Source of the DNA: Candidatus Gottesmanbacteria bacterium RIFCSPLOWO2_01_FULL_39_12b
GTDB taxonomy: Bacteria; Patescibacteriota; Microgenomatia; 2-02-FULL-39-11
Length of the DNA stretch: 48,704 nt
NCBI GenBank assembly: GCA_001780955.1
Contig: MFJR01000007.1
Span: 252,177-300,880, forward strand
Direction: 5' to 3'
Under the pieces are notes generated by a model. It was not told where the DNA came from and did no database searches. It saw nothing but the letters and a program-made list of their open reading frames with translations. Each line of letters starts with the position of its first letter. Positions within the stretch are counted from its first letter, which is position 1. A program made the translations under genes and the position numbers. This document shows positions 1 to 48,704 of the stretch, piece after piece.

Positions 1-2
1 TG

Positions 3-215
3 ACTACACGAGGGATGAAAAAGAAAGAAATGAGACAAATTGGAAAATGGATTGTTGAGGTAATCGGAGAAGTAGATCATTATCACTTGCCTGAGGTCAA
101 AGAAGAGCGATCAATATTTGTTAAAAAGGTTAAAGCCGAACTTTGGAAAAATAAAAAACTTCTCGCCGTTGGTAAAGAAGTAAAAACTCTTTGTAAGCAA
201 TTTCCGGTACCCTGA
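3..215 (+). CDS. glyA: Serine hydroxymethyltransferase, C-terminal end (truncated by window start)
   Basis: Frame reads TTRGMKKKEMRQIGKWIVEVI..., typical SHMT C-terminus; next to purN. Confidence 0.75.
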   Translation, partial: TTRGMKKKEMRQIGKWIVEVIGEVDHYHLPEVKEERSIFVKKVKAELWKNKKLLAVGKEVKTLCKQFPVP

Positions 216-217
216 AC

Positions 218-880
218 ATGAAAAGGATTGCTGTCCTTCTTTCCAACAGAGGTACGGGCAGTAATCTGGCTGCTATTCTCTCCGCCATAGAAAAAGGCAA
301 GATAAAAAATGGGAAAGTAGTTATTGTGGTTTCAGATAAAGATGACGCTTACGGCCTTGTTAGAGCTAAAAGAAAAAATATTCCAACTCTGGTTTTAAGC
401 CTTAGGGAGTTTGCAAGAAACGGAAAAAGCAGACAAGAATATGATGAAGCTCTGGGTAAGATCCTTAAAGAGAAATACCGAGTAGATTTGGTAGTATTGG
501 CTGGCTGGATGCTTATATTATCTAATAATTTTATTAAATATTTTTCTGCCAGAACTATAAATTTACATCCTGGCCTGCTGCCGGATGGAAACTCGGATTA
601 TATAAAACTTTCGGACGGAACAAAGATAAGAGCTATTAGAGGATTACATACTAACGACGCAGTCCAATTTGCCATTGACCAAGGATATCCTGCTACCGGT
701 TCCACGGTGCATTTTATCACCGAGAACGTTGATGATGGGCCGGTAATCATAAGAAGTGAAGTAAAAATTCACGATAACGATACGGCTGAATCTTTGTACG
801 AAAGGATGAAGAAAGAAGAACACAAAATACTTCCCTTTGCAATCGATTTATTTTGTAACGGCAAGCTGAAAAATATATGA
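218..880 (+). CDS. purN: Phosphoribosylglycinamide formyltransferase
   Basis: Motifs VLAGWMLILS, NLHPGLLPDG, GSTVHFITENVDDGPVI; overlaps purD by ATGA. Confidence 0.93.
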   Translation: MKRIAVLLSNRGTGSNLAAILSAIEKGKIKNGKVVIVVSDKDDAYGLVRAKRKNIPTLVLSLREFARNGKSRQEYDEALGKILKEKYRVDLVVLAGWMLILSNNFIKYFSARTINLHPGLLPDGNSDYIKLSDGTKIRAIRGLHTNDAVQFAIDQGYPATGSTVHFITENVDDGPVIIRSEVKIHDNDTAESLYERMKKEEHKILPFAIDLFCNGKLKNI

Positions 881-2193
881 AAGTTCTTGTTATCGGTTCA
901 GGAGGACGTGAGCACGCTTTGGTTTGGAAGATTGCCCAGTCTAAAAAAGTCAAAAAAATATTTTGCGCGCCTGGAAATCCGGGGATGATTTTGGGGTCAG
1001 ACCTTAAAAAATCTCAAGGTCTGACCCCTGTCATAGAAAATATTCCGATTCAAGTGCGCGAATTAGACAAATTACTCCAATTTGCTAAAAAAGAAAAGAT
1101 CGATCTGACCGTCGTTGGTCAGGAAAATCCTCTAATATCCGGGATAGCCGATTTATTTGTCAGACATAATCTTCCTGTTATCGGTCCCACAAGAAAAGCA
1201 GCAAGGATAGAAGGTTCAAAAGTATTTGCAAAGAAATTGATGGAAAAATATGGTATACCTACGGCTAAATTTGAGGTATTTGATGATTATAATAAAGCAA
1301 TAAGATATGCCAAAAAATTGAAGTATCCTCAGGTCGTGAAGGCCGACGGCCAATGTCTTGGGAAAGGAGTGGCTGTCTGTGATAATTACACCCAAGCTGA
1401 AATATTTTTAAAGAAACTTTTAAAAGAAAAAACTTTTGGAGCAGCCGGAGAGAAAGTAATTATTGAGGAATGTTTACAAGGGCAGGAAATTTCTTATATG
1501 GTTGCTACCGACGGATATAATTTTGTGTCGCTACTTCCTTCTCAAGATCATAAGCGGGTTTTTGATAACGATTGCGGTCCCAATACCGGAGGAATGGGAG
1601 CTTATGCACCGGTACCGTTTGTTAATAAAGAACTGATTAAAGTTATTGAAGATACAATCGTAAGACCAACCTTGAAAGCGATGAGGAAAGAAGGTAATTT
1701 GTACGAAGGGATACTTTATCCGGGTCTTATTCTTACTAAAGAAGGACCAAAAGTATTGGAATATAACTGCCGGTTTGGGGACCCTGAAACACAACCCCTC
1801 ATGAGGTTATTAAAGACTGACATTATTGATATTTTTGAAGCAATCATCAATAAAAGCCTTAAAAACTTAAAAGTTGAATGGCACAAAGGATTCGCCGTCT
1901 GTGTGGTTTTGACCGCGAAAGGATATCCCGGTGAATATGAGAAAGGAAAAGAGATATGCAGATTGAAACAGTTTGGTGAATCAGACAAGGTAAGGGTATT
2001 TCAGGCTGGGACAGAAAGGATTGAGGGAAAAACGGTTGGTAGTGGCGGAAGAATATTGGGAGTAACCGCTTCGGGAGTCAGTCTGAAAGAAGCCATCCAT
2101 AACACTTATGAAAGCATCGGGGAAAACGGTATCCATTTTTCTGGGATGCATTATAGGAAGGATATTGGAATGAAAGGGTTAATGAATGACTGA
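877..2193 (+). CDS. purD: Phosphoribosylamine-glycine ligase
   Basis: MKVLVIGSGGREHALVWK start, ATP-grasp; NTGGMGAYAPVP; CRFGDPETQ. Confidence 0.96.
   Translation: MKVLVIGSGGREHALVWKIAQSKKVKKIFCAPGNPGMILGSDLKKSQGLTPVIENIPIQVRELDKLLQFAKKEKIDLTVVGQENPLISGIADLFVRHNLPVIGPTRKAARIEGSKVFAKKLMEKYGIPTAKFEVFDDYNKAIRYAKKLKYPQVVKADGQCLGKGVAVCDNYTQAEIFLKKLLKEKTFGAAGEKVIIEECLQGQEISYMVATDGYNFVSLLPSQDHKRVFDNDCGPNTGGMGAYAPVPFVNKELIKVIEDTIVRPTLKAMRKEGNLYEGILYPGLILTKEGPKVLEYNCRFGDPETQPLMRLLKTDIIDIFEAIINKSLKNLKVEWHKGFAVCVVLTAKGYPGEYEKGKEICRLKQFGESDKVRVFQAGTERIEGKTVGSGGRILGVTASGVSLKEAIHNTYESIGENGIHFSGMHYRKDIGMKGLMND
993..1028. repeat. 36-nt palindromic element within purD (13-bp perfect inverted repeat, 10-nt loop)
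   Basis: GGGGTCAGACCTT-aaaaaatctc-AAGGTCTGACCCC. Confidence 0.9.
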
Positions 2194-3049
2194 TGAAACA
2201 ATTAAGCGACTCAATATTTGTGCTAAAATAAGACAAGCAGCATCAGATAGTTGTTTGATGGCTATACAAAAAACCGTTGAGAGCAAGAAACCGGTTCCGG
2301 AAATTCAATTTAGAGATTGGTGGTTGGAAAAACTGGATAAGTCTGATGAAGTTGTTTCCGGCGGAGGATGGTATAATCCTCCTCCTTTCGGAATCGGGGT
2401 GTTATTTGGTTCAGAGACAAATTTTGCTAGAGTAAATTATCCAACCCTAAGACCTAAAGAATTCTGGCCAAAACAGGATAGTTACTTTCTTAAAAATGGT
2501 TTAGGTTATTTGTTTGCGTCTCCATATTCTTTAGTTAGCGGCGTTCCGATAATAGGAGACTTCGGATTTACATTTTATTTGGGTAAAAACAAGGAAATAA
2601 TCGATCATTTTAAAAAATGCAAAGATATAGTCCTAAAACTATTGGATAGAGTTAAACCGGGAATTACCTTATCGGAGCTTTATAGCAGTTCTATAGACCT
2701 GTTTGATAAAAACAATCTTGTGAATAACGTTACGAGCACGACGGATAAACTAGGCGCCGATATTGGTCATACGATTCCTTTCATAAACGATACTCCGGAA
2801 GATGAAGCAAAAGATCATCTGTATAAATTTATAAGTAAATCCCGCGTCTTCATAAACGCTAAAGAGAATTACTTGTTAACGGATAATATTGCTTTTACTT
2901 TTGAACCGAGACTCACTTCACAAACAGATGAATCCATACCAATGTTTTCAATGCATTTAATAGTTATGATTGTTGACGGAAAGAAAAGAATTCTGGGTAA
3001 CTTCGATAAAATTTTTGATTTATTGGGAATGGAATGGCTAAAAAATTAG
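2186..3049 (+). CDS. M24 (methionine aminopeptidase/creatinase fold) family-like protein, probably with incomplete metal site
   Basis: GDFGFTFYLGK..., VKPGITLSELY, ADIGHTIPF, LLTDNIAFTFEPRL, SMHLIVMIVDGKKRIL align by eye to the M24 core; overlaps purD 3' end. Confidence 0.65.
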   Translation: MTDETIKRLNICAKIRQAASDSCLMAIQKTVESKKPVPEIQFRDWWLEKLDKSDEVVSGGGWYNPPPFGIGVLFGSETNFARVNYPTLRPKEFWPKQDSYFLKNGLGYLFASPYSLVSGVPIIGDFGFTFYLGKNKEIIDHFKKCKDIVLKLLDRVKPGITLSELYSSSIDLFDKNNLVNNVTSTTDKLGADIGHTIPFINDTPEDEAKDHLYKFISKSRVFINAKENYLLTDNIAFTFEPRLTSQTDESIPMFSMHLIVMIVDGKKRILGNFDKIFDLLGMEWLKN

Positions 3050-3053
3050 AAAT

Positions 3054-4151
3054 ATGAGTCTAACGTATAAAAAATCAGGTGTTAATTATGACATTGTAGA
3101 TCCAATAAAAAAACTGGCCCAGGAATTGGGGCTTAAGACGGCAGGTAACATCAGATCAACGGGCTTTAAGGAGAGAAGCGAAAGCCGCGGGGAATCGTCA
3201 TATGTCATAGAGTCGGCTGATGGTTTCTATGCGTTTGTTACCGAAGGATTGGGAACCAAAAATCTGGTTGCCGACGAAATGCACAAGATTACGGGCAAAA
3301 TTTATTATGAGTCTATAGCTCAAGATTGTGTTGCTATGATAGTCAATGACCTTATAACAGTTGGAGCAAAACCCGTTACGGTTTTGGCTTATTGGGCTGT
3401 AGGAGACACAAACTGGTTCAGTGATTTAAAAAGAGCCTCGAGCCTTGTTGAGGGATGGAAAAAAGCTTGCGATATGGCAGGTTGCAGTTGGGGAGGCGGT
3501 GAGACACCGGTTCAGTCTGGTGTAGTCAATCCATCAATAATTGATCTGGCCGGATCATCCTTTGGAGTAATCAAACCGAAGAAAAGGCTGATTTTGGGTG
3601 ATAAACTAAAAGAGGGTGACAGTATAATACTTTTGGAAAGCAGCGGAATTCATGCAAATGGTCTTACTCTGGCAAGAAGAATTGCACGAAAGCTTAAAAC
3701 CGGGTATGCAACGAAATTACCAAATGGCAGTTTGTACGGTGATGAACTTCTGAAACCTACAATAATTTATAGCATGTTAATAAATGATCTTTTGGAGAGA
3801 GGGATTGATATTCATTATCTCGTAAATATTACCGGGCACGGTTGGAGAAAACTGATGCGGGCAAAAAAAACATTAAGTTATGTATTGGAAAACGTTCCCG
3901 ATATCTCTGAATTATTTAAGTTCATTCAGAAAAATTCAAATCTGACCGATAAAGAAATGTTTGCAACGTTCAATATGGGTGCAGGATTTGCTATGATGAC
4001 TAATCAATCACAAGTAGATAAGATTATCAGGATTGCAGGAAAACACAAAATTAAATGCTGGGTAGCGGGAAGAGTTGAGAAGGGACTAAGACAGGTGGTA
4101 ATTAAACCTAAAAATATTACTTATTTGAGCAAAGATTTAAAGATCAGGTAA
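3054..4151 (+). CDS. purM: Phosphoribosylformylglycinamidine cyclo-ligase (AIR synthase)
   Basis: TYKKSGVNYDIVDPIKK, DCVAMIVNDLITVGAKPV, ESSGIHANGLTLAR, NITGHGWRKLMRA. Confidence 0.9.
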   Translation: MSLTYKKSGVNYDIVDPIKKLAQELGLKTAGNIRSTGFKERSESRGESSYVIESADGFYAFVTEGLGTKNLVADEMHKITGKIYYESIAQDCVAMIVNDLITVGAKPVTVLAYWAVGDTNWFSDLKRASSLVEGWKKACDMAGCSWGGGETPVQSGVVNPSIIDLAGSSFGVIKPKKRLILGDKLKEGDSIILLESSGIHANGLTLARRIARKLKTGYATKLPNGSLYGDELLKPTIIYSMLINDLLERGIDIHYLVNITGHGWRKLMRAKKTLSYVLENVPDISELFKFIQKNSNLTDKEMFATFNMGAGFAMMTNQSQVDKIIRIAGKHKIKCWVAGRVEKGLRQVVIKPKNITYLSKDLKIR

Positions 4152-4158
4152 ATAATCA

Positions 4159-4186
4159 TGTTATCATGTTCTAGAACATGATAACA
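4159..4186. promoter_or_regulatory. Perfect 28-bp palindrome between purM and purP (candidate operator or RNA hairpin)
   Basis: TGTTATCATGTTCTAGAACATGATAACA equals its own reverse complement. Confidence 0.75.
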
Positions 4187-4202
4187 AAAATATATTTAAG
4201 AT

Positions 4203-5210
4203 ATGTCGAATTATACTATTGCCACACTCGCTTCTCATTCTGCCTTACAGATACTAAAAGGCGCCAAGGATGAGGGATTTGAGACTCTGGCTATTGCTAC
4301 AAAGGATAAAGTATCCTTTTATAAACGATTTGATTTTATTGATAAAGTGATGGGAGTGTCAAGTTATAAAGACCTTTATGATTTAACAGCTCTATTAAAA
4401 AAACAAAATGTAATTATCATTCCCCACGGATCATTTGTCGCTTATCTGGGTGAAGATTATGATAAGAAACTAAATCTTCCTCATTATGGTAATAAAGAGG
4501 TTCTAAAATGGGAGGGAAATAGGCTAAAACAGATGTTTTGGTTAGAAGAGGCCGGGTTACAAATTCCAAAAATATTTAAAGATTCTTCGCAAATTGATCA
4601 ATTAGTCATCATCAAACTCTTCGGAGCCAAAGGCGGAAGCGGTTATTTTTTAGCTAAAGACAAGAAAGATTTTGAGAGAAAGATTAAAAGGTTTAGTGGC
4701 GAAAAATATATTATTCAGCAATATATGGTAGGAACACCGGTTTACTTGCAGTATTTCTATTCTAAATTGGAAAATAAAATCGAGCTGATGGGGATAGACA
4801 GACGATATGAGACAAACGTTGATGGTCTGAGTAGAATCCCAGCCCGTTTTAGTAAGGATATTGACATCGAACCAAGTTTTACGGTAATCGGAAATTTTCC
4901 GATCGTCATTCGCGAATCGTTATTACCGACCGTATATGCTATGGGAGACCAGCTTGTAAAAATTTCAAAAAAATTAATTCCTCCTTATGGTTTATTTGGT
5001 CCTTTTTGTCTGGAAACAATTTTAACTAAAAACCAGAAGTTTTATTGTATCGAAATATCATGTAGAATAGTGGCTGGTACTAATTTGTATGTTAAAGGGT
5101 CTCCTTATACGGATCTTATTTATAACCAGCCGATGAGTACAGGGAGAAGAATTGCTTTGGAAATTAAAGAAGCCATAAAACAAAAAAGATTAAATGAAAT
5201 TTTAGGTTAA
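4203..5210 (+). CDS. purP: Formate-dependent FAICAR synthetase (PurP, ATP-grasp; archaeal-type)
   Basis: IATLASHSALQILKGAKDEGF, PHGSFVAYLG, FGAKGGSGYFLA, IDRRYETNVDGLSRIPA, ESLLPTVYAMGD. Confidence 0.9.
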   Translation: MSNYTIATLASHSALQILKGAKDEGFETLAIATKDKVSFYKRFDFIDKVMGVSSYKDLYDLTALLKKQNVIIIPHGSFVAYLGEDYDKKLNLPHYGNKEVLKWEGNRLKQMFWLEEAGLQIPKIFKDSSQIDQLVIIKLFGAKGGSGYFLAKDKKDFERKIKRFSGEKYIIQQYMVGTPVYLQYFYSKLENKIELMGIDRRYETNVDGLSRIPARFSKDIDIEPSFTVIGNFPIVIRESLLPTVYAMGDQLVKISKKLIPPYGLFGPFCLETILTKNQKFYCIEISCRIVAGTNLYVKGSPYTDLIYNQPMSTGRRIALEIKEAIKQKRLNEILG

Positions 5211-5214
5211 AGAG

Positions 5215-6288
5215 ATGGATAATAAAAAAATTACCGTTGCAACTTTAGGGGGTCATAGCGCTTTAGAAATCTGCTTAGGAGCGAAAAAATTAAAATTAAA
5301 AACCTTGGTTATCGTCCAGAAAGGCAGAGATAAAACTTATTCACACCACTTTGCCAATCTTGTCGATGAATGCTTGATTGTTGATTCATTTGCAGATCTT
5401 ACTGAAACCAGCACCATTAATTTTCTAAAAAAAAAGCAGGCCATTTTTATCCCTCATCGATATGTTCAGGTATATTGCAACTTAGATTTAGTGGAAAAGA
5501 CATTTCCTATACCGATTTTTGGGAATAGATATTTACTGAAATATGAACAAAGAGCCGGTACTCATAATCAATATCAATTATTCGAATCTGCCCAGATTGA
5601 TCATCCACAACAATACAAAGATCCGCGCGAAATTGACAGGCTAGTCCTAATTAAAGTACAAGAAGCACAACGGTCTTATGAACGGGCATTTTTCACAGCC
5701 CATGATCATAAGGAATTTACAACTAAAGCAGAAAACCTCATCAAATCAGGAAAAATATTAGCCTCTGATTTGGAGAATGCCACGATAGAAGAATTTTTAA
5801 TAGGCGCTCAAATAAATTTTAATTTTTTCTATTCACCGCTGAAGCAGAAACTGGAATTGTTGGGTACAGATATCCGTAGGCAAACTAATTTAGACGGATA
5901 TTTGAGAATACCATCAGTTGCCCAACAGGAAATCGACTCTGAAATTTTACCGTCCTTTATTGAAGTTGGACACATAGCTATTACGGTTAAAGAGTCTCTC
6001 TTAGAATCAGCTTTCAGAATTGCCGAACGCTTGATAGAATCAACCAGAACATTTATACCCCCGGGTATTCTTGGTCCTTTTGCTTTACAAACCGCGGTTG
6101 TTCCCGGTCCCCCAAAAGAAAAAATCGTCGTTTATGATTTATCACTCCGTATGCCCGGTTCACCTGGGACGAGTTTTACCCCTTACAGTCAGTATCACTT
6201 TGGGCACACGGTTAGTTTTGGGCAACGGATAGCCATTGAAATTAAAGAAGCTTTGAAATCCAACACTTTAGGAAAGATTACTACCTAA
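5215..6288 (+). CDS. PurP paralog, with altered Gly-rich loop
   Basis: Same architecture (VATLGGHSALEICLGAKK, GTDIRRQTNLDGYLRIPS, GQRIAIEIKEAL), but the glycine-rich segment reads VQEAQRSYERAFFTA and PHGSF reads PHRYV. Confidence 0.8.
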   Translation: MDNKKITVATLGGHSALEICLGAKKLKLKTLVIVQKGRDKTYSHHFANLVDECLIVDSFADLTETSTINFLKKKQAIFIPHRYVQVYCNLDLVEKTFPIPIFGNRYLLKYEQRAGTHNQYQLFESAQIDHPQQYKDPREIDRLVLIKVQEAQRSYERAFFTAHDHKEFTTKAENLIKSGKILASDLENATIEEFLIGAQINFNFFYSPLKQKLELLGTDIRRQTNLDGYLRIPSVAQQEIDSEILPSFIEVGHIAITVKESLLESAFRIAERLIESTRTFIPPGILGPFALQTAVVPGPPKEKIVVYDLSLRMPGSPGTSFTPYSQYHFGHTVSFGQRIAIEIKEALKSNTLGKITT

Positions 6289-6305
6289 AAAATTTTATAC
6301 TCAAT

Positions 6306-7679
6306 ATGGAAAAACAAAAACTTATGGCTATCTCCCTTTTGGACGGAAGAAATTGGGAAAAGGTCAAAATCGTGAGTAAGTTTTTTTCCGAATTTGCCCT
6401 AATCAAATATCGACTGAATGTAGAAATATCATATTTAATATTTTTAGCAAAAAAAGGCAAAATAATCAGAAAACTGAAAAATAATGAAATAAACTTACTG
6501 ACTAAGATTTGGAAAGATTTTGGTATCAAAGAGGCTACCAATGTTAAGACCTATGAAGCCAAGATTAACCACGACGTAAAAGCAGTGGAATATTTCCTGC
6601 AGGAAAAATTAGAGCATACTTCATTAAAAGATCTCATTCCTTTTATCCACTTCGGGTTAACCTCATACGATATCAATATTCCCGCCTACGCTTTAATGCT
6701 AAAGGAATTTCGCGAGGAGGTTCTTATTTCTAAGTTACTTAAGTTACTTAAGGAACTTAAGGAACTTATAATAAAAACCAGAAATATGTCCATGCTGGCC
6801 CGTACTCATGGACAACCGGCCCTACCTACCACGATGGGAAAAGAGCTTTCAGTTTTTTATTCTAGAATTATAAAGGAGGGAAAAATATTGTCAGGACATG
6901 AGTTTGAGGCTAAAATGACCGGGGCGGTAGGTAATTTTAACGCTTTGGCCTTTGTTTATCCTGATTACGACTGGATTGATTTTAGTAAAAAATTTATATC
7001 ATCTCTCGGACTGATTCCCAATATAGTTACGACACAGATCATGCCTTATGATAACTGGTTGAGATACTTTGACAGCCTAAAGAGGTTAAACAATATTCTC
7101 CTTAACTTAGTTGTTGATATCTGGTGGTATATCAGTTTTGAATATTTCGGGCAGGTAAAGAAAGAAGAAGAGGTAGGTTCTTCAACCATGTCTCATAAAA
7201 TTAATCCAATTACTTTTGAAAACGCTGAGGGCAATTTGGGAATGGCCAATTCTTCTTTCGAGTTTTTTATCAGAAAACTGGCGGTAAGCAGACTGCAAAG
7301 AGATTTATCAGACAGTACGGTGAAGCGTGATTTCGGACTGGCCTTTGGATTTACCGTTCTTGCCTGGGACAGTATTTTATCAGGGATGGGAAGAATTTCA
7401 CCAAAACCTTTGAGAATGAAGTATGATCTGGAATCGCATTGGGAGGTGTTTTCAGAAGGGATACAGACATACCTGCGTTCCCGGGGTTTAAAAGAAGCTT
7501 TTGAAATTTTAAAAGATAAAACCAGAGGAAGAGTGCTTTCAAAGAATGATTTTCATAATCTGATTGATAATTTACCGATAAGCTCGATCGAGAAGAAGAA
7601 TTTGAAAATTGATTTATTGGATCAGTATCTGGGGCTGGCCTCTAAAATTACAGAGTTAGCGATACAAGACAAAATTTGA
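6306..7679 (+). CDS. purB: Adenylosuccinate lyase
   Basis: ARTHGQPALPTTMGKE, GAVGNFNA, GSSTMSHKINPITFENAEGN. Confidence 0.95.
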   Translation: MEKQKLMAISLLDGRNWEKVKIVSKFFSEFALIKYRLNVEISYLIFLAKKGKIIRKLKNNEINLLTKIWKDFGIKEATNVKTYEAKINHDVKAVEYFLQEKLEHTSLKDLIPFIHFGLTSYDINIPAYALMLKEFREEVLISKLLKLLKELKELIIKTRNMSMLARTHGQPALPTTMGKELSVFYSRIIKEGKILSGHEFEAKMTGAVGNFNALAFVYPDYDWIDFSKKFISSLGLIPNIVTTQIMPYDNWLRYFDSLKRLNNILLNLVVDIWWYISFEYFGQVKKEEEVGSSTMSHKINPITFENAEGNLGMANSSFEFFIRKLAVSRLQRDLSDSTVKRDFGLAFGFTVLAWDSILSGMGRISPKPLRMKYDLESHWEVFSEGIQTYLRSRGLKEAFEILKDKTRGRVLSKNDFHNLIDNLPISSIEKKNLKIDLLDQYLGLASKITELAIQDKI

Positions 7680-7706
7680 ACACAAATCAGAAGTAAAAGA
7701 ACTATC

Positions 7707-8969
7707 ATGTTGCCAACAGTCATTATTGGAGCACAATGGGGAGATGAAGGCAAAGGAAAAATAGTTGATCTCCTTGCAAAAAATTCTGACATCGTCGTGC
7801 GGTTTAATGGCGGTAATAACGCCGGGCATACGGTTGTGGTCAAGTCTGAAAGATTCCCTTTGTCGCTTCTTCCTTCGGGAGTTTTGCAAAAGAAAAAACT
7901 ATTTATCTCTCAGGGAGTGGTAATTGCGCCTGATGTTTTGCTTTCCGAAATCGATTTTTTTAAAAAAAGAGGAGTTGAAGTTGATCTCTTGATTGATAGA
8001 CGTTCTAACATAATTATGCCTTACCATAGATGGCTGGATGCGGCTACCGAAGCCAGTAAAGGAGATAAAAAAGTAGGCAGTCTGAAACTGGGAATTGGTT
8101 ATTGTTATGAGGACAGAAATAACAGACACGGAATAAGATTTGAAGACCTGATCAACCCCAAAATCTTAAAAGTTAAATTGGAAATAGAATTTGAATTGGT
8201 AAAAAAAAGACTGGAATCTGTTTATAATTTTAAAGTAGATTTAAAACTCGGTCAGATTTACAAAGAATATAAGACTTATGGTCTTAAATTAAAAAAATAT
8301 ATCGGAGATGTAAGTTGGGAAGTTTATAAAAGTTTAGGCCTTAGGAAAATAATTTTCGAAGGAGCCCACGGAACATTTCTCGATGGTAATTTTGGTACTT
8401 ATCCTTATACCACCGCCGTCAATACAATTTCGGGAAGTGTTTTTTCTTACGTCGGATTTCCGCCACAAAAATTGAACGTCTTAGGTATCGTTAAAGCTTA
8501 TACAACCAGAGTCGGTAGTGGTCCTTTTCCAGCAGAGCTTAACGACGACACCGGAACATTTTTACAGGAAAGGGGTAAGGAAATAGGAACAGTCTCAAAA
8601 AGAAAAAGGAGATGCGGCTGGCTCGATATGGTTATGTTAAAATATGCAAATAGACTTAACGGATTTGACTGTCTTGCCTTAACCAAGCTTGATGTGCTTA
8701 CCGGTTTACCGTTTATTAAGATCGTCACTTCATATCAGTGTGGCGGTAAATTAACTGAGGATTTCCCATCATCTTTGACTGAATTAGAAAAGTGTAAACC
8801 TATTTTTAAAAGCCTTCCCGGATGGCATGATACAATTTCAGGAATCAAACGATATCAGAATTTACCAAAGAATTGCCGTCTCTATATTGAAACGATAGAA
8901 AAATTACTAAAAGTTCCTGTTAAATATATCTCAGTTGGAGCAGAGAGGAGTGAAATTATTATAAAATGA
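7707..8969 (+). CDS. purA: Adenylosuccinate synthetase
   Basis: VIIGAQWGDEGKGKIVDLLA, NNAGHTVV, EGAHGTFLD, TRVGSGPFPAEL. Confidence 0.97.
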   Translation: MLPTVIIGAQWGDEGKGKIVDLLAKNSDIVVRFNGGNNAGHTVVVKSERFPLSLLPSGVLQKKKLFISQGVVIAPDVLLSEIDFFKKRGVEVDLLIDRRSNIIMPYHRWLDAATEASKGDKKVGSLKLGIGYCYEDRNNRHGIRFEDLINPKILKVKLEIEFELVKKRLESVYNFKVDLKLGQIYKEYKTYGLKLKKYIGDVSWEVYKSLGLRKIIFEGAHGTFLDGNFGTYPYTTAVNTISGSVFSYVGFPPQKLNVLGIVKAYTTRVGSGPFPAELNDDTGTFLQERGKEIGTVSKRKRRCGWLDMVMLKYANRLNGFDCLALTKLDVLTGLPFIKIVTSYQCGGKLTEDFPSSLTELEKCKPIFKSLPGWHDTISGIKRYQNLPKNCRLYIETIEKLLKVPVKYISVGAERSEIIIK

Positions 8970-10408
8970 TTAATTTACAAACCGGACTGACCTACGACGA
9001 TGTTTTACTCGTCCCAAAACGCTCTAGAGTAACGCACAGAGCTAATGTTTCCACTAGAACCAGACTTACGAAGAATATTATTTTAAATATCCCTTTCGTA
9101 TCAGCAAATATGGATACGGTTACCGAGAGCGAGATGGCCATTGCCTTGGCTCATGCCGGCGGCATTGGTATTATTCACCGTTTTATGAGTATAGAGCGTC
9201 AAGTAGAAGAAATAAAACACGTAAAAAGACATGAAGGATTTATTCTTGATAAACCGTTTACTCTCCTTCCTAACGCAACGGTTGCTACCGCAAAGGAGCA
9301 GGCCAAAAAATACAAAGTTGATAGCTTTATTATCGTTGATGAAAAGGATAAGGTTATCGGGATATTGACAAGGAGAGACGTCTTGTTTGTTGAAGAGACT
9401 ATCACTCCTGTTAAAGATCTTATGACTCCCTTTAGTAAACTTATTTATGCAAAACCCAGGGTGACCGTTGAAGAAGCAAAAGAAATCATTATCAAAAACA
9501 AAATTGAAAAACTTCCGATTATTGATAATGACCGGATCCTAAAAGGATTGATTACTTCCCGTAGTCTTGAACATTTCTACAACTTTACCGATTCAACTAA
9601 AGACAATTACGGAAGACTGCGTGTTGGTGGTGCCATTGGTGTGGTAGATGATTATTTGGAACGGGCAAAGGCCTTAATTGAGGCAGGATGTGATGTTTTG
9701 GTAGTGGATGTTGCTCACGGTCATAACGAGGTAGCTCTCTCCTCAGTTTCCAAAGTCAGGAAAAAATTTAAAGATATTAGTCTTATCGGCGGTAATGTAG
9801 CAACTCCTGCAGCTACTTACGATCTGATAAAATTAGGGGTAGATGGCGTGAAGGTTGGGATTGGTCCGGGAGGACTCTGCACAACCAGAGTAATAGCCGG
9901 AGTTGGCGTTCCTCAGTTTACAGCTGTTATGGAATGCAGTAGTATGGCTAAACGATATAAAGTACCGATAATCGCAGATGGTGGAACTAATTATCCCGGC
10001 GATATAACCAAAGCGCTAGCAGCCGGAGCTTCAACCTGCATGTTAGCCGGATGGTTTGCGGGAACAGATGAGTCACCGGGAGGTATCATCCAGCGCGGAG
10101 GATTGAAGTATAAAGCCCATCGCGGGTCAGCCTCATTTTTAGCTGTTGCCGATAGAAAAATGTCAAATCAGGAATTCATTGATGAGTCAAAACTTAATTC
10201 CGTGGTTGCAGAAGGAGTGGAGGCTCTGGTTCCTTATAAAGGCAAAGTTAATGATGTAATTTATCAACTATTAGGGGCTCTTCGTTCGGGTATGAGTTAT
10301 TGTAACGCTAAGACGATTGAAGATTTACATAAAAATTCTGAATTTATTAAAATCACCGAGGCGGGATTTCGGGAAAGCAAATCTCACAACATTTCCGAAA
10401 TTCAATGA
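8966..10408 (+). CDS. guaB: IMP dehydrogenase
   Basis: [16 protein letters not shown]-domain region, [20 protein letters not shown]. Confidence 0.97.
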
Positions 10409-10412
10409 AAAA

Positions 10413-11822
10413 TCAAGTTCCTAGATTTGGTCTGGTTAAATTTTCAGGGGAAAAAAGTTTATCTGCCTGATCTTTTCTGAGATAACCTTTTTGAATCGCT
10501 AAACCCTGTATTTTTTGGCCGGTTTTTAGAGATAGCTTTACCAGTTCCCCGGTACGATCATAACCTATAACAGGATTAAGGATAGCCGCTAGACCAGTTC
10601 CTCTTTCCAGCCAGAATTGACACATTTTCCGGTTAGCTTTTATACCCGTTAAGCATTTAGTGTCAAATATTTCAACCCCGCGGGTTAAAAGTTTAATCTG
10701 CTCTAACAGATCATAGGCGATAAGCGGAGTCATAATATTTAATTCTAACTGTGCCGACTGGTGGGAAAGCATAATCGCCGTGTCCAGACCGATGATCTGG
10801 TAACAAATCATGGTCAGCATTTCTACAATTGAGGGATTAAATTTTCCCGGCATGATTGATGATCCGGGTTGAACCGGCGGTAAAAGTATTTCGTAAAATC
10901 CAGTTCCGGGACCAGAATACATCAGGCGTAAATCATTTCCGATTTTTATTAAGGTAGCCGATAGCGTTCGAAGGCTTGAGGATAAGTTAAGGAAATCGGA
11001 AGCATTGTTCATGGTGTACATCAGATTATCAGAGGATTTCAAAGACAAATGAGTGAGTCTGCTTAGCTCTAAAATCATCAGCTTATGATATCGGGGATGG
11101 GAATTAATACCCGTACCCACTCCTGTACCACCGATACCTACAAAAAACAGGTTTTCTTGCATTTTTTCAATCGTTTTTCTGTCCCGGGTTAATGAGAAAC
11201 GGTAGGTAGAAAATTCCTGGCCGAGGGTTACCGGTAAGGCATCCTGAAGATGCGTACGGCCGGATTTGATGATCTTATAAAATTCTCTGGCTTTTTGGGA
11301 AAAAGTATTTTCTAATTTTTTTAATTTAGAAATAAGGGGGATTATAAGTTTTATCGAGGCTATTCGAATGGCTGTTGGTATAACGTCGTTTGTGGATTGT
11401 GACAAATTAACATGATCATTGGGATGAATTATTTTGTAACTGCCTAGTTCGTAACCTAATAACTCGTTTCCCCGATTTGCAATTACCTCATTGATATTCA
11501 TGTTGTGGGAAGTTCCGGCTCCGGCTTGGTAGGGATTAACCACGATCTGATCTTTTAGTTTACCGGAAATGATTTCATTACAGGCTTTGATAATATTTTT
11601 CGCTCTTTGGCTATCCAGAAGCTTTAGGTCATAATTAACTTTTGCCGCTGCTTTTTTTATTATTACGGTACTTTCAGTATATTCGGGGTGTGGAGTAAGT
11701 GTGCAGACTGGAAAATTCTCAAGGGACCTTTGCGTTTGGGCCCCCCAGTATGATTTTTTGTTTACCAGTACCGTTCCTAGGGTATCTTTTTCTACCCTTT
11801 TGTCATTCATGATGTCAATCAT
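10413..11822 (-). CDS. aspA: Aspartate ammonia-lyase (aspartase/fumarase superfamily)
   Basis: GAGTSHNMNINEVIANRGNELLG, SGRTHLQDALPVTLGQEF, GSSIMPGKFNP; C-terminal LNPVIGYDRTGELVK resembles aspartase more than class II fumarase. Confidence 0.8.
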   Translation of the reverse strand: MIDIMNDKRVEKDTLGTVLVNKKSYWGAQTQRSLENFPVCTLTPHPEYTESTVIIKKAAAKVNYDLKLLDSQRAKNIIKACNEIISGKLKDQIVVNPYQAGAGTSHNMNINEVIANRGNELLGYELGSYKIIHPNDHVNLSQSTNDVIPTAIRIASIKLIIPLISKLKKLENTFSQKAREFYKIIKSGRTHLQDALPVTLGQEFSTYRFSLTRDRKTIEKMQENLFFVGIGGTGVGTGINSHPRYHKLMILELSRLTHLSLKSSDNLMYTMNNASDFLNLSSSLRTLSATLIKIGNDLRLMYSGPGTGFYEILLPPVQPGSSIMPGKFNPSIVEMLTMICYQIIGLDTAIMLSHQSAQLELNIMTPLIAYDLLEQIKLLTRGVEIFDTKCLTGIKANRKMCQFWLERGTGLAAILNPVIGYDRTGELVKLSLKTGQKIQGLAIQKGYLRKDQADKLFSPENLTRPNLGT

Positions 11823-11901
11823 AGGTAAAAAGTATAATTTGTCAACCCCGTTATAACTATAAATTTCTTAATATGTTATACTATATTTATTACTGATAAA
11901 T

Positions 11902-13440
11902 ATGTTGTATTTATTTCTTACAGATAGTAAAATTATCGGCTTGAGAACAGAAAAATCAATCCTGGGCGGCGAAAAAATTTCAGGCTGTCTATTGAGAAAG
12001 TTTCCGAAAGGCGTGATTATAGACGGCATAGTTAAAGATATTGATAAATTCAAGAATGAATTAAAGGAAGCTCTCAATTCTGCTTATCCTATCCCAATTT
12101 CCGAAAAGCAGGTCTCACTCGTCATCTCTGACAGCCATGTTTTTACAAAGCGCTTAAAAATATCCGTGAATGATAAAAATGAAGATGTGTCTCAGATAAT
12201 TTTAGAAGAAATAAAGAAAATATTACCCTATGACCCTTATGAACTCGAGAATTTCTATCAGACGATTAATGTTTCTGATAAGGAAAAAGAGCTATATTAT
12301 ACCGCCATGCCAAAATCAACAGTTTCTCATCTGAAGGATTTATTTTCTTCCTACCCTTTAAAGCTGGAATTCATCGCTTCTAACTCTCTGTCTATTTTTA
12401 ATCTTTTTGAGTCAGTTTTAACTAATAATCAAGTCATTCTTTATTGTCATGTTGAAAATAACAACCAGAGTTTTATTCTTTTCGATAACGATGGACCGGT
12501 GAAAATTATCGAGGAAAAAACAGCTGTAAAGTCTTTCTTTACGAAAGTGAAAATAGTAATCGATAAATTACAGGAAGAAAACAACTTGAAGATCACCACC
12601 ATTATATTAGATGGAGAGGAAGCCCTGGAACAAAATAGTCAGGATTTAACTGATTTATTGAAAGTACGAGTCATAAAATTAAAAGATATTTTTGCTGAAA
12701 TAATGCAAAAGCATAAGATCGTTTTTGATAGCGGTGGTATCCAAACCGAAGTTTTTTCAAGTGTTTTGGGGCTGATGTTACTTTCGAGTAGCGGTGCGCC
12801 ACCAAATTTTATTTCGGAAGAGACTAAGAGTCACTCAGAAGCTTCTGTAACTGAAAGAGGGGAAAACTCAGCACACGAAATGGCGTTTAAAAAAAGCGAG
12901 GAATCACCAAGTGGGGCAAGAGATTTATTTAATGGAGAGATAATCGAAAAACGCCAAGCCAGTCTTGGCCAGATATTAAGCAACAGAATATCCATAATCG
13001 TAATCACCGTTTTATTAATATTAGCTGGCATCGGTATCTTTATTAAAAGAGTCAACAGAATTGATATGAAGATTCCATTTTTTACTTCTCCGACTTTAAC
13101 TCCTACTCCAAGTCCAGTGCCAAGCCTTACGCCGACGCCAACTATCGATTTGTCATTAAAGCGTAGCGACTTGAAAATTTCAATTCAAAATGGAACCGAT
13201 AAAACCGGGTTAGCTAAGGAAACCGCCAGTTTTCTTGAAGAAAAAGGATATAAAATTATTTCCAAATCAAACGCGGACAAAGATGATTATCAGCAAACCC
13301 TGGTTAAGGTTAAGAAGGACAAAGAAAAGTTTTTGCCGCACCTGCGAAACGATCTAAAAGATAAATTTGATGTATCTACTTCTGAGAGTCTGGATGAAGA
13401 TAGCAAAGAGGATATGATACTGATATTGGGGAGAAAATAA
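11902..13440 (+). CDS. PilM-like actin-fold N-terminus, Pro/Thr linker, one TM helix and a LytR_C-like C-terminal domain
   Basis: N-terminal VSLVISDSHVFTKRLKI; TM ISIIVITVLLILAGIGIF; TPTPSPVPSLTPTP linker; C-terminal ISIQNGTDKTGLAKETASFLEEKGYKI. Confidence 0.6.
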   Translation: MLYLFLTDSKIIGLRTEKSILGGEKISGCLLRKFPKGVIIDGIVKDIDKFKNELKEALNSAYPIPISEKQVSLVISDSHVFTKRLKISVNDKNEDVSQIILEEIKKILPYDPYELENFYQTINVSDKEKELYYTAMPKSTVSHLKDLFSSYPLKLEFIASNSLSIFNLFESVLTNNQVILYCHVENNNQSFILFDNDGPVKIIEEKTAVKSFFTKVKIVIDKLQEENNLKITTIILDGEEALEQNSQDLTDLLKVRVIKLKDIFAEIMQKHKIVFDSGGIQTEVFSSVLGLMLLSSSGAPPNFISEETKSHSEASVTERGENSAHEMAFKKSEESPSGARDLFNGEIIEKRQASLGQILSNRISIIVITVLLILAGIGIFIKRVNRIDMKIPFFTSPTLTPTPSPVPSLTPTPTIDLSLKRSDLKISIQNGTDKTGLAKETASFLEEKGYKIISKSNADKDDYQQTLVKVKKDKEKFLPHLRNDLKDKFDVSTSESLDEDSKEDMILILGRK

Positions 13441-13441
13441 G

Positions 13442-13524
13442 GCCGCATCCGATAATAACTTGAATATATCGGTGCGGCACAAAGGGCCGTAACCGTCCCG
13501 TTAAGCGGGACGGACGAGCACTCA
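13442..13524. promoter_or_regulatory. Cluster of three consecutive hairpins in the intergenic region
   Basis: GCCGCAtCCGAT...ATCGGTGCGGC (13442-13478); CCGTCCCG-TTAAG-CGGGACGG (13493-13513); CACT-CAG-AGTG near 13519-13529. Confidence 0.6.
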
Positions 13525-13534
13525 GAGTGATTTT

Positions 13535-14239
13535 ATGAGTAAAGACGGGAGAACCTGGCTATCTCACACCGGAGTAGAAAATCTTGAACGCTGTCCCCGT
13601 TGCTTTTGGCTACAGTATAAAAAAGGTATCCGTCAGCCGGAAGGTATTGTTTCCCGCTTAGCAAATCGTTTTGATATTATCCTCAAAAACTACTTTGATA
13701 ATTTCAGGTCTAGCGGTGATTTACCACCGATCGTAAAAAATCAGCTGGAAGGAAAATTACAAAATCCTTTTCAGGAAAAGTATTTTGTCAAAATAAATGA
13801 TAAATATGGATTTTTCGGAAAACTTGACGAATGTTTAGTAACCTCTTCCGGAGCACACGTTCCCATAGATTTTAAGACCTCAAGTTCAGATCCCCGGAAC
13901 AGGGATACTTTAAGTGCTTATCAAGCTCAGATCGACGACTATATCTATATTTTGCAACAAAACCAGAAAAAGATAGCCGGTTTTGGTTACCTGGTTTATT
14001 TTTTTCCTGATCATGGTAAAGAACTTCATAACGGATTTCCGATGGTGATACACGTGACTAAACTGGAGGGAAATCCGCAAAGATCAATGGTGCGGATTTC
14101 AAAAGCCATTGAGGTCCTGGAAGGGAAATTACCCGGTTCCAGCAAAACCTGTAATTTTTGCAACTGGTATGAGGCCATAAAAAAAGAAATAAAACCCCAA
14201 AAATCTCCAGCCCACTTCTTTCAGGAAAAGTTAATTTAA
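13535..14239 (+). CDS. PD-(D/E)XK nuclease family protein (Cas4/RecB-like, four-cysteine)
   Basis: CPRCFWLQYKKGIR, VPIDFKTSSS, AYQAQIDDY, TCNFCNWYE. Confidence 0.75.
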   Translation: MSKDGRTWLSHTGVENLERCPRCFWLQYKKGIRQPEGIVSRLANRFDIILKNYFDNFRSSGDLPPIVKNQLEGKLQNPFQEKYFVKINDKYGFFGKLDECLVTSSGAHVPIDFKTSSSDPRNRDTLSAYQAQIDDYIYILQQNQKKIAGFGYLVYFFPDHGKELHNGFPMVIHVTKLEGNPQRSMVRISKAIEVLEGKLPGSSKTCNFCNWYEAIKKEIKPQKSPAHFFQEKLI

Positions 14240-14293
14240 TCACAGGTGCTACAATTACACTCTCAACAATTAAAATCTGGTATTTAGCTCATT

Positions 14294-15180
14294 TTATTTC
14301 AGATCTAAAAAATAGTATTCTAATTCATACCCATTTGTAACTTGCTTATAGCCAAAAACAAGACAACTCCCAGAAATTCGCGGGAAATTTATATTTTTAT
14401 TTTGACAGGAAAGAAATTGAGTGCTAATCGGAAAATATATGCCCTTATCATCTATTGCCTGTCTTATGTTAGGGATGATGTTAGTTGTATAATATGATGA
14501 TTTTTTAATTTATTTAATAGGCTTATAACGGCTGCCTCGTAAAATTCAATTAAGTATTCTTTATCTTTTCCATACTCATATAATACTTGTACTAGGTAAG
14601 CATAGTGGTCATTGGTAGTAACACTTAGTAGACCTAGTATAGCTACATTAGATTTAAGTGAAATTTTTCCATTAAAACCAGTTAAAGATATTCCCCCTTC
14701 GTTATTTTTATCATATACCATGATATCGTTTGAAGACCCTGACATATTAATCATTTGATTTGTAATCTCAGAAGGTAAAAAGTTTATCGGCGTAAATCCC
14801 GCGTTATTTAATAGGTCCCACTGGTCATATGACAAGTTGAAGCTCACGATCTTTTGAGCAAAACTATCGGTGAGAATAGGCGAAACCGTAGGCGAAAGAG
14901 TTGGATTTAGTTTCACTGGACAACAGGTAAGTGAAGTTATACCAGAACATTAATAAAGATTTCCATGACTTTTTTTACAGTCTTGTGCACAATGGGTACT
15001 ATTGTTATATTCATAACAACCCTTATTATCCGCCACTCCTCCTATAATGTACGGTGTCTCGGCTCTAGTGTTAATCGCTGTTTGACTCCCGGGTAGTTGG
15101 GATAAGGCAAAAGCTGCGGTCCCGAGAAAGAGAAGTACGATAACTAATATCCCTACTGATTTGTTGATACATATTTTATC
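14294..15180 (-). pseudogene. Decayed gene for a secreted Cys-rich/repeat-linker protein
   Basis: Minus-strand reading: NKSVGILVIVLLFLGTAAFALSQLPGS...CYEYNNSTHCAQDCKKSHGNLY*CSGITSLTCCPVKLNPTLSPTVSP... continues in frame past a TAA into the 14464-14916 ORF; an A6 run (14501-14506) then separates it from an open frame ending at 14294 (...TTNIIPNIRQAIDDKGIYFPISTQFLSCQNKN...EYYFLDLK*). Confidence 0.75.
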
Positions 15181-15258
15181 ATTTTTTATAGCTTATGTTA
15201 CTTTTATATTAAAGAATATCTAAATTGTATACAAGTAGAACTTCATAGTATAAAAGCC

Positions 15259-15276
15259 TGAGAGATTATTCTCTCA
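15259..15276 (-). terminator. Hairpin followed by T-rich tract on the minus strand, downstream of tRNA-Lys
   Basis: TGAGAGA-TTAT-TCTCTCA; minus-strand downstream GGCTTTTATA. Confidence 0.45.
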
Positions 15277-15298
15277 TCGAACCTAGCAAAAATTGTGG

Positions 15299-15325
15299 TA
15301 CCTGGGGACTACCTGGGGACGGTCC
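15299..15325. repeat. Tandem 11-bp repeat ending in a short palindrome
   Basis: TACCTGGGGAC TACCTGGGGAC GGTCC. Confidence 0.6.
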
Positions 15326-15371
15326 TTTAATATACGATTGCAAAGCCTCAAATCAAACGAAATTAATTTAG

Positions 15372-15443
15372 TGAGCCCGGCGCGAGTCGAACGCGCAACC
15401 AACAGCTTAAAAGGCTGCTGCTCTGCCATTGAGCTACAGGCCC
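15372..15443 (-). tRNA. tRNA-Lys (anticodon TTT)
   Basis: GGGCCTGTAGCTCAATGGCAGAGCAGCAGCCTTTTAAGCTGTTGGTTGCGCGTTCGACTCGCGCCGGGCTCA folds as a cloverleaf. Confidence 0.93.
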
Positions 15444-15718
15444 ATTGAATTATTATTTTTTATTAACCAACTTATATATTTGTGGCTTTTATATGATTTT
15501 AACTTCTTCTCTCGTAATCTTGCATCATCAATATTATCAAACGTTTCTTTATATACTAAATTATATGTTTTCAATACTCTAGTTGATCTTGTATGCCCAG
15601 CAAGATGCTGTTTTATTCGTCGTGAGAGGTTATTTGTCGAACCAATGTAATATTTACTATTATTTTCATCGGATAATACATAGACCCAACACATTATAAT
15701 ATATTTCTGTTCTGCCAT
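15434..15718 (-). CDS. GIY-YIG nuclease family protein
   Basis: CWVYVLSDENNSKYYIGSTNNLSRRIKQH: GIY-YIG core; 94 aa. Confidence 0.92.
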   Translation of the reverse strand: MAEQKYIIMCWVYVLSDENNSKYYIGSTNNLSRRIKQHLAGHTRSTRVLKTYNLVYKETFDNIDDARLREKKLKSYKSHKYISWLIKNNNSMGL

Positions 15719-15761
15719 TGACCCCGATTAGTCGTTGCTATCGGGGTTGAGCTACAGGCCC
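15707..15761 (-). repeat. Partial tRNA-Lys 5' copy, split by a 25-nt hairpin insertion
   Basis: Minus strand GGGCCTGTAGCTCAA-[CCCCGATAGCAACGACTAATCGGGG]-TCAATGGCAGAACAG versus tRNA GGGCCTGTAGCTCAATGGCAGAGCAG. Confidence 0.9.
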
Positions 15762-15818
15762 TATTTACTTAATAGATTATATCAACATAAGTTTTCGTCA
15801 GCAACTATTTTTTTGGTC

Positions 15819-15847
15819 TTGACAAAAACTGGGAGTAAAACTATGAT
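15819..15847 (+). promoter_or_regulatory. Promoter for superoxide dismutase
   Basis: TTGACA-N17-TATGAT. Confidence 0.75.
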
Positions 15848-15862
15848 AGTTAATAGATAAAT

Positions 15863-16444
15863 ATGAAATACCAATTACCTCTATTAGAATACCCATATAA
15901 TGCTCTTGAGCCATATATTGATGCTCAGACCATGGAAATTCACCACACCAAGCATCATCAGGCATACATTGATAATTTAAATAAGGTATTAGAAAAATAT
16001 CCAAAGATTGAGGGTCAGAAACTGGAAGATCTGTTAAAGAGTCTTAATACTCTTACAATGGATGAGAGAGACAAGAAGATGCTACGTAATCACGGCGCGG
16101 GACACCTCAATCATACTCTATTCTGGCAGATTATGGGGGCCAAAAAAGAACTTGATGAAAAGTTGGTTGCAGAAGTAATTAAGGAATTTGGAACTATTGA
16201 TGAGTTCAAAAAACTCTTCAACCAAACTGCTTTGTCGCATTTTGGCAGCGGTTGGGCCTGGCTAGTGCGTAATAAAGAAGGAAAGCTTGCAATTTATTCT
16301 CTACCCAACCAGGATTCACCATATATTAATGGACACACGCCTCTTATTGGACTGGATGTTTGGGAACATGCCTATTATTTGAAATACCAAAACAGACGTG
16401 CAGATTATATAGCAAACTGGTGGAATGTGTTAAAGCTGATTTAA
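15863..16444 (+). CDS. Superoxide dismutase (Fe/Mn family)
   Basis: HHTKHHQAYIDNLN, GHLNHTLFW, GSGWAWL, DVWEHAYYLKYQNRRADYI. Confidence 0.95.
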   Translation: MKYQLPLLEYPYNALEPYIDAQTMEIHHTKHHQAYIDNLNKVLEKYPKIEGQKLEDLLKSLNTLTMDERDKKMLRNHGAGHLNHTLFWQIMGAKKELDEKLVAEVIKEFGTIDEFKKLFNQTALSHFGSGWAWLVRNKEGKLAIYSLPNQDSPYINGHTPLIGLDVWEHAYYLKYQNRRADYIANWWNVLKLI

Positions 16445-16450
16445 TCCCCC

Positions 16451-16479
16451 TTGTCTAAATTTCATGCCTAATATATAAT
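16451..16479 (+). promoter_or_regulatory. Promoter for rplS
   Basis: TTGTCT-N17-TATAAT; -10 ends 6 nt before the ATG. Confidence 0.75.
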
Positions 16480-16485
16480 CCTCAT

Positions 16486-16887
16486 ATGGCAAACGAAGCA
16501 ACAATCAACGAGACAACTTTTCACGTTGGCGATACAATAGGTGTTCATTATAAGCTTATTGAGAAAGAAAAAGTGGCCGGAAAAGCCAAAAGAGAAGTGA
16601 AAGAAGAAGTACGGGAGAGAATACAAATTTTTGAAGGAATTGTTATTGCCATGAGGGGAGAAGGTGATAATAAATCTTTTACAGTAAGACGAATTGCCAC
16701 TGGCGGAATAGGGGTAGAAAGAATTTTTCCCCTATTTTCACCCTGGATAAAAAAAATTACGGTAAAAAAACAGGGCAATGTTAGACGGGCTAAATTATAT
16801 TATCTGCGAAATAGAGAAGGCAAAGAAGCGGAAAAACTAAAAGAGAAGGTCAAAACCCCCGTTGCCAAAAATGCAGGTAAAAAATAA
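16486..16887 (+). CDS. rplS: 50S ribosomal protein L19
   Basis: [51 protein letters not shown]. Confidence 0.96.
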
Positions 16888-17239
16888 AATTACTCTGGGT
16901 AAGCAAGGTGAAGAGATTGCCGCAAAATATCTTAAACAACAAGGGTACCAAATCATCGAAAGAAATTTCCAGAGACGTTATAAAGAAATTGATATTGTAG
17001 CCTTGGATAAAAACACCCTCGTTTTTGTAGAAGTGAAAACCCGTCAGGGTGATAAATTCGGAACTCCCTCTGAAGCGATTACCTCTTTTAAATTACGAAA
17101 TCTAGTTCAATCAGCCCAGTATTATAAATTTATCCATCCAAATCTTCCGGACAGTATGAGAATAGATTTTGTAGGTATCAGTATCGGAGAGGATTTTAAA
17201 CTGAAGGAAATTAATCTGATCAAAAATATCACCAGCTAA
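16871..17239 (+). CDS. UPF0102 (YraN family) endonuclease-like protein
   Basis: [49 protein letters not shown] overlaps the rplS 3' end. Confidence 0.9.
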
Positions 17240-17968
17240 TTATTCGATTGTCTGCTCAGGCCCATGATCCCAATAAGAATTGATAAACAAAAGGATTCTG
17301 TTCTCATCAAAGATATCGAACTTATCAAGCTTCGTCCAGGCAGTAAGGGCAATTCTATTGTCTAGATTTGGGCGAGGAACGACGATTATTTTTTTCCAAG
17401 CTTTATTTTTACCGATCATTTCTAACTTTTTAACTAATTCCTGGCAGTCCTGATTGTTTTTCCACTCATTCAATTCTAAATGAGAACTGCTGCTACCTTT
17501 ATATGCTGAGGATGATGCTATTAAATCTTCTTCGTGGGCAAGAACATTAGGAACTATTCTGACAGATTTTGATTTTTCCTTCCAATCACAATTATAAGAA
17601 ATGATGATATAGCCGTGTTCTAAACTATGGACGAGCTTTCTGTCATCAAGAGGTCCGGCGTAAATACCTGATTTTTCCCATTCTTCGTAGTGAGAGCCAG
17701 ATGCAGGTGGGTTGCTATTGAAACTTACATTCGTACCCACTTTGACGTGATCCCGACCCAGATCAGGCATGCTTTGTCCTGGTTTAGATGAGGACTCATT
17801 TTTTATAAACCGATATATGACAATAGAACTAATCAGAATAATTATACCTACCGCGATGTATCGTCTAATTTTTTTATTAAAAGTTACCTTCTCACTTGCC
17901 TGATTTTCCAGGGTCTTTTTTAGTCTCTTTCTTTCTTTTTTGGTTAGGTTTTCAAATTCATTCATCAT
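17240..17968 (-). CDS. DUF3105 domain protein, membrane-anchored
   Basis: TM near N-terminus; NSNPPASGSHYEEWEKSGIYAGPLDDRKLVHSLEHGYIIISY. Confidence 0.8.
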   Translation of the reverse strand: MMNEFENLTKKERKRLKKTLENQASEKVTFNKKIRRYIAVGIIILISSIVIYRFIKNESSSKPGQSMPDLGRDHVKVGTNVSFNSNPPASGSHYEEWEKSGIYAGPLDDRKLVHSLEHGYIIISYNCDWKEKSKSVRIVPNVLAHEEDLIASSSAYKGSSSSHLELNEWKNNQDCQELVKKLEMIGKNKAWKKIIVVPRPNLDNRIALTAWTKLDKFDIFDENRILLFINSYWDHGPEQTIE

Positions 17969-17998
17969 ATTTATAATTACTCATATTTATACACTTTC

Positions 17999-18027
17999 TT
18001 TACGATATTTGCAAAATCAGTTACAAT
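17999..18027 (+). promoter_or_regulatory. Promoter for MscS-like TM protein
   Basis: TTTACG-N17-TACAAT; -10 ends 9 nt before the ATG. Confidence 0.55.
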
Positions 18028-18036
18028 ATAGTTATT

Positions 18037-18726
18037 ATGAATATATTTACTGACAATTTAGGGACTGTTATAACTACGTTGACGTTTATTTTATCGTCTT
18101 TTATACCGAGATTTATAGCCGGTAGTTTGATACTTTTTATCGGTCTGGTAATTGCCTCTCTTCTGAAAGATCTGCTGGGGTTAATATTTAAGTACTTTAA
18201 AATAAGCAAATGGATGGAGGCGGCAGGTTTAGGTAAATCCCAAGAGCTTAGTATATGGCCGAATCTGCTGTCAGAACTGGTGCGCTGGACAACCATTTTT
18301 ATCTTTTTAATGTCAGCGGTTGAGAAATGGGGTATACCAAAAGTTGGGGACGTGCTCAATCAATTACTTTTATTTTTACCCAATGTTTTCGTGGCCGTAA
18401 TTATAGGATGGGTAGGACTAGTTAGCGCCAGATTCGCCTCTGATATTGTACGACATGGAGTAGGGGAAATGGGTGGTAGAGAAGCTCTGGTGTTGAGTAA
18501 TCTTGCTCGATACACGATTGTCTTTTTTACGGTATTGATTATCTTAACTCAATTAGGAGTTGCAGCGGAGCTAGTAAAAATCTTATTTACGGGTATTGTT
18601 GCCATGCTGGCCCTTTCTTTTGGACTCGCTTTTGGTCTTGGGGGAAAAGAAGAAGCGAGGAAAATATTGGAAAAGCTTAGAGAAAGACTGGATGAAGGTA
18701 AAAACAGAAGCAACCGCATTAAATAA
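18037..18726 (+). CDS. Mechanosensitive-channel-like TM-helix protein
   Basis: Multiple TM helices; ALSFGLAFGLGGKEEARKI motif. Confidence 0.65.
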   Translation: MNIFTDNLGTVITTLTFILSSFIPRFIAGSLILFIGLVIASLLKDLLGLIFKYFKISKWMEAAGLGKSQELSIWPNLLSELVRWTTIFIFLMSAVEKWGIPKVGDVLNQLLLFLPNVFVAVIIGWVGLVSARFASDIVRHGVGEMGGREALVLSNLARYTIVFFTVLIILTQLGVAAELVKILFTGIVAMLALSFGLAFGLGGKEEARKILEKLRERLDEGKNRSNRIK

Positions 18727-18750
18727 TTTTTGATCTTTGATATATTCAAA

Positions 18751-18824
18751 GCCCCGTTCGTCTAGCGGCCCAGGACATCTGGTTTTCAGCCAGAGAATCG
18801 CCGGTTCGAATCCGGCACGGGGTA
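18751..18824 (+). tRNA. tRNA-Glu (anticodon TTC)
   Basis: GCCCCGTTCGTCTAGCGGCCCAGGACATCTGGTTTTCAGCCAGAGAATCGCCGGTTCGAATCCGGCACGGGGTA cloverleaf. Confidence 0.95.
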
Positions 18825-18907
18825 CCGAGGTTCAAAGATTGTATTAAATTGATGTATGTGTTAAACTAGAATTCTTTATAAATATTTAATGAGAGGTTTT
18901 AAATAAT

Positions 18908-19105
18908 ATGAACGGTACAATCAAAAAACTCACGGATAGAGGATTTGGATTCATAACCCGCGAAGGTGAAGTAAAGGATCTGTTCTTCCATTCCAAGGAT
19001 CTTAGCGGCGTCACTTTTGACCAGCTAAAAGAAGGTGATACCGTAACTTTTGAAGTAGTAGACGGTCCAAAAGGTCCAAGTGCGAAAAATGTAACTAGAG
19101 GTTAA
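18908..19105 (+). CDS. Cold shock protein (CspA family)
   Basis: NGTIKKLTDRGFGFITREGEVKDLFFHSKDL. Confidence 0.95.
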   Translation: MNGTIKKLTDRGFGFITREGEVKDLFFHSKDLSGVTFDQLKEGDTVTFEVVDGPKGPSAKNVTRG

Positions 19106-19121
19106 AACTTTATTGTTTTTT

Positions 19122-19153
19122 AAATAACCAAGCTTTAATACGCTTGGTTATTT
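19122..19153 (+). terminator. Rho-independent terminator after csp
   Basis: AAATAACCAAGC-tttaatac-GCTTGGTTATTT, 12-bp perfect stem in a T-rich context. Confidence 0.8.
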
Positions 19154-19174
19154 ATTTTAACCGTTATACCCCGC

Positions 19175-19202
19175 TTGACAATAAGTAAGAGTTTGGTATA
19201 TC
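19175..19202 (+). promoter_or_regulatory. Promoter for pst operon
   Basis: TTGACA-N16-TATATC. Confidence 0.5.
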
Positions 19203-19269
19203 TATTTATTATTGTGGTAAAGAGTTTAAACAACGCTAGTACTTTGCTTGGTCTTAATCCCCATTCTTT

Positions 19270-20073
19270 ATGAGAATCTCTTGGAAAGCTGCTATATTTA
19301 TTCTTTTGTTTGTCTTATTTATCTATGTAAGTTTCACCGCTAAACCTGTTTTACCAATCCGTCTGGCAGGCTCAACTGCTTTCCAACCATTTGCCGAGAA
19401 ATTAGCGGAAAAGTATATGGAAGAGCATCCAAGCATCACCGTTGACGTGCAGGGAGGAGGTTCTGCAGTGGGTATTATGGCATCACAGCAGGGAATTGTT
19501 GATATCGGAATGGCGGATATGTTATCACTACCTCATGATATTGATTACCTGGAAAGAACCGTTGTCGCCAGGGATGGAATCGCAGTGATTGTTAATCCAG
19601 CCAATAAGGCAAATGAAATTTCCTTTGATCAACTGGGGAAAATCTTTTCAGGAGAAATAAACAATTGGAAAGACGTAAGCTTTGATAACGCTCCAATACG
19701 GGTTATCAGCCGAGAAGAAGGTTCAGGGACAAAGAAATCTTTCGACCAGTTAGTGCTGAATGGAAAAAAGCTTACCCGGGAGGCGATGTTTCAGGATTCA
19801 AATGGAACCATCCGTGAAACAGTTCGCAGCGACCCGAATGCGATAGGGTACATTTCCATCGGCTATTTAACATCTAATGTTAAGCCACTCCTGATAGATG
19901 GAATTGCCGCTACAAACGAAAACGTAAAAGCAGGAATATATAAAATTTCCCGGCCGATTTTCCTAATTCTAAAAGCTAACCCGAAAGATGCAGCGCGCAA
20001 ATTTCTCAATTATCTCTTAGAAGCCGAAGCGCAAAAAATTATTGCTAGCGATGGATTAATACCGGTGAAATAA
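19270..20073 (+). CDS. pstS: Phosphate ABC transporter substrate-binding protein
   Basis: RLAGSTAFQPFAEKLAEKYMEEHPSITVDVQGGGSAVGI; SREEGSGTKKSF. Confidence 0.9.
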   Translation: MRISWKAAIFILLFVLFIYVSFTAKPVLPIRLAGSTAFQPFAEKLAEKYMEEHPSITVDVQGGGSAVGIMASQQGIVDIGMADMLSLPHDIDYLERTVVARDGIAVIVNPANKANEISFDQLGKIFSGEINNWKDVSFDNAPIRVISREEGSGTKKSFDQLVLNGKKLTREAMFQDSNGTIRETVRSDPNAIGYISIGYLTSNVKPLLIDGIAATNENVKAGIYKISRPIFLILKANPKDAARKFLNYLLEAEAQKIIASDGLIPVK

Positions 20074-20074
20074 G

Positions 20075-20926
20075 ATGAATAAGTTTATCGAAACAATTAT
20101 TGAAAAAAGTATTATCCTTATAGCCTTCTCAACTGTAGCCGTTTTATTTCTCATTGCCTTTTTTATCTTCAAGGAGGGAATACCATTTTTAGCACAGTAC
20201 GGGTTACCCGGTTTTTTAACCGGTTCTACCTGGTTACCGGGGGAAGATAAATTCGGTATTTTACCTATGATAATAGGCAGTATTTATGTAACGTTGGGGG
20301 CGCTTATTGTCGGTGTACCACTAGGAGTGGGTTCGGCAATATTTTTGGTTGAATTTGCCAATAAACGGATACGCAATATTATCAAACCCGCCATAGAACT
20401 TCTTGCAGGAATTCCCTCAGTAGTTTATGGGTTTATCGGTATCATGGTCTTGGCCCCCTGGGTGCGGATCAATTTCGGCGGATCGGGTTTATCAATTCTG
20501 ACTGCTTCAATAGTATTGGGTATTATGATTTTACCAACAATAATCAGTATTACTATGGATTCACTTACGGCTCTTCCCTCAGTGTACAAAGAAGGATCAA
20601 TTGCTCTTGGGGCAACAACCTGGCAAACCGTGATTATGGTACTTCTTCCGGGGGCGAAATCTGGAATTCTGGCAGGAATTATTCTGGGTATGGGTAGAGC
20701 CATAGGGGAAACGATGGCGGTGATTATGATTACCGGAAATGCCATTCGAATACCCACATCCCTTTACGATTCAGTCAGAACGATGACTTCAAATATAGCT
20801 CTCGAGATGGGTTATGCTCTGGGAATTCATCGGTCTGCACTATTCGCTAATGCTGTGGTTCTTTTTGGTTTTATCATGATACTTAATACTATTGCTATTT
20901 TGATTATTAATAAGAGGAGTAAATGA
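20075..20926 (+). CDS. pstC: Phosphate ABC transporter permease
   Basis: ELLAGIPSVVYGFIG; ALGATTWQTVIMVLLPGAKSGILAGIILGMGRAIGETMAV. Confidence 0.93.
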   Translation: MNKFIETIIEKSIILIAFSTVAVLFLIAFFIFKEGIPFLAQYGLPGFLTGSTWLPGEDKFGILPMIIGSIYVTLGALIVGVPLGVGSAIFLVEFANKRIRNIIKPAIELLAGIPSVVYGFIGIMVLAPWVRINFGGSGLSILTASIVLGIMILPTIISITMDSLTALPSVYKEGSIALGATTWQTVIMVLLPGAKSGILAGIILGMGRAIGETMAVIMITGNAIRIPTSLYDSVRTMTSNIALEMGYALGIHRSALFANAVVLFGFIMILNTIAILIINKRSK

Positions 20927-21753
20927 ATCCAAAATTCATACAAAAAATTGCTTCAGTAGCTTTGGGAACGGCCATGTTAGTCACACTATCTGTTTTGATT
21001 TTTATCATTTTCTACATCTTGTATCAGGGCTTACCAATTGTTTCCATGGAATTTCTGACCACTCCCATCCGTGATATGGGAAAAAGCGGGGGAATATTTC
21101 CGACCATTATCAGCACTTTCTATTTAGCCTTTCTATCGATCTGTATTGCCGCGCCTCTTGGAATTGGAACTGCGGTATTTTTGACAGAATATACCCGGGA
21201 AAATACCGTTACTCGTGTTATACGGTTCACCACAGATTGTTTGGCAGGTATACCTTCAATTATTTTCGGCCTTTTCGGATTCGTCTTTTTTGTCATTTAT
21301 TTGGGGTTTGGCTGGTCAATCCTGGCAGGATCACTTACACTTGCTACAATGATGCTTCCTACTATTATCAGAACTAGCGAGGAAGCAATACGGGCGGTAC
21401 CGGAAGGCTTTCGGGAAGTCACTTATGGATTGGGAGGCAGTAAGTGGCAAAGTGTCACCGAGATAGTTCTGCCCAAAGCGTTCCCCGGTATTTTAACCGG
21501 AATAATCCTTAGTATGGGCCGGGCGGTCTCTGAAACTGCTGCGCTAATTTTCACTGCAGGAATGTCATTGCATACCCCAGTCTCAGTTTTATCCTCAGGC
21601 AGAAGTATGGCTGTACACTTTTATACTATCGCCCGGGAAGGTATTTCTCTGCAGATGGCATTTGGGACTGCAGCTGTTTTGATTGTTACGATCTCGATTA
21701 TTAATATCAGCTCCTACCTTTTGATGCATAAATATATGCGTAAATATGCTTAA
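20923..21753 (+). CDS. pstA: Phosphate ABC transporter permease
   Basis: CLAGIPSIIFGLFG; IVLPKAFPGILTGIILSMGRAVSETAALIFTAG. Confidence 0.93.
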   Translation: MNPKFIQKIASVALGTAMLVTLSVLIFIIFYILYQGLPIVSMEFLTTPIRDMGKSGGIFPTIISTFYLAFLSICIAAPLGIGTAVFLTEYTRENTVTRVIRFTTDCLAGIPSIIFGLFGFVFFVIYLGFGWSILAGSLTLATMMLPTIIRTSEEAIRAVPEGFREVTYGLGGSKWQSVTEIVLPKAFPGILTGIILSMGRAVSETAALIFTAGMSLHTPVSVLSSGRSMAVHFYTIAREGISLQMAFGTAAVLIVTISIINISSYLLMHKYMRKYA

Positions 21754-22504
21754 AGTTAAGATTAAAGTTGACAATTTAAATGTCTATTATGGAAATAAAC
21801 AAGTAATAAAAGACGTCAACATGAACGTTTCCGACCATGAAATTCTTTCCATTATAGGTCCATCCAAAAGCGGTAAATCGACACTGCTTCATGTAATCAA
21901 TAGGTTGATTGATAATGTTCCGGGAGCCAAAGTAACAGGTCAAGTATGCATTGACGGAAAGAATATATATCTGGATAGCGTAAATGTGAACGACCTTCGT
22001 AAAAAAGTGGGGATTATTTTTGCTACACCGGTACCACTACCCATGTCTATTTTTAATAACCTAGCCTATGGACCCCGGTTACACGGAATAACCAATAGAG
22101 AAAAATTATTAGATATAGCAGAAAATTGTCTAAGAGCTTCATCCCTTTGGGACGAGGTAAAAAGCAGGTTAGATATGTCAGCTCTTCGTCTTTCCGGAGG
22201 ACAACAGCAACGGCTTTGTCTGGCTCGGGCGCTTACTGTTGAACCGGAGATAATTTTATTTGATGAACCTTGTTCAGGGCTAGACCCAATATCGACCAGT
22301 AAAGTAGAGAGCACGATGCGGGAACTTAAGAAGAACTATACTCTTATTTTAATCACCAATAATACGAAGCAGGCAGCCAGAGTAAGCGACCGAACAGCAT
22401 TTTTCCTCTTCGGAGAGCTTATAGAAATTGGGGAAACGAAACGGTTATTCACTGCGCCAAAAGATAAACGGACGAAAGATTATATTACCGGTAAATTCGG
22501 TTGA
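21746..22504 (+). CDS. pstB: PstB-like ATPase 1 (Q-loop and H-loop residues not conserved)
   Basis: Walker A GPSKSGKS; Q-loop position VGIIFATPVPLP; signature LSGGQQQRL; Walker B ILFDEP; H-loop position LITNNTKQAAR. Confidence 0.85.
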   Translation: MLKVKIKVDNLNVYYGNKQVIKDVNMNVSDHEILSIIGPSKSGKSTLLHVINRLIDNVPGAKVTGQVCIDGKNIYLDSVNVNDLRKKVGIIFATPVPLPMSIFNNLAYGPRLHGITNREKLLDIAENCLRASSLWDEVKSRLDMSALRLSGGQQQRLCLARALTVEPEIILFDEPCSGLDPISTSKVESTMRELKKNYTLILITNNTKQAARVSDRTAFFLFGELIEIGETKRLFTAPKDKRTKDYITGKFG

Positions 22505-23262
22505 CTATTATGATGAAAATAACCTCGCGTAATTTGAATGTATTCTACGAAGATTTTCATGCTTTAATAAATGTGAATTTAGACATAAGGGAACACGCTA
22601 TTACTGCCTTTATCGGTTCTTCCGGTTGCGGCAAGACAACTCTACTTCGCTGTTTCAACAGAATGAATGATCTTATTGATGGAGCTAAGGTTCATGGTGA
22701 AGTCAGATTGGATGGGAAAAATATATATCCCGACGGTGGAGATTTATTGGCGCTGCGACGTAAGGTGGGTATGGTGTTTCAGAGACCAAACCCTTTCCCC
22801 CTTTCCATTTTTGATAATTGCATTTACGGACCTCGGGTACACGGAACGAAGGAAAGGAAAAAATTGGAAGTGATTTCCGAGCATGCTTTGTCCGCGGTTC
22901 TTCTTTGGGAAGAGCTTAAAGACAGATTAGATCGTCCTGCATTAGAGTTAACCGGAGAACAGCAGCAAAGGCTTTGTATTGCTCGACTCCTTGCAGTAAA
23001 CGCAGAAGTACTCCTTATGGATGAACCCTGTTCAACTCTTGATCCTATAGCGACCCAAAAAATTGAAGAGTTATTGGTCAAGTTAAAAAAGGATTACACT
23101 ATAGTTATTGTGACTCATAACATGCAACAGGCGGCTAGGATCTCAGATTCCACCGGATTTTTTCTGATGGGTGAAATGGTAGAGTTCGGAACAACAAAAA
23201 AATTATTTCGATCTCCAAAGCATAAAAGAACTCAGGATTACCTCGAAGGCAGATTCGGTTAG
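22501..23262 (+). CDS. pstB: PstB-like ATPase 2 (non-canonical signature)
   Basis: Walker A GSSGCGKT; Q-loop VGMVFQRPNPFP; signature LTGEQQQRL; Walker B VLLMDEP; H-loop IVTHNMQQAAR. Confidence 0.9.
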   Translation: MTIMMKITSRNLNVFYEDFHALINVNLDIREHAITAFIGSSGCGKTTLLRCFNRMNDLIDGAKVHGEVRLDGKNIYPDGGDLLALRRKVGMVFQRPNPFPLSIFDNCIYGPRVHGTKERKKLEVISEHALSAVLLWEELKDRLDRPALELTGEQQQRLCIARLLAVNAEVLLMDEPCSTLDPIATQKIEELLVKLKKDYTIVIVTHNMQQAARISDSTGFFLMGEMVEFGTTKKLFRSPKHKRTQDYLEGRFG

Positions 23263-23376
23263 AGAAAAGGCGTATACCTCATAAACATCATCCAACAAAT
23301 AGAAACATAGAAGAATATAGAGAAATATTGAAAAATGAAGAGAAATATGGTATAGAGTAATACTCTGAAAGTAAAT

Positions 23377-23562
23377 ATGGCTTTACAATGCGATAAACTA
23401 TTTTTTACCCCCAAAGAAATTGCCCAAACCCTGCAGCTTAACGTCCTTACCATTTACGGATATGTCAAATCAAAGAAACTTACAGCCGTTAAATTCGGCC
23501 GCAGTTACAGAATCGACAAAAGAGACCTGGATATATTTATCAAGGCTAACAAAACCAAATAG
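23377..23562 (+). CDS. Excisionase/MerR-like helix-turn-helix DNA-binding protein
   Basis: FTPKEIAQTLQLNVLTIYGYVKSKKLTAVKFGRSYRIDKRDLDIFI. Confidence 0.85.
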   Translation: MALQCDKLFFTPKEIAQTLQLNVLTIYGYVKSKKLTAVKFGRSYRIDKRDLDIFIKANKTK

Positions 23563-23603
23563 GGTTTAAAAAACCAGTTTAATCTGCCCAAAGATGAAAG
23601 TTA

Positions 23604-25802
23604 ATGATAAAAATAAATCAAAATATCTCAATCATCATACCCGCGTGGAACGAGGCAGGAAACATAGCACTTCTGGTTGAAACGATCGCTAAGGCACTTA
23701 CCGGCAATGGCATCATTTACGAATTGATAGTTGTTGATGACAACTCTACGGATACTACCGCTGAAATTCTAAAAGAACTAACCAGCAATTTCCCAATTTC
23801 CGTCTATTTGAAAAAAGGGAAAAAAGGCAAAGCCCAGTCTCTTCTGGAAGGGTTTACTTATGCTAAATACGATCTTGTTGGATTCATCGATGCCGATCTG
23901 CAGTATCCTGCCGAGGCTATTCCAAAGATGGTAGAAGTGATCGATACAGGCGTAGATATAGTTGTAGCCAATAGAAAAGAATTTGGCGCCAGTTTCAGAC
24001 GGAAAGTACTTAGTTGGGGCTTCCGCAGATTCTTCGGGCAATTTCTTCACGGTTTCACCTGCGACGTCCAATCGGGGCTGAAAGTCTTCAGAAAAGAGAT
24101 TATAGAGCGTTTGACTTTCCATCCGAACCCATGGACGTTTGATCTGGAGTTTCTGGTCAAAGCCAGAGACGCCGGATATAAAATAGGAAGCACTGACATT
24201 ATTTTCCAAAAAAGACATGCGGGAAAACCCAAAATAGGCTTGCTAGCCGCCTCTCTGGAAATCGGCCTTGCCGCCATCAAAATAAAACTAACCGGGTCTA
24301 ATATCATTCCGTTTCATCCCGAGCTAGCAAAGAAAAAAGGCCAGGGTTTCCATTATAAGGGCATAGAATTTATCCATCACTCAGATCTTCACCATAAAGA
24401 GACGGCTTTTCACCGTTTCAATTATTACCAGGAGATAATAATTCTTTCACTTTTCTTTTTGGTTATCTTTGGTATCAGGACAGATTGGCACGCGACTCTT
24501 GTCTCGATTTTCTCGCTTATTACAGTTCTTTATTTCACTGATCTGCTTTTTAATTTGTATCTAATTTTCAGGAGTTTAGCAAAAGAGACAGAAATCCAGG
24601 TCACTGATGAGGAAATTTCTCAAATATCTGATAAAGATTGGCCTAGTTACACGATTTTTTGCCCTCTCTATCGTGAATGGGAAGTCCTGCCTCAATTTGT
24701 GACGGCCATAAGCCGGTTGGATTACCCAAAAGATAAACTTCAAGTTTTACTTCTTTTGGAAGAAGACGATAGGGAAACAATTAAGTATGTTAAAAATTAT
24801 TATTTACCTTCCTATTTTCAGGTAGAGATTGTACCGCATTCCCTACCCAAAACTAAACCTAAGGCTCTCAATTACGGTTTGTATAGAGCAACCGGTGAAT
24901 TTTCGGTTGTGTACGACGCAGAAGATGTTCCTGATCCTAAACAATTAAAAAAAGCAGTCCTTGCTTTTAGAAAATCTGATGAACGGATAATCTGTGTCCA
25001 AGCAAAACTTAATTTCTATAATTCACACCAGAATATACTTACGAGAGTATTTACTGCAGAGTATTCACTCTGGTTTGATCTTATCCTGACCGGGCTTCAA
25101 TCACTTGATGCGCCAATTCCTTTAGGGGGGACATCAAATCATTTCAAAACCTATTCACTGCGTCATTTAAAAGGTTGGGATGCGTTTAACGTTACCGAGG
25201 ATTGCGATTTAGGAATCAGGCTTACCAAACAAGGGTTTCGCACCTCGATGATCGATTCCGTCACGCTAGAGGAAGCCAATTGCGGTTTTTTTGCCTGGTT
25301 CCGCCAACGGTCAAGGTGGGTGAAAGGTTATATCCAGACATATCTTGTTCATATGCGAAGGCCGCATGAATTTATACGCCCTTCAACCAAGTTCCATCTT
25401 CTTTTTTTCCAATTGGTAGTGGGGGGAAAGATTGTCTCAATGTGGATTAATCCATTTCTTTGGAGCATGACAATTGCCTATTTTGCGTTACGGGCGCAAA
25501 TTGGAGGATTTATTGAATCGCTTTATCTGTTGCCCATTTTTTACTTAGGCGCTTTTTCTCTGGTCTTTGGTAATTTCGTCTATTTTTACAATTACATGAT
25601 CGGTACGGCAAAAAAAGAACAGTGGGACCTGATCAAATATGCATTTCTGACGCCTTTCTATTGGCTGATGATGAGTATTGGTTCGTGGATTGCCCTTAAA
25701 CAATTTGCCCATAGGCCGCATTATTGGGAAAAAACGAGGCATGGTCTGCATTTGGGCGATCTAAAGATAACGACTCATATTGATTCGTTAGTTAATCGCT
25801 AA
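23604..25802 (+). CDS. Two-domain glycosyltransferase (DPM1-like GT2 + cellulose-synthase-like GT2)
   Basis: N-terminal ISIIIPAWNEAGNI..VVDDNSTD..DADLQ; C-terminal FCPLYREWEVLP..DAEDVPD..TEDCDLGIRL..RQRSRWVKGYIQ. Confidence 0.88.
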   Translation: MIKINQNISIIIPAWNEAGNIALLVETIAKALTGNGIIYELIVVDDNSTDTTAEILKELTSNFPISVYLKKGKKGKAQSLLEGFTYAKYDLVGFIDADLQYPAEAIPKMVEVIDTGVDIVVANRKEFGASFRRKVLSWGFRRFFGQFLHGFTCDVQSGLKVFRKEIIERLTFHPNPWTFDLEFLVKARDAGYKIGSTDIIFQKRHAGKPKIGLLAASLEIGLAAIKIKLTGSNIIPFHPELAKKKGQGFHYKGIEFIHHSDLHHKETAFHRFNYYQEIIILSLFFLVIFGIRTDWHATLVSIFSLITVLYFTDLLFNLYLIFRSLAKETEIQVTDEEISQISDKDWPSYTIFCPLYREWEVLPQFVTAISRLDYPKDKLQVLLLLEEDDRETIKYVKNYYLPSYFQVEIVPHSLPKTKPKALNYGLYRATGEFSVVYDAEDVPDPKQLKKAVLAFRKSDERIICVQAKLNFYNSHQNILTRVFTAEYSLWFDLILTGLQSLDAPIPLGGTSNHFKTYSLRHLKGWDAFNVTEDCDLGIRLTKQGFRTSMIDSVTLEEANCGFFAWFRQRSRWVKGYIQTYLVHMRRPHEFIRPSTKFHLLFFQLVVGGKIVSMWINPFLWSMTIAYFALRAQIGGFIESLYLLPIFYLGAFSLVFGNFVYFYNYMIGTAKKEQWDLIKYAFLTPFYWLMMSIGSWIALKQFAHRPHYWEKTRHGLHLGDLKITTHIDSLVNR

Positions 25803-25808
25803 AAATAT

Positions 25809-28223
25809 ATGAAAAACCGGACAAAAAAAATTACTGCAAACGCAGGATTTTTGATAGGAGCCCTACTGGTCTCTAATTTGTTAAACTTTGTCTTTAACGC
25901 TTTTTTGGGCAGAATGTTGTCGTTTGAGGACTTCGGTCTCATAACCCTTCTTAGTTCATTTGGATACATAACCGCCATTTTTCTAAATGCTCTCGCCACT
26001 ACTATAAACCACCGCGTTGCATATTTAGCTAGTCAGGCGGGTAAGAAAACAGGCATAGCTTTCGCGCGGGGAATATTTCGCAAGAGTCTGATTATAGCTT
26101 TAGTTTCTTCTATTGTTTGGATTTTAGGTGTTCCATATTTATCCCAATTCTTTAATGAAAGAAGTTTATTGCCTCTTTTAATTTTTACTCCGGTGTTTTC
26201 TTTTGGGGTGATAACCGCCATTCAAAAAGGAACACTGCAGGGGAATTTATATTTTACCTCTGTAGGAATTATTTTACTCTTTGAATCTTTGGTGAAACTG
26301 CTGATTGCGGTTCTTTTTGTGACATTGAATATTTCTTCTTTGGTTTATCTGTCTATCCCAATATCAATGATTGCATCCTATTGTATTGCGGTAATGATTA
26401 CTTCCAGAAAGTTTAGAGCATTTATAAGCCCTGGAAGTCAAACGAAGACAACTTATGGTTTTCCCAGAAGATTTTTTATCGCATCAATTGTGACAGGAAT
26501 TTCTACGACTTTATTTTTGACGCTTGATGTGATTTTGGCCAAACACTTTTTATCGCCGGTTTTGGCAGGTGAATATGCCCTTTTGTCTTTGGTCGGGAAA
26601 ATGATCTACTTTTTTGGTTCTCTCCCAAGTATTTTTATTGTGACTTTTGTAGGCAGGGATGAGGGTGGGGGAATAAATCCTAATCGCACTTTCTATAAGC
26701 TCTTTGTCGCTACATTTCTTTTGGTGATTATTGCTTTTCTATTCCTTGGACGTCTGGGTAATATCACTATTCCGCTTCTGTTCGGAGAAAAGGCAACAGG
26801 TATTCTTCCCTACGCGTTTTCCTATGCACTGGCAATTTCTCTGTTTACTCTTACCAGCAGTTTATATACCTATCATCTGGCCAGGCGGCATTATCTTTTT
26901 TCCTTCGCTTCCATAGTCATTTCTTTAATTATGTCTGGCGGGATTATTTTTTATCATCAGAATATATTTGAGATAACAGGCATAATCTTAAACACAAGTC
27001 TCATTGGTTTTATCGCTGTCCTGCTTCTTCATTTCTTACAAAGGGACGGCCAGTTTATCCTGAGAAACTTAGTTGATCTGGTAAATGTTTTCTTTCCGCT
27101 TCCTTCTGTTTCTGTTGCCGCCGGAAAGAAAAGGATCCTTATCTTCAACTGGAGGGATACAAAACATAAATATGCCGGAGGGGCGGAAGTTTATATACAT
27201 GAGTTGGCGAAGCGTTGGGTGAAAGCCGGTCATCACGTGACGCTTTTTTGCGGTAATGATAGTAAATGCTCCAGAAATGAAGTGATTGATGGTATCTGGG
27301 TAATAAGACGCGGAGGATTTTATTTCGTCTATCTCTGGGCATATTTATATTATCTGCTCAAGTTCAGAGGCAGATACGATTTGGTTATAGACTGCGAAAA
27401 CGGGATTCCGTTTTTCACTCCGCTTTATGTGAAAGAGCCTGTATTTTGTGTGATACATCATGTACACCAAGAAGTATTTATCAGATATCTTCCTAAACCA
27501 TTGTCTCTGATTGCGTCAGTCTTGGAAAACAGAGTTATGCCATGGGCATATAGGAACGCAAAATTTATCACAGTATCAGAATCAACAAAAAAAGATATGA
27601 ATAACTTAAACATTAAAGGGATCGCAACAGAAATAATCCCAAATGGAGTAGATTTAGAGAAATTAAAACCCGGAGTAAAAAATAAATCTCCCTTGGTGCT
27701 TTATTTAGGCAGACTTAAATCCTATAAATCAATTAATGTGCTAATTACCTCATTTAAAAAAGTTGTAGAAATTATTCCTGAGGTGAGATTAATTATTGCC
27801 GGTGACGGAGAGGAAAGAGTGGGGCTTGAGAGATTGACAAAAAGACTAAAGTTAAGCGACAAAATTACGTTTTTGGGGAGGGTTTCGGAAAAAAAGAAAA
27901 TCAGACTGATGCAAAGAGCTTGGGTTTTCGTCAACCCGTCTTTTATGGAAGGATGGGGAATTACCTCTATTGAGGCCAATGCCTGCGGTACGCCTGTGGT
28001 AGCTTCCAACGTCCCAGGACTTCGCGATTCTGTAAAAAATCCCCATTCAGGATTTCTGGTTCCTTATGGCGATGTTGAATTATTTGCCGATCGCATAACT
28101 TTCTTACTTAAAAACAAAAATGTCCGAAGGCAAATGTCTGGACAAGCAGTGCATTGGGCAAAGAAATTTGAGTGGGATAAAAGTGTTAAAAAATTTAATT
28201 CGATATTTAACTCACTTATTTAG
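25809..28223 (+). CDS. Fused polysaccharide flippase (Wzx/MATE-like) + GT4 glycosyltransferase
   Basis: First ~420 aa polytopic oligosaccharide-flippase-like; C-terminal KYAGGAEVYIHELAKRW..., SLVLYLGRLKSYKSI-type and PSFMEGWGITSIEANACGTPVVASNVPGLRD motifs of GT4. Confidence 0.85.
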   Translation: MKNRTKKITANAGFLIGALLVSNLLNFVFNAFLGRMLSFEDFGLITLLSSFGYITAIFLNALATTINHRVAYLASQAGKKTGIAFARGIFRKSLIIALVSSIVWILGVPYLSQFFNERSLLPLLIFTPVFSFGVITAIQKGTLQGNLYFTSVGIILLFESLVKLLIAVLFVTLNISSLVYLSIPISMIASYCIAVMITSRKFRAFISPGSQTKTTYGFPRRFFIASIVTGISTTLFLTLDVILAKHFLSPVLAGEYALLSLVGKMIYFFGSLPSIFIVTFVGRDEGGGINPNRTFYKLFVATFLLVIIAFLFLGRLGNITIPLLFGEKATGILPYAFSYALAISLFTLTSSLYTYHLARRHYLFSFASIVISLIMSGGIIFYHQNIFEITGIILNTSLIGFIAVLLLHFLQRDGQFILRNLVDLVNVFFPLPSVSVAAGKKRILIFNWRDTKHKYAGGAEVYIHELAKRWVKAGHHVTLFCGNDSKCSRNEVIDGIWVIRRGGFYFVYLWAYLYYLLKFRGRYDLVIDCENGIPFFTPLYVKEPVFCVIHHVHQEVFIRYLPKPLSLIASVLENRVMPWAYRNAKFITVSESTKKDMNNLNIKGIATEIIPNGVDLEKLKPGVKNKSPLVLYLGRLKSYKSINVLITSFKKVVEIIPEVRLIIAGDGEERVGLERLTKRLKLSDKITFLGRVSEKKKIRLMQRAWVFVNPSFMEGWGITSIEANACGTPVVASNVPGLRDSVKNPHSGFLVPYGDVELFADRITFLLKNKNVRRQMSGQAVHWAKKFEWDKSVKKFNSIFNSLI

Positions 28224-28227
28224 GCTT

Positions 28228-29259
28228 ATGAAAAAGAAATTAGTATTTATTGGAAATTATGGAAATCGAAATATTGGAGATGATGCTATTCTCCATGTTT
28301 TGAGTCGTCGTTATCAAAAGAAGTTTCCAGATTATAAGCAATATGTGTTTGCAAGATACTATCCGAATGATATTCGGAGAATTTCAATTGCGACTCCTTT
28401 GGATTTAAGTTTAAAGTCAATTTTTTGGGTGCTTTGTAATTGCGATGTTATCGTGATAGGAGGAGGCGGAATATTTAGTGGTTATACTGGACCGAAAGCT
28501 AAATTTATACCCTTTTTGGGTATCGTAAGCAAAATACTAGGTAAAAAAGTAATTTATGAATCAATTGGATTGTATTCTACTGCTGATTATTTCCAGAGAT
28601 ATTCAGTCTTACTCTCGATGTTACTAGCTGATGAAATAAGCGTGAGAGATATAGCATCACTGCAATCTGTAATACCAATTATGAAGTTAAAAAAAATTAA
28701 ATTAGTTGCCGACCCAGGATATTCAATTAGACCTATCAGTATAAAGCAGGTAAAAGAGATTTTAAGAAAAGAAGATATTAAAATTAGCAATCATAAGGTA
28801 ATTGGTATTTCCGTAAAAAGAGGAAAAAATAATACCACTAATGCAAAAATAATTTTTGAATTAGTTAAGGTTATTAATTGGATTGTAGCAAAAAGAAATT
28901 ATACTGTTTTATTGATTCCCTTTTGCAATGACAGAATCCAATATACCGAGAAGGACTTAGAATTCTCTTTGGAGATTCTCTCCAAGATTAAAAAACAGTC
29001 ATGTATATTCTGCTTAAAAAATTACTATACACCTCAAGAAATAGCTGGAGTATTGAAACTTTGCGATGTTTTTGTTGGTATGCGTTACCATTCACTAGTT
29101 TTTGCTTACACATTAGGAATTCCTTTAATCCCTATTTCATATGAGGAAAAGTGTATGGATTTTGTCAAGAAACATCATTATCCATATATAGAAGCAGATA
29201 GTTTTACATATAAAGATATCAATGTAGAAATAAAAAATTTCTTAGATATTAATGAATAA
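28228..29259 (+). CDS. Polysaccharide pyruvyl transferase family protein
   Basis: FIGNYGNRNIGDDAILHVL; VIVIGGGGIFSG; GMRYHSLVFAYTLGIPLIPISYEEK. Confidence 0.85.
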   Translation: MKKKLVFIGNYGNRNIGDDAILHVLSRRYQKKFPDYKQYVFARYYPNDIRRISIATPLDLSLKSIFWVLCNCDVIVIGGGGIFSGYTGPKAKFIPFLGIVSKILGKKVIYESIGLYSTADYFQRYSVLLSMLLADEISVRDIASLQSVIPIMKLKKIKLVADPGYSIRPISIKQVKEILRKEDIKISNHKVIGISVKRGKNNTTNAKIIFELVKVINWIVAKRNYTVLLIPFCNDRIQYTEKDLEFSLEILSKIKKQSCIFCLKNYYTPQEIAGVLKLCDVFVGMRYHSLVFAYTLGIPLIPISYEEKCMDFVKKHHYPYIEADSFTYKDINVEIKNFLDINE

Positions 29260-29295
29260 GAGATACCAGGTCCAATTATTCAGCCATATATTACT

Positions 29296-30834
29296 ATGAA
29301 AATTAAATTTTATCTCATATTTCTACTATTAACTGGATTATTTCTATACGGTTTAACTATGCGGGGAATTTATGGGAATCCAGGCGCAAAATATATAAAT
29401 GAAAATCTGGCAGGCATAACAATGCCTTTTGAGTTATCGCCAGAAAGAGGGAGATACGCCTTAACCTTGGCAATCGCAGAAGACAAGACTTTTCAATTAA
29501 AAGACGAGATAGCCAGAATGGCATTACCGGATTTAGGTTATTACAAGGGAAACTTCTTTTCCATATTTCCTCCTGGAATTTCCATTTTGGTTTTGCCGTT
29601 CTATCTTTTGGGCAAGATGATAAATTTTGCTCAACTGGCGGTTTTTAGTGTTCCCGCTATTTTTGCTGTACTTAACTCAATATTGATATTTCTTATCCTC
29701 AAAAAATTCGAAGTAAGATCAAGTTACGCATTTATAGCTTCCCTCATTTTCTCTTTTGCTACTACTTCCTGGTCCTATGCAGTGACTCTTTACCAGCATC
29801 ATATTACTACTTTTCTTATTCTTTCAGGATTTTATTACGTTTTGCGCTTTCAAAAATACAGAAAGTTGTATTGGATTTGGGGATTACTGGTTTGGTTAAA
29901 TTACGCTGTAGGACTAGTAATAGACTCTCCCAATGGGTTATTGCTTTTGCCGATCATGATTTATTTCTTAACTTCTTCATTTGAAATAAAAATAATCAGT
30001 ACTCAATTGAATATAAAATTAAAAACTGTAATCGTTTATACAATAATTCCATTTCTTGTCATTGGTTTTCTGTATGGTTATTATAATTATTCTTATTTTG
30101 GTGATTGGTTTAAAATAAGGAAAAATCTAATCAAAGTAACAGATATAAAAGATGGAAATATCATTAGTAATGAGGATACATCTGTTACTCCCCAAAAATA
30201 TGTACTTGGTTTATTTGATGCAAAGAATATTCCTAATGGTTTATATACTCTTCTGGTAAGTAATGAGAGAGGGTTGTTTTATTATTCGCCCATCATGGCG
30301 CTAGCACTTTTAGGAGTGATTAGTGCATACAAGAAAAGAGTAAGAGAAACAATAATTTTGGTATCCCTTATCTCTTTAAATATATTTTTATACTCTGCTT
30401 TTGGAGATCCATGGGGAGGTTGGGCGTTTGGACCGAGGTATCTTATCCCTTCCATGGCAATTCTTTCTATTTTCCTTGGTTTCGCATATCACTCTATACG
30501 TTCCTTCTGGTTTAGGCTGATTAGCTTTCCATTTATCATCTACAGTGTGGCAGTTGCACTTCTCGGAGCTCTTACGACAAGCCAGATTCCGCCTAGAGTT
30601 GAGGCAATACCGCTGGGTATAGATTATACCTACATACGCAATCTTAAATTTCTTGAGAGCGGACAGACTGGTTCATTTGCCTATAATTATTTCTTCAAAA
30701 ACTATCTCTCACTCGCGCAGTATTGGCTGGTCATATTTATAAGCATTGTGATTCTTATGTCTATTTTTCTGTTCGTTGCGCCATATCTTGAGAGAAGAAA
30801 ATTATATGAATGGAGTAAACCAAAATCAACTTAA
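29296..30834 (+). CDS. Polytopic membrane protein, GT39/ArnT-like
   Basis: Many TM helices; GDPWGGWAFGPRYLIPSMAILSIFLG. Confidence 0.55.
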   Translation: MKIKFYLIFLLLTGLFLYGLTMRGIYGNPGAKYINENLAGITMPFELSPERGRYALTLAIAEDKTFQLKDEIARMALPDLGYYKGNFFSIFPPGISILVLPFYLLGKMINFAQLAVFSVPAIFAVLNSILIFLILKKFEVRSSYAFIASLIFSFATTSWSYAVTLYQHHITTFLILSGFYYVLRFQKYRKLYWIWGLLVWLNYAVGLVIDSPNGLLLLPIMIYFLTSSFEIKIISTQLNIKLKTVIVYTIIPFLVIGFLYGYYNYSYFGDWFKIRKNLIKVTDIKDGNIISNEDTSVTPQKYVLGLFDAKNIPNGLYTLLVSNERGLFYYSPIMALALLGVISAYKKRVRETIILVSLISLNIFLYSAFGDPWGGWAFGPRYLIPSMAILSIFLGFAYHSIRSFWFRLISFPFIIYSVAVALLGALTTSQIPPRVEAIPLGIDYTYIRNLKFLESGQTGSFAYNYFFKNYLSLAQYWLVIFISIVILMSIFLFVAPYLERRKLYEWSKPKST

Positions 30835-32428
30835 AGTAAGTCCGGGAGCAGTAGAAATTACGATAGGGAGAATTACATTGGAGAAAATTTCTACGTGGTT
30901 TGCAAGTCTGAATGTAATGGCAATTGTTGCCTTTTTCGCTTCTGTACTGTCCGGTTTTTTCTGGATTTATTTCTCATCCAGAGGATATAACCTTACTTAC
31001 AACGATGCTATGTCGCATCTGGATATAGCACGAAGAGTTGTGGAGGGAGTAAAACCGGGTTTGGCGCAGTTAGGAAGTGTCTGGTTGCCGCTTCCCCATA
31101 TACTTATGCTTCCCACAATCTGGAATGATTTCTTCTGGCATAGCGGCCTATCGGGCGGAATTCCATCCATGATATCATACGTTCTTGCATGTATTTTTAC
31201 TTATAAATCTATCCGGCTTTTGGGAGGTACGGAATTTGGTGCACTTATCGGAACGGCAGTTGTAGCTCTAAACACGAATTTCCTGTATCTCCAAACGACC
31301 GCCCTGACGGAGCCGCTTTTCTTAGGTACATTTATTTTAGCCACTTATTACCTCATCCGCTGGGCCAAAACACAGGATATACTATCGCTTGTCATAGCTG
31401 CATTTTTTATACTTCTCACTGGTCTTACCCGTTATGACGGCTGGTTTCTGCTGGTCTTTGCTCTTTTTGCTGTTTTTCTGTCAACTTATTTTAAAAACGG
31501 CTGGAAAAAAGCGGAAGGGACAACTGTGCTTTTTGGTACACTGGCAAGTCTTGGAGTCATCGTCTGGTTTGTATGGAATCTGGTTATTTTCGGGAATCCA
31601 TTATATTTTGCCACCAGTGAATTTTCCGCCGGTGCCCAACAGGAAAGGATGTACGCTGCCGGTGTACTTCTGACTAAGGGTGATATTCTCTTCTCTTTAA
31701 AAACATACTTCTTTTCTATGATAGACAATATCGGGGTATATATTTTCTTTTTTGGACTGATTGGATGGGTATATTTCATGGTCAAAAACAAAAATATATA
31801 TCTTCGGGCGGCAGGAGCAGTTCTTCTTGCTCCGATGGTATTTAATATTTTATCCCTGTACCTTGGTCAGTCTGCATTATTTTTACCGGAAACAATGGGT
31901 AATTCATGGTTTAATGTCCGCTATGGTATCGTTGTACTCCCATGGGCGGCAATTTGTATTGGTTTTCTTGTAAGTACGAGGAATTTACTGGTAAAAATAC
32001 TGATTCCGGCAATAATTCTTTTGGAAATAGGATTATCCTTTTCGAGCCATTACTCGATTACCATCGTTGATGGATTGGTTGGAGCGAGCCAAAAAAACGT
32101 CACCTTGATTGGAAGCGAAATTAATCAGTACGCGGGTAAAGATAACGGACTCATCTTGGCTTCAGTAGCGTCGCATGATGCAATTTTATTCAGTTCAGGG
32201 CTTCCAATGCGTCGGTTTATTCACGAAGGCACAGGAAAATTATGGATGGATTCTTTACAAAATCCGGATCAATATGCCCAATATATTATAATGCGGTCAG
32301 GTGACGGATCGGATTCTGTAAGTCGCGCCATGATGAAACTTGAATCTTTCCCTATAAAATATAGAATGGTATATAAAGGTGATTTTGCAGATTTCTATGA
32401 AAGAATTTCTTTCCCGCCTCAGCAATAG
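30806..32428 (+). CDS. Polytopic membrane glycosyltransferase (PMT/GT39-like)
   Basis: NDAMSHLDIARRVVEG..LGSVWLPLPHILMLP; multiple TM helices. Confidence 0.65.
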   Translation: MNGVNQNQLKVSPGAVEITIGRITLEKISTWFASLNVMAIVAFFASVLSGFFWIYFSSRGYNLTYNDAMSHLDIARRVVEGVKPGLAQLGSVWLPLPHILMLPTIWNDFFWHSGLSGGIPSMISYVLACIFTYKSIRLLGGTEFGALIGTAVVALNTNFLYLQTTALTEPLFLGTFILATYYLIRWAKTQDILSLVIAAFFILLTGLTRYDGWFLLVFALFAVFLSTYFKNGWKKAEGTTVLFGTLASLGVIVWFVWNLVIFGNPLYFATSEFSAGAQQERMYAAGVLLTKGDILFSLKTYFFSMIDNIGVYIFFFGLIGWVYFMVKNKNIYLRAAGAVLLAPMVFNILSLYLGQSALFLPETMGNSWFNVRYGIVVLPWAAICIGFLVSTRNLLVKILIPAIILLEIGLSFSSHYSITIVDGLVGASQKNVTLIGSEINQYAGKDNGLILASVASHDAILFSSGLPMRRFIHEGTGKLWMDSLQNPDQYAQYIIMRSGDGSDSVSRAMMKLESFPIKYRMVYKGDFADFYERISFPPQQ

Positions 32429-33710
32429 AAGGAATTCTAAAATTCGTATATTTATTGCCACACTCCTCGTTTATATTTTTTTCTATTTTTTCCTGTTTAA
32501 ATCTTCAAGTTATGCCGCAGACCATACTCCGCAACTTTGGGAAATTCGCTCAATTGACACCATGAAATTTTCCAGGGATTTGGCTCGGGAAAAAGCGAAT
32601 GATAAATCTTTTGATCAGGAAATAGAAGATGAAGTAGGAAAAATCAAAGAATTGGGGGCAAACTATATTGCTATTTCTACCCCGTATGATGATGAATTTT
32701 ACCCTTATTTAAAACGTTGGGTCGAGTTTTCACGTAAAAGTGGACTAAGCATTTGGTTTAGAGGAAACTGGTCGGGATGGGAAGGCTGGTTTAATTATCC
32801 CAAGACACTTGCAAGGATAGAGCATATTCAAAAAACCAGGAATTTTATACTACAACATCCGGAACTTTTTGTAGATGGAGATAGTTTTACTGCCTGTCCT
32901 GAATGCGAATATGGAGGACCGGGTAATCCCATGGATACGCATGATTATGAGGGTTTCAGAAAATTTATGATTGATGAATATAGGGAAATGAACCAGGCTT
33001 TCATCGCCATAGGAAAAAAAGTCCGTGTGAACTGGTTATCCCTCAATCCTGATGTAGCAAAATCAATCCTGGACGAAGGAACGGTAAAAACGTTAGATAA
33101 TCTGATAACACTGGATTACTATGTAAAAGAGGTAACGCAGTTGGAAAAGGGATTGGATAATATCAAAAACAAATTTTCTGAAGCACGTTTTCTCATCGGT
33201 GAGTTTGGGGCGCCAATTCCGGATATTAACGGCGCGATGACTGATACTGAGCAAGCGCAGTTTATCAGGAATATATTGAATTATCTGGGTAGTCGCAAGG
33301 ATGTGATTGGTATAAATTACTGGGTGTTGAAGGGGGGATCTACATCACTTATTAATCCGGACGGTTCATCCCGGACGGCAGTTGAGGTGATAAAAAATTA
33401 TTATATGCCCGGCATAGTTAAGGGAACTGTGATAAATACTATTAATGAACAATTAAAAGGGATAGCAGTTAAGACAAAAGATGGACTGAGTACTGTTACT
33501 GATGATCAGGGAAAATATAATTTAGCAGTCCCGGCCGGCCCTTTAGAGCTTACGATTGAGGCTGATCGATATAAAAGCGCAAAACGGGATATTAAAGTCA
33601 GTCGTGGAAGTGAGAATGTATTGGATATTGTTTTGGACCCTCAAAACATGAGTTTATGGTACAGGATTAGATCAGCTTTCCAGAATCCGAGAAACTTATA
33701 TCACCGATAA
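32397..33710 (+). CDS. Secreted TIM-barrel glycoside-hydrolase-like protein with C-terminal carboxypeptidase-regulatory-like domain
   Basis: Signal/TM; LIGEFGAPIPD; INYWVLKGG; C-terminal VKGTVINTINEQLKGIAVKTKDGLSTVTDDQGKYNLAVPAG. Confidence 0.65.
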   Translation: MKEFLSRLSNRRNSKIRIFIATLLVYIFFYFFLFKSSSYAADHTPQLWEIRSIDTMKFSRDLAREKANDKSFDQEIEDEVGKIKELGANYIAISTPYDDEFYPYLKRWVEFSRKSGLSIWFRGNWSGWEGWFNYPKTLARIEHIQKTRNFILQHPELFVDGDSFTACPECEYGGPGNPMDTHDYEGFRKFMIDEYREMNQAFIAIGKKVRVNWLSLNPDVAKSILDEGTVKTLDNLITLDYYVKEVTQLEKGLDNIKNKFSEARFLIGEFGAPIPDINGAMTDTEQAQFIRNILNYLGSRKDVIGINYWVLKGGSTSLINPDGSSRTAVEVIKNYYMPGIVKGTVINTINEQLKGIAVKTKDGLSTVTDDQGKYNLAVPAGPLELTIEADRYKSAKRDIKVSRGSENVLDIVLDPQNMSLWYRIRSAFQNPRNLYHR

Positions 33711-34847
33711 AAATTTATCTCTCATTTTATCATTAAAACCTTTATTTTTTTGTATCTCTACTTTCAGTTCATTTAGGCCTTGCTGAAATTTGGCGCTGAT
33801 GAATTGGGGATGGAATGAGGCGTATTGAGCTACCAACTCTTCCTTGTTTAGGTCTTTTACTGCATCAATTTTGTTAAAAACGTATATTCGAGTTTTGGTC
33901 TCTATTTTTAAATCCCGGAGAATTTTTTCTACTGCAATGATTTTGTCGTTCACCCACGGATCAGATACGTCGATAACGTGCAAAAGTAAATCCGCATTGA
34001 CAGTTTCCATAAGAGTTGACTTAAAGGAGTCAATAAGCTCTGTTGGCAGATTTTTAATAAAACCTATGGTGTCGGAAAGAAATACTTCATTACCAATTGA
34101 AGGAAGATAGAATTTACATACACTGCTATCTAAAGTTGCAAACAGTTCATCCTTCACAAGATTACTTTTCTTGCCCAGGGTGTTAAAAAGCGTTGTCTTG
34201 CCGGAGTTGGTGTAACCGACGATTGAGATCGTAGGCAGACCGTTTCTCTTTCTTTGACTCATCTGCTGGCTTCTGTTTTGAGAAAGCTTTTTTAGTTCTT
34301 TATGAATGTTTCTTATTTCATCTCTGAAGTGGCGCCGCATTATTTCCGTATTCGTTTCTCCCATTCCGCGCGTTCCGATGCCGCCTCCCTGCTGAGACAA
34401 TTCCATCCCGATGCCATAGATTTTCGGCCCCATGTGATGCAAATGGGATAGTCTTATCTGAAGTTTAGCTTCGCTGGTTTGTGCGTGCTTGCTGAATATC
34501 TTTAAAATCAGGTCAACCCTGTCCCAGACGGAAATATCGGGGTTACTTCTCTCGAATATTTTTTTTAGAGTATAAAGCTGCCCCGGTTTGACCGTCGCAT
34601 TAATGACAGCAATATCGATCTTTTCTTTCAGAATCGTTTCGGCTACCTCTTGGGCTTTCCCTTTGCCGATAAATGTGGCGTTATCAAACCGGCTGGCATT
34701 TTGAACCGTCGCAGCATAAACACGTCCTTCGAAAGTGTGCACCAAAAGTTCCAGCTCTTCAAAATCAGCCAGAGTTTTTTCTTTATCCTGATTATATGGA
34801 GCAAGACCGATCAGCATAAAACGATTATTTTGAGATAGATTGATCAT
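33696..34847 (-). CDS. hflX: GTPase HflX
   Basis: GKGKAQEVAE; GMGETNTEIMRR; SIVGYTNSGKTTLFN; SDTIGFIKNLPTELIDSFKSTL. Confidence 0.95.
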   Translation of the reverse strand: MINLSQNNRFMLIGLAPYNQDKEKTLADFEELELLVHTFEGRVYAATVQNASRFDNATFIGKGKAQEVAETILKEKIDIAVINATVKPGQLYTLKKIFERSNPDISVWDRVDLILKIFSKHAQTSEAKLQIRLSHLHHMGPKIYGIGMELSQQGGGIGTRGMGETNTEIMRRHFRDEIRNIHKELKKLSQNRSQQMSQRKRNGLPTISIVGYTNSGKTTLFNTLGKKSNLVKDELFATLDSSVCKFYLPSIGNEVFLSDTIGFIKNLPTELIDSFKSTLMETVNADLLLHVIDVSDPWVNDKIIAVEKILRDLKIETKTRIYVFNKIDAVKDLNKEELVAQYASFHPQFISAKFQQGLNELKVEIQKNKGFNDKMRDKFLSVI

Positions 34848-34863
34848 TGGCTCCTATTATACT

Positions 34864-35319
34864 TTATGTAATACTTATTATACTGTAAGAAGTTAAACCT
34901 CCTGGAGAGGTAACGGTTGCCGTGTCTCCTGTCCTTTTACCCATGATTGCTTTTCCAATCGGTGAAAGATGGGAAATTTTTCTGGCTTTAGGGTCTGATT
35001 CATAACTGCCAACTATTTTGTAATCAAGTTGTTTTTTCCCGTCAAAAAGCTTTACACGTGAACCAATTCCTACAAATCCCGTATTAGACACAACTGATAC
35101 TCTTGCGCAGTTAATAAGAAAGTCTAGATGTCTTAGCCGGGAATCGATTGATGATAATTTAGCCCTGGCCACTTTATAAGCGGCGTTTTCCGAAAGATCA
35201 CCCATTTCCCGCGCCGTGCGCAGATTTTGAACTGCCTCGGGCCTTTTAGCCAGCAAAATAGCCTTTTCCTCTTTGATTTTCTCAAGTCCTTCCGGAGTAA
35301 ATGGTATATACCCCTTCAT
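34864..35319 (-). CDS. greA: Transcription elongation factor GreA
   Basis: FTPEGLEKIKEEKAILLAKRPEAVQNLRTAREMGDLSENAAYKVARA; start inferred at MKGYIPF. Confidence 0.92.
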   Translation of the reverse strand: MKGYIPFTPEGLEKIKEEKAILLAKRPEAVQNLRTAREMGDLSENAAYKVARAKLSSIDSRLRHLDFLINCARVSVVSNTGFVGIGSRVKLFDGKKQLDYKIVGSYESDPKARKISHLSPIGKAIMGKRTGDTATVTSPGGLTSYSIISIT

Positions 35320-35382
35320 CGGTTGAATTATAACATTTGTTGAATTGGTGACGGGATGAAAATTTTGGTGTATCATAAAAGT

Positions 35383-35943
35383 ATGACTAAGATTATAAAT
35401 ACTTCAATTGGATGGACGACGTCGGCTTTGCCGGTTGACTTATCACCGGAGTGGTACTGCGCAACGAGAGATGTTTTTCAGGCTCGGCTAGAGAGTTTGC
35501 TTTCCAGTTTAGAAAAAATCAAAGGCGGCGAGGCTTACCTTCTTACTGCCATCTGCGGTGAAATCGGAAATAATTCCTTTGACCATAATTTGGGTAACTG
35601 GCGCGACGTTCAGGGCGTTTTTTTTGCTTTTGATGAAGAGGAGAAAGCTGTTGTACTTGCTGACAGGGGACAAGGAATAAGACAGACGCTTTCGCGTGTT
35701 ATTAATGATGTAAAAAGTGATTCTGAAGCTCTAACCATTGCCTTCACAAAAGCAATATCCGGTAGATTCCCGGAGAGGCGGGGTAACGGACTTAAATTTG
35801 TAGCCAGAACGGTTAAGGAAAAAAGCTGGGAGTTGACTTTTTACAGCGGAGACGCCGTATTATCAATAAAAAAGAATTCAGCTTTAGAGTTAGAAGTTTC
35901 CAAAATGAACGTAAACGGGTGCTGTGCTATACTTCGTTACTGA
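35383..35943 (+). CDS. GHKL/HATPase-fold ATP-binding protein
   Basis: EIGNNSFDHN (N box), VVLADRGQGIR (G1), RRGNGLKFVARTV (G2). Confidence 0.75.
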   Translation: MTKIINTSIGWTTSALPVDLSPEWYCATRDVFQARLESLLSSLEKIKGGEAYLLTAICGEIGNNSFDHNLGNWRDVQGVFFAFDEEEKAVVLADRGQGIRQTLSRVINDVKSDSEALTIAFTKAISGRFPERRGNGLKFVARTVKEKSWELTFYSGDAVLSIKKNSALELEVSKMNVNGCCAILRY

Positions 35944-35944
35944 T

Positions 35945-36226
35945 ATGGTGATACGTCTTTCTCAATTTGGCAATCTTCTTGTCTCGCGTCCTTCGGGACG
36001 GGAGGCTTATCTTGCGGCAAAGGCTTATCTTTTGGACAAATCCGCTGACCGTATAGATATTGATTTTACCGGCGTAAAAGTTGTTGCTCCTTCCTGGTTG
36101 GATGAATTTTTAACTCCGTTAAAAGAAGAATATGGTAATAAAGTGAAATTGGGATCATCAGATAACCAATCTGTGCTTGCCAGTCTGGCGACCATATCCC
36201 AAAATAAAGCAGATTTCCCACAGTGA
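35945..36226 (+). CDS. STAS-like (DUF4325) protein
   Basis: FGNLLVSRPSGREAYLAAKAYLLD..IDIDFTGVKVVAPSWLDEFL. Confidence 0.7.
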   Translation: MVIRLSQFGNLLVSRPSGREAYLAAKAYLLDKSADRIDIDFTGVKVVAPSWLDEFLTPLKEEYGNKVKLGSSDNQSVLASLATISQNKADFPQ

Positions 36227-36870
36227 AAATTGCAACGCTTTTAAGTTATTTGTTTTTTCCCTCAAAGCTTTTATTTTCATCAAAATATCACAAGAATATC
36301 AGAATCGGGTATTCATACGGACACATGACATTGTTTACGGGAAACATTTCCCAGAGCGGAGGCGAATACGTTTTTATGTGGAAAAAAGCGATAGATTATG
36401 CTGATAAACAAAACCACGAAGTCATGAACTGTTTAGTTTTGGGTGTAGGAGGTGGAACCGTAGTAGGTGTGGTTAAATCAAAATATCCTTTATGCAAAAT
36501 AACCGGAATTGAGATAGACCAGCAAATGATAAACGCGGCAAACAAATATTTTGGATTAGGAAAGTTCAGAGATTTGGAACTGCTAAAGGCTGATGCGTGC
36601 AACTGGGTTTCTAAGAACAAATCTAAATTTGATCTGATTATTTGCGATTTATTTATCGATGAACTTAACCCCGATTGCAGCAGGACTGAAGAATTTTTGG
36701 TTGGAGTAAAAAAACTTTTAAATAAAAATGCTTCGATTCTCTATAACTCTCACTACCGCAAAGATGATCCTAAGGAATACGAAGAGTTCAAAATTCTCTG
36801 TAGCAAGTTATATAAACGAGTCGAAGAGATCCACCAATTTCCCAAGAACAGGGTTTTGTTTATTTCCTGA
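36223..36870 (+). CDS. Spermidine-synthase-like SAM-dependent methyltransferase-fold protein
   Basis: NCLVLGVGGGTVVGVVKSKYPLCKITGIEIDQQMINAANKYF; DLIICDLFID. Confidence 0.75.
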   Translation: MKIATLLSYLFFPSKLLFSSKYHKNIRIGYSYGHMTLFTGNISQSGGEYVFMWKKAIDYADKQNHEVMNCLVLGVGGGTVVGVVKSKYPLCKITGIEIDQQMINAANKYFGLGKFRDLELLKADACNWVSKNKSKFDLIICDLFIDELNPDCSRTEEFLVGVKKLLNKNASILYNSHYRKDDPKEYEEFKILCSKLYKRVEEIHQFPKNRVLFIS

Positions 36871-37843
36871 TAGTGTATACACTGCCTCGGGTGGCCCCAA
36901 TTTTGACAACCAGACCGTTATCCTGTAATTTTTTCAGGTCATATCGCAAGGTTCTTGACGGCACTTTGAGAAAACGCCTTTTTATGACGTCAAGGGAAAT
37001 CATTTTGTGGTCACGGATTATGTTGTAAATTTCCTCCTGTCTGGGAGGTAGTAATAAGACTTCTTTTGACTCTGTACTTTCCTCAACTTGAGATTTTATT
37101 TTCTCGGATTGTTCAAAAAAGGCTTTAAGCATGAATAGAAGAAAGCCTTCTGGATCCTTAAGCCCGGTGTCGAGGTAAAAATAGTACGCGTTCTTATGTT
37201 CATCAAGATATTCCTCCAAAACTATATTTAAATTAAATTTCCAGTTTTTTTTCTGCAGAACCGCAAAAATGAGCAGTCTACCAACTCTTCCGTTTCCGTC
37301 GATGAAGGGATGGATTTTTTCGAAAACCAGATGGGAGATAAAAGCCGTAACTAGTGGAAATTTTTCGCTACCAGAATTGACATACTCTAACAGTTTACTT
37401 AGAAGTTCGTTTATTTGTGATGGAGGCGGAGACAAATATATGGCAACTCCGGCCTGGTTAAAGATTGCTCCCATTTCAGTCCTTACGGATCCTGTCTCGG
37501 GTGATAAATCATTCATGACGAGTTTATGCAAATCCAAAATATCTTTTTGTGTAACCTTTTCGTTATTCAGAGAAGATTTTTCGATATACTTTATCGCAGA
37601 AAGAATATTAAATACCTCTTTCTTATTCTGTCGATTGGAGGTGGTATCAAGTTCGTTCAAAGATAAGGGGTTGCCCTCTATTTTTGCCGAGTAGAGGGAA
37701 CTTTTCAGAAGGCTGACTCTTTGGGTTTTATCTTTTAGCTGTTCCGGTATAGAAACTGAGTTGAGAAAAATCCTGTTGGCTTCTATTTTGGCTATAACTT
37801 CCAATATTTCCGGGGTGATTTTATAGATCGGAGGAATTTTCAT
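36860..37843 (-). CDS. Fic-domain protein with C-terminal winged-helix
   Basis: HPFIDGNGRVGRLL; possible inhibitory motif SAKIEGN; C-terminal HTH. Confidence 0.92.
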   Translation of the reverse strand: MKIPPIYKITPEILEVIAKIEANRIFLNSVSIPEQLKDKTQRVSLLKSSLYSAKIEGNPLSLNELDTTSNRQNKKEVFNILSAIKYIEKSSLNNEKVTQKDILDLHKLVMNDLSPETGSVRTEMGAIFNQAGVAIYLSPPPSQINELLSKLLEYVNSGSEKFPLVTAFISHLVFEKIHPFIDGNGRVGRLLIFAVLQKKNWKFNLNIVLEEYLDEHKNAYYFYLDTGLKDPEGFLLFMLKAFFEQSEKIKSQVEESTESKEVLLLPPRQEEIYNIIRDHKMISLDVIKRRFLKVPSRTLRYDLKKLQDNGLVVKIGATRGSVYTIRK

Positions 37844-37850
37844 TAACTAA

Positions 37851-37900
37851 TATTACCAGATGTTGCCGAATCTTGCCAGATCTTGCCGAATATTACCAGA
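37851..37900 (-). repeat. Five phased 10-bp repeats upstream of fic
   Basis: TATTACCAGA TGTTGCCGAA TCTTGCCAGA TCTTGCCGAA TATTACCAGA. Confidence 0.8.
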
Positions 37901-38239
37901 TCATCTCACTCCGACGAAGTCGATTTTGGAGAAGTCTTTTCGCACCAATACCCAGAATTTATCGGCCAGTTTGTCAGAAAACTTGCCGAATTTACCCCTT
38001 TCACTTTCCCGGCAGAGCCGTTTTTCCCAATCCCTGATGATTTCAACAACTTTTTCGCCGATCAGGTTAAATTTTGTCTGCCATTGTTGTGAGTCAAGCA
38101 CGTATTTATCGTGGATATCCATGAACAGGGAAAAGATTTCCGGGTTTTCATCAATCATCCGCTGGTAATATTCCTCGTGTTTAGTCATTTTTATAGCTTT
38201 TACCCTCTTGATTATATCAATTAACTTAGATATATTCAT
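37901..38239 (-). CDS. Hypothetical protein upstream of fic
   Basis: Open frame, HEEYYQRMIDENPEIFSLFMDIHDKYV; start may be internal (MTKHEEYY). Confidence 0.5.
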   Translation of the reverse strand: MNISKLIDIIKRVKAIKMTKHEEYYQRMIDENPEIFSLFMDIHDKYVLDSQQWQTKFNLIGEKVVEIIRDWEKRLCRESERGKFGKFSDKLADKFWVLVRKDFSKIDFVGVR

Positions 38240-38244
38240 TAGGT

Positions 38245-38682
38245 ATGGATAATAATGAAAAAACAGGAGTAGATAACCACCCGATGATAATTCTTGACCT
38301 GGAAAAGCTGATCAAAAATCATATAAGCAGCATTGACAGAATAAAGATAGAGTTGAAAAAACATCGGGAAATGCTGGAAGATGTTTTTATTAACGACCCT
38401 ACCTATAAGTTGCACGCCGAGAAAGCCAAGGAAGCCAATAAGTTAAAATCCAGTACCAAGCAACAAATTGCCAGACAGCCTAACGTTGCGAATCTCCTTT
38501 CAAAAGTTAAAGGGATGCGTGAAGAGGTGAAAGGTTTGGAAGGAGCCTTATCTGATTATCTGCGGGAATATCAAAGACTCTCCGGAGTTAACGAGATAGA
38601 AGGCGAAGATGGAGAGGTGAGGGAAATCGTGTACGTTGCCAAGTTAGTAAAGAGATCTTCACGCCAAGTGTCTAAAAATTAA
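38245..38682 (+). CDS. Hypothetical coiled-coil protein
   Basis: Charged, helical 145-aa ORF. Confidence 0.55.
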   Translation: MDNNEKTGVDNHPMIILDLEKLIKNHISSIDRIKIELKKHREMLEDVFINDPTYKLHAEKAKEANKLKSSTKQQIARQPNVANLLSKVKGMREEVKGLEGALSDYLREYQRLSGVNEIEGEDGEVREIVYVAKLVKRSSRQVSKN

Positions 38683-39770
38683 ACCCCGATTTTAAATTCG
38701 ACGACTTCTCCTTCTTGGATAATGTATTCTTTACCGACGGTTTGCACCTGACCCTGTTCTCGAGCTTTAGCCCACCCGCCGTATTCTACGAATTTCTGAT
38801 AAGAAATAAGATCAGCTTTTATAAAGTGCTTTATAAAATCAGTATGAATGACCCCGGAAGCTTCTTGGGCCGGGATGCCTGAAGGAATCGTCCAGGCCCT
38901 GACTTCTTTAACGCCTGCGGTTAACATGGAGATGAGGCCGAGTAGTTTGTAGGCCTGTTTGATTAAACGGTTTAGACCGATGTCATCCAGACGGTAATGT
39001 TTCAGGAACTCCTTTTGCTCATTCTCTGATAAACTCAATATTTCATTTTCCAGTCTGGCGCAAAGAGCGATAAAATCGGGTGGCTCGCCTAACTTAGATA
39101 AGACCTCCTTAATTTTATTATTCGTATTTTGAAAATCTTCCAGCTGGCTTTCTGAGAGATTAAATACGTAAAGAACGGGCTTAGCCGTGATTAAATTAAG
39201 AGAGGAAATGGCTTGTATTTCCTCAGGGGATAGAGACATCAGGCGTACTGGTATCCCTTTATCCAAACCCTTTTTAACTTCTTGGATGATTTGATAGGTA
39301 TTTCTTTCTTCTTTGGTGGCATTCATTCTGGGATCAGGTTGTTTTGTGACGGTGGAGAGATCAGCCAATACAAGTTCTGTGGTGATGGTTTTAATGTCTT
39401 CGACAGGATCAATATAATTGCTTACATGTACGATATTATTGTCCTCGAAAAGTCTTACGACATGAATTATGGCGGCTACTTCACGGATATGGGAAAGAAA
39501 TTTGTTTCCCAGGCCTTCTCCCTCCGAAGCGCCTTTAACCAAACCGGCGATATCATAAAATTCAACCACCGCAGGAATAATTTTTTCGGTTCCAACAATT
39601 TTTGCCAGAACTGGAAGCCTTTCGTCAGGTACTTCAATCACGCCGATGTTTGGCTCAATGGTGCAAAAAGGATAATTGGCTACGTTTGCCACCTGCCTTT
39701 TGAGCAGAGCATTGAACAGCGTAGATTTCCCCACATTGGGTAGACCCACAATCCCGATACTCAATTTCAT
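38679..39770 (-). CDS. ychF: Redox-regulated GTPase YchF (OLA1)
   Basis: [48 protein letters not shown]. Confidence 0.96.
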
Positions 39771-39854
39771 ATGGTAGATTTTATCAAATTATAGATTAGA
39801 AAATAAGAAGGAGTTGTAATCCCTAGGTGTCCTAGTTAAACCACCTCCCAGGTG
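39770..39854. repeat. 85-bp direct repeat, copy 1 (upstream of ychF)
   Basis: TATGGTAGATTTTATCAAATTATAG...CCACCTCCCAGGTG; 83/85 identical to copy 2. Confidence 0.95.
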
Positions 39855-39882
39855 AGGGAGATATACAGGTGAGGGAGATATA
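39849..39882. repeat. 17-bp tandem duplication
   Basis: CAGGTGAGGGAGATATA x2. Confidence 0.9.
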
Positions 39883-40044
39883 TTTGGCGAGTGGAAGCTA
39901 AAGTGGAATTGTAAATATTGGTTTTTTGTTGTTTGTGCTGATTGAAATATTCATAGTGTTTCTATTGATTTCTTATAAATTTTATGATAGTATCCTAATA
40001 CTAAACATGAAGCGGATATTTCGTATGTCCGCTTCTTTTTTTGG

Positions 40045-40701
40045 TTATTTTTCAAACTTTATATCTTTTTCTAATCTAACAAAGTCTCTAAAATTATTCC
40101 CGGCAAATTGTCTTATTTCTCTTGCTGTTCTAGGACCTCTGGCTAGAATAATTACTTCTTTACCTGTCGTTTTTAGAAACTTCAGTACGGGTAAAAAGTC
40201 ACCATCCCCAGATAAAATTAAAAGAGTGTTAAAATTATCTTTTTCTTTCATAAGGTAAAATGCCATATCAACATCGCAATTGGCTTTTCTCTGGGTACTT
40301 CCGTCTTCTTGATGATAAAGTTTCACTGGCTTCAAGAATAATTTATAACCAAACTGATCAAGTTTTAAATAGAAACGAATTCTTTGGAGATGTTTCGAGA
40401 GTAAAAGAAGTTGCGCTTCATTTAATTTCTTTCCCTGCTTTTTAATATAATTCAATAACTTCTTCTCTAGCTGAATGATTGGAACTGTTTCATGTCTTAA
40501 ATAGTCATGTTGATATCCATGGATTTCAACGCCACCGAAGTAAAAAACTTCAGAAACCCCATATCTCTTCCTAAGATATTTAATGAGTTTTAAGTAATCA
40601 ATTTTCCATCCCAAACTTTTTTCTCCACCATAGAACAGATTTGACGCATCAATAAAAGCATAAGTTCTTAATTTTGATCTGGCTGTCTTTAATTTATTCA
40701 T
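40045..40701 (-). CDS. NYN-domain (LabA/DUF88-like) PIN-fold nuclease
   Basis: YAFIDASNLFYGG; KANCDVDMAFYLM; LLILSGDGDFLPVLKFLKTTGKEVIIL. Confidence 0.88.
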   Translation of the reverse strand: MNKLKTARSKLRTYAFIDASNLFYGGEKSLGWKIDYLKLIKYLRKRYGVSEVFYFGGVEIHGYQHDYLRHETVPIIQLEKKLLNYIKKQGKKLNEAQLLLLSKHLQRIRFYLKLDQFGYKLFLKPVKLYHQEDGSTQRKANCDVDMAFYLMKEKDNFNTLLILSGDGDFLPVLKFLKTTGKEVIILARGPRTAREIRQFAGNNFRDFVRLEKDIKFEK

Positions 40702-40824
40702 TTAAAGTATTATATCAGAATGTCCAATTTATGATATTAAATTATCTTAAAAATAATCCGGAACATCAGCTCTGAAGACTCTTCCTTTTTAGCCTTTGGG
40801 GATAAGAGTGGTCATTTCAAAAGG

Positions 40825-40909
40825 TATGGTACATTTTATCAAATTATAGATTAGAAAATAAGAAGGAGTTGTAATCCCTAGGTGTCCTAGCTAAACCACC
40901 TCCCAGGTG
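40825..40909. repeat. 85-bp direct repeat, copy 2
   Basis: See copy 1 at 39770-39854. Confidence 0.95.
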
Positions 40910-40916
40910 GGAGTTA

Positions 40917-41660
40917 TTAAATAGGAGCTTGACCGAAGATTGTGATAGAAGTTCCGGGATTGGAATCAGAAGCGTGTCTAGTAGTATCACCTTCAGTTAT
41001 AGGCCCTGCCCAATAATAAAGCTTCTTTGCATCTTCAGGACGGATATTTACACATCCATGGCTCATGGGATAACCAAAGTTATTATGCCAATACGCTCCG
41101 TGAAGGCTAAATCCTCGAGCAGCAGAAGCATTTGCACCCGAATAAAACATCGTATAAGGGACATTATATAAATTATAATAAGTCCCGTCACTTGGATTTC
41201 CACCAGCCATATGCGCATATCGGAGTTTAATCCAGATTTTAAATTCACCCACAGGAGTAGGATACCATTTGCCCGTAGATACTGGAAATTCCATTACTTT
41301 TTTATCGCCCTCAAAAGCCATAAGCCTTTGTCTTTGCAAATCTACATAAATGTGTTTTAACTCAGTTGTCTCTCCCAGAACTTGATAAGAGGGATAACTA
41401 TCGGCTATATATTGTGGAGAATTTACTGTTCTATCCATAAAGACACTCTCTTTACCGTACTGGTATGCACCTGATAATTCTTTTATACAAGTGATTGAAT
41501 TAGCGCATATCGTAGATTTCCCAAAAAAATTATTAAAAAGAAATAATCCAATAATAATAAAACAACTAAATAAAAGCCATTTCAGAAGAAAAAATAAGGA
41601 TTTTTTAGGAAACCTTTTTTTGTTAAGTCTTCTTTTTGCCATTGTATATTGAGTCTTCAA
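40917..41660 (-). CDS. L,D-transpeptidase (YkuD domain), membrane-anchored
   Basis: HIYVDLQRQRLMAFEG; FSLHGAYWHNNFGYPMSHGCVNIRPEDAKKLYYW. Confidence 0.92.
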   Translation of the reverse strand: MKTQYTMAKRRLNKKRFPKKSLFFLLKWLLFSCFIIIGLFLFNNFFGKSTICANSITCIKELSGAYQYGKESVFMDRTVNSPQYIADSYPSYQVLGETTELKHIYVDLQRQRLMAFEGDKKVMEFPVSTGKWYPTPVGEFKIWIKLRYAHMAGGNPSDGTYYNLYNVPYTMFYSGANASAARGFSLHGAYWHNNFGYPMSHGCVNIRPEDAKKLYYWAGPITEGDTTRHASDSNPGTSITIFGQAPI

Positions 41661-42295
41661 CGACTACCTAATATATAAAATATTTTCCCTCCCACATCAA
41701 ACCAATAAGATTGTCCTTTTGTGCCATTTTCTTTAACAGTAAATATATGTAGAAGGTTATTGGAATCCCAACCAGTAATGTCAGATAAATTATACCCGAA
41801 TTTTTTCTCTTCAAATAAAGGGACCACGTCTATAAATTCGCTCCCGTCTGCAAATGATTCTCCATTGGCCTTAAAGACCATAAAAGATAAATAACTTATA
41901 TCATTTTCTTTCAAAAATAAATATTTATTATCGGGGGACCAGCTGTTTTCAGGAATTTGAATTTCCTGATTTTCACCTAGAGTCTTGGAAAAAATAATTT
42001 TCTCATTTGTTCCTGAAACTTCTGATACCGTAAAAGTATAATTCGCCAAAGTCTGGTTCTTAGAAGTTTTATTCATGACTACTTTCATCGTTCCATCTGG
42101 CGAATAAACTTCTGATTTATAAGTTACTTCTTGTACAGGTACAGGAGTTGGACTGGAAAGAATCGTTTCTGCAAAAGAGAGTCCGCTTAAAAGAGATGAA
42201 GAATTACTGGATAACTGTCTTGTAAAAATTACTGCTAATATGGCGATAATAATTGTAGGAATCAAAAACTTCGGCTTATTGAAAAATCTAACCAT
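41657..42295 (-). CDS. Membrane-anchored beta-propeller-like protein, function unknown
   Basis: N-terminal TM; YSPDGTMKVVMNK, WSPDNKYLFLKEN. Confidence 0.5.
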   Translation of the reverse strand: MVRFFNKPKFLIPTIIIAILAVIFTRQLSSNSSSLLSGLSFAETILSSPTPVPVQEVTYKSEVYSPDGTMKVVMNKTSKNQTLANYTFTVSEVSGTNEKIIFSKTLGENQEIQIPENSWSPDNKYLFLKENDISYLSFMVFKANGESFADGSEFIDVVPLFEEKKFGYNLSDITGWDSNNLLHIFTVKENGTKGQSYWFDVGGKIFYILGSR

Positions 42296-42302
42296 CTACT
42301 TT

Positions 42303-42331
42303 AGGATAAAAATAATATACGAAGAAGTCAA
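42303..42331 (-). promoter_or_regulatory. Promoter for the 42295-41657 gene
   Basis: TTGACT-N17-TATCCT; -10 ends 7 nt before the ATG. Confidence 0.5.
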
Positions 42332-42401
42332 CCCTTTTCTATTGTAACATCAATTAGTAGCTTATATAATTATATCTGACAAATAAAGGTGGTGATGATA
42401 A

Positions 42402-42647
42402 ATGGCAGTAAAGATAGGCACGATTACCCATTATTACGATAAAATCGGAGTAGCGGTAGTTAAATTGATTAAACCTATGGTTGCGGGCGATACTATAAAA
42501 ATATCAGGGAAAGGAAGGGAGTTTACCCAGGTTGTCTCATCTATACAAAAGGAGCATCAGGAACTTAAAAAGGCCAAAAAGGGAGATGATATTGGGATGA
42601 AGGTTGACCAGCCTGTAAAACCGAAAGACGTGGTATTTAAGATTTGA
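42402..42647 (+). CDS. Small EF-Tu domain-2-like protein
   Basis: VGDTIKISG-type strand (VAGDTIKISGKGREFTQVVSSIQ), KKGDDIGMKVDQPVKPKDVVFKI. Confidence 0.6.
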   Translation: MAVKIGTITHYYDKIGVAVVKLIKPMVAGDTIKISGKGREFTQVVSSIQKEHQELKKAKKGDDIGMKVDQPVKPKDVVFKI

Positions 42648-42663
42648 AAGAAACTATGTGATC

Positions 42664-43581
42664 TTAACGGGAAATTAGGGGACGGGAAGATCTGACAGAG
42701 AGTGTAATCATAGGTGAGGGATTAATACCTGGTGAGGGTGCAGATTGCGGCGGTATAAAAGAGGTAATAATAGGCCTAGGTAAAGCAAGAGTAGGTAAAA
42801 TAATTCTGTTAAAACGAAGTTGTGGTAGAGAGAAAATCACCGGAGTAGGAGTGGGTAAAATTCCAAAAAAGTGAATTAAGCTGTCGTTTCCTACTAAAGT
42901 TGCATCATACTTATTGGCAGAGCTGTCAAACGCCTTTAATTCTCCTCGATTTTCATCCAAATGCCAGAGTAGAACCGTATAAGCATCAGAAATTAAAGGT
43001 GACTGATAAGCTCCCTGATTCCAGAGCTGAGAAACATCGCGGATTTTATTGGAAATTCTAATCTCATCAATACTTCCTTTAAAAGCATTAATATTAGGAT
43101 TATTTTCCAGATATGAATTACCCACCACAATGGTATTTCCAACAGTCAGAAGCAGATTATTTATCACTATCCTGAATACTCTGCTGCCATTGATTAATAA
43201 CTCCGTATAGTCAGGGGCAAGTTTTACCGCGATATGATTCCAGATATTTGCCTGCAAATTTCCCGCGGTGATCAAAACTTGAGTATTGTTATCTGAATTA
43301 TAACGGACTGACAGTGAGGCACCGTTAATACTTATTTCGTAATGTAAACTGTCAGTACCTCCGATAGAAATTATTTTTTGAATTCCGCTTGTTTGATCAG
43401 GCTTGATCCAGGATTCAAAGCTGAAAGCATTCGGATTATTAGAAGATGAAAGTTGTGATTTTAAATACCCCCCCTTCAGCTCCAGAAAGTTTCCGATGGG
43501 ATTAGTTGCATTGATCTGTTGAAAGGCAGGTAAAACAAGAACAAAAAATATTAGAAAAGATAAAAAAATAATTTTCTTCAT
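42664..43581 (-). CDS. Secreted LamG/concanavalin-A-like domain protein
   Basis: Signal peptide; FSFESWIKPDQTSGIQKIISIGG; NAFKGSIDEIRISNKIRD. Confidence 0.85.
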   Translation of the reverse strand: MKKIIFLSFLIFFVLVLPAFQQINATNPIGNFLELKGGYLKSQLSSSNNPNAFSFESWIKPDQTSGIQKIISIGGTDSLHYEISINGASLSVRYNSDNNTQVLITAGNLQANIWNHIAVKLAPDYTELLINGSRVFRIVINNLLLTVGNTIVVGNSYLENNPNINAFKGSIDEIRISNKIRDVSQLWNQGAYQSPLISDAYTVLLWHLDENRGELKAFDSSANKYDATLVGNDSLIHFFGILPTPTPVIFSLPQLRFNRIILPTLALPRPIITSFIPPQSAPSPGINPSPMITLSVRSSRPLISR

Positions 43582-43637
43582 AAAAAAACCTGCTCCTGGC
43601 AGGATGGCAACATAGGTTATAGATTATAATCCTGATA

Positions 43638-43666
43638 TTGTCAACTCTTTATTAAGCTTCTATAAT
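43638..43666 (+). promoter_or_regulatory. Promoter for the metallopeptidase-like gene
   Basis: TTGTCA-N17-TATAAT; -10 ends 10 nt before the ATG. Confidence 0.7.
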
Positions 43667-43676
43667 CTTTTATATT

Positions 43677-44042
43677 ATGGAATGGAAAAACGCAGAAGAT
43701 ATTAAAAAGGATATAAATGAAATTGTCAATAAATTAAATCTTGATTATATCGACTGCAAAAGGGTCATTTGTTTTAGAAGTCAAGGCTCGAGTTCCAGGG
43801 CCCGGGCCCGTATCTGGAATTTCCCCCGGGTTTGGCAACAGGCTTTGAAACTCCCCCCCCATTATATAATCGAAGTCTTATCCCAATACTTTGACAAGTT
43901 ATCACGGGACGATCAAAGACGGGTTTTAATACACGAAATATTACATATCCCCAGGAATTTTTCCGGAAGTTTAGTGCCTCATCGGGGACGTTATGCAAGA
44001 ATAGATGAAAGACGGGTAGAAAGCTTATTCAAAATGCTATGA
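43677..44042 (+). CDS. Putative HExxH metallopeptidase
   Basis: VLIHEILHIPRNFSGSLVPHRG. Confidence 0.7.
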   Translation: MEWKNAEDIKKDINEIVNKLNLDYIDCKRVICFRSQGSSSRARARIWNFPRVWQQALKLPPHYIIEVLSQYFDKLSRDDQRRVLIHEILHIPRNFSGSLVPHRGRYARIDERRVESLFKML

Positions 44043-44731
44043 TCACGATTATTCACGGAGATGACGCGGTACTTTCCAGAAACACCTTAAAAAACGAAAT
44101 TTCGGAATATTCTGAAGCGGAAATAGTCAGTCTTGACGGTAACCGGATCTCTATAACCGAGCTTATGCAGGCCTGTGAGAGCCTCTCTCTTTTTTCATCT
44201 GCGAAATTAATCCGAATCGAAAATTTACTCTCGGGTGGTCTTAAACAAAAAGCGGAAATGATAAATTATTTAACGAAAGTTAAATGTGAGTACCCGGTCT
44301 ATCTCTGGGAGAAACAGGAAATCGAAAAAACTATTACTAAAAAATTTCCCTCCAAAACTAAAATAATTTTATGTCAACCCCCGAAGCTGCTATTTAATTT
44401 CCTGGAGTCGATCGGATTTTTTAAGGGGGCCCAGCTGGTAAATCATTTCCATTTATTATTAGAGCAAAGCGAGGTAGAGTTAATACTTGTCATGATTTAT
44501 AGGCAATTTCGGAATTTGATTCTGGTAAAAGCGGCTAAAAAATCGAATGAAACCGTGACAGGCTTACCTTCATGGCAACAGCAAAAACTTTTGAAACAAG
44601 CCAGCCAGTTTACTTTAGAGAAATTAATCGTCCTTTACCGAAAATTAATCTCCTTAGAATATAAAATTAAGAGCGGGCAAACTCCGTTCAATCTTAGGCA
44701 ACTGCTTGACATTTATTTTTTAAGTCTATAG
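44039..44731 (+). CDS. holA: DNA polymerase III delta subunit-like
   Basis: IIHGDDAVLSRNTLKNEI; MIYRQFRNLILVKAA; LISLEYKIKSGQTPFNLRQLLDIYFL. Confidence 0.75.
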   Translation: MITIIHGDDAVLSRNTLKNEISEYSEAEIVSLDGNRISITELMQACESLSLFSSAKLIRIENLLSGGLKQKAEMINYLTKVKCEYPVYLWEKQEIEKTITKKFPSKTKIILCQPPKLLFNFLESIGFFKGAQLVNHFHLLLEQSEVELILVMIYRQFRNLILVKAAKKSNETVTGLPSWQQQKLLKQASQFTLEKLIVLYRKLISLEYKIKSGQTPFNLRQLLDIYFLSL

Positions 44732-44772
44732 CATACTTTATATATCCGTCATACTTTTTCACACAGCAACTG

Positions 44773-46137
44773 ATGATAAAAATTGATCAAACCATATTTA
44801 GAGACTACGACATCAGAGGAATATATCCGACCCAGATCAATGAAAAACTCTTTTATATTCTAGGCCGAGCAGCTGCCACGTACTTTGAAGCTGAGGAAAT
44901 AGCAGTAGGTTACGACTGCCGGTTGTCCTCAAAATCACTTTTTGCGAGTCTTACGTCCGGGATTATGGATCAAGGGGTCAATGTGGTTAATTTGGGTTTA
45001 ATTTCCACTGAAATGCATTATTTTGCCTCCGGCTCTTATAATTTTCCGGCAAATATTATTATTAGTGCTTCTCATAATCCTCCGGAATATAATGGTTTAA
45101 AAATAGTCACCCGGGGTGTCGTACCGCTCAATGGAGAATGGGGTCTTCCGGAAATAAAAATGTTAGCCTTAAAGCAAAAATTTAGTAACGGAAACAAAAG
45201 AGGTTTACTGAAAAATCAGGATATTCTTGATCCCTGGATTAAGCATGTTTTATCTTTCATAGACCCTTTAAAGTTGGCACCCTTAAAAGTAGTGGTGGAT
45301 GCCGGTAACGGGATGGGTGGACGAGCCTGGGATAAAATTAAAGGTCAGGTTCCAGTTAAGATAATACCACTCTATTTCGACCCCGATGGGAATTTTCCGC
45401 ATCATCTGCCCGATCCGTTAAATACAAATAATTTAGTTGATTTGCAAAAAGAAATTATCAAGGAAGAGGCTGATCTCGGTTTTGCTATGGATGGGGACGC
45501 TGACAGATTATTTGTACTTGATGAAAAAGGAGAGATCATTTCCGGTACTATAACCTGCGCCATGCTGGCTGAGTCTCAACTTACAAGATACGGAGGCGGT
45601 AAAGTACTTTATAACGTGGTCTGTGGAAATATCGTCCCCGAAACGATACGCCGTCTGGGAGGGCAACCTCTTCGGGTAAGAGTAGGACATTCTTTTATCA
45701 AGCAGGAGATGAAAAAAAACAAGGCCATTTTCGCCGGAGAACATTCCGGACATTTTTATTTTAAAGATAATTACTGCGCTGACAGTTCGACCATTGCCGG
45801 TTTATTGCTACTTGATTATATCTCTAAAAAAAATCATACTCTCTCCCGTATCGTAAAAGAGTTTGATAAATATTTCTCCTCAGGCGAGATAAACATTAAG
45901 GTAAAAGATGTCGAAGCTATTATAAATAATTTAAAACTAAACTTTAAAGACGCGAAAGGAAGTGACCAAATTGATGGTTTGACGATAAGATATTCAAACT
46001 GGTGGTTTAATCTCAGGGTATCAAAGACAGAACCTTTAATTCGCTTAAACCTGGAAGCTGATAACAAGGATTTAATGGAAGATAAAGAACTTTCGGTTAA
46101 GAATATGATATTATCATCTGGAGGAAATATAGTTTAG
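44773..46137 (+). CDS. Phosphomannomutase/phosphoglucomutase
   Basis: FRDYDIRGIYP; ISASHNPPEYNGLK; DGDADRLFVLDE; SKTEPLIRLNLEA. Confidence 0.93.
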   Translation: MIKIDQTIFRDYDIRGIYPTQINEKLFYILGRAAATYFEAEEIAVGYDCRLSSKSLFASLTSGIMDQGVNVVNLGLISTEMHYFASGSYNFPANIIISASHNPPEYNGLKIVTRGVVPLNGEWGLPEIKMLALKQKFSNGNKRGLLKNQDILDPWIKHVLSFIDPLKLAPLKVVVDAGNGMGGRAWDKIKGQVPVKIIPLYFDPDGNFPHHLPDPLNTNNLVDLQKEIIKEEADLGFAMDGDADRLFVLDEKGEIISGTITCAMLAESQLTRYGGGKVLYNVVCGNIVPETIRRLGGQPLRVRVGHSFIKQEMKKNKAIFAGEHSGHFYFKDNYCADSSTIAGLLLLDYISKKNHTLSRIVKEFDKYFSSGEINIKVKDVEAIINNLKLNFKDAKGSDQIDGLTIRYSNWWFNLRVSKTEPLIRLNLEADNKDLMEDKELSVKNMILSSGGNIV

Positions 46138-46145
46138 GATATTAT

Positions 46146-47222
46146 ATGATTTCGCTCGACGATGTTAAAAGTATCGATAAAATTGACCAGGGTTTTTCGT
46201 ATTCTTCCATTTCATCTTTAGCCGATCAGTGTGAATCTGCCTGGAATGAGGTCAAAACTTTAAGTTTTCCAGAAGAAAACGAAAATGCATCTTCAATAAT
46301 TTTCTGTGGTATGGGAGGTTCAGCCTATGGAGGCCGAATTATTAAGAGTCTATATCTCAAAGAATTAAGAATTCCTGTTGATGTCATTAGCGGTTATAAT
46401 TTACCGGGATTTGTTGATCAGAATACGTTAATTATTGCCGCAAGTTATTCTGGATATACTGAGGAAACTTTGCAGTGTGTAGAGGAAGCTCTTGATAAAA
46501 AAGCTAAAATTATCGGTATCTGTAGCGGAGGTCTACTCGCCGCTCTATTAAAAAGGGAATTAAAACCTCTTTATTGCTTTATCCCTAAATATAATCCTTC
46601 GATGCAGCCCAGGCTAGGAGCGGGATATATGCAGATTGGACAATTAGCTATACTTTCTTCCTTGGGCTATATTAAAATTGAGGATGAAGATATTTCTAAG
46701 ATTATTCAGGATTTAAGGAATCAACAGCAAAAATTACATAAAGAGATTAAGACTGATAGTAATTACGCTAAACAGTTAGCAAGCATTTTTGTAGACAAGC
46801 AGGTTAACATTATCGGCTCTGAATTTTTGGAAGGAGCAATACATTCCATCCGAAATCCCTTTCATGAGACAAGTAAACATTTTGCCAATTATTTTATTGT
46901 CCCCGAATTAAATCATCACCTGATGGAAGGGTTATCATATCCGGTCGGTTTAAAAGATAAAATGTTGTTTTTAATCGTCGAGTCAGATTTATATGATGCG
47001 AGAATAAAGAGGAGATTAGATTTAACCAGAGAGGTAATCGAAAAAAATAATATTGCTACCCAGACTATAACACTTAAATTCCCAACCGAACTTGGACAGA
47101 CATTAGAATTAATTCAGCTCGGTAGTTATATAACTTATTATTTAGCCATGCTGCATGAAGTTGACCCAGCTAAGATCCCTTGGGTAAATTATTTTAAAGA
47201 AAAATTGTCAGCCAAAGGCTGA
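46146..47222 (+). CDS. Bifunctional phosphoglucose/phosphomannose isomerase
   Basis: IIFCGMGGSAYGGRII; AASYSGYTEETLQC; NHHLMEG. Confidence 0.9.
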   Translation: MISLDDVKSIDKIDQGFSYSSISSLADQCESAWNEVKTLSFPEENENASSIIFCGMGGSAYGGRIIKSLYLKELRIPVDVISGYNLPGFVDQNTLIIAASYSGYTEETLQCVEEALDKKAKIIGICSGGLLAALLKRELKPLYCFIPKYNPSMQPRLGAGYMQIGQLAILSSLGYIKIEDEDISKIIQDLRNQQQKLHKEIKTDSNYAKQLASIFVDKQVNIIGSEFLEGAIHSIRNPFHETSKHFANYFIVPELNHHLMEGLSYPVGLKDKMLFLIVESDLYDARIKRRLDLTREVIEKNNIATQTITLKFPTELGQTLELIQLGSYITYYLAMLHEVDPAKIPWVNYFKEKLSAKG

Positions 47223-47237
47223 TCGTCCTCTGGACGA
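47208..47237 (+). promoter_or_regulatory. Two back-to-back hairpins over the pgi/pmi stop codon and up to the ppsA SD
   Basis: TCAGCC-AAA-GGCTGA then TCGTCC-TCT-GGACGA, followed by AAAGGAG. Confidence 0.65.
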
Positions 47238-47248
47238 AAGGAGTATTT

Positions 47249-48704
47249 ATGAAAAATAAAACAACAGTCTGGTTTGACGAGGTAGGTAAAGAAGATGTTG
47301 GTCTCGTGGGCGGTAAAGGAGCAAATTTAGGTGAAATGTACGCTGCTAAAATTCCGGTGCCCTATGGCTTTATAGTCACCGCCGGTGCTTACTTTGATTT
47401 TATTAAAACTACGAAGCTGGACCAAAAAATTAAAGGTCTGCTGCAATCTTTAAATTATAAAAATACAAACAGTTTGGAACAAACTGCAAGTTTAATACAA
47501 AAATCAATATTAAAAGAGAAAATGCCGGTTGACTTAGCAAAAGAGATAATGAGGAACTATCTTGAACTGTCTTCAAAATCGCAGGTCAAGTCAAATTTTA
47601 CCAATAAATTTTCATCATATCTTAAAAATCCTTACGTGGCAGTACGATCGTCTGCTACTGCAGAAGATCTTCCGGATGCCTCTTTTGCCGGTCAGCAGGC
47701 TACTTTTCTTAATGTATCCGGAGAAGCTAATGTGGTGAAGTATGTCCAGGAGGCATGGGCCTCTCTTTATACTCCCCGGGCCATATTTTATCGGGAGGAA
47801 AAGAAATTTGAACATTTAAAAGTCGGTATTGCTGTTGTTATCCAAATGATGATTGCTTCGGAAAGCTCAGGTGTCATGTTTACTCTGGACCCGGTGACCA
47901 ACGATAAAAGTAAAATAGTCATCGAAGGCATATTGGGTTTAGGAGAATTGATCGTTCAGGGTTCGGTAACCCCGGATCATTACGAAGTCGATAAAAAAGA
48001 CCTAAAAATTACGATTAAAAAAATAGAAAGGCAGACTGTGATGCTGGTCAAAAAAAATGATAAGAACGTGGAAATTAAACCTGAAAAAGAAGCATCAAAC
48101 AAGCAAAAAGTTAACGATGATCAAATTATTGAAATAGCCCGTTTAGGGAAAATATTAGAAAAGCATTATTATTTTCCTCAGGATGTGGAGTGGGCCATTG
48201 AAAACGGTAATATTTATATAGTTCAAACCAGACCCGTCACGACAGTTAAACCAAAAGGTAACGATAAAAAAGAGGAAAGTAGCCAACAGAATATATTTAG
48301 TAAAATGAAACTTCTTCTTAAGGGTGACCCCGCTTCTCCCGGGATAAGTAGCGGACCGGTAAAAGTAATCTATAGTGCAAAAGAAATAGATAAAATAAAG
48401 GCCGGGGACATTCTGGTCACTATCCAGACTAATCCAGATTTTGTTCCAGCCATGAAAAGGGCTGTTGCCATTATCACAGAACGGGGAGGAAGAACCTCAC
48501 ACGCGGCCATTGTCTCGAGAGAGCTTGGGGTTCCGGCTATTGTTGGTACCGTAAACGCCACAAAAGTATTGAAAACCGGCATGGTGGTGACGGTTCATGG
48601 TCTAAAAGGGGAAGTTTATCAGGGAGGACTATCTAAAAGTGAGGCTATCCGGTTAGAAATGTCAGAAAGAAAGTCCAAACCCAATCTTTCTTTAAAGACC
48701 GCCA
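47249..48704 (+). CDS. ppsA: Phosphoenolpyruvate synthase, 5' part (runs off window; absent from ORF track)
   Basis: VGLVGGKGANLGEM; AVRSSATAEDLPDASFAGQQ; ITERGGRTSHAAIVSRELGVPAIVGT; SD AAAGGAG upstream. Confidence 0.93.
   Translation, partial: MKNKTTVWFDEVGKEDVGLVGGKGANLGEMYAAKIPVPYGFIVTAGAYFDFIKTTKLDQKIKGLLQSLNYKNTNSLEQTASLIQKSILKEKMPVDLAKEIMRNYLELSSKSQVKSNFTNKFSSYLKNPYVAVRSSATAEDLPDASFAGQQATFLNVSGEANVVKYVQEAWASLYTPRAIFYREEKKFEHLKVGIAVVIQMMIASESSGVMFTLDPVTNDKSKIVIEGILGLGELIVQGSVTPDHYEVDKKDLKITIKKIERQTVMLVKKNDKNVEIKPEKEASNKQKVNDDQIIEIARLGKILEKHYYFPQDVEWAIENGNIYIVQTRPVTTVKPKGNDKKEESSQQNIFSKMKLLLKGDPASPGISSGPVKVIYSAKEIDKIKAGDILVTIQTNPDFVPAMKRAVAIITERGGRTSHAAIVSRELGVPAIVGTVNATKVLKTGMVVTVHGLKGEVYQGGLSKSEAIRLEMSERKSKPNLSLKTA

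Follow-up and report, generated by a model that had tools for sequence, protein, structure and literature searches.

Organization of the tRNA-Lys locus

The window analyzed here is the whole stretch of 48,704 nucleotides taken from the genome of Candidatus Gottesmanbacteria bacterium RIFCSPLOWO2_01_FULL_39_12b. Its minus strand carries, in this order, a tRNA promoter, the 5' part of a tRNA-Lys(UUU), a GIY-YIG nuclease ORF and a complete tRNA-Lys (Table 1). An earlier reading made from the sequence alone (the sequence-only reading) had recognized the same order of partial copy, ORF and complete tRNA, and in this it was correct. However, the 5' copy is not the plain stretch of 26 nucleotides that it described, as a hairpin of 25 nucleotides splits the copy in the D-loop and the full copy region reads GGGCCTGTAGCTCAA + CCCCGATAGCAACGACTAATCGGGG + TCAATGGCAGAACAG. 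The hairpin has TCAA on either side (15750-15747 and 15721-15718, minus strand) and the segment beyond it matches the complete tRNA at 14 of 15 positions. The TATAAT box, which is absent from the output of a generic promoter scan, lies 14 nt ahead of nt 1 of the copy.

Table 1. Position of the features identified at the tRNA-Lys locus of the window
Feature	Position	Strand	Basis
TATAAT, likely -10 box of the original tRNA-Lys promoter	15776..15781	-	agreement with consensus and position
5' copy of tRNA-Lys, nt 1-15, GGGCCTGTAGCTCAA	15747..15761	-	identical to complete tRNA
25-nt hairpin in D-loop of the tRNA-Lys copy, CCCCGATAGCAACGACTAATCGGGG	15722..15746	-	sequence
5' copy continued, tRNA-Lys nt 12-26, TCAATGGCAGAACAG	15707..15721	-	one mismatch to complete tRNA
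GIY-YIG nuclease ORF, 86 aa from conserved start	15434..15694	-	PF01541; start from 10 relatives
Complete tRNA-Lys(UUU), anticodon TTT	15371..15443	-	ARAGORN; Rfam, 67.9 bits
Fe/Mn superoxide dismutase (SOD), neighbor outside the element that anchors the empty-site comparison	15863..16444	+	neighbor gene

The ORF had been proposed to start and stop inside the two tRNA sequences. Its stop is indeed the TAG at nt 8-10 of the complete tRNA-Lys (15436-15434). The ATG at 15718, inside the partial copy, is likewise open and in frame and would give a protein of 94 aa, but it is probably wrong as the start: the start shared with the relatives, ATGTGTTGG at 15694, lies 24 nt downstream and outside the copy, and in eight of ten relatives of the window's lineage a stop codon in frame stands between the hairpin and the conserved start. 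A start codon within the tRNA copy is therefore possible, but not conserved across this lineage. Since the ORF ends inside the tRNA, RNase P maturation at nt 1 would leave the nuclease mRNA without its stop codon and could limit expression.

The interval inserted at this tRNA-Lys holds the GIY-YIG ORF and no other gene. The complete tRNA is uninterrupted and is the only close Lys(UUU) match in the source genome, which is 84% complete. An Rfam scan of positions 15200-15900 with E values up to 1 found only tRNA, and the ORF stands alone. A group I intron in the tRNA gene was rejected because no Rfam intron match was obtained and the complete tRNA is uninterrupted, and an integrase-type genomic island because the insert contains only the GIY-YIG ORF and the duplication corresponds to the tRNA 5' end rather than to a 3'-tRNA att site. 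Pairing of the 5' copy with the 3' strand of the real tRNA at the RNA level does appear in the minimum-energy fold of the whole transcript, but it is not evidence because the acceptor 5' strands are identical. A tblastn search with the window protein gave no match in phage or plasmid records, and viral contigs gave weak partial matches only.

Empty sites in related genomes

A relative lacking the element at the tRNA-Lys site was found in the same family. In this genome (G007) SOD and tRNA-Lys(UUU) are divergent neighbors as in the window, nothing is inserted between them, and a TATAAT box lies 13 nt before the intact tRNA-Lys. The spacing of 14 nt in the window versus 13 nt in G007 indicates that the 5' copy occupies the original tRNA position and that the complete tRNA was displaced by 318 bp. 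A second element, next to a tRNA-Val (L059, genome G009), is missing from three relatives: in G013, of the same genus as G009, a clearly homologous 5' flank leads into one complete tRNA-Val; the layout is the same in G014 and G004, where the flank is less similar. The downstream flanks at the empty sites are not conserved close to the tRNA, so that these comparisons fix no right-hand boundary. Presence and absence at the same chromosomal site is thus seen for both elements, as it is for free-standing homing endonucleases.

The nuclease protein

The assignment of the ORF to the GIY-YIG nucleases was confirmed by a PF01541 match (E 4e-15; 56.3 bits, above the curated cut-off of 22.6), and the conserved active-site residues Y5, Y16, G18, R26, H30 and E62 are invariant across 13 relatives. 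Based on profile searches, the closest solved proteins are PDB 1zg2, 1ywl and 7cq2 (E 3e-13, 7e-12 and 4e-7, respectively), and by these profiles the small proteins linked to tRNAs resemble UPF0213/SLX1 nucleases. Like these they are small and consist essentially of the catalytic domain alone, although the SLX1 chains among the profile matches are longer (183-324 aa). SLX1 is a housekeeping resolvase subunit, and SLX1-like nucleases are structure-specific. Since UPF0213 and SLX1 are the nearest proteins by profile, it is plausible that a tRNA-gene arm is recognized as a hairpin or cruciform. A length of about 85 aa with no separate DNA-binding domain is nevertheless unusual for a site-specific homing nuclease, and this counts against a homing role.

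Recurrence in the source genome and in its class

The source genome (G000) contains nine PF01541 matches, one of them in a frame of 435 aa read as UvrC (L008). Five of the eight small GIY-YIG ORFs have a complete tRNA of the same strand immediately downstream (Lys-TTT, Val-CAC, Asn-GTT, Lys-CTT and Pro-GGG), for which the chance expectation is about 0.2% per ORF, as calculated from the 37 tRNA hits over 1.27 Mb. At the Pro locus a broken upstream copy of its own tRNA is clear, and at the Asn locus the copy is more decayed; there (L006, contig C15 of G000) the 5' tRNA-Asn copy, upstream of the tRNA, seems to contain two successive GC-rich palindromes. At the Val locus (L005, G000:C7:191516-191716) the complete tRNA-Val(CAC) following the ORF is accompanied on both sides by tRNA-Val remnants of different acceptor sequence, and the 3' remnant has a hairpin in its D-loop.

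A survey of 40 related genomes yielded 117 small GIY-YIG ORFs, 71 of them with a tRNA within 400 nt; 87 of the 89 neighboring tRNAs were on the strand of the ORF. For loci with a tRNA downstream, the upstream region was aligned to that tRNA and to tRNAs of other anticodons, and in about half of them it strongly matched the locus's own tRNA from nt 1 onward. The partial copies match the adjacent tRNA and not those of other anticodons, begin mostly at nt 1 and end adjoining the ORF, and GC-rich palindromes interrupt nearly all of the strong-match copies.

Other associations were seen in these genomes. The order tRNA-Arg(TCG), GIY-YIG ORF, tRNA-Lys(CTT) is conserved in many of them (L007, L018, L024, L028, L030, L037, L042 and others) with no recognisable partial copies, possibly as an old fixed element. 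A separate GIY-YIG clade lies just 3' of tRNA-Ser genes of several anticodons (L002, L064, L085, L097, L115), and similar clades follow tRNA-Gln and tRNA-Met.

Distribution, arrangements and phylogeny

Among 80 loci obtained from genomes of named species, the closest two belong to Woesebacteria and Woykebacteria (Patescibacteria). Partial copies were also present at loci in records labelled Bacteroidota, Verrucomicrobiota, Chloroflexota, Acidobacteriota, Bdellovibrionota, Omnitrophota, Elusimicrobiota, Planctomycetota, Kiritimatiellota and Ignavibacteriota. The arrangement is thus present in records from about eleven bacterial phyla, most of them metagenome assemblies, where misbinning of individual contigs is possible; the genome of Indibacter alkaliphilus LW1, which carries the element, comes from an isolate.

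After removal of duplicates 208 distinct proteins remained, 146 of which adjoin a tRNA of the same strand, and 70 of these 146 carry a partial copy of that tRNA. The expectation that homologs lie between partial and complete tRNA genes was borne out by 51 of the 208, which show the arrangement of the window (type a: 5' copy, ORF, complete tRNA). Another 19 are mirror images (type b: complete tRNA, ORF, 3' copy), and 16 of their 3' copies start between nt 2 and 22 and extend to the tRNA end. In a two-sided arrangement (type c: L059, L047, L177, L188 and L258, among others) partial copies flank the ORF/tRNA pair and the same hairpin is present in both; the loops sometimes differ while the stems stay paired (L209, L210, L229). 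At L005, L177, L255 and L258 the acceptor sequence of one outer fragment, read by eye, differs from that of the complete tRNA, as it would if the latter had been imported. Neither outcome that would have refuted the sequence-only reading, homologs lying away from tRNAs or relatives with the fragment as a chance duplication lacking the ORF, occurred in these lineages, but one GIY-YIG clade of 20 proteins of about 95 aa from the same genomes (L043, L056, L071, L081 and 16 more) has no tRNA neighbor. The 76 tRNA-adjacent relatives of the 146 without a recognisable partial copy, and the 62 of the 208 without a tRNA neighbor, count against a homing element.

The copies of type a correspond to 24 anticodons. 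Local tRNA duplications that trapped a GIY-YIG ORF by chance or through misassembly could account for single loci, most hosts being metagenome assemblies, but with dozens of loci, 24 anticodons, many phyla and one isolate genome we consider this explanation hardly credible. In protein trees the tRNA isotype changes 76 times versus 112 when shuffled; arrangement and isotype cluster on the trees beyond chance, yet both change often. These trees, built on about 90 columns and poorly resolved, suggest that a protein lineage favors one tRNA but switches at times.

Of 56 copy-bearing loci of type a, 41 have the ORF ending within the tRNA, 23 of them at nt 8-10 (counts before duplicate removal, for which a start of the copy at tRNA nt 1 was in part a criterion). 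Together with the linkage on the same strand this implies co-transcription, as would be the case for a host or defence nuclease, directed for example at tRNAs or phages, that is co-expressed with tRNAs; the fragments would then be leader or processing signals, and a leader hairpin could regulate translation. We find such a function improbable, since the patchy presence at orthologous sites and the many tRNA types look like insertion and not like a conserved operon; the mirror and two-sided arrangements and the broken ORF at L009 also speak against it.

Hairpins and dispersed palindromes

The hairpin in the 5' copy turns out to be a regular feature of these elements. Of 56 5' copies, 49 contain a perfectly paired stem of 6 bp or longer; such stems occur in 4 of 56 ORF segments of matched length, in 18 of 56 intact tRNAs and in about 10% of shuffled copies. 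In many partial copies the hairpin replaces the anticodon arm; in the lineage of the window it is inserted in the D-loop. This lineage, found in 10 other genomes of the class with 57-67% identity to the window protein, adjoins Lys and Arg tRNAs with similar D-arms, and its hairpin, CCCCGAT..ATCGGGG or a sequence very similar to it, usually has TCAA or TCAG on its flanks. A tRNA-Arg element from another family (L245) has a 25-mer identical to the hairpin of the window.

The palindrome CCCCGA..TCGGGG is also dispersed across these genomes, with 16 occurrences in the source genome and none of a reversed control pattern. An exact 4-bp duplication flanks 15 of 50 distinct palindromes, where 1/256 is expected for each; eight of these duplications are in GIY-YIG/tRNA loci and seven elsewhere. 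The number of palindromes per genome follows the number of GIY-YIG genes (Spearman 0.82, n=27; 0.70 within the family, n=15), a correlation only, obtained with one palindrome family and related genomes.

These data could mean that the hairpins are the real mobile unit, on which the small GIY-YIG protein acts as RAYT does on REP, the tRNA duplication being a by-product; tRNA genes would be targets since their arms fold into hairpins in single-stranded form. The dispersal, the flanking duplications and the correlation all fit such a unit, as do the frequent replacement of an arm instead of plain insertion and the structure specificity of SLX1-like nucleases. We nonetheless regard it as rather unlikely, because by itself it gives no reason for the complete tRNA that accompanies the ORF, eight of the 15 duplications sit within the GIY-YIG/tRNA loci themselves, and the palindrome also occurs in genomes lacking the protein lineage of the window, for which a strict one-to-one tie between that lineage and the CCCCGA palindrome was rejected.

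Palindromes of 17 bp, CCCCGATTAAATCGGGG and variants, with 4-bp flanking duplications were found at L317, L318, L329, L331, L334 and L335 (G000, G254, G322). They are not beside GIY-YIG/tRNA elements and look like a very short dispersed insertion sequence.

A probable homing-type element in tRNA genes

In our judgment the locus is probably a free-standing GIY-YIG element of the homing type, which inserts into a tRNA gene and leaves a complete replacement tRNA. The insertion into a tRNA gene that the sequence-only reading proposed is supported by the anatomy of the locus, by its recurrence with many tRNAs, by presence and absence at orthologous sites and by hairpins in nearly all partial copies; cleavage of the target, mobility of the element and a spread driven by the nuclease we infer. 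According to this model, the resident tRNA gene would survive beside its promoter as a 5' piece broken by a hairpin, with the complete tRNA standing at the far end of the nuclease gene. The nuclease would cut intact tRNA genes within a conserved arm, and repair off the element would install hairpin, ORF and replacement tRNA, after which the hairpin-marked remnant would no longer be a target. By its hairpin the remnant may signal that the resident copy is already taken; alternatively, the hairpin may be what the nuclease handles. The rebuilt tRNA is often both essential and present in one copy, so that loss of the element would be difficult for the host. A point against homing is that the complete tRNA keeps intact arms and the model does not account for its escape from the nuclease of the element.

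Relation to known systems

Dispersed short palindromes, as in REP/RAYT-like systems, are present here. The bacterial REP palindromes are short, dispersed and GC-rich, and in REP/RAYT the mobilizer is a Y1 (HUH) transposase, whereas the gene associated here is a GIY-YIG nuclease. In Allomyces, the insert in the mitochondrial atp6 gene is an endonuclease gene accompanied by a replacement segment of the target gene. Like the element described here it enters a gene that is essential and keeps it functional by providing a substitute for part of it, but its target is a protein-coding gene of a fungal mitochondrion, with no tRNA and no hairpin-marked remnant. Putative target-site duplications have been reported for the palindromic GC clusters of yeast mitochondria (PMC4478555). 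The palindromes studied here share with these clusters and with REP a short, dispersed and GC-rich nature and differ in being mostly 17-25 bp, in the 4-bp duplications of many of them and in their concentration in partial tRNA copies beside GIY-YIG genes.

The nearest documented system is SegB of phages. SegB and its relatives are GIY-YIG free-standing homing endonucleases of T-even phages that adjoin tRNA genes of many isotypes and introduce breaks in them, and microhomology of the tRNA 5' region with the 3' region of segB plays a part in amplification (PMC13096335, which cites Brok-Volchanskaya 2008). The likeness lies in the GIY-YIG domain, the location outside introns and the link to tRNAs. 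SegB is however a phage gene, whereas the setting here is a bacterial chromosome, and the passages on SegB considered here mention neither hairpin-split partial tRNA copies nor arm replacement (PMC13096335). In the literature on GIY-YIG proteins with tRNAs in Patescibacteria or with palindromes we found no description of the arrangement; as coverage was incomplete, novelty is provisional. A bacterial chromosomal element with hairpin-marked split tRNAs is thus apparently undescribed. We class it as a new form of free-standing GIY-YIG homing element, and there is a substantial chance that it deserves a class of its own. More tentatively, and with the odds slightly against it, it could be a new class of mobile element made of a hairpin-bracketed minimal GIY-YIG nuclease and a replacement tRNA, which would split tRNA genes in about eleven phyla, swap one arm of the remnant for a signature palindrome and hold an essential tRNA hostage, the nuclease also driving the tiny dispersed palindromes.

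Small GIY-YIG genes are abundant in the Patescibacteria genomes examined and have no assigned role in the annotation consulted; tRNA-associated elements account for a large share of them. Should the mechanism hold, they would be a bacterial chromosomal counterpart of phage SegB homing, in which the element would stabilize itself by taking over an essential tRNA, and the nuclease may be linked to short mobile palindromes. The mechanism can be tested in cultured carriers, of which Indibacter alkaliphilus is one. In strain LW1 (L209, NZ_ALWO02000052.1, ~970-1850) the unit formed by terminator, GIY-YIG ORF and 3' tRNA-Ala copy is duplicated in tandem, and the two proteins differ by one residue, which points to a recent event in a cultured strain.
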